Assembly (NCBI GenBank): GCA_003561535.1
Contig: PWWI01000268.1
Coordinates: forward strand, 1 to 37,311
Length of the DNA: 37,311 nucleotides
From: Nitriliruptoraceae bacterium
GTDB taxonomy: Bacteria > Actinomycetota > Nitriliruptoria > Nitriliruptorales > Nitriliruptoraceae
Direction of reading: 5' to 3'
Shown here: positions 1 to 37,311 of the stretch, one piece after another
Layout of the letters: every line of letters begins with the position of its first letter
How positions within the stretch are numbered: the stretch's first letter is position 1
Notes under the pieces: model-generated
The model's input: the letters and a program-made list of their open reading frames with translations, nothing else
What the model was told of the DNA's origin: nothing
Database searches by the model: none
Made by a program: the position numbers and the translations under genes

Positions 1-392
1 CACCTCGACCGCCCGACATCGAGGTGGTGCACTCCTTCCCCGCGGTGCACAACGACCCCGACGCCGTCGAGCGCACCCGGCCGGCACTGGCATCCGTCGC
101 CGCCGCCGTGGTGGCCCCCGGACCCGTCACCGGCAGCGAGGACGTGGGACTGCTCGCCCGCGCCGTCGACGCGCCCTGCGTGTACTGGCTCCTCGGCGGC
201 GCCGACCCGGCGCTGTTCGAGCGCCTCGACGACCCTGCGGCCGTGGCCGCCCGTGTGGACGAGCTCCCGTCGAACCACTCGCCCCACTTCGCACCCGTCA
301 TCGAGCCGACCCTCACCGTGGGCGTCCGGGCCCTGGTCGCCGCGGCGCGGACCTGGTTGTCGCCATCGGACCAGCGCGGCGACCAGGGGTGA
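1..392 (+). CDS. M20-family amidohydrolase/peptidase, C-terminal part
   Basis: This is the tail of a gene that begins before the window; the frame is open from base 3 and stops with TGA at 390-392. The family contains metal-dependent hydrolases that cleave N-acyl or N-carbamoyl amino acids and small peptides (hippurate hydrolase, carboxypeptidase Ss1, IAA-amino acid hydrolase). What is visible is the last third of the catalytic domain: GSED near residue 45 of the visible part, matching the GSEDF motif of the M20D group, and NHSPHF near residue 88, matching the conserved C-terminal histidine that helps hold the metal pair. The dimerisation lid and first metal ligands lie outside the window. 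Substrate cannot be told. It converges on the macrodomain gene with a 59-base gap. Family assignment is good; exact subfamily is inference. Confidence 0.75.
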   Translation, partial: PRPPDIEVVHSFPAVHNDPDAVERTRPALASVAAAVVAPGPVTGSEDVGLLARAVDAPCVYWLLGGADPALFERLDDPAAVAARVDELPSNHSPHFAPVIEPTLTVGVRALVAAARTWLSPSDQRGDQG

Positions 393-451
393 AGCGCCTC
401 ATGGCGACCGGCGCGGATCGCGACCGGGTCGACGGTGCGGCACGGCCGGGG

Positions 452-991
452 TCAGGTCTGCAGGTCCGCGAGCACCTCGGCGTGGACCCGCAGGTCGTCG
501 GCGGAGAACAGCACGAACCGGACGAGCCGGACCGACGAGGGCTGGCGGAGCGCGTCCGTCACCGTGCGCAGCGCCACCTCGGCGGCGGACCGGAGCGGGA
601 ACCCGAAGGCCCCGGTCGAGATCGCCGGGAAGCCGACGCTGGTGAGCCCCTCCTCGGCGGCCAGCTCTAGCGCCTGGCGGTAGCAGCTGGCCAGCAGCTC
701 ATCCGGGGGCTCGTCGCGGCCGTACACGGGTCCGAGCGCGTGCAGGACCCGTCGGTTCGGCAGGTTGAAAGCGTCGGTGACCACCACCTCACCGGGCGCG
801 ATCGGCGCGAGTGCACGACCCGCACGGGCCAGCTGGGGGCCTGCGGCCCCGTGGATGGCGCCGGCGACACCGCCGCCGGTGGTCAGCTGCGCGTTGGCCG
901 CGTTGACGATCGCGTCGAGGTCGGGCTGGGCGGTGATGTCGCCTTGGACCAGCTCCAGCGACGCCTGCCCGACCGTGATCGAGGTCTGCAC
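452..991 (-). CDS. Macrodomain protein (ADP-ribose / O-acetyl-ADP-ribose deacetylase type)
   Basis: A 179-residue single-domain cytosolic protein. The start chosen is GTG at 991, because GAGGAGG stands six bases upstream on the minus strand; a longer reading to 1069 adds 26 residues with no family likeness. Macrodomain hallmarks are present in order: DAIVNAAN near residue 26 (the Asp and Asn that hold ADP-ribose), the glycine-rich GGGVAGAIHGAAG near residue 39, and FPAISTGAFGFP near residue 113 (phosphate-binding loop). This is the YmdB/MacroD-type layout, whose members remove acetate from O-acetyl-ADP-ribose or ADP-ribose from proteins. No toxin or sirtuin gene is adjacent, so the partner reaction is unknown. 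The gene stands alone and converges with the amidohydrolase gene. Confidence 0.9.
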   Translation of the reverse strand: MQTSITVGQASLELVQGDITAQPDLDAIVNAANAQLTTGGGVAGAIHGAAGPQLARAGRALAPIAPGEVVVTDAFNLPNRRVLHALGPVYGRDEPPDELLASCYRQALELAAEEGLTSVGFPAISTGAFGFPLRSAAEVALRTVTDALRQPSSVRLVRFVLFSADDLRVHAEVLADLQT

Positions 992-1159
992 CGTGGCCTC
1001 CTCGGTGTGTGCTCGGCTGGGCCTCCACGGGAGCAGACCGCACCGCTCGCGTCCACCCCGGTCCGCCACCTCCCCTTGGACCGGTGCCGCGGACGGACGG
1101 TCACGGCGCAGGGAACGGCGGAGCCCACTGGGCCGCGGGTGAGGTGACCCGGTGGTCGC

Positions 1160-1933
1160 TCAGCAGGCCTCGAAGGGGCCGCAGGCTGCGTTCGCATGGA
1201 GCTGGTTCAGCACGCTGGGGAACCCCGTCAGCGCCTCGACGAAGGTGTCGAAGCGGTCCTCGTCACCCTCCGCGCTGCCGGCCAGTCCGTCCGCGATCGC
1301 GTGACAGACGGCATCGAAGCTACCCATGGCCCGTTCGTGCCACTGATCGGCGCCATCGGGTGGCCCCAGCTCCTCCACCGCAGAGGTGATCTCCACGTAG
1401 CGCTGCTGATGGTCGAGCAGCTGGGCCTCGAGGGTCGGACCGTCGCTGACGCCCGACAGCAGCTCGTCGAGGTCAGCGGAGAGCTCCATCGCGAGCAGCT
1501 CGAGCTCGAAGTTGGTCTCGAGGACGGCGCGTTCGTAGGCCTCGTCGGCCAGGGTGGTGCTCCCGTCCGTCGCCGCGAGGTCGCAGCGCAGCGCCGCGGC
1601 GTCCTCGTCGGGGTCGTCGGTGGATCCCTCACCCGGATCGTCACCGTCACCGGTCAGGTCGTCGTCGGCACCGTCCTCGTCACCCGGCGCGTCCGACGCC
1701 TCGGGGTCCGGCTCCTCGGGGTCCGGCTCCTCGGGGTCCGGCTCCGGGGGTTCCGGCTCCTCGGGGTCTGGCTCCTCGGGTTCTGGCTCCTCCTCGACAT
1801 CCTCCACCTCGGGTGGGTCGAGCTCCACGGCGTCGGGGTCGGCGCCGCCGCAGCCGGCCAGGACCAGCGCCACTGCCCCCAGGCACACCGAGCCTCGGCG
1901 GGTCGGCGGGTCGATCCACCGTGTCCACCGCAT
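1160..1933 (-). CDS. Acidic, proline-rich repeat lipoprotein of unknown function
   Basis: A 257-residue predicted exported lipoprotein. The ATG at 1933 has GAGGGGG five bases upstream, and from it the protein has a positively charged start, a hydrophobic stretch and a lipobox LAGC with Cys28. Residues 30 to about 110 are a low-complexity spacer of Pro, Glu and Asp, including five-residue DPEEP/EPPEP units, followed by a Gly/Asp-rich linker. The rest, about residue 115 to the end, is predicted largely helical, with three further Cys (in RCDL, VCHA and the final ACGPFEAC) that may form disulfides outside the cell. I do not recognise the C-terminal domain. The spacer probably holds it away from the membrane or through the cell wall. 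A TACGGT box lies upstream, so it may have its own promoter. Confidence 0.75.
   Translation of the reverse strand: MRWTRWIDPPTRRGSVCLGAVALVLAGCGGADPDAVELDPPEVEDVEEEPEPEEPDPEEPEPPEPDPEEPDPEEPDPEASDAPGDEDGADDDLTGDGDDPGEGSTDDPDEDAAALRCDLAATDGSTTLADEAYERAVLETNFELELLAMELSADLDELLSGVSDGPTLEAQLLDHQQRYVEITSAVEELGPPDGADQWHERAMGSFDAVCHAIADGLAGSAEGDEDRFDTFVEALTGFPSVLNQLHANAACGPFEAC
1696..1785 (-). repeat. Six tandem 15-base units inside the lipoprotein gene
   Basis: Six near-identical 15-base units, consensus on the plus strand GCTCCTCGGGGTCCG, run head to tail with one to three changes each. They stay in frame and encode the five-residue Glu/Asp-Pro spacer of the lipoprotein. Two adjacent units (1711-1725 and 1726-1740) are identical, so recent slippage or unequal crossing-over is likely, and spacer length may vary between strains. 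It is coding and has no spacers, so it is not a CRISPR array. Confidence 0.9.
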
Positions 1934-2072
1934 CCGGTCCCCCTCGCCTATCGCTGCCGGTCCACCACGTCGGTGCCGGATCGGAGGCGCCGTCCCGCAC
2001 CTGCTGCGGAGCGGCGGCAGCCACCGTAGGTCAGGGACCGGCAGGAGGTGATGATCCGGCACGCACCCCGGA

Positions 2073-2086
2073 CCGGCGAGGGCCGG
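2073..2086 (-). terminator. Possible terminator hairpin after the fused PFK gene
   Basis: A short stem CCGGC/GCCGG with a four-base loop lies seven bases past the stop codon of the PFK gene on the minus strand. There is no U-run, which is common in very GC-rich actinobacteria but makes the call weak. Confidence 0.35.
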
Positions 2087-2093
2087 GTCGCCG

Positions 2094-4352
2094 TCACCGC
2101 TCGGCCACTGGGATGCCGGACATCACGTCCGCGATCGGCCGGATGCTGCCGAACCAGACCTGCTCGGCGGGACGCCGTGCGCCATCGGGATCGAGCAGCT
2201 CCCGGAAGCGCGACAGCGGGGTGAAGGTCACCTTGCCACCCACCAGGCCGCACATCGCGCTCTCCGGGTGCTCCTGCTCGAACTGGCCGAGCAGGTGATC
2301 CACGCACCGTACGGCCAGCCGGGTCGCCTGGGTCCGGTCGAAGGGACTGGGGTCACCACCCTGCTGGACGTGACCGAGGATCGACTGCCGGACGTCGAAC
2401 AGGCCCCCACCCTCCTTCTCGAACAACGCCCACAGGAACGGGGTGGTGTACACCGGATCGGCACCCTCACCGCGGATGATCACACCGAGACGCTGTCCCT
2501 GGCGGAAGCGGTCGTTGAGCGCCTCCACATCGTGCTTCAGCCGGTCGAGCGTGATGCCCTCCTCCGGGGTGTAGACGAACTCCGCCCCGGTGGCCAGCCC
2601 GCTCGAGAGCGCCAGGTAACCCGACCCCTTGCCCATCACCTCGACCACGAACACCCGGGTCGAGGCCACGGCCGACTGCTTGATCTTGTCCACGTCCTCG
2701 ACGATGGCGTTCAGTGCGGTGTCCGCCCCGATCGTCAGCCCGGTTCCCGGCACGTCGTTGGAGATCGTGACCGGCAGGCACACGATCGGGATGCCGAGGT
2801 CGGGGTGCTCGCCGCGGGCCTCGAGGAGGGTGTACGCCGCGTTGTAGCCGTCGAAGCTGCCGAACATCAGGATCCCGTCGAGCCCATGCTCGACGATCTG
2901 CGCGGCGATCGTCGGGAGGTCCTGCGAGGGCGGGGTGTAGCGCTTGGTGCCGAGCTCCGCACCGCCGTGGGAGGTCCAGCCGCTGACCGACATCCAGCCG
3001 AGCTCCTCCACGTGCCCATCGCGCAGCCCGGGGAGACCGCCGTGGATCCCGAGCACGGTGTGCCCGCGATCCATGATCGTGCGGACGGCGGCTCGGACCG
3101 CGGTGTTCATCCCGGGCGCGAGCCCACCACCGTGGACGATGGCGATCCGCTTGGCCGGCTGGTCGGCGTCGGCCTCCCGGGGCCTTGCCCGCACCAGGGT
3201 CCGCATCGTCTCGTAGGCCTCGACGAACCCCGAGCCGCGCAGCTCCATCGCCTCATCGAAACGCTTCTCCTGGAGCAGGCCCGCCACGGCCTGGGTCTTC
3301 TCCACCGCCTGCATCAACGGTGAGGTCACGATGCGGTTCTCGCGGATGCCGACGAGCTGGGCCTCCTCGGCCGCGTTGCCGGCAGCCAGCTCCTGGACGG
3401 CCCGGTACCCGCACCGGGTGCCGAGGTTGCGGTCGAAGGCGCTCGGCGAGCCACCCCGCTGCACGTGCCCGAGGATCGTGATGCGGGTGTCCTCGCCGAG
3501 GCCTTCGGCGAGGATGTCGCGAACCCGCTCCGAGGTGATGCTGACCCCGTAGCGGTCACGGGCCCCCTCGGCGACGATCACGATGTTCTGCCGACGCTTG
3601 ACCTTGCGGCCGTCCACGACGGTGCGCCGGAGCGCCTCCTCCCAGCTGGCCGTCTGGGGTGGCCGCTCGGGGATGAACACCCACTGGGCACCCGTGGCCA
3701 GCCCCGCCATCAGCGCGAGGTAGCCGCAGTTGCGCCCCATGACCTCGATCACGAAGGACCGTTGGTGGGACGAGGCGGTGGAGTGCAGCGCGTCGATCGC
3801 CTCGGTGATGCGGTGCAGCGCGGTGTCGGTCCCGACGGTCATGTCGGTGCCGAACATGTCGTTGTCGATCGACCCGACGATGCCGACCAGCTGCAGCTGC
3901 GGGTGCGCGTCCGCGAGCTCCTGCTCGAGCTCGCCGGCCTCGACCAGCTCCGCCAGCAGCTCCGGCCACTCGCTGGACAGCAGGTTGGCCCCGGTCAGCG
4001 ACCCATCGCCGCCGATCACCACCAGAGCGTCGATGTCCCGGGTCACCAGGTTCCGGGCAGCGGCGCGCCGTCCGTCCCGGGTCCGGAACTCCGGGCAGCG
4101 GGCGGTACCGATCGCGGTGCCTCCGCGGTGCAGGATGCCGCCCACGTGGTGGCTCTGGGCCTCCACGATGGCCTCGCCCCCCTCGACCATGCCCACGTAG
4201 CCCTCGTGGATCAGGTAGGGCTGGACCCCGACGTGCAACGCGGTCCGCACCACGGCGCGGACCGCAGCGTTCATGCCCGCGGCATCGCCTCCGCTGGTCA
4301 GCACCCCGAGACTGTGGGGGCGTCGGGCAGCGGACCTGCGGCTCTTGGTCAC
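2094..4352 (-). CDS. Tandem-fused 6-phosphofructokinase, eukaryote-type, ATP-dependent
   Basis: A 752-residue protein with two complete PFK domains in one chain, the layout of animal and fungal PFK-1; ordinary bacterial PfkA is about 320-340 residues. It phosphorylates fructose 6-phosphate to fructose 1,6-bisphosphate. GTG at 4352 is chosen because GGAGGA lies just upstream. The N-half (about 15-390) looks catalytic: GGDGS at 114-118 and GSIDND at 160-165, with Gly at both donor-deciding sites (ATP type) and the catalytic Asp163; MGRNCGY and GHVQRGGSPSAFDR follow. The C-half (about 400-752) has TISND at 529-533, so the catalytic Asp is Ser531, as in the regulatory half of eukaryotic PFK, plus DKIKQSA and a second GHVQQGG. 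Wording around GTDMTVGTDTALHRI and KRFDEAMELRG is strikingly close to animal PFK as I recall it. Methylglyoxal synthase lies 55 bases upstream on the same strand. Confidence 0.93.
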   Translation of the reverse strand: MTKSRRSAARRPHSLGVLTSGGDAAGMNAAVRAVVRTALHVGVQPYLIHEGYVGMVEGGEAIVEAQSHHVGGILHRGGTAIGTARCPEFRTRDGRRAAARNLVTRDIDALVVIGGDGSLTGANLLSSEWPELLAELVEAGELEQELADAHPQLQLVGIVGSIDNDMFGTDMTVGTDTALHRITEAIDALHSTASSHQRSFVIEVMGRNCGYLALMAGLATGAQWVFIPERPPQTASWEEALRRTVVDGRKVKRRQNIVIVAEGARDRYGVSITSERVRDILAEGLGEDTRITILGHVQRGGSPSAFDRNLGTRCGYRAVQELAAGNAAEEAQLVGIRENRIVTSPLMQAVEKTQAVAGLLQEKRFDEAMELRGSGFVEAYETMRTLVRARPREADADQPAKRIAIVHGGGLAPGMNTAVRAAVRTIMDRGHTVLGIHGGLPGLRDGHVEELGWMSVSGWTSHGGAELGTKRYTPPSQDLPTIAAQIVEHGLDGILMFGSFDGYNAAYTLLEARGEHPDLGIPIVCLPVTISNDVPGTGLTIGADTALNAIVEDVDKIKQSAVASTRVFVVEVMGKGSGYLALSSGLATGAEFVYTPEEGITLDRLKHDVEALNDRFRQGQRLGVIIRGEGADPVYTTPFLWALFEKEGGGLFDVRQSILGHVQQGGDPSPFDRTQATRLAVRCVDHLLGQFEQEHPESAMCGLVGGKVTFTPLSRFRELLDPDGARRPAEQVWFGSIRPIADVMSGIPVAER

Positions 4353-4407
4353 CGGTTTCCTCCGGGTCGTCACGGACGGTGGGTCTGGCGGTGCTGCCGA
4401 CCGGCGC

Positions 4408-4863
4408 TCACCTCTGCGACAGCAGGCGCTCACGGTGGGCCGCGTGGTCCGGAACCTGCCGGACGTAGGCGGGGTCGGTCAACAGCGGGGAGGTCACCAG
4501 CAGGTCAGCGGTGGCCCGGTTGCTGGCGACGGGGACGTTCCACAGCGTCGCGACCCGCAGCAGGGCGCGGACGTCCGGCTCGTGGGGCTGGGCCGACAGG
4601 GGATCCCAGAGGAACACCAGCGCGTCCACGCTCCCCTCGGTGATCATGGCACCGAGCTGCATGTCGCCACCCAGCGGGCCGCTCTCCAGAGGCAGCACCT
4701 CGAGACCGAGTTCATCCGCGAGCAGCTGCCCGGTGGTGCCGGTGGCGACGAGACGGTGCCCGGCCAGGACCTCCCGGTTGTGGCGGACCCACGCGAGCAG
4801 GTCTGCCTTCTGGCCGTCGTGGGCCACCAGGGCGATCGTGCGCAGCGGCGGCTGCGGTGCCAT
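4408..4863 (-). CDS. mgsA: Methylglyoxal synthase
   Basis: A 151-residue cytosolic enzyme that turns dihydroxyacetone phosphate into methylglyoxal and phosphate, the entry to the methylglyoxal bypass of lower glycolysis. ATG at 4863 has GGGAGGGGAG just upstream. Key residues of the E. coli enzyme are all visible with the expected spacing: His15 and Asp16 in AHDGQKADLL, the phosphate-binding TGTTG at 41-45, catalytic Asp67 in SGPLGGDMQLG, Asp87 in FLWDPLS, and His94/Asp97 in PHEPDVRALL. Length is typical. It precedes the fused PFK gene by 55 bases and follows the metallopeptidase gene by 72, so co-transcription with PFK is likely; phosphate normally inhibits this enzyme, which fits a role in phosphate-limited or overflow glycolysis. 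Confidence 0.95.
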   Translation of the reverse strand: MAPQPPLRTIALVAHDGQKADLLAWVRHNREVLAGHRLVATGTTGQLLADELGLEVLPLESGPLGGDMQLGAMITEGSVDALVFLWDPLSAQPHEPDVRALLRVATLWNVPVASNRATADLLVTSPLLTDPAYVRQVPDHAAHRERLLSQR

Positions 4864-4935
4864 GCTCCCCTCCCGGTTCGGTATCGGTCGGTGGTCGGGT
4901 GGTGGTGTCGCCACAGGTGCAGCGGGCACGGACCG

Positions 4936-5280
4936 TCAGGCCCAGCCGAGCTGGTGGAGACGGTCGTCGTCGATGCCGAGGTGGTGCGCGAACTCGTGGA
5001 CCACGGTGACGTAGACCTCCTCGACGAGGTGCTCCTCGTCCTCGGCGACCGCGCACAACGGCAGACGGAAGATCCTGATCACGTCGGGCGTGGCCCCGCC
5101 GTAGTCCTCCCGCTCGGTCAGGGGGATGCCCTCGTAGACGCCCAGCAGGTCGGGCTCCTCGCCGTGGGCGTCCTCGACCAGCACGACCACGTTGTCGAAC
5201 TGCGCCCACAGCTCATCAGGCACGGCGTCCATGGCCTGCCCGACCAGCTGCTCGAAACGTGACATCGCGACGGCGTCCAT
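4936..5280 (-). CDS. Small zincin-like metallopeptidase (PF06262 family)
   Basis: A 114-residue protein of the small bacterial zincin family formerly called DUF1025. The HEFAHH motif at 95-100 supplies the HExxH zinc site (His95, Glu96, His99), with Asp104-106 just after as possible third ligand. The N-terminal half carries the family's FDNVVVLVED and GVYEGIPLTERE blocks. No signal peptide, so cytosolic; natural substrate unknown. Three starts are possible (GTG 5283, ATG 5280, ATG 5262-5265 region); ATG 5280 is preferred because a TAGCCT -10 box ends seven bases before it and no ribosome binding site is seen, the pattern of a leaderless mRNA. It may lead the minus-strand group with mgsA and the fused PFK. 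Confidence 0.85.
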   Translation of the reverse strand: MDAVAMSRFEQLVGQAMDAVPDELWAQFDNVVVLVEDAHGEEPDLLGVYEGIPLTEREDYGGATPDVIRIFRLPLCAVAEDEEHLVEEVYVTVVHEFAHHLGIDDDRLHQLGWA

Positions 5281-5287
5281 CACCGCC

Positions 5288-5293
5288 AGGCTA
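5288..5293 (-). promoter_or_regulatory. -10 box for a leaderless metallopeptidase mRNA
   Basis: TAGCCT on the minus strand fits the actinobacterial TAnnnT -10 pattern and ends seven bases before ATG 5280, so transcription would start at or next to the A of the start codon. No -35 match stands out. Confidence 0.45.
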
Positions 5294-5346
5294 GGCGGCG
5301 GTGCCTGCCACCGGAGGACGCGCCCCCGCCGAGGCCCCCCGCGATC

Positions 5347-6513
5347 TCACACCTCCGCGGGCCGGGTCGCGAGCACCCAGCGTTCGAACCCCGGCACGCT
5401 GAAGGCCAGGCGGCCCCGCTGGGGGGCCCAGCAGATGCCGAGATCCAGCAGCGAGCGGCGGGCGGGCGAAGCGGCCTGGTGGGTGATGTCGACCACCTCG
5501 AGCAGGTCGCCCATGGCCGCCTCCCCACCCTGCTCCGCCAGGGCCTGGACGAGCAACTGGGCGCGCCCCGACGGCACCCGGCGCCACCGGGTCGCGTAGA
5601 AGTCGTCGACCCGTACCCGCACCCGGGCGCCAGCGGCCCTGGCGACGGGCAGCTCGATGTGCAGGGGATCGGTGGCGAGGTCCCACAGCGCCTCGCCCCA
5701 CAGCTGGACGAACCAGGGGTAACCGCCCGAGGCGTCGTGGACCGCGTCGAGGACCGCGACGTCGACCGACGCGCCGGCGACGCGGTCGAAGGGTCGACGG
5801 ATCGCCTCGGCGGTGCCGGCCCGGTCCAGTAGCCCGAGGTCGACGCGAGCCAACCGCTCGGTGTAGGTCTGACCCTCGTCGAACAGGTTCTCGGCCGCCG
5901 TCGGCAACCCGGACAGCAGGACCCCGAAGGGGCGGTCGTCCTGGGCCGCGGCATGAGCCGCCCGCAGCAACGGTCCCAGCAGGACGTCGCCGGCCTCGTG
6001 CACCTCATCGATCGTCAGCAGCACCCCGCGCGAGGAGCGCCCGGCCAGCTCGGCGAGGTCACCGATCAGGCCCTCGAAGCGCTCGGCGTCGGCTCGCCCG
6101 GCGAGTTCGGGGCCACGCGAACCAGATCGCACCGTGGCCAGCCCGGCGAGGCTCAGCCCCGGGGCAGCCGCTGCCACGTCCTCCAACCCCCGGAACAGCA
6201 CGGAGGTCGCCCGGGCGAGCTCGGTGTCGTCGCGGTCGGCCTCCACGTGGATCGTGGCCAGACCGAGCTCCCGGGCCCGCTGCCGCACGTAGGCCAGGAG
6301 CGCGGTCTTGCCGACCCCCCGCACCCCGCGGTAGAGCACGAACTCGGGCGCCACCGCGGCCGCCAGCTGCTCCACGACGATGCGTGCCCGCAGCAGCGCG
6401 TCCTCACGACCTCCGAAGTCCGGTGGGATCCGACCCATGCCGGGCCGGAAGGGGTTCGCGGCGGCCGCCAGCGCACCCCCACCGATCGTGAGGTCGTCGA
6501 AGGGGTTGGGCAC
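5347..6513 (-). CDS. AAA-type P-loop ATPase of unknown role
   Basis: A 388-residue protein. GTG at 6513 is chosen for GGGGAGA just upstream; the open frame runs on to 7164 but that part crosses the structured-RNA region and looks non-coding. The Walker A motif is GVRGVGKT at 63-70 (Lys69), Walker B is VLLTIDE at 164-170 (Asp169, Glu170), and LLSGLP further on is a sensor-1-like strand. This is the ORC/Cdc6- or STAND-like ATPase core seen in the 'ATP-binding protein' groups PF13191/PF13401. About residues 275-388 form a basic C-terminal domain that resembles a winged helix (QALAEQGGEAAMGDLLEV...), so DNA binding is possible. It starts 230 bases from the predicted RNA gene and is transcribed away from it. 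No toxin or restriction partner is beside it. Confidence 0.8.
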   Translation of the reverse strand: MPNPFDDLTIGGGALAAAANPFRPGMGRIPPDFGGREDALLRARIVVEQLAAAVAPEFVLYRGVRGVGKTALLAYVRQRARELGLATIHVEADRDDTELARATSVLFRGLEDVAAAAPGLSLAGLATVRSGSRGPELAGRADAERFEGLIGDLAELAGRSSRGVLLTIDEVHEAGDVLLGPLLRAAHAAAQDDRPFGVLLSGLPTAAENLFDEGQTYTERLARVDLGLLDRAGTAEAIRRPFDRVAGASVDVAVLDAVHDASGGYPWFVQLWGEALWDLATDPLHIELPVARAAGARVRVRVDDFYATRWRRVPSGRAQLLVQALAEQGGEAAMGDLLEVVDITHQAASPARRSLLDLGICWAPQRGRLAFSVPGFERWVLATRPAEV

Positions 6514-6541
6514 CCATCTCCCCAGGGCTCGGGAGCTGGTG

Positions 6542-6547
6542 ATGCTA
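6542..6547 (-). promoter_or_regulatory. Possible -10 box of the ATPase gene
   Basis: TAGCAT on the minus strand, about 28 bases upstream of GTG 6513. The spacing would leave a short leader with the GGGGAGA ribosome binding site. No clear -35. Confidence 0.35.
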
Positions 6548-6707
6548 CTGCCCGGACGCCCTGGATCATGGAGCGGCCACCGACCCGGGGGTGCGAACCA
6601 CGGCCCTGCGAGCGCGCTCTGCGCATCGGCGTGTGCGCCCAGCCACCCAGGTCCTGGGGACAGCTTGGGGACGACCGGTGGACATCCTGTGACTTGCGGG
6701 TTGCCTC

Positions 6708-6737
6708 TAGACAACGACGGTTCGCGCGGCGTAGCTT
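6708..6737 (+). promoter_or_regulatory. Candidate promoter of the structured RNA
   Basis: TAGACA at 6708-6713 (five of six matches to TTGACA), an 18-base spacer and TAGCTT at 6732-6737 (fits TAnnnT). The predicted start point, about 6744, coincides with the first strong hairpin at 6745-6777. The stretch around it (TTGCCTCTAGACAACG) is visibly less GC-rich than its surroundings. Confidence 0.5.
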
Positions 6738-6743
6738 GCTCGA

Positions 6744-7384
6744 GCCGGTCGGGAACGGACTGCGGATCCCCGGCCGGACACCCAGGAGCTTCGTACAGGA
6801 GCAACTGAGTGGAGGTGGAGGGCTCCGGCCCGCCGACGTGGACCCCGGAACGTGACGGCAACACATCGGTCGAACCCCGCGAGGGGTGAGCCACCGAGCG
6901 GAAGGCTGTGAGGCCGTCCGTTGAGCCACAGCGGTGCTGTACCGCCGCGGTGGTGGTGGCACCCGACGCAGCGGGTGACATCGGCGAGACGCTCGTCCGC
7001 GAGGACGAGCGGGGCTGCGGCCCGAGCGATGTGGCCACCTCCGGGTGGCGACCCGCCCGGCGCGGCGGCCGACGATGGAGGTCCCCCGCGGACCACCTCG
7101 CTCGCAACGGTGAGGAACGACAGGTGCTCGCGAGAGCATCAGACGTCCCGAACCGAGGTGGCAACCGGCGCCGTGCTCGGACACGGTGCAGCGGCCACCG
7201 ACGGCCGGGTCCCGCCTTCGGGTGAGGCCCGCCACCCGGTCCGCCGGGTGGTCACCATCCAGATCGACCGGCACCCGCGAGGGAGCTGACACGGTCAGGG
7301 TGAGGAGCCGGTGTTCCACCACCCGAGAGGAGCTGTGGAACACGACGCGACGCCCCGGAGGTCCTGAGACGGACACCGGGGCGT
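6744..7384 (+). ncRNA. Putative large structured non-coding RNA, about 640 nt, class not recognised
   Basis: No convincing gene fills 6514-7403, but the plus strand folds into a series of short, near-perfect hairpins. GNRA loops: 6874-6887 (GCGA, inside an outer stem 6866-6870/6893-6897), 6899-6920 (GUGA), 6991-7010 (GCGA, 8 bp), 7125-7138 (GCGA), 7274-7283 (GCGA). UNCG loops: 7034-7049 (UCCG), 7207-7230 (UUCG, about 9 bp with bulges), 7232-7251 (UCCG, 8 bp). Other stems: 6745-6777 (9 bp), 6931-6945, 7171-7186, 7285-7297 region, 7311-7319/7335-7343 (9 bp perfect) and the terminal hairpin. GNRA and UNCG loops are strand-specific, and they favour the plus strand. A promoter-like site precedes it and a terminator-like hairpin ends it; it diverges from the ATPase gene and converges with the permease gene, as an independent unit would. 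I see no consensus of RNase P RNA, tmRNA, SRP RNA or a group II domain V. Confidence 0.7.
7350..7384. terminator. Strong hairpin shared by the RNA and the convergent permease gene
   Basis: ACGCCCCGG at 7350-7358 pairs with CCGGGGCGT at 7376-7384, nine base pairs, with an inner GTCC/GGAC stem. It lies 19 bases past the stop of the minus-strand permease gene and at the end of the plus-strand RNA, so it could terminate both. No long U-run. Confidence 0.6.
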
Positions 7385-7403
7385 TCGCGCGTGGTCGGGC
7401 ACG

Positions 7404-8177
7404 TCAGCCCGCGATCACCCGCACCAAGGCCGCAACGCCACCCAGTCCTGCCCACCACAGGACGCCGGTCCGGACGCGCTGGGGTGACAGGATCCGCAGC
7501 AGCGGCCGACTCAGGAGCAGTCCGGCCAGCAGCAGGGCCGCCAGGAACACGCCCACGAGCGCCTGGGTGAGCGTGAACGAGCCCACGGCGGCCAGGCCCA
7601 CCAGGGTCAGCACGATGCCGACCGCCCACACCAACCCGAGAGTCGGTCGCACCACCGCCGGATCACGATCGCGGTAGAGCAGGGCGATCGGCGGACCACC
7701 CAACGCGGTGGCGGCGCCGGTGACACCGGAGACCACGCCGGCCGCGACCTCCCGGCCCGGGGTGACCTCCAACCGCCACCCCCCTGCCGCCGCCGCGACC
7801 GCAGCGAGCAGGACCACCGCCACCAGCGCCGTCAACCACCGCACGTCGACCACCACCACGATCGCGGTGCCGATCACGATCCCCGGGACCCGCCCCAGCA
7901 TCAACCGGTTGGCGGCGGAGCGATCGAGCTCGGCTCGTCCCACGATCGCCATCGTCGCCGACAGCGGCAGGGCTGCGACCAGCATGGCCCCCGGCAGCAG
8001 TTCCGGGGCGGTGAGCGCCAGCGCCGGCACGGTCGCGAACGCCGCACCGAAACCGACGATCGACTGCGCGACCCCACCGAGGATCGCCGCGGTCACCACC
8101 AGCAGCAGACCCAGGACACCGATCGACACCGCCAGCGCACCGACGGTCCCCGCGAACGCCTCCATCGCCGACACCAC
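7404..8177 (-). CDS. TauE/SafE-family membrane permease
   Basis: About 257 residues, almost wholly hydrophobic, with around eight predicted membrane helices, the usual size of this family. Members export or import sulfite, sulfoacetate and other small organic anions. The first repeat shows the family pattern AAILGGVAQSIVGFGAAF and the second half has GVVSGVTGAATALGGPPIAL, the twice-repeated small-residue motif typical of the fold. Start: tandem GTG codons at 8177 and 8174 follow GAGGAGGAG; the frame is open to 8324 but the upstream part is charged and unlike the family. The neighbour on the right, the PPi-PFK gene, is divergent. Nothing nearby names a substrate, so sulfite is only the family default. 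Confidence 0.87.
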   Translation of the reverse strand: MVSAMEAFAGTVGALAVSIGVLGLLLVVTAAILGGVAQSIVGFGAAFATVPALALTAPELLPGAMLVAALPLSATMAIVGRAELDRSAANRLMLGRVPGIVIGTAIVVVVDVRWLTALVAVVLLAAVAAAAGGWRLEVTPGREVAAGVVSGVTGAATALGGPPIALLYRDRDPAVVRPTLGLVWAVGIVLTLVGLAAVGSFTLTQALVGVFLAALLLAGLLLSRPLLRILSPQRVRTGVLWWAGLGGVAALVRVIAG

Positions 8178-8353
8178 CTCGCTCCTCCTCTCGGTGCCGG
8201 TGACCTCGGCGATCCTGCCCGCACCTGCCGCCCGCACGCGGCCGCGACCGACAGCTCCGGCCAGGAACGCAGCGTAGGCGCGCAGATCTCGGTGCCCGGA
8301 CGGCACACCGCCCGCTAGCGTCACGGGTCAGCGCCCCCCATGGAGGAACCCAC

Positions 8354-9505
8354 GTGAGGATCGGCATCCTGACCGGCGGCGGCGACGTCCCCGGGCTCAA
8401 CCCCTGCATCAAGGCCGTCGTCGACCGCGTCATCGATGACGGCCACAGCGTCATCGGCCTGCGACGCGGCTGGGCCGGACTGCTCGAGTACGACCTCGAC
8501 GACCCCGAAGGCTCGAACGAACGTCTGGTGATGCCGTTGAACCAGGAGGTCGTACGCAAGATCGATCGGACCGGCGGCACCTTCCTGCACACCTCCCGGA
8601 CCAACCCGCAGCGCGTGCGGGACAACGATGTGCCGGCCTTCCTGCGCGACCAGGCCCTCGGTGAGGGTCCCCACGACTTCACCGCCCACACCCTGCGGGT
8701 GCTCGACCACCTCGGCATCGATGCGATGATCCCGATCGGCGGAGACGACACGCTGTCCTATGCCCTGCGCTTGCACGAGGAGGGCTTCCCGGTCGTCGCC
8801 ATCCCGAAGACGATGGACAACGATGTCCACGGAACGGACTACTGCGTCGGGTTCTCGACCGCCGTGACCCGCTCGGTGGAGTTCATCCACCAGCTCCGGA
8901 CCTCGACCGGCTCCCATGAGCGCATCGCCGTCGTGGAACTGTTCGGGCGCTACTCCGGCGAGACCTCGCTGATCAGCGCCTACCTCGCCTCCGTGGACCG
9001 GGCCGTCATCTCCGAGGTCCCCTTCGACCCCGAGCGGCTGGCCGCGCTGCTGATGGAGGACAAGCGTCGCAGCCCCTCCAACTACGCGATGGTCACCATC
9101 TCGGAAGGCGCCACCTACACCGGCGGGGACATCCACCTCTCGGGCGAAGCGGACGCCTTTGGCCACCGCAAGCTCGGCGGGATCGGTCAGACCACCGGAG
9201 AGATGATCAAGCAGCTGACCGGTGAGGACATCATCGTCCAGCAGCTCGGCTACCTGATGCGGTCCGGGCGCCCGGACTCGCTGGATCTGATGGTGGCGAC
9301 CAACTTCGCCGTCATGGCTGCCGACCTGGCGGTGGATGGCGAGAAGGGCCGCATGGTGGCGCTGCGCAGCGGCACCTACACCAACGTTCCCATCACCGTG
9401 ACCGGCTCCGGCGCGCGGCGCGTCGACGTCGACGCACTCTACGACGTCAACGCCTACCGGCCCAAGGTCCGCCAGGTCGCCGGCAAACCGATGTTCCTGT
9501 ACTGA
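8354..9505 (+). CDS. 6-phosphofructokinase, predicted pyrophosphate-dependent
   Basis: A 383-residue single-domain enzyme that interconverts fructose 6-phosphate and fructose 1,6-bisphosphate. GTG at 8354 has GGAGGA eight bases upstream. GGD motif is GGDD at 129-132, so the residue equal to Gly104 of E. coli PfkA is Asp132, and the catalytic block is PKTMDND at 151-157, with Lys152 where ATP enzymes have Gly124. Asp plus Lys at these two sites is the established signature for pyrophosphate as phosphoryl donor, as in the Amycolatopsis-type PFK. Catalytic Asp155 and the substrate loop ELFGRYSGE follow. The reaction would be reversible and could serve gluconeogenesis too. It is about 4 kb from the ATP-type fused PFK. 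A TAGCGT -10-like box lies at 8316-8321; a hairpin at 9521-9560 probably ends the transcript. Confidence 0.93.
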
Positions 9506-9520
9506 GCGAGACGGTCCCAC

Positions 9521-9560
9521 GGGAGGCGCGAGGCGCTGCCACGGCCACCCCGCGCCTCCC
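9521..9560 (+). terminator. Terminator-like hairpin after the PPi-PFK gene
   Basis: GGGAGGCGCG at 9521-9530 pairs perfectly with CGCGCCTCCC at 9551-9560 (10 bp) 15 bases after the stop codon. The 20-base loop is long and there is no U-run. Confidence 0.5.
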
Positions 9561-9679
9561 TGCTCGGCACTCGGGCGAACGTTGCGCGCGCCGGTGACCC
9601 CGGACGTACGGCCGGATCAGCCCACGCGCGACGAGCCGCGCCGCAGGTAGGGTCGAAGAGCCGGCCCGAGGATGGAACC

Positions 9680-10075
9680 GTGCGGACGACGTTGGTAGCC
9701 CTGACCGCCGCGCTCCTGGTCGTCGCCTGCCAGGTGGACGCAGAGTTGGAGCCTCCCGAGGTGTCGCTCAGCGATGTCACCTGGACCGACGACGACATCG
9801 AGATCGAGGTGACGACGAACCTGCCGGATGGTGCGATCCTGTCCTGGCAGGTGGTCGAAGGGGACGATCTGGGACTCTTGGACGCGGTCGATGTCGCCGG
9901 TGTCACCACGGTCACCGACGGGACCGCAGCCGTGACCGCCGACGTGAGCGGGTTCACCGACGACCAGGCCCTGGTGGAGGTGTCGTTCGCTCGCTTCGCC
10001 GAACAACCGGCCGAGGTGCTGCAGGACTACGACGTCGACCAGGAAGCGAGCGACGAGTCGTCGGTCAGCCGCTGA
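9680..10075 (+). CDS. Small acidic lipoprotein of unknown function
   Basis: A 131-residue predicted lipoprotein. GTG at 9680 follows GAGGATGG by four bases, and TAGGGT at 9648-9653 is a plausible -10 box. Signal: MRTTLVALTAALLVVAC with lipobox VVAC and Cys17. The mature part is very acidic and beta-rich, with alternating VTWTDDDIEIEVTTNLPDGA-like strands that suggest one Ig-like or FN3-like domain, ending in an acidic tail. I recognise no named family. It stands alone and converges on the MFS transporter gene, with a 36-base gap. Confidence 0.7.
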   Translation: MRTTLVALTAALLVVACQVDAELEPPEVSLSDVTWTDDDIEIEVTTNLPDGAILSWQVVEGDDLGLLDAVDVAGVTTVTDGTAAVTADVSGFTDDQALVEVSFARFAEQPAEVLQDYDVDQEASDESSVSR

Positions 10076-10111
10076 TCGCCAGGACCGATGGCGCGGCGTT
10101 GCGCCCCCGGA

Positions 10112-11410
10112 TCACCCGCTGCCTGCAGCACGCTCCCAGACGCGGCGCAACGCGTCGAGCAGCAGGGCCGAGATCCCCAGGCCCAGCAGGGTGAGCCCGG
10201 CGGCCGTCAGGGCGGGCTGGCGACCCGCCGCCCCCACGACCGGGCTCCACACCAACGGTGAGGCGAACTGGCCGAGGAACAGCGCGCTCGTCATCGTGCC
10301 GATGAGCCGTCCGCGGAGCCGGGCGGGTGCGGCGTGAGCGACCCAACCGACCAGGTTCGGCACTATCAGCCCAAGCCCCGCCCCGCCGATCAGCAACCCC
10401 GGAGCGACGACCCCCAGGTTCCCAGCCAGTCCGATGGCGAGGTACCCCGTCCCGGTGACACCGAAGGCGACGGCGACCACGGTTGCGCGACGCCGCCCGG
10501 ACGACAGCCGCCCGGAGGTCAACGAGGCGCCGGCATAGGCCAAGGGCGGGATCGCTATGAACGCCCCGGTCGCCGCGGGCCCGAGACCGAAGGTCTCTTC
10601 CAGCAGGAACGGCAGCTGGACGGGGAGGAGGTAGAACACGACCTGCACCAGGGCGAGCAGAGCGATGCTGACGGTGATGACCCCGAGCGCGCCGCGGTCT
10701 CCTGTCGGTGCCGGGGCAGCGTCGGCAGCGGCAACCGACACACTCACGGGGCTGACGGTGCCGGGTCCGGAGACCACATCGGCCCGCCGCAGCGTCCCGG
10801 TGCCCACGCGCGGCGGCTCGGGGACGACCCGCAGGACCGCGGGCAGCAGGAGCCAGGCGAGCGGGTACAGGGCGAAGGACCACCGCCATCCGACGCCCGC
10901 CAACAGGCCGCTCGTGATCGTGAACACGGTCCCCGACGCGCCCATGACCGCCGCCTGGCGCGCCAGCATGCGGCTCCGGGCCCGCCCGCTGTACAGGTCC
11001 GCGATCAAGGTGGTGACGGATGTGAGCGCCGCGGCCACCGCCAGGCCCAGCCCCACCCGGCCGGCCAGGAGACCGGTCAGCGACCCCGCGATGAGGCCGG
11101 TCCCGCCCGCTGCCCCGTAGAGCACGACCCCGGCCACGAGCACCGGGCGGCGACCGATGCGGTCGACCAGGGCCCCGGCAGCCGACGCCGTCACGGCGAT
11201 GACCAGCGCGGGGAGCGTCAGCACCAGGGGGACGAGCAGGTCGGCACCCGGGACCGAGGCGAACTCCCGCGCGATGGAGGGCAGGGCCGGGGCGACGATC
11301 GTCGGCGCCATGACGGTCAGGGTGCCGGCGGCCAGCAGCGCGACCGCCGTGGCGGTGGAGGCGGCCACGGCCGGCGGTGGCCCACCCCGGCCGTGCCTGA
11401 ACCGTGACAT
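10112..11410 (-). CDS. MFS transporter, multidrug-type
   Basis: A 432-residue integral membrane protein with about twelve predicted helices in two six-helix bundles, joined near residues 185-235 by a cytosolic loop. The MFS motif A is visible as GALVDRIGRRPVL after helix 2, and the second bundle has a weaker copy (GRLSSGRRRATV). The GTGYLAIGLAGN and GLIVPNLVGWVA segments resemble drug:H+ antiporters of the DHA families, but the substrate cannot be read from sequence. ATG at 11410 has GAGGAGG seven bases upstream. It is divergent from the PEBP-family gene with 165 bases between; no regulator is adjacent. Confidence 0.85.
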   Translation of the reverse strand: MSRFRHGRGGPPPAVAASTATAVALLAAGTLTVMAPTIVAPALPSIAREFASVPGADLLVPLVLTLPALVIAVTASAAGALVDRIGRRPVLVAGVVLYGAAGGTGLIAGSLTGLLAGRVGLGLAVAAALTSVTTLIADLYSGRARSRMLARQAAVMGASGTVFTITSGLLAGVGWRWSFALYPLAWLLLPAVLRVVPEPPRVGTGTLRRADVVSGPGTVSPVSVSVAAADAAPAPTGDRGALGVITVSIALLALVQVVFYLLPVQLPFLLEETFGLGPAATGAFIAIPPLAYAGASLTSGRLSSGRRRATVVAVAFGVTGTGYLAIGLAGNLGVVAPGLLIGGAGLGLIVPNLVGWVAHAAPARLRGRLIGTMTSALFLGQFASPLVWSPVVGAAGRQPALTAAGLTLLGLGISALLLDALRRVWERAAGSG

Positions 11411-11575
11411 GCTGCCTCCTCGGGCACAGGCCGATCCGTCCGTGCTCGGGAGCGACCGCCGTCGGATGCTGCAGTCAACCCGATACGCCGGCAGGCCGTT
11501 CGACCGAGCGCCGCGGTGGCGGGCCGCCTAGGTTCGGGGCTGTCGTAGCACCGAGGACGAGGGAGGACACTCACC

Positions 11576-12034
11576 GTGGGACTGAACATCCAGGACCTGG
11601 CGATCTCCAGCCGGGAGTTCGCGCCAGGCGGCCCGCTCGAGGACCGGCACGCCAACGACCGCGAGAACGAGGCACCGTCGTTGCTGATCGACGGCGTGCC
11701 CGACGACGCGGTGGAGCTGGCGCTCATCTGTCACGACCCCGACGCGCCGCTGCCCGACGGCTTCACGCACTGGACGCTCTACGGCATCCCCGCCGATGCC
11801 ACGGAGCTGCCCGCCGACGCCGACCGGCACTACCGGCCGGGACCGAACGACTTCGGCTCGACGGGCTACGGCGGCCCGCAGCCACCCGATGGGCATGGCG
11901 TGCACCACTACTACTTCTGGGTCTACGCGCTGTCGCGACCGGTCGAGGGCACACCGTCACGTCGGGAGTTCCTCGACGCTTACGGTGACGCCATCGTCGA
12001 GCAGAACCGGGCGATCGGCACCTACGAACGCTGA
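11576..12034 (+). CDS. YbhB/YbcL-type phosphatidylethanolamine-binding-like protein (PEBP fold)
   Basis: A 152-residue cytosolic protein. GTG at 11576 lies behind GGGAGG, and TAGGTT at 11529-11534 is a likely -10 box. The family motif DPDAP at about 51-55 with HW ten residues later, then GYGGPQPPDGHGVHHYYF near 100-117, form the conserved anion-binding pocket of PEBP proteins. Bacterial members are annotated as Raf kinase inhibitor-like, although no Raf kinase exists there; true ligand and role are unknown. Length is typical. The gene is monocistronic: a 21-bp perfect hairpin follows its stop codon. Confidence 0.93.
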   Translation: MGLNIQDLAISSREFAPGGPLEDRHANDRENEAPSLLIDGVPDDAVELALICHDPDAPLPDGFTHWTLYGIPADATELPADADRHYRPGPNDFGSTGYGGPQPPDGHGVHHYYFWVYALSRPVEGTPSRREFLDAYGDAIVEQNRAIGTYER

Positions 12035-12040
12035 GGAGCC

Positions 12041-12085
12041 CGCCACACGACGGACCGGCGCGCGGCGCCGGTCCGTCGTGTGGCG
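12041..12085 (+). terminator. 21-bp perfect inverted repeat with 3-base loop
   Basis: Arms 12041-12061 and 12065-12085 are perfectly complementary with loop GCG, beginning six bases after the stop codon of the PEBP gene. This is by far the longest perfect hairpin in the window. It lacks a U-run, but its position says terminator or mRNA 3' end stabiliser. Confidence 0.75.
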
Positions 12086-12145
12086 GCGGCCTGCCGACAC
12101 CGGACGCCGCGCGCGCCGGCGACCCACCACCGAGGAGCACCACCG

Positions 12146-12688
12146 ATGGCACGTCACGAGACCCTCGAGACCGATCCCGGCTGGCTGCCGGAGGACACGA
12201 TCGAGGCGATCCGGGGCCAGGTCCCCATCGTGTACGTCGAAGCCGTGCCGGTCCGGGTCGACCACCTCGGTCGCATCACCAAGGTCGGGCTGCTGCTGCG
12301 CGCCCAGGCCGACGGATCGGTGTCCCGAGCGGTGGTGTCGGGTCGTGTCCTCTACGGCGAGACCCTCCGGGATGCGCTGTGGCGTCACTGCTCCAAGGAC
12401 CTCGGCCCCGAGGCGAGTCCCCGCATCCCGAGCGGGGTCGCACCCTGCACGGTGGCCGAGTACTTCCCCGACCCGGAGCGTTCCGGCTTCCACGACCCCC
12501 GGCAGCACGCGGTGGCCCTGGGCTACCTCGTCCCCTGCGACGGCGAGTGCCGGCCGGCCCAGGACGCCCTGGATCTCGCCTGGCTCTCCCCCGACGAGGC
12601 CGTGGACCCCTCGATCGCCGATGAGATGTCCTCCGGCCACGGGCGGCTGGTCCGTCGCGCCCTGGCCTTCGCCGGTCAGCTGCCCTGA
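12146..12688 (+). CDS. DUF4916 / Nudix-like protein with a degenerate Nudix box
   Basis: A 180-residue protein of the actinobacterial DUF4916 group, related in fold to Nudix hydrolases. ATG at 12146 follows GAGGAG; the frame is open from 12080 but upstream residues overlap the terminator. The core YVEAVPVRVD, GLLLRAQ, VVSGRVLYGETLRDAL fits the Nudix strand-loop-helix. In GRVLYGETLRDALWRHCSKD the Gly, Glu7 and Arg15 of GX5EX7REUXEE are kept, but the catalytic Glu pair has become His, Lys and Asp. So either catalysis uses other residues or it binds rather than hydrolyses a nucleotide derivative. Function unknown; not obviously linked to its neighbours. Confidence 0.82.
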   Translation: MARHETLETDPGWLPEDTIEAIRGQVPIVYVEAVPVRVDHLGRITKVGLLLRAQADGSVSRAVVSGRVLYGETLRDALWRHCSKDLGPEASPRIPSGVAPCTVAEYFPDPERSGFHDPRQHAVALGYLVPCDGECRPAQDALDLAWLSPDEAVDPSIADEMSSGHGRLVRRALAFAGQLP

Positions 12689-12764
12689 TCCGCTGCCCTG
12701 ACACGCCGTGGCCGCTGCGGGCGCCGCCCTTCAACCAGGGGCCCGACCAGGGAACGCACGCTCG

Positions 12765-13082
12765 TCAGGTGGTGACCAGCAGCACGATGCCGGCGACGGC
12801 GAGGACGACCACGCACGCCACCGTCGCCCGCGCCACGAGCGACAGCCCGACCAGGTCGCTGTCGTCCTCGAACCAGCGCCGCCGGGCCTCGCTGCGGGCC
12901 GACCCCTCCAGCATCGCCCCCAGGGAGATGACCACCAGGCCTGCGCACAAGGCGGCCACCACCGGCGAGTCCCGCACGACGGCGATCCGGACCATCGCCG
13001 TCGAGGCGGTCGCGGCTGCCAGACCGGTGCGGCGCCAGGCCAGGCTGGTGCGCTCGGGCTGCAGGCCGGGATCGACGCTCAC
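12765..13082 (-). CDS. DUF202-family small membrane protein (second of a pair)
   Basis: A 105-residue inner-membrane protein with three predicted helices (about 20-36, 40-58, 84-103). The N-terminal PERTSLAWRRTGLA is the family signature just before helix 1. GTG at 13082 overlaps the TGA of the preceding gene by four bases, which signals translational coupling, and the shared family suggests the pair arose by duplication. DUF202 proteins commonly occur in pairs in actinobacteria; their role is not established. Confidence 0.85.
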   Translation of the reverse strand: MSVDPGLQPERTSLAWRRTGLAAATASTAMVRIAVVRDSPVVAALCAGLVVISLGAMLEGSARSEARRRWFEDDSDLVGLSLVARATVACVVVLAVAGIVLLVTT

Positions 13083-13447
13083 GGGATCACATCGATCAAC
13101 GCGATGGCACCGATCAGAGCGAGAGCGAGGATCGTCGCCAGCACCACGACCGTGCCCACGCCCGCCGGCAGCGGTTCCCGGCGCCGCAGGGCGCGCTCGA
13201 CCCGCTGCCACTGCAGGTAGCCCAGGCTGGCCGTCACCGCCCCGCCGAGGAACGCCGCGCCGGCGATCACCTCGACCAGCCACTCGGGCGTGATCAGCTC
13301 CGAGAGCGCCACGACCGCCACCCCGGCGACCACCAGCGCGAGCGCCGTCCGCAACCAGGCCAGCAACGTCCGTTCGTTGGCCAGGGTGAACCGGGGGTCC
13401 GGCTCCTGCCCCTCGCCGAACACCCGCCGTGGTCGCCGGGTGTCCAC
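13079..13447 (-). CDS. DUF202/YidH-family small membrane protein (first of a pair)
   Basis: A 122-residue protein with the DUF202 signature ANERTLLAWLRTALAL near residue 23-38, followed by three predicted helices (about 28-46, 54-73, 98-119). The first 18 residues are basic and probably cytosolic. GTG at 13447 has AGGAGC nine bases upstream. It ends in a four-base overlap with the second DUF202 gene and follows the decarboxylase stop by 67 bases on the same strand, so it may be the tail of that transcript. YidH in E. coli is an inner-membrane protein of unknown function. Confidence 0.87.
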   Translation of the reverse strand: MDTRRPRRVFGEGQEPDPRFTLANERTLLAWLRTALALVVAGVAVVALSELITPEWLVEVIAGAAFLGGAVTASLGYLQWQRVERALRRREPLPAGVGTVVVLATILALALIGAIALIDVIP

Positions 13448-13514
13448 AGCTGGCTCCTGCTCGCGGTCGCCGGCACCGTAGCCGCCGACCGGTCCCTCCC
13501 GCCAAGGGCGGGGC

Positions 13515-14969
13515 TCAGCCCTCCCGACCGCCCTCGGCGGCGCCGGCCGTCGCCGTTGCTGCGGACGCGGCCTCCCGGATCGCCGACACCGCCCGTGAGA
13601 GGGTGTCCTCGCTCGTGCGGTGGCTCAGCACGGCCAACCGCAGCACCACCCGCCCGTCGAGCACGGTGGAGGACAGCCGGACGTGCCCGTCGGCGTGGAT
13701 CCGGGCGAGCGCGCGGTCCTGGGACGCGTCGTCCCCGGGGACCCGGAAGGTCAGGATGGACAGCTCCGGTGCGGAGACCACCTCGACGTGGTCGTCGCCC
13801 ACGAGCTCCTCCGACGCCCACCGCGCGAGGTCCAGCGCGCGGTCCAGGGCGGCAGTGAAGGCGTCGGTGCCGTGCAACATCAAGGGCAGCCACAGCCGCA
13901 GACCCCGCCACTCCCGGGTCAGCTCCGGGCCCAGCGCGCTGAAGTCGGGGAGCGCCGGCGGCTCCTCCTCGGCGTCCCGCAGGTAGTCGGCCTCCTCGGC
14001 GAAGGAGGCGGCGAGGTGCGCTCGATCGCGCACCAGCAGTGCCCCCGTGCCGAAGGGCAGGAACAGCGACTTGTGGGGGTCGAGGGTGATCGAATCCGCC
14101 CGCTCGATGCCAGCCAGGAGCTGCCGGCCTCGCTCGGTGAGCTGGAAGAACCCGCCGTAGGCGGCGTCGACGTGGAACCACACGCCATGCTCTCGGGCGA
14201 CGTCGGCGAGCTCGTGCAACGGGTCGATCGACCCGGTGTTGGTGGTCCCGGCGGCGCCCACCACCGCCACCGGCACGAGCCCGTCCGCCAGGTCCTGCTT
14301 GATGGCGATCCGCACAGCCTCCGGATCGAGCCGCAGGCCATCCGCGGAGGTGCAGACCCGCACCTGCTCGTCGGTGAAGCCCGCGATGCGCGCCGCCTTG
14401 CGCACCGAGGCGTGGGCGTGCTGACCGACGTAGAGACAGGCCCTGTCGACGGCGCCTCGCGCGTGGGCGTCGCGGGCGGCGACCACCGCGGTCAGGTTCG
14501 CGGCGGAGCCTCCCGACAGCAGCAGCCCCTGGGCCGTGTCGGGCAGGCCGAACAGCTCCGTGAGCCAGCTCAGCACCCCCTGCTCGAGGGCCACGGCCGC
14601 GGGGGTGAAGGCCGACAGGCCGGTGTAGCGGTTGGCCACCCCGCCGATGAGGTCCGCCACGGCGGCGGTCAACAAGCCGGAGCCGGGGATGTAGGCCAGC
14701 TCCCCGGGCGCGGCGTTGTCGGCGCCGGTGGCCAGCACCGAGCCGATCGTGGCCAGCGCGTCCTCCACCGGCGTCGGGGACGCGGGCGGTCGCGCTGTCA
14801 GCAACTGACGCGTCAGGTCGTCGCCGCGGGGGTGGCCCAGCACGTCCCCGTCACGGTGGGCCGTCATCAGCGCCCGAACGAGCCCTCCAGCCGCCGCGAG
14901 CAGCTCATCGGTCTGCCTCGGCGACGGGTCCAGCGCCGACAGCTCGCCCGCTCGCTCGGCCTGCGACAT
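13515..14969 (-). CDS. Pyridoxal-phosphate-dependent amino acid decarboxylase (group II)
   Basis: A 484-residue cytosolic enzyme of the aromatic amino acid / glutamate / diaminobutyrate decarboxylase superfamily. The PLP lysine is Lys300 in DPHKSLFLPFG; Asp268 in WFHVDAAYGG binds the pyridine nitrogen; His184/186 in GQHAHASVRKAA supplies the ring-stacking histidine; SGGSAANLTAV near 152 and GAAGTTNTGSIDP near 238 hold phosphate. Length fits the AADC-like branch. Which amino acid it uses cannot be read reliably. ATG at 14969 follows GAGAGGG. It diverges from an Lrp/AsnC gene, and a perfect palindrome covers its probable -10 box, so control by that amino-acid-sensing regulator is likely. Its leader can form a 7-bp hairpin at 14997-15014. 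Confidence 0.92.
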   Translation of the reverse strand: MSQAERAGELSALDPSPRQTDELLAAAGGLVRALMTAHRDGDVLGHPRGDDLTRQLLTARPPASPTPVEDALATIGSVLATGADNAAPGELAYIPGSGLLTAAVADLIGGVANRYTGLSAFTPAAVALEQGVLSWLTELFGLPDTAQGLLLSGGSAANLTAVVAARDAHARGAVDRACLYVGQHAHASVRKAARIAGFTDEQVRVCTSADGLRLDPEAVRIAIKQDLADGLVPVAVVGAAGTTNTGSIDPLHELADVAREHGVWFHVDAAYGGFFQLTERGRQLLAGIERADSITLDPHKSLFLPFGTGALLVRDRAHLAASFAEEADYLRDAEEEPPALPDFSALGPELTREWRGLRLWLPLMLHGTDAFTAALDRALDLARWASEELVGDDHVEVVSAPELSILTFRVPGDDASQDRALARIHADGHVRLSSTVLDGRVVLRLAVLSHRTSEDTLSRAVSAIREAASAATATAGAAEGGREG

Positions 14970-14996
14970 CCACGCACCCTCTCGACGTTGGCTCCT

Positions 14997-15014
14997 GGCG
15001 GCGTTTGCGCCGCC
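14997..15014 (-). promoter_or_regulatory. Hairpin in the decarboxylase mRNA leader
   Basis: GGCGGCG at 14997-15003 pairs with CGCCGCC at 15008-15014 around a four-base loop, between the probable promoter and the ribosome binding site. It could act as an attenuator or stabiliser; no evidence decides. Confidence 0.35.
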
Positions 15015-15023
15015 GCAGTCGAC

Positions 15024-15041
15024 AGCGTACGGAGCCGTACG
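15024..15041. promoter_or_regulatory. Decarboxylase -10 box overlapped by a perfect palindrome (putative Lrp operator)
   Basis: On the minus strand TACGCT (15024-15029) is a good TAnnnT -10 box, about 55 bases upstream of the decarboxylase ATG. The palindrome CGTACGG-AG-CCGTACG at 15026-15041 overlaps it. Lrp/AsnC proteins bind short dyads of this kind in the divergent intergenic region, so this is the best operator candidate. Confidence 0.55.
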
Positions 15042-15073
15042 AAGTGTCGGCCCCGATCACGAATATCTCGACG

Positions 15074-15088
15074 TACTGTCCGTAGAAT
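15074..15088 (+). promoter_or_regulatory. lrp-type gene -10 box with a second dyad
   Basis: TAGAAT at 15083-15088 (five of six to TATAAT) lies 49 bases upstream of the regulator's ATG in the most AT-rich stretch of the window. A TAC-N5-GTA dyad at 15074-15084 overlaps it and echoes the TAC/GTA core of the palindrome at 15026-15041, suggesting autoregulation. No clear -35. Confidence 0.5.
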
Positions 15089-15137
15089 AGGAAAGGATAT
15101 GACAAGCTGTTCTTCTCATCGACCGAAAGAGGCTGAC

Positions 15138-15608
15138 ATGTCCAGCACGCTCGACGTGATCGACCAGCAGCTGCTCGCCGCGCTGCGGGTCGACGGCCGG
15201 CGATCGATCACCGCACTGGCGGCAGAGCTCCACCTGTCACGCAGCGCCGTCCACGCCCGGCTCGACCGGCTCGAGGAGGACGGGGTCCTCAAGGGCTTCG
15301 CACCGGTGGTGGACCCCGCCACCGTCGGCGGGAGCATCGCTGCCTTCGTCCTGCTGTCGGGTGGTCCCGGCTCCCGCCTGGAACTCGGGCCGCTCCGGGC
15401 CCAGCTGCACGCCCTGCCCCACGTGGAGTACGCAGCGCTGGTCACCGGGGAGGCCGACGTGCTGCTGCTGGTGCGTACCGACTCGCTGGAGCAGCTGCGG
15501 GGCTTCCTGCTCGAGGAGCTGGCAGCGGTGACCGGGCTGCGCGGCACGCTGACCCTGCTCGTCCTCGACGAGGTGATCCGTCGCCCCTTCCTGCTCCCGG
15601 GCGAGTAG
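15138..15608 (+). CDS. Lrp/AsnC-family transcriptional regulator
   Basis: A 156-residue DNA-binding regulator. ATG at 15138 has AGAGG upstream; the open frame extends far back on the plus strand but that is antisense to the decarboxylase. Residues 5-60 form the winged helix-turn-helix: DVIDQQLLAALRVDGR, then ITALAAELHLSRSAVHARLDRLEEDGVL, with the recognition helix about 36-47. Residues 65-145 form the RAM ligand-binding and octamer-forming domain (VEYAALVTGEADVLLLV). Such regulators sense an amino acid. Divergence from a PLP decarboxylase with shared palindromes suggests it controls that gene and itself, the effector perhaps being the decarboxylase substrate (inference). Confidence 0.93.
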   Translation: MSSTLDVIDQQLLAALRVDGRRSITALAAELHLSRSAVHARLDRLEEDGVLKGFAPVVDPATVGGSIAAFVLLSGGPGSRLELGPLRAQLHALPHVEYAALVTGEADVLLLVRTDSLEQLRGFLLEELAAVTGLRGTLTLLVLDEVIRRPFLLPGE

Positions 15609-15628
15609 TGGTGGCGCGGTCATCCGCG

Positions 15629-17017
15629 TCAGTCGGGCAGGCGGACCCCCGGGTTGAGCAGGCCCGCGGGATCGAAGGCCCGCGCCGTGGCGCGCATGGC
15701 GGCCACCTCGTCGGCACTGCGGCTGCGGGGGACCCACGCGCGCTTCTGCACGCCGACGCCGTGCTCGCCGTCGGGGCGCCCGCCCGCGGCGACCACCGCA
15801 GCGCACACCGCATCCTCCACCGCCGTCACCCACGGGGTCGGCACGCCCAGCAGGTTGACGTGGAGGTCCCCGACACCGAGGTGGCCGAACACCACCACCT
15901 CGCAGCTCTCACCTCCGGCGCCACGGACGATGGCCGGGAGGCCGTCGACGAAGCCGGCGAGCGCAGCGAGGGGCACCACCACGTCCAGCTTGACCACCGG
16001 CCCCGCCGCGGCCAGCGCCTCGGTGTGGGCCTCCCGTAGCTGCCACAACCGGGTCCGGTCGGCGGCGTCCACGCCGACCAGGGCGTCCAGGACCCCCGGG
16101 TCACCCTCTGCGGCCGCACCGACCGCGGCCACGAGCCGATCGGCGACCGGGTCGGCCCCGGCGACCTCGACCAGCACCGCCGCGGGCGGCGTCACCGCGA
16201 AGGGTGGACGCTGTCCCGTTCCCTGGACCACCCGACGCAGCCCCTCGGCCTGGACCAGCTCGCTGGCCTCCAGCGGACCGGCCACCCGGACGATCACCTC
16301 CTGGGCCCGCAGGGCGGCAGCGACGTCGCTGACGGCCAGCAGCGCGACCGCGCGGTGGCGTGGCGGCTGCAGGAGCCGGAGCCTCGCCGAGGTGATCAGC
16401 GCCAGCGTCCCCTCGCTGCCGATCACGCTCCCCAGGTCCGCCGGCTCACCCGAGGGCCCGCCACCGTCGCCGACCCCTCCCTCCACGATCCGACCGTCGG
16501 CCAGCACGACCTCCAGGCGTCGCACCTGCGCCCGGGTGGCGCCGTAGCGCACGACCCGGATGCCGCCGGCGTCGGTGGCGATGGTGCCGCCGATCGTCGC
16601 GGAGTCGCGGGCGGCCAGGTCCACGCCGTAGGCCAGCCCGGCCGCGGCGGCGTGCTCCTGCACCGCGGCCAGGGTCGCACCGGCGCCGACGGTGACCTCG
16701 CGGGCGTCCACGCCCACCGGTCCCAGGTCGTCCAGCCGGGTCAGCGAGACCACCACCTCGCCGTCCCGCGGGACGCTCCCGCCGACCAGCCCGGTGTTGC
16801 CGCCCTGAGGCACGATCGCCGCACCCTGGTCCGCGCAGGCGGTGACCACGGCGGCGACCTCGGCGGTGTCGGCGGGCCGCACCACCGCCCTCGCCCGCCC
16901 CTGCCACCGTCCCGTCCAGTCGGTCTCGAACGCCGCGCAGGACCCGGGGTCGTCGAGCACCTGGGTCGGGCCCACGACCTCCGCCAGCCGCGCGACGAGG
17001 GGGTCGGCGGTGGTCAC
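15629..17017 (-). CDS. FAD-linked dehydrogenase, GlcD/D-lactate/D-2-hydroxyglutarate type
   Basis: A 462-residue flavoprotein of the VAO/PCMH family that oxidises a 2-hydroxy acid. GTG at 17017 overlaps the hemW stop by four bases. The FAD-binding half shows VVRPADTAEVAAVV and the pyrophosphate loop PQGGNTGLVGGSVP (about 70-83), then ATIGGTIATDAGGIR and GSEGTLALIT. The C-terminal cap has GHLGVGDLHVN near residue 378 and DGEHGVGVQKR near 418. The family consensus GHxGDGNxH keeps both metal-binding His here, but Asp and Asn read Val and Asp, so the active site may be tuned differently. Substrate is not decidable. Co-transcription with hemW is likely from the overlap, although a functional link is not obvious. 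Confidence 0.88.
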   Translation of the reverse strand: MTTADPLVARLAEVVGPTQVLDDPGSCAAFETDWTGRWQGRARAVVRPADTAEVAAVVTACADQGAAIVPQGGNTGLVGGSVPRDGEVVVSLTRLDDLGPVGVDAREVTVGAGATLAAVQEHAAAAGLAYGVDLAARDSATIGGTIATDAGGIRVVRYGATRAQVRRLEVVLADGRIVEGGVGDGGGPSGEPADLGSVIGSEGTLALITSARLRLLQPPRHRAVALLAVSDVAAALRAQEVIVRVAGPLEASELVQAEGLRRVVQGTGQRPPFAVTPPAAVLVEVAGADPVADRLVAAVGAAAEGDPGVLDALVGVDAADRTRLWQLREAHTEALAAAGPVVKLDVVVPLAALAGFVDGLPAIVRGAGGESCEVVVFGHLGVGDLHVNLLGVPTPWVTAVEDAVCAAVVAAGGRPDGEHGVGVQKRAWVPRSRSADEVAAMRATARAFDPAGLLNPGVRLPD

Positions 17018-18309
17018 GCCGTCAGCCGGTCGACCGCATCGTCCAGCAGGAACCAGCCCGCCTCGGTGCACCGCAGGCGCCCGCAGGCGATCTCGACCAG
17101 ACCGGCGGCCAGCGCGTCCTCCAGGGCGAGGGGCTGGATCGGCGGGAGGTCACCCGGGTGGAGCCCCTCCCGGACCCTGAGTCCCAGGAACAGCCGTTCC
17201 GCGGCACGCTGGGCGTCGTCGAGGACCTCCGAACCGGCCAGCGGGGTAGCACCCTCCCCCCAGGCGCGCCCCCCCGCCGACGTCACGGCGTGGACGTAGC
17301 GGGGGGCGCTGCGGGTGCTCCACCAGCGGCGGCCAGCGAGGTGGCCGTGGGCCCCCGCCCCGACGCCGAGGTAGTCGCCGTGCCGCCAGTAGAGCAGGTT
17401 GTGGCGGCTCCTCGACCGGCTCCCGCGGGCGAGGTTGGACACCTCGTAGTGCTCGAAGCCGCCGGCGCCGAGGACCTGCTGCAGCGCCGCGAACCGCTGG
17501 GCCTGGACGTCCTCGTCGACGTCGGGCAGCAGGCCCCTGGCCACCCGTCGGCCGAAGGGGGTGCCGTCGTGGATCGTCAACGCGTAGGCGGAGACGTGGT
17601 CGACGTCGGCGCTCAGGACCCGGGCGAGGGTGTCGTCCCACTCCTCGGCGGTCTCACCGGGGGTGCCGTAGATGAGGTCGAGGCTGATCTCGGCGATGCC
17701 GGCTTCCCGGGCCATCGCCGCGGCCCGGAGCGGCCCCGCCGGGGTGTGCTCGCGCTCCAGGGTCGCGAGCACGTGGGGGGTGAAGGACTGGGCCCCGATC
17801 GACACGCGGGTGACGCCGACGGCGGCCAGGGTCTCGAACAGCTCGACCGAGGCGGTCTCGGGGTTGGCCTCCACGGTCACCTCGGCGTCGGCGGCGAGGT
17901 CGAGCTCCTCCCCCACCGAGGCGATCACCGATGCCAGACGCTCCGGCGACAGCAGGGTCGGGGTGCCACCGCCGACGAACACGCTGGTGACCACGGGCCA
18001 CCGATCGTCGAGGTGCTCGGCGTCCGGCGGCGCGTGGGCACGGCGGCCGGCGGCGACCTGCCGGGCGAGGTCGGTCCGGATCGCTGCGACGTACCGGCCC
18101 TCGAGGTCGTCCCGGCGCGCGGGGTCCAGGCCGCCGACCGCGGCGACGGCGAAGTCGCAGTACCCGCAGCGGTGGTGACAGAAGGGCACGTGGAGGTAGA
18201 CCCCGAACCCCGCGGCAGGCCCGCACTCCACCGGGGACCTCACCCAGTCCCGGTCACCGGCCCGGGCGGCCGGGGTCGTGACCACGCGCGGCGGGGACAC
18301 CGGGCTCAC
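17014..18309 (-). CDS. hemW: Radical SAM heme chaperone HemW (coproporphyrinogen oxidase-like)
   Basis: A 431-residue radical SAM protein. The cluster-binding cysteines are Cys44, Cys48 and Cys51 in VPFCHHRCGYCDF (CxxxCxxC), preceded by YLHV as in HemW/HemN. VFVGGGTPTLL near 108 is the SAM-binding GGGTPT motif, and ISLDLIYGTPGET near 207 and the C-terminal HemN-like domain follow. Proteins of this form were long annotated as oxygen-independent coproporphyrinogen III oxidase but act as heme chaperones. GTG at 18309 overlaps the TGA of the DUF1269 gene by four bases. Position just downstream of lepA is a widespread bacterial gene order and supports hemW over hemN. The first 30 residues are a non-conserved extension. 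Confidence 0.93.
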   Translation of the reverse strand: MSPVSPPRVVTTPAARAGDRDWVRSPVECGPAAGFGVYLHVPFCHHRCGYCDFAVAAVGGLDPARRDDLEGRYVAAIRTDLARQVAAGRRAHAPPDAEHLDDRWPVVTSVFVGGGTPTLLSPERLASVIASVGEELDLAADAEVTVEANPETASVELFETLAAVGVTRVSIGAQSFTPHVLATLEREHTPAGPLRAAAMAREAGIAEISLDLIYGTPGETAEEWDDTLARVLSADVDHVSAYALTIHDGTPFGRRVARGLLPDVDEDVQAQRFAALQQVLGAGGFEHYEVSNLARGSRSRSRHNLLYWRHGDYLGVGAGAHGHLAGRRWWSTRSAPRYVHAVTSAGGRAWGEGATPLAGSEVLDDAQRAAERLFLGLRVREGLHPGDLPPIQPLALEDALAAGLVEIACGRLRCTEAGWFLLDDAVDRLTA

Positions 18310-18971
18310 ACGGCGTCCCAGGGATCCACGGCCAGCCTGGCACGGACCTCCTCGACCAGCGCCGGATCGGCGGTGGCGGCCAGGATCCGGCCCGGGAACC
18401 GGGACACCTCGTGCAGCGCGCGCATGCGGTGGCAGTCCTCGACCAGCAGGAACAGCGCGGCATCGCCCTCGGCGAGCTCCTCACCCATGCGCTTCATCTC
18501 GTCGTCGTCGATGCCGAAGTCGCGGAGCTTGGCGAACAACCCCCCGGCCGCCGCCCCCAACGCCCCACCGACCAGGGGCCCTCCCGGACCCAGGAACAGC
18601 CCCGCCAGGATCCCGATCCACGCCCCACCGACCGCGCCCTGGGACGGGGAGACGTCCTTGGTCTGGGTGATCCGGACCCGTCCCCGCACCTTGGCGACGA
18701 TCGCCGCGTCCTCGAGCTTGAGCTGCTGCCGGGCCACGAGCCGCATCGAGGCCAGCAGGGCCTCCTGGGCCCGCAGCGAGGAGTCGAACACGAAGGCCCA
18801 CAGGTCGGCGTCCGAGCCCTCCGGGACGGCGTTGGCGTGGGCCACCACCGCCTGCTCGTCGGCGGTGAGCACCTCCTCGGCGTCCGCGGGTGCCAGCGCG
18901 TCATCGGCCGGTTCGGTGTCGGGGCCGTCTGCCCGCGGGTCCGCGCGCCCGGGCTGCTCCTGGTCGGTCAC
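18306..18971 (-). CDS. DUF1269-family membrane-associated protein
   Basis: A 221-residue protein. GTG at 18971 follows GAGGAGG by five bases. The first 45 residues are acidic and disordered. The conserved part runs from AFVFDSSLRAQEALL near 65 through KVRGRVRITQTKDVS, then a glycine-rich hydrophobic segment (about 117-150, GAWIGILAGLFLGPGGP and GGALGAAAGG), which may insert as one hairpin, then FGIDDDEMKRMGEEL and an ALFLLVED strand. These blocks match the DUF1269 family, whose function is unknown. It lies 30 bases after lepA and overlaps hemW by four bases, so all three appear co-transcribed. Confidence 0.82.
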   Translation of the reverse strand: MTDQEQPGRADPRADGPDTEPADDALAPADAEEVLTADEQAVVAHANAVPEGSDADLWAFVFDSSLRAQEALLASMRLVARQQLKLEDAAIVAKVRGRVRITQTKDVSPSQGAVGGAWIGILAGLFLGPGGPLVGGALGAAAGGLFAKLRDFGIDDDEMKRMGEELAEGDAALFLLVEDCHRMRALHEVSRFPGRILAATADPALVEEVRARLAVDPWDAV

Positions 18972-19001
18972 GTGGGCCTCCTCGCTCGGTGGCGCCGGTC
19001 G

Positions 19002-20855
19002 TCAGTCGCCGGTCCCGCCGCTGGTCCGCAGAGCCGAGACGAAGGCCTCCTGGGGCACCTCGACCGAGCCCACGGACTTCATCTTCTTCTTGCCTTCCTT
19101 CTGCTTCTCCAGCAGCTTTCGCTTGCGGGACACGTCGCCGCCGTAGCACTTGGCCAGCACGTCCTTGCGCTTGGCCTTGATGGTCTCCCGGGCGATGATC
19201 TTCGACCCGATCGCCGCCTGCACGGGGACGTCGAACAGCTGCCGGGGGATCAGCTCCTTCAGCTTCTCGGTCATCGACTTGCCGAAAGCGTAGGCCTCGT
19301 CCCGATGGACGATCGAGCTGAAGGCGTCCACCGGCTCGCCGTTGAGCAGCAGGTCGACGCGCACCAGATCGGCGGCGAGGTACTCGCCGCGCTCGTAGTC
19401 GAGGGAGGCGTAGCCACGGGTCCGGGACTTCAGCTGGTCGAAGAAGTCGGTGATGATCCCCGCGAGGGGCAGCTGGTAGCGCAGCTCCACGCGCTCCTCG
19501 GTGAGGTAGTCCATCGCGACCATGGTCCCGCGCCGGCCCTCGCACAGCTGCATCACGGACCCGACGTAGGTGGTCGGGGTCAGGATCATCGCGTTGACCG
19601 TCGGCTCACGGATCTCCGCGATGCGGTTCGGCTCGGGGAGATCCTGGGGGTTGGCCACCTCGATGACCTCGGGCTCGCCGGTGTCACCATCGACGACGCC
19701 CTCCAGGGTGACGCGGTACCGCACGCTGGGAGCGGTGGTGACCAGTGGGATGCTGAACTCCCGGTCGAGCCGCTCGGTGATGATCTCAAGGTGCAGCAGG
19801 CCGAGGAACCCGCACCGGAACCCGAACCCGAGCGCCGCGGAGGTCTCGGGCTCGAAGCTGAAGGACGCATCGTTCAGCCGCAGCTTGTCCAGGGCGTCCC
19901 GCAGCTGGGGGAAGTCGTCGGAGTCCACGGGGTACAGCCCCGAGAACACCATCGGGAGGGGTTCGCGGTAGCCAGGGAGCGGCCGCACGGTCCGAGCGCC
20001 GCGGCCGGCCAGGGTGATCGTGTCGCCGACCTTGGCCTCGCTGACCTCCTTGATCGCTGCCGAGAGCACGCCGACCTCACCGACACCGAGGGCGTCGATC
20101 GCCGTCTCCTCGGGGGCGTGGACGCCGAGGTCGTCGATCTCCCCCTCGAAACCGGTGGCCAGCAGGCGGATGCGATCCCCGGGTTTGAGCTCACCGTCGA
20201 CCACCCGGAGGTACACCAACGTCCCCCGGTAGGGGTCGTAGATCGAGTCGAAGATCAGCGCGCGGGTCGGGCCTTCGGGGTCGCCCTTCGGCGGCGGCAC
20301 CCGGTCGACGATGGCGTCCATCACCGCGACCACGCCCTCCCCGGTCTTGGCCGAGATGCGCAGGACGTCGCCGGGGTCGCCACCGATGATGGCCGCGATC
20401 TCCCGCGCCACCTCGTCGGGGCGGGCGGCGGGCAGGTCGATCTTGTTCAGGACCGGGATGATCTCCAGGTCCGCCTCGAGCGCCAGGTAGAGGTTGGCGA
20501 TCGTCTGCGCCTCCATGCCCTGGGCGGCGTCGACGAGCAGGACCGCACCCTCGCAGGCGTTCAGGGCCCGGGAGACCTCGTAGGAGAAGTCGACGTGCCC
20601 CGGGGTGTCGATCAGGTTCAGCAGGTACTCGTCGGCCACGTCGCCCAGTGGCTTGTAGGGCAGACGCGCGGTCTGGGCCTTGATGGTGATGCCACGCTCA
20701 CGCTCGATGTCCATCTTGTCGAGGTACTGCGAGCGCATGTGCCGGACGTCCACCAGTTCGGTCAGCTGCAGCATCCGGTCAGCCAGCGTCGACTTGCCGT
20801 GGTCCACGTGGGCCACGATGCAGAAGTTGCGGATGCGCTCGGTGCGGTAGGTCAC
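19002..20855 (-). CDS. lepA: Elongation factor 4 (LepA), ribosomal back-translocase GTPase
   Basis: A 617-residue translation GTPase that binds stalled or mistranslocated ribosomes. GTG at 20855 gives the expected N-terminus ([21 protein letters not shown]); no good ribosome binding site precedes it. G-motifs: AHVDHGKST at 15-23, [21 protein letters not shown], and ISAKTGEGV. The LepA-specific tail is complete and ends with the basic [20 protein letters not shown] block characteristic of the family. It is divergent from the alcohol dehydrogenase gene; a TACCCT box on the minus strand at 20952-20957 may be its -10, giving a leader of about 90 bases. It heads the lepA-DUF1269-hemW-FAD dehydrogenase run. 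Confidence 0.97.
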
Positions 20856-21042
20856 GACGCGGAGGCGCCTTCCACGTCCGGTGGGGACGCATCGGGGGGC
20901 GAGACGGTGGACATCGGCGGGAACCCACACCGGTCCGTGGCTAGCGTTGGCAGGGTATCGGTGCGGTGGTGCCCGCCGACGTGGTGTGCGCCACGGCGTC
21001 CGCCGGCACCATCGCCGCCCGCAGGCGAGGTGGAGGAGCGAC

Positions 21043-22095
21043 GTGCAGGCGCTGGTGTTCGACGGTCCGGGGTGCATCCGCTACGACGCCGGGCGCCCCG
21101 ATCCCGAGCTGCGCACGCCCACCGACGCCATCGTGGACGTCGAGGTGGCCGGGCTCTGCGGCTCCGACCTCCACCCCTACCTGGGACGCGAGCCGGCGGG
21201 CAGCGGGGTCGTGCCCGGTCACGAGGTGGTCGGACGCATCAGTGCCGTCGGCGCCGAGGTGGCGGAGCGCCGGGTCGGTGACCGGGTCCTCGTCCCGTTC
21301 TCGACCTCCTGCGGCCGCTGTGCTCGATGTGAGGAGGGTCTGACCGCGCGCTGCGAACGGGGCGCGCTGTTCGGCTACGGCCCACCCGGTGACCCCGCCG
21401 GTGCGCTCGACGGCGGGCAGGCACAACGACTGCGGGTCCCCTGGGCGGACGCCACCCTGCGGCTCGTCCCCACCTGGATGGACGAACCCACCGCCCTGCT
21501 GTGCAGCGACAACCTGCCCACCGCCTGGGAGGCGGTGGCGCGAGCGGACCCCCGCCCCGGCCACCCCCTGGTCGTGGTGGGGCTCGGCACCGTCGGGCTG
21601 TGCGCGGTGGCCGTCGCGCGGGCCCAGGCAGCCGGACCGGTGGTGGCGATCGACCCCATCGCCGATCGGCGCGACCGTGCCGCCGCGCTCGGCGCCGACC
21701 TCGCGCTGGCCCCCGAGGACGCCCTCGAGGAGCCGCTGCTGGCCGGTGGGGTGTCCTCGGTGGTCGAGGCCTCCGGTAGCTCCGCCGGCCAACGTCTGGC
21801 CTTCACGGTCACCGCGCCGGGCGGGACCTGCTCGGTGATCGCCGTCCAGACCGCCGAGCGGTTCGCCCTCTCCCCGGCTGAGGCCTACGACCGCAACCTC
21901 ACCCTGCGGTTCGGTCGCGCCAACGTGCTTGCGACCCTGCCCCTGGTGCTGACGGCACTGGCCGACGGGCGCCTGCCCTCCCCCGCCCAGGTCTGCGTGA
22001 CCCACCCCGACGTCGCGCTCCGCGACGGCCCTAAGGCCTACGCCCGCTTCGCCGCACGGGAACCCGGGCTCGTCAAGATCGCCTTCCGCCCCTGA
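21043..22095 (+). CDS. Zinc-dependent medium-chain alcohol/sorbitol-type dehydrogenase
   Basis: A 350-residue NAD(P)-dependent oxidoreductase. GTG at 21043 follows GGAGGAG; the frame is open from 20881 but has no better start. Catalytic zinc ligands are Cys39 in GLCGSDLH, His60 and Glu61 in PGHEVVG; the structural zinc lobe has Cys90, 93, 96 and 104 ([15 protein letters not shown]). The Rossmann motif [11 protein letters not shown] near 180 is followed by an acidic Asp at VVAIDPI, which favours NAD over NADP. It belongs with MDR alcohol, threonine or polyol dehydrogenases; substrate unknown. It stands between the divergent lepA and the rpsT gene, and no pathway partner is adjacent. Confidence 0.92.
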
Positions 22096-22435
22096 CGCCG
22101 TGAGTGCCCCGGCATCGAGCCCGCTCAGCGGCGGGCACCGTGCGCGACGACCGCTCACCCCGGAGACCGGTTGCCGCGGCTACGAACCCGCTGGTACCGT
22201 TCCTCTTCGCCGTTCGTGAGCGGCTCGCCTGTCGTGCCCGACGACCCACTGGTACCCGGTCGGAGAGCCGCGCAGGGAGGTGGCCGCGTCCGGCAGCGTA
22301 GGGCTCGGCCCCGATCCCACCCCCCGCCGATCCACGCGATCGCCACCGGGCGCCATCGCCCTCCCACGAGCTCCGCCCACGCCAGATGCCACGCACCGCA
22401 ACCGCCGGTGCAGCAGCCCAAGGAACGAACCTCGT
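22096..22435 (+). promoter_or_regulatory. 340-base gap with rpsT promoter and long leader
   Basis: No gene is seen here. TTGCCG at 22171-22176, an 18-base spacer and TACCGT at 22195-22200 form a plausible promoter for rpsT, which would give a 5' leader of about 230 bases. The octamer CTGGTACC occurs at the -10 and again near 22250. In E. coli, S20 represses its own translation; such a long leader could serve that here, but no structure is evident enough to claim it. Confidence 0.45.
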
Positions 22436-22696
22436 ATGGCCAACATCCAGTCCCAGATGAAGCGCAACCGGCAGAACGAGACGCGCCGGGACCGCAACAA
22501 GCGCGTGCGTTCGGCCCTGAAGACCGACGTCCGCCGCTTCCGTGACGCCGTCACCGCGGGCGACAAGGACGCCGCGACCGAGGCTTTCCAGGTGGCGTCC
22601 CGGGCGCTGGACAAGGCCGCCAGCAAGGGCGTCCTGCACCGCAACACCGCCGCCAACCGCAAGTCCGGCATGGCGAAGCAGCTCGCCTCGCTGTGA
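22436..22696 (+). CDS. rpsT: 30S ribosomal protein S20
   Basis: An 86-residue very basic helical protein that binds 16S rRNA. ATG at 22436, with AAGGA ten bases upstream. The N-terminal [20 protein letters not shown], the [11 protein letters not shown] helix and the end block [19 protein letters not shown] are the family signature. Length is typical. In many actinobacteria rpsT lies between holA and lepA; here the alcohol dehydrogenase and a giant glutamate dehydrogenase separate them. A strong hairpin 44 bases past the stop ends the transcript. Confidence 0.97.
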
Positions 22697-22739
22697 GCGA
22701 CCGCGGCCCGTGGAGCGACGGGCCGGCCGAGCGACCATC

Positions 22740-22759
22740 TGGCGCCCCGCGGGGCGCCA
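22740..22759 (+). terminator. Perfect palindromic hairpin after rpsT
   Basis: TGGCGCCC and GGGCGCCA, 8 bp, around a CGCG loop (the whole 20 bases are palindromic), 44 bases after the rpsT stop and before the glutamate dehydrogenase gene. No U-run. Confidence 0.6.
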
Positions 22760-22843
22760 TCGTCGTGTCAGCGACGACCCTTCCGGCCGCTCCCACCTGA
22801 GTCGACATCGGCCTAGGGTCGGTGGTGGCCCACCCGTGCGACG

Positions 22844-25800
22844 ATGGACGGTGACGTGACCGACCCGGCGACTGCCACCGAGCAGCTGCGCACGGAGATC
22901 GCTGCGAGCGACCACCCGCGGAAGGACCTGCTGTCCTCCCTGGCCGACGCCGCGCTGCGTCGCGCTCCCGATCACGTCCTCGCTCAGCCGACCAGCGACA
23001 TCGTCGACCGGTTGGTGGGCATCCTGGCCGAGCTCGACGCCCGGGAGCCGGGCGAGCTGCACATCGCCACGCGACCCTGGGACGACACCGCCGATCACGC
23101 CACCGTGGAGGTGATCTGGGAGGACCGGCCCTTCCTGCTGTCGACCATCACCGCGGAGCTGGTCTCGAGCGGGCTCGAGGTCCGTGGCACCTTCCACCCC
23201 ATCCTCGGGCTGGAGTTCGACGACCACGGTCACGTCGAGGCCATCGTGCCCGCCCGCACCGCCGCCCACCGACTCTCGGTGATCCAGATCGATGTCAGCG
23301 GTCTCACCCCCGACGCCGAGGTCGTCGACGCCCTCCGTTCCCGGCTGACCGCCGACCTGCGTGATGTCGAGGTCGTCACCGGGGATCACGCGGCGATGCG
23401 GGCCGAGGTGGAGGCTGCGGCGGCGGCCCTGGCGACCGGTGACCCGCGCGACGCCGAGGTGGCGGCGTTCCTGGCCTGGCTGCTGGACGACAACCTGCTC
23501 CTGCTCGGGGTGGAGACGCTGCCGGGCACCGGCGGGACACACCCCGACCGCACCTTCGGCCTGCTGCGGGACGAGGAGCGACGCCGGCGCCTACTGGCGG
23601 ATATCGGTGCCGCCCCCGCCTGCGACGACCTGCCCCGACTGACCGCCTCGCGGACCCGGAGGCGGTCCACGGTCCAACGCCGCGCACCGATCGAGGTGTT
23701 CGACGTCGCGGTGCCCGACGGGGCACAAGAACTCCACCGCGACGACGGGGCCGATGCCCACCACGATCCGAGCGATGACGGCACGCGGATCCGGGTCCTC
23801 GGCCTCCTGACCCGCAAGGGCATCGCCGAGCCCGTCCGCAACACCCCCGTGCTGCGTCGGCGGCTGCGCCAGGTCCTCGAGGTGGAGGATGTGGTCGACG
23901 GCTCCCACGACGCCATCACGCTGATCACCCTGGCGCATGCGATCCCCAAGGACGAACTGCTGCGCTCGACGCGGACCAGCTTCCGGGAGCTGCTGGTCGG
24001 GCTGCTGCAGGCCGAGCAGCACCGCGAGGTGGCCGCCTTCGCCCGCCCGCACCCACCGAGCGGCACCGTGTCCGTCGTGGTCGCCCTGCCCCGCGAGCGG
24101 TGGAGCCCCGAGCTCGCCAGGCGCCTGCGGACCGTCCTGGGGACCCGCTTCGAGGCGACGGGGGTCGAGGTCGACGCCTCGATCGACCTCCAGCGTGACG
24201 CCATCACGCGGTACCTGCTGGAACTCCACGCTCCGAACGACCCCGAGACCTGGGACACCCACGTCCCGGCCCGAGCGGTGGATCTCGCCCGGACGATCGC
24301 CGATCTCGCCCGCCCCTGGGAGGAGACGGTGGTCGGCGAGCTGGCCACCCGTATGGGGCCCGGACGGGCGGAGACCATCGGCCGGACGATCGTGGCCCGA
24401 CTGCCGCGCTCCTACCGGGACGTGACCGACCCCTTGGACGCGGTCACCGATGTCCGGCTGCTGGCGGAGACGCTCGAAGGTGAGCCCTCGCTCCTGGTGT
24501 GGCTCCGTCCGTCACCGTCCCACCACGACGCCGACAGCGTGGCTGGCGGGGACCACCCGTCCGGCTACGTCTCCTCCGCACCGGTGCGCCTGCTCGCCGC
24601 CAAGCGTGGCGGGACCCTGGAGCTGTCCTCCTTCCTCCCGATCCTGGAGAGCCTCGGCCTCACGACCGTGGACGAGGTACCCCACCCGCTCACGGACGGC
24701 ACCGTCCCCGAAGCCACGCTGCACGACTTCGGCGTGCGGGCAACGGGACTCGACCCGGAGCGCGACGGCCCGCGGGTGGCCGATGCGATCCTGGCTGCCT
24801 GGCGTGGCCACCTCGAGGTCGATCTGCTCAACCGGCTGGGCGTGGTGTCCCGCCTCGACTGGTACGACATCTCGATCCTCCGGGCCTACCGCCGGCTCCG
24901 CCGGCAACTCGGGACTCCCTACACCCCGGCCTACGTCGACACGATCCTGGTGTCGCACCCCGACACGGTCCATGCCCTGGTCGCCCACATCCACGCCCGG
25001 CTCGACCCCCACCGACCGTCGGGCGCGCCGTCCGACGAGCAGACCAGGGCAGTGGTGCTCTCGGAGCTGGACCAGCTCGAACGGCTGGACCACGACCGCA
25101 TCCTGCGCCGGCTGCTGGAGTTGATCGATGCCACCCTGCGGACCAACGCCTTCCGGCCCGACGCCCGGGCCGACGACACCGGCGAGCCCTACGTCGCCCT
25201 GAAGATCGACCCCTCCCAGATCTCCGACGCGCCCCACCCGCGGCCCTACCGGGAGATCTTCGTCCACTCCCCGCGGGTCGAGGGGGTGCACCTGCGCAGC
25301 GGCCCCGTGTCCCGCGGCGGTCTGCGCTGGTCCGACCGTCGCGACGACGTGCGCAACGAGGTGCTCGACCTCGTCAAGGCGCAGGTGCTCAAGAACGCCG
25401 TCATCGTCCCCTCGGGGGCCAAAGGCGGGTTCGTGCTCACCCGGGAGCCGGAGGATCCCGCCGATGCGCCCGCCGAGGCCCGCCGGCAGTACGTCACCTT
25501 CATCCGAGGGCTGCTCGACGTCACCGATGACCTCGACGGCGACCGCGTCGTCCCACCGCCGGACGTCGTGCGCCACGACGGCGACGACCCCTACCTCGTC
25601 GTCGCCGCCGACCGTGGCACCGCCACCTTCTCCGACCTGGCGAACGAGGTCGCCGCCCGGTACGGGTTCTGGCTCGACGACGCCTTCGCGTCAGGTGGCC
25701 AGCACGGCTACGACCACAAGCGCCACGGCGTCACCGCCAAGGGCGCATGGGTCGCGGTCACCGCGCACTTCCGCGAACTCGACATCGACGTCGCCACCGA

Positions 25801-27751
25801 GCCGATCACCGTGACCGGCATCGGCGACATGTCCGGTGACGTCTTCGGCAACGGCCTGCTCCGCTCGCGCAGCGTCCGCCTGGTGGCCGCCTTCGACCAC
25901 CGACACGTGTTCCTCGACCCCGACCCCGATCCGGAGCGCAGCTTCGAGGAGCGCCAGCGCCTCTACCACCTGCCCGGCTCCAGCTGGAGCCAGTACGACC
26001 CCGAGGTTCTGTCCCCCGGCGCGATGATCGTGCCCCGTGCGGCCAAGCGGGTCGAGCTCACCGAAGAGGTCCGTGGCCTGCTCAGGGTCGAGACCACGGA
26101 GCTCCCCCCACCGGAGCTGATCCGCGCGGTGCTGCGCGCCCCGGTCGACCTGCTGTTCGCCGGTGGCATCGGGACCTACATCCGTGCGACCAGCGAGCCG
26201 GAGAGCGAGATCGGCGACCGGGCCAACGCCGACGTCCGGGTCGAGGCCTCCACGGTGCGGGCGCGGGTCATCGGTGAGGGTGCCAACCTCGCGGTGACCC
26301 AACGCGCCCGGATCGAGCTCGCACGCCGGGGAACCCTGGTCAACCAGGATGCGATCGACAACGCCGCGGGGGTCGCCACCTCCGACCTGGAGGTGAACCT
26401 GAAGATCCTGCTCCGCATGGCCGAGGAGCGGCAGCAGCTGGGACGTGCGGAGCGCAACCAAGTCCTGGAGGAGCTGGCCCCGGAGGTCGTCGAAGCGGCC
26501 CTGGACGTGGTCGCGGCCAACGCGGCCGCGATCTCTCGGGAACTGGACCGCAGCCCCCGCAGCCTGGAGCACTACGAGCAGCTGCTGACCCGCCTGGAGG
26601 AGGAGACCGACCTCGACCGCCACGCCGAGTCGCTGCCCTCCAGCGCCGAGCTCGCCACCCGCGCGGAGGCCGGGGCCGGGCTCAGCCGACCGGAGCTGGC
26701 AACCCTCCTGGCCTGGGCGAAGCGGGACCTGAAGGAGGCGTTGCTGGCCTCGGAGGTCCCCGATGCCGCCCTGCTCCAGCCCGCCCTGTCACGGTCGCTG
26801 CCCGCCGGCGCCGTCACCCGGTTCGGGGACCTGCTGACCGAGCACCGTCTCCGCCGCGAACTGATCACGACCGTCGTGGTCAACGACCTCGTCGACCGGC
26901 TGGGGATCACCGCCGCATCGCGGCTGGCCGTGGAAGCCGACGTCCCGCTCACGACAGCCGTCGAGACGATCCAGGCGGCCATCCACATCGTCGATGCCCA
27001 CGGCTGGTGGGAGCGGTTGGACGCCCTCGATGAGGCACACGATCCGGCTCGGCGCCGGGAGCTCGAGCTGCCGGTGGAGGAGCTGGTCATCACCCTGAGC
27101 CGGGTCCTGCTGACCGACCCGACGGCGCCCGATCCTGTCGAGGCTGCCGAGGACCAGCGCCGGATCGCGGACCAGGTCCTCGCCCAGCTGGACCGGCTCG
27201 GCACCCGCAGCCAGCGCCGCGCCAGGAGCGCGCACGTCCGCTGGCTGGTCGACGATCTCGTCGAGCCGGACCTGGCCCGGTTCCTGGCTGGAGCGCGTGA
27301 CCTCGCGCTGGTTCCTGACGTCGCCGCCGTGGACCGTCAGCTCCCCGACGACCTGTCCGAGCCGGCGATCGCCGACGCGCTCCTGCAGCTCTCGGACCGC
27401 CTCGGTGCCGACCGGCTCGAGGAGACACTGGGGCGCGTCGAGGCCCCCAGCGGGTGGGCCCGCCGCGAGCGCCTGGGGCTGGCGATGGACCTACGCCGGG
27501 CTCGCCGGGCGGCCGCCGTGGCAGCGCTGTCCGGGGTCGCTACGTCATCTCCGGGTGAGGACCACCCGCAGGTCGACGTGAGCGCGGCTGTGGATCGGTG
27601 GCTGGAGAGCCGACGGACCCACCTCGAGCGCACCCGGGCGACCGTCGCGGCCGCGGAGTCCGCCGAAGGGCACGAGCTGGACGCGCTGGGCGTGGCAGCA
27701 CGGGCCATCCGCGAGACGGTCGAGCGGCGACCGCAGCCACCGGCAGGCTGA
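22844..27751 (+). CDS. gdh: Large NAD-specific glutamate dehydrogenase (about 180 kDa type)
   Basis: A 1635-residue cytosolic enzyme that oxidatively deaminates glutamate to 2-oxoglutarate and ammonia. Length matches the Streptomyces clavuligerus class. The first ~700 residues hold ACT-like regulatory segments (for example around 75-150 and 350-480); the catalytic core is about 780-1150: RGGLRWSDRRDDVRNEVL near 825, the substrate lysine in PSGAKGGFVLTR near 860, GDMSGDVFGNGLL near 1000 and the Rossmann region, then GEGANLAVTQRARIE and QDAIDNAAGVATSDLEVNLK near 1165-1185. A long helical C-terminal domain follows. ATG at 22844 has only a weak ribosome binding site; TAGGGT at 22814-22819 is a likely -10. 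It has its own transcript and sits between rpsT and holA. Its direction of use is catabolic, often for growth on amino acids. Confidence 0.95.
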   Translation: MDGDVTDPATATEQLRTEIAASDHPRKDLLSSLADAALRRAPDHVLAQPTSDIVDRLVGILAELDAREPGELHIATRPWDDTADHATVEVIWEDRPFLLSTITAELVSSGLEVRGTFHPILGLEFDDHGHVEAIVPARTAAHRLSVIQIDVSGLTPDAEVVDALRSRLTADLRDVEVVTGDHAAMRAEVEAAAAALATGDPRDAEVAAFLAWLLDDNLLLLGVETLPGTGGTHPDRTFGLLRDEERRRRLLADIGAAPACDDLPRLTASRTRRRSTVQRRAPIEVFDVAVPDGAQELHRDDGADAHHDPSDDGTRIRVLGLLTRKGIAEPVRNTPVLRRRLRQVLEVEDVVDGSHDAITLITLAHAIPKDELLRSTRTSFRELLVGLLQAEQHREVAAFARPHPPSGTVSVVVALPRERWSPELARRLRTVLGTRFEATGVEVDASIDLQRDAITRYLLELHAPNDPETWDTHVPARAVDLARTIADLARPWEETVVGELATRMGPGRAETIGRTIVARLPRSYRDVTDPLDAVTDVRLLAETLEGEPSLLVWLRPSPSHHDADSVAGGDHPSGYVSSAPVRLLAAKRGGTLELSSFLPILESLGLTTVDEVPHPLTDGTVPEATLHDFGVRATGLDPERDGPRVADAILAAWRGHLEVDLLNRLGVVSRLDWYDISILRAYRRLRRQLGTPYTPAYVDTILVSHPDTVHALVAHIHARLDPHRPSGAPSDEQTRAVVLSELDQLERLDHDRILRRLLELIDATLRTNAFRPDARADDTGEPYVALKIDPSQISDAPHPRPYREIFVHSPRVEGVHLRSGPVSRGGLRWSDRRDDVRNEVLDLVKAQVLKNAVIVPSGAKGGFVLTREPEDPADAPAEARRQYVTFIRGLLDVTDDLDGDRVVPPPDVVRHDGDDPYLVVAADRGTATFSDLANEVAARYGFWLDDAFASGGQHGYDHKRHGVTAKGAWVAVTAHFRELDIDVATEPITVTGIGDMSGDVFGNGLLRSRSVRLVAAFDHRHVFLDPDPDPERSFEERQRLYHLPGSSWSQYDPEVLSPGAMIVPRAAKRVELTEEVRGLLRVETTELPPPELIRAVLRAPVDLLFAGGIGTYIRATSEPESEIGDRANADVRVEASTVRARVIGEGANLAVTQRARIELARRGTLVNQDAIDNAAGVATSDLEVNLKILLRMAEERQQLGRAERNQVLEELAPEVVEAALDVVAANAAAISRELDRSPRSLEHYEQLLTRLEEETDLDRHAESLPSSAELATRAEAGAGLSRPELATLLAWAKRDLKEALLASEVPDAALLQPALSRSLPAGAVTRFGDLLTEHRLRRELITTVVVNDLVDRLGITAASRLAVEADVPLTTAVETIQAAIHIVDAHGWWERLDALDEAHDPARRRELELPVEELVITLSRVLLTDPTAPDPVEAAEDQRRIADQVLAQLDRLGTRSQRRARSAHVRWLVDDLVEPDLARFLAGARDLALVPDVAAVDRQLPDDLSEPAIADALLQLSDRLGADRLEETLGRVEAPSGWARRERLGLAMDLRRARRAAAVAALSGVATSSPGEDHPQVDVSAAVDRWLESRRTHLERTRATVAAAESAEGHELDALGVAARAIRETVERRPQPPAG

Positions 27752-27764
27752 GTCCTCCGGGGCC

Positions 27765-28730
27765 TCAGCTCCGGGACGCCAGCGGGTTGAAGGGGGCGCC
27801 GACCTCACGGGAGGTGGACAGCTCCAGCACGGCCAGCTCCAGCACGGTGCCGTCGGGGAGATCGGACCCCTTCAGCTGGAGGTCGAGCTGCGCCAGCCGG
27901 TCGTGGACCCACGCGAGCTCACCGGGCGCGAAGGCCCGCGCACGGGCCTTGGTGTCCTCGTAGCCGCGACCGGGTCGCAGACCGGCCTCCTTCGGGCTCG
28001 CCCCGGACCGCACCTGCAGCAGCTGCCGGACCCGGTAGGTGATCGCCCCGACGATGGCCAGGGGCGCCTCCCCCGCGTCCAGCGCACCCCGCAACGCGAC
28101 CAGGGCCCCGCGCGAATCGCGCTCTGCGATGGCATCGGCGACGGCGAACCCCGAAGCTCGACCGTGGCCGGCCACCACCGCATCGACGTGCTCGGCGAGC
28201 AGGACCGACACGTCCGCATGGGTCGCACACACCGACCCGACCTGGGAGGCGATGGCCGCGGGCTCGGTGCCGGCGTGGGTCCGGATCGCGGCGATCGCGG
28301 TCGCGTCGGCCTTGCGCCGCAGCCGCCGGAACTCCTCCCCGACCACCCGGTCCCACCCGTGGTCGTCCCAGTCCGCGGGGCGCTTGACGTCCGCGCGTTC
28401 GCCCTGCTCCTTCGCACGCTTCGCGATCCGCTGGACGCGACCGGTCCCACGCGCCACCAGCACCAGGTCCGCGTCGGGCGATGGGGCGTCGAGGTAGCGC
28501 TCCACCTCGGCCTTCAGGTCACCGGCGATGGCCTCGACCCCCCGCAGGACCACGCAGGTGCGGCCACCGAACAGCGAGGTGGTCCGCAGCTCGGGCAGGT
28601 GCTCCAGCTCGGCCACGTCGTAGCGGTCGACGGTGAGGTCGGGCTCGGCGCCGAGCATCGCTTCCAGGCGGCGTTCCACCTCCCGCAGCAGCAGGAGGTC
28701 GTCGTCTCCGGTGAGCAGCAGGACGGCCAT
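27765..28730 (-). CDS. holA: DNA polymerase III subunit delta
   Basis: A 321-residue clamp-loader subunit that opens the beta sliding clamp. ATG at 28730. The N-terminal MAVLLLTGDDDLLLLREVER, the clamp-binding region TTSLFGGRTCVVLRGVE near 52-68, and the C-terminal collar helices with ITYRVRQLLQVRSG and GRGYEDTKARARAF fit HolA; as in the family there is no Walker A. No ribosome binding site is seen, and a TAGGCT -10 box ends seven bases before ATG, so a leaderless transcript is likely in addition to read-through from comEC, whose stop is 41 bases upstream. The comEC-holA order is widely conserved. It converges on the glutamate dehydrogenase gene (13 bases apart). Confidence 0.93.
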   Translation of the reverse strand: MAVLLLTGDDDLLLLREVERRLEAMLGAEPDLTVDRYDVAELEHLPELRTTSLFGGRTCVVLRGVEAIAGDLKAEVERYLDAPSPDADLVLVARGTGRVQRIAKRAKEQGERADVKRPADWDDHGWDRVVGEEFRRLRRKADATAIAAIRTHAGTEPAAIASQVGSVCATHADVSVLLAEHVDAVVAGHGRASGFAVADAIAERDSRGALVALRGALDAGEAPLAIVGAITYRVRQLLQVRSGASPKEAGLRPGRGYEDTKARARAFAPGELAWVHDRLAQLDLQLKGSDLPDGTVLELAVLELSTSREVGAPFNPLASRS

Positions 28731-28737
28731 GGAGGGC

Positions 28738-28743
28738 AGCCTA
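28738..28743 (-). promoter_or_regulatory. -10 box for a leaderless holA mRNA
   Basis: TAGGCT on the minus strand ends seven bases before the holA ATG, exactly the same spacing as at the metallopeptidase gene. The expected start point is the A of ATG. Confidence 0.45.
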
Positions 28744-28770
28744 CCGACGGCCCGGGACGTCGATCCTCGA

Positions 28771-31329
28771 TCACAGCGACGCCGCTGGTGGTGCACGGGC
28801 CCGCGCCGCGCCGGATGCTGCTGGGGGTCCGGGCCTGGTGACGCCGGTGCCGGCGACGGGCAGGCCGAGCCCGCCCGCCTCGGGACCGAGGATCCGCGAT
28901 CCGCCGGCGGGTGACAGCCCCGCCGGCGCGGGGGCGCCGGTGGCGAGTACGAGCGACGCGCTGGCGTGCCCCCGCTCCGGCCGGGGCACACGGACGGTCA
29001 GCGTGCCCTCGGCGTCGGTGCGGCGGACCTGCGCGCCGAGGGCATCCAGGGCCGCGAGGGTGTCGGCATGGGGGTGGCCGTGGCGGTTGTCCTCCCCAGC
29101 GCTGATGATCGCCACCTGCGGTGCCACCGCGGCCAGGAACGCGGGATCTGTGGTCGCTGCGCCGTGGTGGGGAACGGTCAGCACCTCGGCACGCAGCCGC
29201 TGCCGATCGGAGGCCAGCAGGTCCCGCTGGGCCTCGAGCTCGACGTCGCCCGTGGTGAGCAGCCGCGCCCCGCCGTGGTGGAACCGCAGCACCAGGGAGG
29301 ACTCGTTCAACTCACTGCGCGCGAACCGGTAGGGCCGCCCGGGAGGCGGGTGCAGCACCTCGATGGTCACGTCGGCCAGTCGCACGGTCGTCGACCGGCT
29401 CGGAGCCCTGACCGGGACACCGCGGGCCGCCGCCACGCGCCAGACCTCCGCGGCCTCGGGGAGCTCGGTCGGCAGGGGCAGCGCCCAGACGGCTCCGACG
29501 CGGATCCGGCGCAGGACCTCGGGCACACCGCCGACATGGTCGAGGTGCGGGTGGGTGACCACCACCAGGTCGAGCTGTCGCCGGCCGTGCTGGCGGAGCC
29601 AGCGCGCCGCGGTGCCGTCCTCACCGGCGTCGACGAGCACCCTCGCGCCCGGCGACTCGACCAGGAACGCGTCCCCCTGGCCCACATCGATCGCCGTGAT
29701 GGTCAGGCCCGTAGGTCGCAGGCTGCCGGTCACGGCCGGGACGCTGGCCAGCAGCAGGGCGGTGACGGTCACCGCCGCCCCGACCCGCCGCGCCACCCCC
29801 CGGGTCGCCGCCAGGAGCCACAGCAGGCTCGCCATCGCCGCGACCACGGTCAGTGGGCGGGTGGCGTCGATCGCGGCCCCGCGGCCCGAGAGGTGCTCGG
29901 CGACCAGCAGCACCACCCGTGCCCCCGGACCAGCCAGCGCGAACCCCCACCCAGCGAGCTCGACGTGGACCACGGCGAGCGCCGTGGCGACGAAGGACAG
30001 CGTCGCCGCCACGACCGCAGCCGGCACCGCGAGCAGGTTGGCCGGCACGCTCACCAAGGCGAGCTCACCGAAGGTCGCCAGCAGCACCGGCAGGACCGCC
30101 ACCTGCGCGCCGACGGTCACACCGACCAGGGTCGCCACCCGGCGCGGGATGCGCGCCGGGAGCCGGTCGCGGACCACCGGTGCCACGAGCAGCACGCCGG
30201 CGGTGGCGGTCGCGGACAGCAGCAGCCCGAGCGAGGTGGCGAGCCGAGGATCGAGCAGGACGAGCAGGAGCACCGCCACGGCCAAGGCATGCCGGGCATC
30301 CCTCACGTGACCCCGCACCCCGGCCAGCAGCAGCAACAGCGCCATCGACCCGGCACGCAGCACACTCGGCTCGAACCGGGTCAGGAACGCGAACCACGGG
30401 ACCACCGCAGCCACCGCCGCACGCCGCACGACCGGTGGCGCGCGGAGCACACCGGCCAAACCGAGCACCCCACCGATCACGATCGCCACGTTGGTGCCCG
30501 AGACGGCCGTGAGGTGGGTCAGCGAGGTCGCCTGCATCGCTGCCCGGTCCTCGGCCGGCAGGAGCCGGGTGTCGCCGGTCACGAACCCGACCAGGAGGCC
30601 ACCGGTGCGTTCATCGAGCCACCGGGTGGCGGCCTGCCTGATCCTGGATCGCAGCCACTCGGTCGACCGCGCCGCCGGACCCCCGGGACCCAGCCGTTCG
30701 ATCCCCTCGACGTCGAGCACCACCCGGGCGTGCTGCTGGGCGAGCCAGTCGCCGTAGCCCCCGTCGGGCAGTGGACGGGCGGAGGCCGTGGCGCGCCAGC
30801 GCTCGCCGAGCGCGGGAGGCTCCTCCTCCATCAGGAGCGCGACCCGCTCCCGCACCGCGGTCCCGGCGACCTCGTCGACACGGGCCAGCACGTGCCAGCC
30901 GCGGGCGATGGGCCGCGGCTCGGCGACCACCGTCAGCTCCACGGGCAGGACGCCGCCCGTGGCGGCCAGCCTCGGGAGCACACCGGCGCGAGCCGCCTCG
31001 TCCCGTAGCGCCACCCCGCCCGAGACGGTCGCAGCGACCACGACCAGGGCGAGCACGCCGACGCCGATCCCGAGCTGGTCACGTCCTCGGCCGCGGCGCG
31101 CGAGGACGAGCAGGGTGACCGCACCGATCGCTGCGACCAGCAGACCGACCCCGGGCGGTGAGGTCAGCTCAGTGGTCAGCGCCGGCAGCGATCTTGCGAC
31201 CGCCGCTCGGGGCCCCTCACCGACCGGTCCCCGGCCGACGGCCCCGCCGACGCCGACCGCGACCACCGCCCACAGGGGGACGGGACCCAGCACGTCCCCC
31301 AGGGGTGCGCGTTTCACCCCCGAGACCAC
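28771..31329 (-). CDS. comEC: ComEC/Rec2 DNA-uptake channel
   Basis: An 852-residue polytopic membrane protein that carries single-stranded DNA across the membrane in natural transformation. Three parts in order: N-terminal helices and a DUF4131/OB-like outer domain (about 1-215), the Competence domain with eight or more helices (about 235-510, with GLLVGFVTGDTRLLP and HLTAVSGTNVAI motifs), and a metallo-beta-lactamase-like domain (about 555-780) with DVGQGDAFLV, THPHLDHVGG near 590, and LTVPHHGA. The metal-binding HxHxDH is intact, so the nuclease-like domain may be active. The last ~60 residues are Ala/Pro/Gly-rich and probably disordered. GTG at 31329 is assumed; GTG at 31317 is possible. 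comEA lies 26 bases upstream. Confidence 0.94.
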   Translation of the reverse strand: MVSGVKRAPLGDVLGPVPLWAVVAVGVGGAVGRGPVGEGPRAAVARSLPALTTELTSPPGVGLLVAAIGAVTLLVLARRGRGRDQLGIGVGVLALVVVAATVSGGVALRDEAARAGVLPRLAATGGVLPVELTVVAEPRPIARGWHVLARVDEVAGTAVRERVALLMEEEPPALGERWRATASARPLPDGGYGDWLAQQHARVVLDVEGIERLGPGGPAARSTEWLRSRIRQAATRWLDERTGGLLVGFVTGDTRLLPAEDRAAMQATSLTHLTAVSGTNVAIVIGGVLGLAGVLRAPPVVRRAAVAAVVPWFAFLTRFEPSVLRAGSMALLLLLAGVRGHVRDARHALAVAVLLLVLLDPRLATSLGLLLSATATAGVLLVAPVVRDRLPARIPRRVATLVGVTVGAQVAVLPVLLATFGELALVSVPANLLAVPAAVVAATLSFVATALAVVHVELAGWGFALAGPGARVVLLVAEHLSGRGAAIDATRPLTVVAAMASLLWLLAATRGVARRVGAAVTVTALLLASVPAVTGSLRPTGLTITAIDVGQGDAFLVESPGARVLVDAGEDGTAARWLRQHGRRQLDLVVVTHPHLDHVGGVPEVLRRIRVGAVWALPLPTELPEAAEVWRVAAARGVPVRAPSRSTTVRLADVTIEVLHPPPGRPYRFARSELNESSLVLRFHHGGARLLTTGDVELEAQRDLLASDRQRLRAEVLTVPHHGAATTDPAFLAAVAPQVAIISAGEDNRHGHPHADTLAALDALGAQVRRTDAEGTLTVRVPRPERGHASASLVLATGAPAPAGLSPAGGSRILGPEAGGLGLPVAGTGVTRPGPPAASGAARARAPPAASL

Positions 31330-31355
31330 CGGCTACCCCGCTCATCCATCATCGC

Positions 31356-32252
31356 TCACCGCACCACCACCAACGGGGCGAGCCGCTGGAAGGTCGCCTC
31401 CCCGATCCCCGACACCCCCCGGAGGTCACCCGGCACCGCGAAGGGCCCGTGGAGCTCGCGGTACTCGACGATCGCCGCCGCCCGTGCGGGACCGATACCA
31501 GGCAGCTGCTCGAGTTCGGTGGCACTGGCCCGGTTCAGGTCGAGCAACCCATCGGGCGTGGCCCCCCCGGTCCCGGCTGCCCCGGCCCCGGCCCCATCGG
31601 GGGTGCCGACCGGTGCCGGGGGGCCGCCAACGTCGCCTTCGGCCTCCCCCACCCGTGGCAGGTGGACGTGCTCCCCATCCACCAGCGCCCGGGCGAGGTT
31701 GATGCGGTCCGGATCGGCATCCCGGGTCAGGCCGCCCGCGGCGACCACGGCGTCACCGACCCGGCCACCCGACGGGAGGGTCACGAGCCCGGGCCGGGTC
31801 ACGGCACCCGACACGTGGACCGTCACCTCCACGTCGGCCGGTCCCGGGTCGGGCGGCATCGGCCCACCCGGGCTGCTCGGCACCGGAACACCCGGGTCGA
31901 GCTCGACGCCCGGAGCCGGACCGTGCGGGTGGCCGTCGGGCGTGACCGCCACTCCCACCGCTCGAGCCCCGTCCAGGCCGTCGGGGCCGCTCACGCTCTG
32001 TCCCCACCACAGCAGGGTGGCCACGATCGAGCCCAGCACCATGAGGGCGAGACCGACGACCTCGGCCGGCGTGGGCCGGACCCAGCCCGACCACCGCTGG
32101 CGGGCGGGAACCGCCTCCGCTCCGGCTGGGGACGTTCGCCCCTCCGCAGCCCACCCGTCACCGCCGCCGCTCATGGGGTCCCTGGCCCGGTCGGTGCCCG
32201 CGCCAGGGTCGCGGCGGTGGGTGACGGGGTCGCGCTCAGGATGGTTCGTCAT
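31356..32252 (-). CDS. comEA: ComEA-type DNA receptor with SLBB and helix-hairpin-helix domains
   Basis: A 298-residue membrane-anchored DNA-binding protein. ATG at 32252. The first ~60 residues are charged and cytosolic; one membrane helix follows at about 64-84 (EVVGLALMVLGSIVATLLWW); then a Pro/Gly-rich extracellular linker; a SLBB domain about 138-195 (VTVHVSGAVTRPGLVTLPSG, then VGDAVVAAGGLTRDAD); a second Gly/Pro linker; and a C-terminal HhH pair, LPGIGPARAAAIVEYR and VSGIGEATFQRLAP (about 250-295). It captures double-stranded DNA outside the cell and passes it to ComEC. A Gly/Pro linker this long suits crossing a thick wall. No comEB or pilus genes are in view. Confidence 0.94.
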   Translation of the reverse strand: MTNHPERDPVTHRRDPGAGTDRARDPMSGGGDGWAAEGRTSPAGAEAVPARQRWSGWVRPTPAEVVGLALMVLGSIVATLLWWGQSVSGPDGLDGARAVGVAVTPDGHPHGPAPGVELDPGVPVPSSPGGPMPPDPGPADVEVTVHVSGAVTRPGLVTLPSGGRVGDAVVAAGGLTRDADPDRINLARALVDGEHVHLPRVGEAEGDVGGPPAPVGTPDGAGAGAAGTGGATPDGLLDLNRASATELEQLPGIGPARAAAIVEYRELHGPFAVPGDLRGVSGIGEATFQRLAPLVVVR

Positions 32253-32334
32253 GCCGCCAGACTGCCCGCCCGCCGGCCGAACCCGCGGATGGAGGTGTCG
32301 CGGCCTGTGGATGACCGCGGGCGAGCTCCCCGGC

Positions 32335-33183
32335 TCAGCCCGTGGGCACGACCACGACCCCGACGGCGCCCGGCCCGACGTGGCTGCCCACCACGGGCCC
32401 GATGAGCGTCTCCAGGCGGTCGCGCACGGTGACGTGCCGGTCGACGACCTCCCACAGTTGGGCGGACCGCTCCGGGGCGACGGCGTGCGTGACGGTGACA
32501 TCCACCGGCTGCCCCCCCGCGGCCTGCGCCGCCAGCGCCCCGACCCGCTCCAGCGCCCGGGCCCAGGTACGCGCGCGCTCCCGGACCTCCACCCGACCAT
32601 CGGGGGTCACGTGGAGGATCGGCTTGACCCTCAAGGCCGTGCCGATCGCGGCCTGGGCGCCGGTCAGCCGTCCCCCGCGACGCAGGTGGTCGAGGGTGTC
32701 CACCACGATCAGGCTCGCCGCGGTGGCACGGACCCGGTCGGCGGCGGCGACCACCTCGGCGACGCTGCCCCCGGCCTCCGCGACCCGGTGGGCGGCGAGC
32801 GCCGCAGCTCCAAGGGCACCGCCGACCAACCGGCTGTCCACCACCTCGACGTCCAGGCTGGCCTGGCGGGCACGGTCACGGGCGAGTGCGACCGTGCCGG
32901 ACAGCGCCGCGGAGCAGTGGATCGACACCACGTGGGTGTACCCGTCGTCCGCGCAGTCGGCGTAGGCCTCCTCGAACCACGCCGGCGCCGGCTGCGAGGT
33001 GGTGGGCAGGACCTCGCTGACCGCCAACCGCTCGTAGAACCCGGCCGGGCTGAGTTGGACGCCTGCGATCAGGGTCTCGTCCCCGAAGATCACCGACAGC
33101 GGCACGACCCTGAGCCCCAGGGACTCGACCAGCTCCGGCGGCAGGTCGCACGTCGAGTCGGTGACGACCGCGACCCGGTCCAT
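32335..33183 (-). CDS. DegV-family fatty acid-binding protein
   Basis: A 282-residue cytosolic protein. ATG at 33183, four bases after the leuS stop. The N-terminal VAVVTDSTCDLP and the TTSQPAP motif near 61-67 hold the fatty-acid carboxylate; IHCSAALSGTVALAR near 88-102 and DTLDHLRRGGRLTG near 160-173 are typical of the family. In Firmicutes such proteins (FakB) present fatty acids to the kinase FakA; no fakA gene is in this window, so the partner is unknown. Tight spacing behind leuS implies one transcript, an order often seen in actinobacteria next to comEA/comEC. Confidence 0.93.
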   Translation of the reverse strand: MDRVAVVTDSTCDLPPELVESLGLRVVPLSVIFGDETLIAGVQLSPAGFYERLAVSEVLPTTSQPAPAWFEEAYADCADDGYTHVVSIHCSAALSGTVALARDRARQASLDVEVVDSRLVGGALGAAALAAHRVAEAGGSVAEVVAAADRVRATAASLIVVDTLDHLRRGGRLTGAQAAIGTALRVKPILHVTPDGRVEVRERARTWARALERVGALAAQAAGGQPVDVTVTHAVAPERSAQLWEVVDRHVTVRDRLETLIGPVVGSHVGPGAVGVVVVPTG

Positions 33184-33187
33184 CGGC

Positions 33188-35692
33188 TCAGGCCTTCACG
33201 ACGAAGTTGACCAGCTTGTCGGGCACGAAGACCACCTTCACCACCTCGCCGTCGAGGTAGCCACTGATCCGTGGCTCCGCCCTCGCCGTCGTCTCGACCG
33301 CCTCCGCATCGGCTCCCGCCGGCACCGTGAGTCGACCCCGGACCTTGCCGTTGACCTGGACCACCACCTCGACCACCTCGTCGACCAACAGCGAGCGGTC
33401 GGCGACCGGCCACCGCTGGTCGTGCACCGAGGTCTCGTGTCCGAGACGGTGCCACAGCTCCTCGGTGATGAAGGGACACACCGGGGCGAGCATGGTCAAC
33501 AGGGTCTCCAGGGCCTCACGCACGACCGGCCCCCCCGTGCCGTCACGGGTGGCGTCGAGCACCGCGTTGGTGAGGGTCATGAGCTGGGCGATGGCGGTGT
33601 TGTACTTCCGGGCGTCGAACTCGGTCGAGGCCCGGTCGATGGCCACCGCGGTGGCGCGTCGCAGGGTGGCGGCCGCATCCTCCGGCAGCGGGGTGGCGCC
33701 CGCGGCATCCCGGGCGATCTGCTCCAGGGTCAGGCGCCACACCCGCGACAGCCACTTGTGCATCCCCGTCGGTGAGACGTCCGCCCAGTCGATGTCGTCC
33801 TCGGGTGCGGAGGCGAACAGCATCGTGCCCCGCAGCGTGTCGGCGCCGTAGGTGTCGGTCACCTCGCCGGGCACGACCAGGTTGCCCTTGGACTTCGACA
33901 TCGCGGCGCCGTCCATGATGACCTGGCCCTGGTTCAGCAGCGCCTGGAACGGCTCGTCGGCGTCCACGTACCCGCGGTCGCGCATGGCCTTGACGACGAA
34001 GCGGCTGTAGAGCAGGTGCAGCACCGCATGCTCGACACCCCCGGTGTACTGGTCCACGGGGAGCCACCGGCTGGCCGCGTCCACCGGCCACGCCTCGGTG
34101 TCGGAGGTGGGCGAGAGGTAGCGCAGGAAGTACCAGGAGGAGTCGACGAAGGTGTCCAGGGTGTCGACGTCCCGGGTGGCGACCTCGTCGCCACAACGCG
34201 GACAGGTCACCTGGTCGCGGAAGGTCGGGTGCTGCTCCAGCGGTGAGCCCGCCACGGTGAAGTCCAGGTCGTCGGGGAGGGTGACCGGCAGGTCCTCCTC
34301 CGGTACCGGCACCTCGCCGCAGTTGCCGCAGTGCACGATCGGGATCGGCGGCCCCCAGGAACGCTGTCGGGAGATCAGCCAGTCGCGCAGGCGGGTGTTG
34401 ACCTTGGCCGTCCCCCAGCCCTTGGCCTCCACGTCGGCGATGATGCGGTCCTTGGCCTCGTCCCACGGCAGGCCGTCGTAGGCACCGGAGTTCACCATCA
34501 CGCCGGGGCCGGTGTAGGCCGCGGTCATACGTTCGGCGTCGAGCTCGTCGAGGAGCTCACCGTCGGGGCCGGTGGGACGGATGATCACGCGCACCTCCAG
34601 CCCCTCCTGGCGGGCGAACTCGAAGTCGCGCTGGTCACCGACGGGCACGGCCATGATCGCCCCGGTGCCGTAGTCCATCAGGACGTAGTCGGCGGCGTAG
34701 GAGGGGATGTCCTCGCCGGTGAAGGGGTTGCGCACGTCGAAGGGCAGCCGGTAGCCGGTCTTGCCGGCCTGGCGCTCCACGTCGGAACGGCGCGTCACCT
34801 CCCCGAGGAAGGCGTCGTAGTCGCGGTCGCCGGCCATACGACGCAGCACCACGGGGTGCTCGGGGGCGAAGACGAAGTAGGTGGCGCCGAAGATCGTGTC
34901 GGGGCGCGTGGTGTAGACGTGGATCTCGTCGTCGCCGTCGGCGGTGGGGAAGGTGATCTCTGCGCCCTCGGAGCGGCCGATCCAGGCCCGCTGGGAGTTC
35001 TTGACGCGCTCGGGCCAGTCGATGTCCTCCAACCCGTCGAGCAGCTCGTCGGCGTACTCGGTGATCTGGAAGAACCACTGGGTCCGTGGCTCTCGGGACA
35101 CCTCGGTGCCGCACCGCTCGCACCGGCCGTCGACGACCTGCTCGTTGGCCAGCACCGTGGAGCAGGAGGGGCAGAAGTTGACCAGCGCCTCCTTGCGGTA
35201 GGCGAGCCCCGCATCGAACAGCTCGAGGAACAGCCACTGCGTCCACCGGTAGTACTCCGGGTCGCAGGTGTGCAGCACCGTGTCCCAGTCGAAGGAGTAG
35301 CCCAGCCGCACGATCGTGGCACGCTGCTCGTCGATGTTGGCGTAGGTCCAGGCCTTGGGGTCCGCACCGCGGTTGCGGGCGGCGTTCTCCGCCGGCAGCC
35401 CGAAGGCATCCCAGCCGATCGGGTTGAGGACCGTGCGACCCGTCATGCGCAGGTGGCGCACCAGCGCGTCGTGGATCGTGAAGATCTCCGCGTGGCCCAT
35501 GTGGAGGTCGCCCGAGGGGTACGGGAACATCGTGAGCGCGTAGTAGGGGGCCGCATCCAGGGCGCTCGGGTCGAGCTCGGCCGGACCGGGGCGCAGGGAG
35601 GAGGTGCGCTCCTCGGCCCACCGCTCGGCGATGGGCGGCTCGATGGCGAGCGGGTCGTAGCGCTCTGGCTCGGGGGTGGGGTCGGTCGACAT
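33188..35692 (-). CDS. leuS: Leucyl-tRNA synthetase
   Basis: An 834-residue class I synthetase that joins leucine to tRNA-Leu. ATG at 35692; GGAGG lies 12 bases upstream, rather far, and a TACCCT -10-like box is at 35726-35731. The HIGH motif is HMGH at 64-67 and the KMSKS loop is MSKSK at 598-602. The editing (CP1) domain keeps the threonine-rich [12 protein letters not shown] and the Asp pair in [13 protein letters not shown], although the usual His before DERD is Gly. Two Cys pairs, CPSC/CERC near 160-180 and CGNC/CPRC near 450-490, look like zinc ribbons. The C-terminal [11 protein letters not shown] domain is complete. The open frame continues upstream to 36433 across the tRNA gene; that part is not coding. 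Confidence 0.97.
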
Positions 35693-35793
35693 CGCGCGGG
35701 CTGGCCTCCGGAAGCGGACCCGCGGAGGGTAGCGAGCACGCCGACGCCACCTCAGGCACGACGAACCCTCGACCGCGCGACCCTCGCCGGCGG

Positions 35794-35823
35794 TTCGCGC
35801 CCTTTCGCGGCGCGGGCTACGCT
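35794..35823 (+). promoter_or_regulatory. Possible promoter of the tRNA-Ala gene
   Basis: TTCGCG at 35794-35799, an 18-base spacer and TACGCT at 35818-35823, 31 bases before the mature 5' end. The -10 fits TAnnnT; the -35 is weak. Confidence 0.35.
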
Positions 35824-35854
35824 CCCCGGCCGCGCGACGGATCGTCGTGCGTTC

Positions 35855-35928
35855 GGGCCGGTAGCGCAGTCCGGCAGCGCACCTCCATGGCATGGAGGGG
35901 GTCGTGGGTTCAAATCCCATCCGGTCCA
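35855..35928 (+). tRNA. tRNA-Ala (anticodon GGC)
   Basis: A full cloverleaf: acceptor GGGCCGG (35855-35861) with CCGGTCC (35921-35927), D stem GCGC/GCGC, anticodon stem CCTCC/GGAGG with loop ATGGCAT (anticodon GGC at 35889-35891, reading GCC), T stem GTGGG/CCCAT with loop TTCAAAT, discriminator A. The third acceptor pair is G3-U70, the classic alanine identity pair. The next bases are CCC, so the CCA end is not encoded. It is divergent from leuS. Confidence 0.96.
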
Positions 35929-35979
35929 CCCGACGAGAGATCCCAGATCCGGCAGCTTCGGGATGATCTGAGCGAGATC

Positions 35980-36008
35980 GGCTCCCGGCGCCCAAGGCGT
36001 CGGGAGCC
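35980..36008 (+). terminator. Terminator of the tRNA-Ala transcript
   Basis: A 13-bp stem (35980-35992 with 35996-36008, one G-U pair) around loop CAA, followed by TTCTC. It begins 51 bases after the tRNA; a smaller hairpin (35944-35970) lies in between. Confidence 0.8.
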
Positions 36009-36564
36009 TTCTCATCCCAGACGAGATCCCACACCATCGTTCGACGTCTGCTCCGACCTGTGCGCCGCTCCCCGCCGCCACCATCGCCCGCCACGCTGAT
36101 GGGATCAGGCGTTCGCAGAGGTAGGGGCCACCCGAGAGGTGCACAGGCGCGCTCCCAGGGCGCCTCCTCCACCGTCTTGCTGGCAGCACCTGACCTGCGG
36201 GCGGATGAGGGCGTGTTCGACACGTCGTTGAGCAGGGACTCCGCCAACGCGGTCCTTCGCCGCGAGGACCGGGTCCTGTTCCTGGCAAGTGGGGCCCGTG
36301 GTCGCGGTCTCTGGCCGAGGGGCTTGTGGGGCGGGATGATGGCCGCTGACCCTGTAGTGGTCGGCTTGGCCAGTTCGCCTCGGGGGCATCGAACGGGCGC
36401 TGATGGCCACAAGGCCGTTGCCGCCACCCGCACCTCTCGCTAGCGCGCGGTCTGCAGCGCGGCCCTTGGCCTGCGATCTCAGGAGGATGGGTGCATCACC
36501 GTGATCGTGCTCGCGTGCCCGTTCATGATCAGCTGCTCGCCAAGCGTGCCGTCGCCGGGACCCG
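36009..36564. other. Gene-poor stretch downstream of the tRNA
   Basis: About 555 bases with no convincing gene on either strand. Open frames exist (for example 36060-36443 plus) but show no family likeness and no ribosome binding site. It holds a second copy of GACGAGATCCCA (36020-36031; imperfect first copy at 35932-35945, flanking the tRNA terminator) and one copy of a 16-base repeat (36248-36263) that recurs at 37189-37204. It may be the worn remains of a transferred segment. Confidence 0.5.
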
Positions 36565-36993
36565 TCAGGCCGGCCAGGTGAAGGACAGATCAGCGGCGTG
36601 GATCCACTGCGGTGTCAGCCGGACGAACTGGTTGCCGTACTGATCGCCATCGTCGACACCGAAGTCATCAGGCCAGCGATCGGCGTCAGGCCCGAGGTAG
36701 CGGGCGAGTGTGCGGTACGCGCGATCACGGTCGTACTCGACGATCTCGGCCCTGCCCCGCATCAGCACCTGTCGAAGCGTGCCGGTCGCAAGCTCACACT
36801 CGTCGATCGACGCGGCGACCTGCGGATCCGCTTGCAGATGAGAGCCCAGCGCCGACCACGGTCCGGTCAACCACCACAGCATCCCTTCCTCCCACAGGAA
36901 CCAGACGGGACGAACCGTGGGTCCTGTGGTGGCGATGCAGGCGACCAATGGCTCGCGCAGGAGTTCATCGATGTCGAAATCCTTGGCTGCCAT
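36565..36993 (-). CDS. Pyridoxamine 5'-phosphate oxidase-like FMN/F420-binding split-barrel protein
   Basis: A 142-residue protein. ATG at 36993 is chosen because AGGAGG lies six bases upstream; ATG 37011 is possible but lacks a site. The sequence ELLREPLVACIATTGPTVRPVWFLWEEGMLWWLT is spread over the first two strands of the split barrel, and TLRQVLMRGRAEIVEYDRDRAYRTL, then ARYLG, continue the pattern of the PPOX class. Actinobacterial members bind FMN, F420 or heme degradation products and reduce diverse compounds; the cofactor cannot be told here. TAACGT at 37056-37061 (minus) may be its -10. It stands alone in the gene-poor area beyond the tRNA. Confidence 0.82.
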   Translation of the reverse strand: MAAKDFDIDELLREPLVACIATTGPTVRPVWFLWEEGMLWWLTGPWSALGSHLQADPQVAASIDECELATGTLRQVLMRGRAEIVEYDRDRAYRTLARYLGPDADRWPDDFGVDDGDQYGNQFVRLTPQWIHAADLSFTWPA

Positions 36994-37311
36994 CGATGCC
37001 TCCTGGTTCAACGAACTCCGGCCCCACGCGCGACCATGATGAGCCCGTCCATGTCACGTTAGCCTTGCTCCTGCGCGCCGCAGCCGGAGCGACCGAGCGC
37101 CCATGGCGTGAACTTCGGAGTATGCCTATTCCAGGTGCGCTGCCCCGCAACACGGTCCTTGGCCCGACGGACCGCGGCCAAGGGCGATCGCGGTCCTTCG
37201 CCGCATGTTCCGTGGTGGAGTGTTGAAAGCCGTGATCTCGTCGGCTCGAACGAACGGCCGAGGCGGCCCGTGGTCTGTGGCCCCATCGATCGCCTTGGTC
37301 GGCGCGACTGA
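36994..37311. other. Right end of the window, no confirmed gene
   Basis: About 318 bases. The first 70 probably hold the promoter of the FMN-binding protein. A plus-strand frame 37108-37311 ends in TGA at the edge but has no recognisable family and no good ribosome binding site. The stretch also holds a CCTTGGCC/GGCCAAGG hairpin (37157-37183) and the second copy of the 16-base repeat. Confidence 0.5.
37157..37183. terminator. Isolated hairpin near the right edge
   Basis: CCTTGGCC at 37157-37164 and GGCCAAGG at 37176-37183 form an 8-bp stem around 11 bases. It could be a terminator or a repeat arm; there is no adjacent gene to decide. Confidence 0.3.

Follow-up and report, generated by a model that had tools for sequence, protein, structure and literature searches.

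A tandem 6-phosphofructokinase in Nitriliruptoraceae suggests a bacterial origin for the fused PFK-1 of animals and fungi

Tandem phosphofructokinases (PFKs) are known from the opisthokont PFK-1 enzymes (human PFKM, PFKL and PFKP; yeast Pfk1 and Pfk2), and the pocket in the C-terminal half of human PFK-1 binds both fructose 1,6-bisphosphate and fructose 2,6-bisphosphate (PMC8802628; PMC12203962). A 2025 review of the superfamily describes the tandem fusion as a eukaryotic trait that created the regulation of these enzymes, and leaves Chloroflexota unmentioned (PMC12203962). A tandem PFK is already in print for that phylum, in a study of Chloroflexus aggregans that lists a 747-residue 6PF1K_euk protein and states that many Chloroflexota have one, although this is not general elsewhere in bacteria (PMC8004040). 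In the open literature that we searched, no phylogeny of bacterial tandem PFKs had been published. Here we describe a tandem PFK from a member of the Nitriliruptoraceae (Actinomycetota), encoded in a stretch of 37,311 nucleotides (contig PWWI01000268.1) that was analysed as a whole and is called the window below.

The enzyme is encoded by a single minus-strand open frame that runs from a GTG codon at 4352 to a stop codon at 2094-2096, with a GGAGG Shine-Dalgarno sequence just 5' of the start (Table 1). This corrects the strand in the sequence-only reading of the DNA with which our work began; a plus-strand gene at 2094-4352 was ruled out, as the reading there is broken by a stop codon and yields no relevant product. 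The protein scores 938.7 bits against TIGR02478 ("6PF1K_euk"; curated cut-off 708.4 bits) over profile positions 2-741 of 744, and Pfam PF00365 matches it in two stretches with 635 bits; when the whole genome was searched, one half scored 351 bits and the other 289. The resemblance to animal PFK, suggested in the sequence-only reading, is borne out by phmmer, which aligned residues 13-745 with mammalian PFK-M at an E-value of about 1e-209; the N-half shows 53% identity and the C-half about 39-41%. The window gene does encode a tandem PFK, with two PFK domains in one chain as first proposed. It does not fit the description of a single-domain PfkA subunit (about 320 residues), having 752 residues and two domains, nor that of a PPi-dependent PFK (Asp at 104, Lys at 124), since Gly117 occupies position 104; in the alignment Val159/Gly160 stand where the PKTMDND motif has Pro-Lys.

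Table 1. Features of the tandem PFK gene and of neighbouring genes in the window
Feature	Position	Strand	Basis and remarks
Tandem ATP-dependent 6-phosphofructokinase gene (predicted)	2094..4352	-	752 aa from a GTG start, range with stop codon; TIGR02478, PF00365 x2
N-terminal half, predicted catalytic PFK domain	3183..4316	-	Residues 13-390; active-site positions complete
GGDGS ATP/Mg motif	3999..4013	-	Residues 114-118; Asp116/Gly117 = E. coli Asp103/Gly104 (ATP type)
GSIDND catalytic motif	3858..3875	-	Residues 160-165; Asp163 corresponds to Asp127, the E. coli catalytic base
C-terminal half, probable regulatory domain	2115..3161	-	Residues 398-746; residue comparison, fold like human PFK-1 regulatory half
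GSFDG where GGDGS is expected, degenerate ATP pocket	2847..2861	-	Residues 498-502; Asp103->Phe500, Gly104->Asp501
TISND where TIDND is expected	2754..2768	-	Residues 529-533; Ser531 at catalytic Asp position
mgsA, methylglyoxal synthase	4408..4863	-	TIGR00160 169.3 bits, cut-off 146.9; directly upstream of tandem PFK
Second PFK, single-domain, PPi-type residues (GGDDT, PKTMDND)	8354..9505	+	PF00365 228.9 bits

The AlphaFold2 model, for which 48 sequences from the window and the loci were used, covered the full length with a mean pLDDT of 93 and a pTM of 0.93. It could be overlaid end to end on human PFKL (8w2g), with a TM score of 0.95 and 1.5 A over 743 columns at 46% identity, and the VIA-align Z for chains of human PFK-1 was about 49; the predicted fold of the C-half matches the regulatory half of human PFK-1. 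The architecture and modelled fold are thus those of opisthokont PFK-1, and the residues described below point to the same catalytic N-half and the same C-half, with a sugar effector site in place and the ATP pocket gone. Both enzymes also carry Gln for Arg252 in the C-half. By contrast, the window enzyme has neither the N-terminal glyoxalase-like domain of yeast PFK nor a C-terminal tail extension, and its C-half retains Lys575 and Asp533, at positions that are Gly and Asn in eukaryotes. The Chloroflexus aggregans protein, Cagg_2702, shares family, length and tandem architecture with it, and both genomes also have a shorter PFK; Cagg_2702 belongs to Chloroflexota rather than Actinomycetota and is known from annotation and transcript levels.

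At 14 active-site positions of the E. coli enzyme the N-half reads GRDGGSDDRRERHR against GRDGGTDDRRERHR in E. coli, all 14 being functional, and 129 of 137 tandem N-halves are identical across this set. The GGDGS and GSIDND motifs lie in the N-half as originally reported, and an intact active site with Gly at position 104 argues for dependence on ATP; the N-half would phosphorylate fructose 6-phosphate. Single-domain PfkA (E. coli, Geobacillus) has the same catalytic residues and is the closest outgroup of the tandem clade, but has one domain and half the length, with no counterpart of the C-half.

The C-half reads GRFDATSDRKERHQ at the same positions: the ATP motif is gone and the sugar-phosphate residues are present, with Arg471, Arg566, Met573, Glu629, Arg655 and His661 retained in the pocket. 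Asp103/Gly104 (E. coli numbering) are absent from all C-halves compared, namely 130 non-redundant bacterial sequences (110 from clade B, the window's clade, and 20 from clade A; see below) and 7 eukaryotic ones. The equivalents of Arg162, Glu222, Arg243 and His249 persist in nearly all of the bacterial C-halves and in 94-100% of those of clade B. The position of the catalytic Asp is more varied, with Asn in 75%, Asp in 19% and Ser in 5% of clade B, Asn in 45% and Asp in 40% of clade A, and Ser in all eukaryotes sampled. Ser531 is present in a TISND motif as the sequence-only reading had it, and is shared with a few close relatives of the window enzyme; it probably arose separately from the eukaryotic Ser. 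The division of labour of animal and fungal PFK-1 that had been read from this motif is supported for the window enzyme, but its Ser is not general among the bacterial tandem enzymes.

Because the ATP pocket has been lost and the sugar-phosphate pocket kept, the C-half is most likely regulatory. It would not bind ATP, and the old substrate pocket, with its sugar-phosphate residues, would serve as an effector site that sets activity. Two other roles have to be weighed against this one. A double-headed enzyme, catalytic in both halves, would account for the presence of most sugar-phosphate residues in the C-half and for the catalytic Asp that some bacterial members (19% of clade B, 40% of clade A) still have there. 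We rejected it as very improbable on the C-half residues, as GGDGS is destroyed in every C-half (Asp103 having become Trp, Phe, Leu or others), the window enzyme has Ser531 in place of the catalytic base, and no C-half looks catalytically competent by its residues; this agrees with the earlier suggestion that the C-half binds effectors rather than doing catalysis. It is also conceivable that the C-half is a mere structural scaffold whose sugar pocket is a relic with no ligand: the ligand is a prediction from residues, and the subunit interface could partly explain why the sugar site is conserved. However, the Arg162, Glu222, Arg243 and His249 equivalents are near-invariant across deeply diverged lineages while the adjacent ATP-pocket residues drift freely, and a scaffold seems to us improbable.

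For an effector site in the C-half, the identity of the ligand becomes the next point. PFK-2 (PF01591) was found in none of the 40 tandem-bearing genomes searched. The window's genome, in contrast to the situation of eukaryotic PFK-1, likewise yielded no PFK-2 to make fructose 2,6-bisphosphate; it is 81% complete, which bears on this absence. Fructose 2,6-bisphosphate is thus an unlikely effector here, although another enzyme in tandem-bearing genomes may make it, and the C-half more likely binds fructose 1,6-bisphosphate or fructose 6-phosphate. Absence in all 40 genomes also means that the sugar site of the C-half is probably older than fructose-2,6-bisphosphate signalling. Citrate control is possible, as Arg36, Lys558, Glu591 and Arg617 match the basic/acidic pattern of the citrate site in mammalian PFK-M; we put it no higher because the Arg617 position is variable in bacteria. 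The N2 AMP/ADP site gives little specific evidence, since most of its residues are positions conserved in PFKs generally.

The gene next to the tandem PFK, mgsA, has an open frame that extends to 4929, and the ATG at 4863, with a GGGAG site, is the preferred start. The two genes are probably co-transcribed. They are adjacent in 6 of 205 locus entries, three of these being the window's own, and a conserved mgsA-pfk operon as a functional unit was rejected because the pairing is confined to close relatives of the window. In one locus (L027) mgsA was not found and the neighbourhood was otherwise the same. The second PFK of the window scores 274 bits against TIGR02483, which is below the cut-off; it shares the PF00365 superfamily with the tandem enzyme but has Asp at 104 and Lys at 124, as in PPi-type or mixed PFKs, and is distant in the tree. 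A relative lies close to the tandem gene in 19 of the 205 entries, from distant lineages. The arrangement is seen in Nitriliruptoraceae at about 4 kb on the opposite strand, in Ilumatobacter, and in many Chloroflexota at 100-300 bp. Further bacterial genes nearby on the contig encode a zincin-like protease, an AAA ATPase and TauE/SafE. A minus-strand open frame at 1160-2062 begins like a lipoprotein, contains a repetitive acidic run, PEPEEPDPEEPEPPEPDPEEPDPEE, and has no Pfam or NCBIfam match.

A tandem PFK in a bacterium is no oddity. The enzyme is common in several bacterial groups: of 298 genomes of the Anaerolineae class 106 carry it, and of 27 Nitriliruptoria genomes 12 do. A Chloroflexota sample had 27 of 251 genomes above the TIGR02478 cut-off, and Actinomycetota 15 of 296; these 15 are the window's own genome, a further 6 from the same family, 5 more from the same class and 3 from elsewhere in the phylum. 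Single members were found in Geodermatophilus and Pseudonocardia, and the occurrences in Myxococcota (1 of 193 genomes) and Fermentibacterota (1 of 3) look like sporadic acquisitions. The closest sequences, at 92-93% identity and with the same neighbours, come from uncultured Nitriliruptoraceae MAGs, whose sediment sets we take to be from soda lakes. Two isolated Actinomycetota genes outside Nitriliruptoria and Acidimicrobiia (L004 in G139, L006 in G028) group with sequences of the Chloroflexota sample, which looks like transfer between bacterial phyla. In one Acidimicrobiia MAG (MO_197.B6) two distinct genes for tandem PFKs lie on different contigs (L045 and L074).

To follow the history of the two halves, we placed both halves of the tandem PFKs from bacteria and eukaryotes in one tree together with single-domain PFKs. 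Bacterial and eukaryotic N-halves formed one clade (100/99) and their C-halves another (100/100), with all single-domain PFKs outside both, which places a single fusion before the bacterial and eukaryotic enzymes separated. A chloroflexotal sequence (L160) branched first in both halves, and a search for its relatives uncovered a deeper tandem clade, clade A, in 20 Anaerolineae-class genomes (L160, L191-L208 and L210), whose members are about 43-50% identical to the window PFK. Clade B contains the window enzyme with those of other Actinomycetota and of Chloroflexota, and the two clades occur together in four genomes (G839, G858, G789 and G842). With ten clade A members included in the half trees, clade B joined the eukaryotes to the exclusion of clade A (100/98 for N-halves, 100/99 for C-halves and 100/100 for the concatenation). 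The eukaryotic halves formed a clade of their own (100/98) with the window PFK outside it, in a clade B that is sister to the eukaryotes or nearly so.

Single-half AU tests were too weak alone (p = 0.042 for N, 0.225 for C), and the halves were therefore concatenated. Monophyly of all bacterial tandem enzymes was then rejected (p-AU 0.0019), as it was under an edge-unlinked partition model (p-AU 0.0005), a run without bootstrap values from which the likelihood comparison alone was used. As a model-free check we searched for columns diagnostic at group level at a 70% threshold: seven of seven unite clade B with eukaryotes, one being the Arg252->Gln change in the sugar pocket of the C-half, and none supports any other grouping. 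Since L191 is weakly placed within clade A, that group may instead be a grade; the position of the eukaryotes is the same either way. The C-half stems are long, and long-branch attraction may draw clade A towards the root. The eukaryotic sample comprised seven opisthokont proteins, three mammalian and four yeast, and a wider sample with tandem PFKs from Amoebozoa and elsewhere might shift the place where eukaryotes branch.

Because clade A diverged before eukaryotic PFK-1 and clade B parted, the "eukaryotic" duplication is probably bacterial, and the trees suggest that bacteria evolved the doubled enzyme at a time when animals and fungi did not yet have it. Of the two origins first proposed for the window gene, an ancient bacterial form or a transfer, the former is favoured. 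Fusion in eukaryotes followed by transfer to bacteria would suit the name of the family model, the strong resemblance and the 2025 review (PMC12203962). We consider it unlikely: eukaryotes are not basal, clade A comes first in both halves and the alternative is rejected by both concatenated tests; eukaryotic C-halves are the more derived, having lost the Arg171 equivalent and always having Asn at the Asp129 equivalent; bacterial tandems are deeply diverged in many lineages; and two separate transfers into Chloroflexota would be required. A further possibility is that a bacterial PFK of one domain was duplicated locally and recently, with the eukaryotic likeness due to convergence; this finds a parallel in the C-half Ser, which the window's family and eukaryotes apparently acquired independently. 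It was rejected, and we give it almost no credence, as the halves cluster by position across bacteria and eukaryotes and not by organism, and the enzyme matches human PFK-1 over its whole length (46% identity, TM score 0.95). The window's genome is a draft of 322 contigs, in which a eukaryotic contig might have been binned by mistake; this too was rejected and has next to no probability, since bacterial genes flank the tandem PFK on the same 37-kb contig, relatives at 92-93% identity have the same neighbours, and the same gene is present in two single-contig relatives (G226 and G051).

We consider it probable that the window enzyme is a tandem ATP-dependent orthologue of PFK-1 over its whole length, with a catalytic N-half and an effector C-half, that derives from one fusion, most probably a bacterial one. 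Duplication and fusion would have occurred once, most probably in Chloroflexota-like bacteria and before the eukaryotic enzyme split off, and the window's copy would descend from that line. With less assurance, we lean towards a PFK-1 that was fused in a bacterium, probably one of the Chloroflexota line, and reached a eukaryotic ancestor as a finished enzyme, its C-half site preceding eukaryotic control by fructose 2,6-bisphosphate and answering to another sugar phosphate, for example fructose 1,6-bisphosphate. The direction of transfer is read from the rooted topology and from the finding of clade A only in bacteria.

Textbooks and the recent review (PMC12203962) present the PFK-1 fusion as a eukaryotic step. 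A fused enzyme that is bacterial and older than the eukaryotic copy would mean that animals and fungi obtained the main control point of their glycolysis in largely finished form, and that the part-degenerate C-halves of bacteria, which have Asp, Asn or Ser at the former catalytic position and either Arg or Gln at that of Arg252, record intermediates on the way from an active site to an effector site.

Follow-up and report, generated by a model that had tools for sequence, protein, structure and literature searches.

The 37,311-nt stretch of DNA analysed here, referred to as the window, contains an intergenic gap (6514–7403) bounded by an AAA_16 ATPase open reading frame (5347–6513, minus strand) and a TauE permease gene (7404–8150, minus strand). 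On the plus strand of this gap lies a large structured RNA of about 640 nt (6744–7384), for which compensatory changes and homologues in 21 genomes were found. A preliminary description had noted a gene-free gap filled with hairpins; this is confirmed, and the minimum-energy fold contains 18 hairpins. The GNRA loops at 6879, 6908, 6999, 7130, and 7277 and the UNCG loops at 7040, 7217, and 7240 are located exactly where they had been placed, and each is closed by a stem. Two phosphofructokinase (PFK) genes lie near the RNA in the window. One (2094–4433, minus strand) codes for a 779-aa fusion protein that matches PFK twice, a tandem arrangement reminiscent of eukaryotic PFK, while the other (8354–9505, plus strand) is a single-domain PFK gene that recurs next to the RNA gene in several genera.

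Compared to shuffled sequences, the single-sequence fold energy reaches z = −6.0 on the plus strand and z = −4.9 on the minus strand, and the fold energy of a five-genome alignment lies 14.0 s.d. (plus) and 10.7 s.d. (minus) below column-shuffled controls. In the window, minimum-energy folds of the RNA region display five GNRA and four UNCG loops on the plus strand and none of either kind on the minus strand. Summed over the 21 homologues, such folds hold 83 GNRA and 29 UNCG loops on the RNA strand versus one and four on the opposite strand (112 versus 5 in total), and the strand specificity of the tetraloops asserted in the preliminary description is thus a real bias. Together with the better folding of the plus strand, this bias strongly supports a plus-strand RNA.

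The predicted transcription start lies at the foot of HP1, the first hairpin, or close to it. A sigma-70-type promoter (TGGACA-N17/18-TANNNT) occurs in 19 of 21 genomes. In the window, it is formed by the −35 box TAGACA (6708–6713, plus strand; TGGACA in relatives) and the conserved −10 box TAGCTT (6732–6737, plus strand; TANNNT in relatives), which in these 19 genomes are 17–18 nt apart; the promoter search returned no −35/−10 pair in G008 and G016. At the 3′ end, a GC-rich hairpin, ACGCCCCGG...CCGGGGCGT, followed by UUCGC (7347–7388, plus strand) is a likely intrinsic terminator. It is invariant within the genus, and its shape is present in all complete homologues. Both boundaries, a promoter-like start beside the first hairpin and a GC-rich hairpin at the end, had been proposed before and prove to be conserved.

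The predicted core consists of two adjacent 5′ hairpins, HP1 and HP2, whose loops pair with those of two adjacent later hairpins, HP5 and HP4. HP1 (6744–6777, plus strand) has a covarying stem that surrounds a nearly fixed internal loop, GGGAACG..CUGCGGA, with CUGCG at 6760–6764. It is followed by HP2 (6779–6811, plus strand), which exposes the loop GUACA(G) at 6793–6798 and shows five doubly changed stem pairs within the genus. HP4 (6925–6954, plus strand; six doubly changed stem pairs) presents the loop CUGUAC at 6937–6942 as partner of the HP2 loop, and HP5 (6955–6982, plus strand) carries the hexaloop ACGCAG on a CCCG/CGGG stem. The remaining middle and 3′ arms (6983–7311, plus strand), among them a hairpin with the loop CUCGGA (7176–7181), are variable, capped by GNRA and UNCG loops, and poorly conserved beyond the genus.

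Both loop–loop (kissing) contacts covary between genera. In the first, PK1, CUGCG of HP1 pairs with CGCAG in the HP5 hexaloop (6967–6971). A search in which the central position of each partner could be either base found all 21 RNAs to be concordant, 17 with CUGCG/CGCAG and four with CUACG/CGUAG, and none discordant. The A-U state is seen in genera g7, g9, and g13. Genus g9 holds both states (A-U in G028, G-C in G012), so that at least one switch is recent. In the second contact, PK2, the loops of HP2 and HP4 form combinations such as GUACAG/CUGUAC, GUGCAG/CUGCAC, GAUGCAG/CUGCAUC, and CGACAG/CUGUCG, and pairing is maintained through base changes in most genera. With the anchoring CAG/CUG left aside, 52 of 57 test positions are paired versus 38 expected by shuffling, and among 12 representatives the figure is 34 of 36 versus 25, neither value being reached in 20,000 shuffles; the windows compared were picked by eye before testing, and G009 and G021, which align poorly there, were omitted. 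Pairing might take place inside a single molecule or link separate copies of the RNA.

The stems show the same behaviour. In tests that, like those of the loops, treat the sequences as independent, 53 of 220 pairs in the genus alignment are changed on both sides, versus 26 ± 3.4 in shuffles, and a slid control with partners shifted by 1–3 columns yields 5–9 doubly changed pairs versus 53 at the true register. Within the genus, 92.5% of cells are paired in the 220-pair structure, which was derived from the same alignment, which favours this last figure above all. Independently, g11, a second genus represented by four genomes, provides 28 doubly changed pairs. Across genera, six of the ten pairs of the HP1 stem are changed on both sides among 14 sequences, an outcome seen in 0 of 500 shuffles. 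These patterns point to selection acting on the fold of the RNA itself in many genera.

Homologues were collected by combining R1, a covariance model built from the 158 nt at the 5′ end, with a first-hairpin pattern, an upstream-repeat pattern, and R3, a model of repeats, promoter, and first hairpin. The same RNA gene is present in 21 of 35 Nitriliruptoraceae genomes and 10 of 14 genera. BLASTN recovers full-length copies in all four genus-mates (67–91% identity), and distant homologues occur in nine further genera. R3 gives one full match per genome, and the gene is usually single-copy. The homologous RNAs measure about 280–670 nt, the shortest being those of G010 and G022 (about 280 nt) and the longest that of G016 (about 670 nt). 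Since the model of the 3′ domain, R2, finds only one clear relative beyond the genus, the 3′ arms are variable. Matches of the HP1 pattern in G027, G036, G042, G044, and G055 fell in coding DNA or at unrelated places, and loci L037, L038, and L044, obtained with the same pattern, were false on inspection; all were dropped.

Neither models nor patterns located the RNA in the 31 other genomes of the class Nitriliruptoria, and the more sensitive R3 search added none when run on the 14 family genomes that had given no RNA and on one additional genome. Among the named genomes and viral contigs scanned by pattern, the RNA turned up in Nitriliruptoraceae only, and the phage records searched gave no match. 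As 14 of 35 family genomes, many of them incomplete assemblies, lack it, the RNA does not seem to be universally needed. The expectation that relatives carry conserved, covarying copies is borne out in 10 genera.

The flanking genes vary in identity and orientation among genera, with an AAA_16 gene and a phosphofructokinase gene as recurrent neighbours. In the single-contig genome G026 (L189 300–1560), about 360 nt separate the genes that flank the RNA in G015, and repeats, promoter, and RNA are all absent from this site. The differing neighbours and the empty site in a complete genome argue for a free-standing gene, and the unit of repeats, promoter, and RNA is gained or lost in one piece.

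The −35 box is preceded by an array of 11-bp repeats (6653–6698, plus strand), which in the window is represented by the four units GGGGACAGCTT, GGGGACGACCG, GTGGACATCCT, GTGACTTG... and is conserved in 21 genomes. The unit reads G[GTC]GGA-N6 with a period of 11 bp. The array is phase-locked to the −35 box, with units at −19, −30, −41, −52, and −63 relative to it in most genomes, and the indel seen in the array within the genus comprises exactly one unit. Its pattern matches once in the window, where no match is expected, and once in the whole source genome. This phased array, like PK1 and PK2, had escaped the earlier reading and is added here. A further element, GCGCGC-N13–17-GTGCGC, is located at about 6611–6640, 15–45 bp upstream of the array, and recurs at the same place in most relatives, often preceded by TCCACA.

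The three distal units are DnaA-box-like; the distal sequences TGGGGACAA and GGTGGACAT resemble the actinobacterial DnaA box TTGTCCACA on the opposite strand (box: PMC4285127). The source genome's own oriC displays TGTGGACCG, GGGGGACAC, and GGGGGACAA in 11-bp steps. A DnaA-box-like cluster of the oriC type stands in a fixed relation to the promoter, the arrangement expected by sequence of a DnaA-controlled promoter. The proximal GTGAC unit (6689–6693), on the other hand, is like an MtrA half-site. The promoter-nearest units read TGTGACTT, are doubled at 11-bp spacing in some genomes, and fit the MtrA consensus G/T-T-G/A-A-C-C-N5-G-T-G/T-A-C-N, in which GTGAC direct repeats are spaced by 11 nt (PMC5650626). 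Two GTGAC-type direct repeats at this spacing occur in G012 and G028, related units elsewhere, and one in the window genome. In view of the MtrA literature, a reading of the proximal repeats as plain DnaA boxes is ambiguous, and these units appear to fit MtrA better than DnaA. Further, MtrA boxes are located between DnaA boxes in the oriC of M. tuberculosis (PMC4285127). The sequence by itself does not tell DnaA from MtrA at this site; with either protein, the gene would be linked to replication or to the cell cycle.

R3 also matches outside the RNA locus. In RNA-negative genomes, including several of another Nitriliruptoria family, many of the best R3 matches lie in the dnaA-dnaN gap (15 matches in 12 genomes), and two more next-best matches, in two genomes, precede a class II ribonucleotide reductase gene; in E. 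coli, ribonucleotide reductase is known to be under DnaA control (PMC8203912). In many Nitriliruptoria genomes, oriC carries weak DnaA boxes spaced by 11 bp (L098–L106, L174, L175, L177, L178, L181, L182). At L183 1501–1617 (plus strand) and L184 1501–1619 (minus strand), a strong DnaA box and weak 11-bp repeats are followed by an NrdR-box-like sequence, with a class II (B12-dependent) ribonucleotide reductase downstream. The RNA locus is not itself oriC: dnaA-dnaN, with an array of its own, lies on another contig, and in G011, a single-contig genome, the two are far apart. In having tandem DnaA-box-like units in front of a promoter, the locus resembles DnaA-controlled promoters of the E. coli nrdAB type and oriC arrays, but here the product is a structured RNA and the promoter-nearest repeats look like MtrA half-sites. 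Compared to actinobacterial promoter sites of MtrA, an OmpR-type regulator, which share the GTGAC direct repeats and the 11-nt spacing (PMC5650626), the present array is longer and runs on into DnaA-box-like units.

A search of 6500–7450 with Rfam 15 produced no match at the gathering score, and a permissive search returned only weak, chance-like sub-threshold matches, the best of them reaching 19.5 bits against a cut-off of 40. The absence of a confident match agrees with the earlier view of an RNA of unrecognised class. RNase P RNA (RF00010) does not match at the locus and is present elsewhere in G011, G015, G026, and G030, while tmRNA is found neither in the window (ARAGORN) nor at the locus (Rfam).

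Among the alternatives, an RNA-polymerase-binding RNA of the 6S/Ms1 kind that replaces 6S RNA in Nitriliruptoraceae appears improbable. The 6S model (RF00013) matches neither at the locus nor in five family genomes, which would leave room for such a replacement, but the model misses a control actinobacterium too, so that this lack says little. Ms1, which in most actinobacteria is the 6S-like RNA, shows weak sequence conservation (PMC9130861), as does the present free-standing actinobacterial RNA gene; Ms1 is, however, flanked by genes for a HAD hydrolase and an oxidoreductase (PMC9130861), whereas the neighbours here are AAA_16, TauE, PFK, and others. Architecture and length differ as well. 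RNAs of the 6S/Ms1 kind measure about 200–300 nt, and 6S folds into a single long, interrupted hairpin whose central bubble is open, in contrast to the 8–18 separate hairpins and two loop–loop contacts seen here. A large architectural RNA acting like OLE, ROOL, or GOLLD, which would build a dimer or cage via its kissing loops, is somewhat more probable, yet we consider it unlikely. These RNAs likewise span several hundred nucleotides, with many arms, conserved loop–loop contacts, and unknown or partly known function, and the kissing loops of ROOL and OLE act between molecules (PMC12286853). Against this, no covariance model of OLE, ROOL, or GOLLD matches in the search of all Rfam families, nor does the sequence match theirs, and the RNA is chromosomal rather than phage-borne like ROOL and GOLLD and does not lie beside tRNA islands. 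It also has its own replication-type promoter array and is confined to one actinobacterial family, and the nested order HP1:HP5 and HP2:HP4 is easily accommodated inside a single molecule.

Alternatively, the DNA itself might be what counts at this locus, as a datA- or DARS-like site that titrates or reactivates DnaA, and the RNA would be a by-product. The DnaA-box-like array does match oriC, and DnaA clusters have been described outside oriC, one of them in M. tuberculosis (PMC7738170); selection on the RNA structure in many genera and the locking of the array to the promoter make this distinctly improbable. The chances are slimmer still that the RNA is a leader, either riboswitch or attenuator, acting in cis on the gene that follows. 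A same-strand PFK or DUF4916 gene does follow in G008, G028, G014, G025, G029, and G033, but the next gene is on the opposite strand or different in the window, G002, G012, G016, G021, and G030, and the genera share no downstream gene. Two further readings, fortuitous inverted repeats in GC-rich DNA and an overlooked protein gene, are refuted: long overlapping open reading frames do arise by chance at such GC content, but covariation exceeds slid and shuffled controls, the loops are strand-specific, single-base indels separate close relatives, and the length varies from 284 to 671 nt.

We therefore favour, with a probability of roughly 70%, the reading that the locus is a gene in its own right, mostly present once per genome, for a large structured RNA of a new class, with a core held by kissing contacts, DnaA/MtrA-coupled transcription, and action in trans. 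The separate plus-strand RNA gene of about 640 nt first proposed for this gap is sustained by homologues in 10 genera, compensatory changes, conserved promoter and terminator, and strand-specific loops. Sequence comparison shows the predicted RNA to start at the HP1 base just downstream of the sigma-70-type promoter and to end at the intrinsic terminator. In it, HP1 and HP2 are joined to HP5 and HP4 by loop–loop pairing, with lineage-specific arms capped by GNRA and UNCG loops added. Binding of DnaA, the response regulator MtrA, or both to the 11-bp repeats would couple transcription to replication or the cell cycle, and the RNA may be a folded scaffold or regulator that works in trans, the more tentative of these two steps. 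Judged separately, replication-linked transcription is likely, and a trans-acting structural or regulatory role, as against a cis role, is somewhat more likely still.

In its mode of working, the RNA is most like the large ornate RNAs OLE, ROOL, and GOLLD, although covariance models make it a member of none. To our knowledge, few RNAs several hundred nucleotides long show covarying tertiary contacts, and only a handful of large classes without a known function have been described. Large ornate bacterial RNAs are an established broad kind, but the present class matches no known member of it. A bolder version, which we regard as unlikely, is a large RNA that self-assembles through the two kissing contacts and whose synthesis the replication machinery (DnaA and/or MtrA) controls directly; we know of no bacterium with a cell-cycle-timed self-assembling RNA structure. 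A clue to the role of the RNA lies in its promoter, which bears a kind of repeat array that also occurs at oriC and at the ribonucleotide reductase gene. If confirmed, this would connect an RNA directly to the control of replication in bacteria, in a little-studied actinobacterial family.
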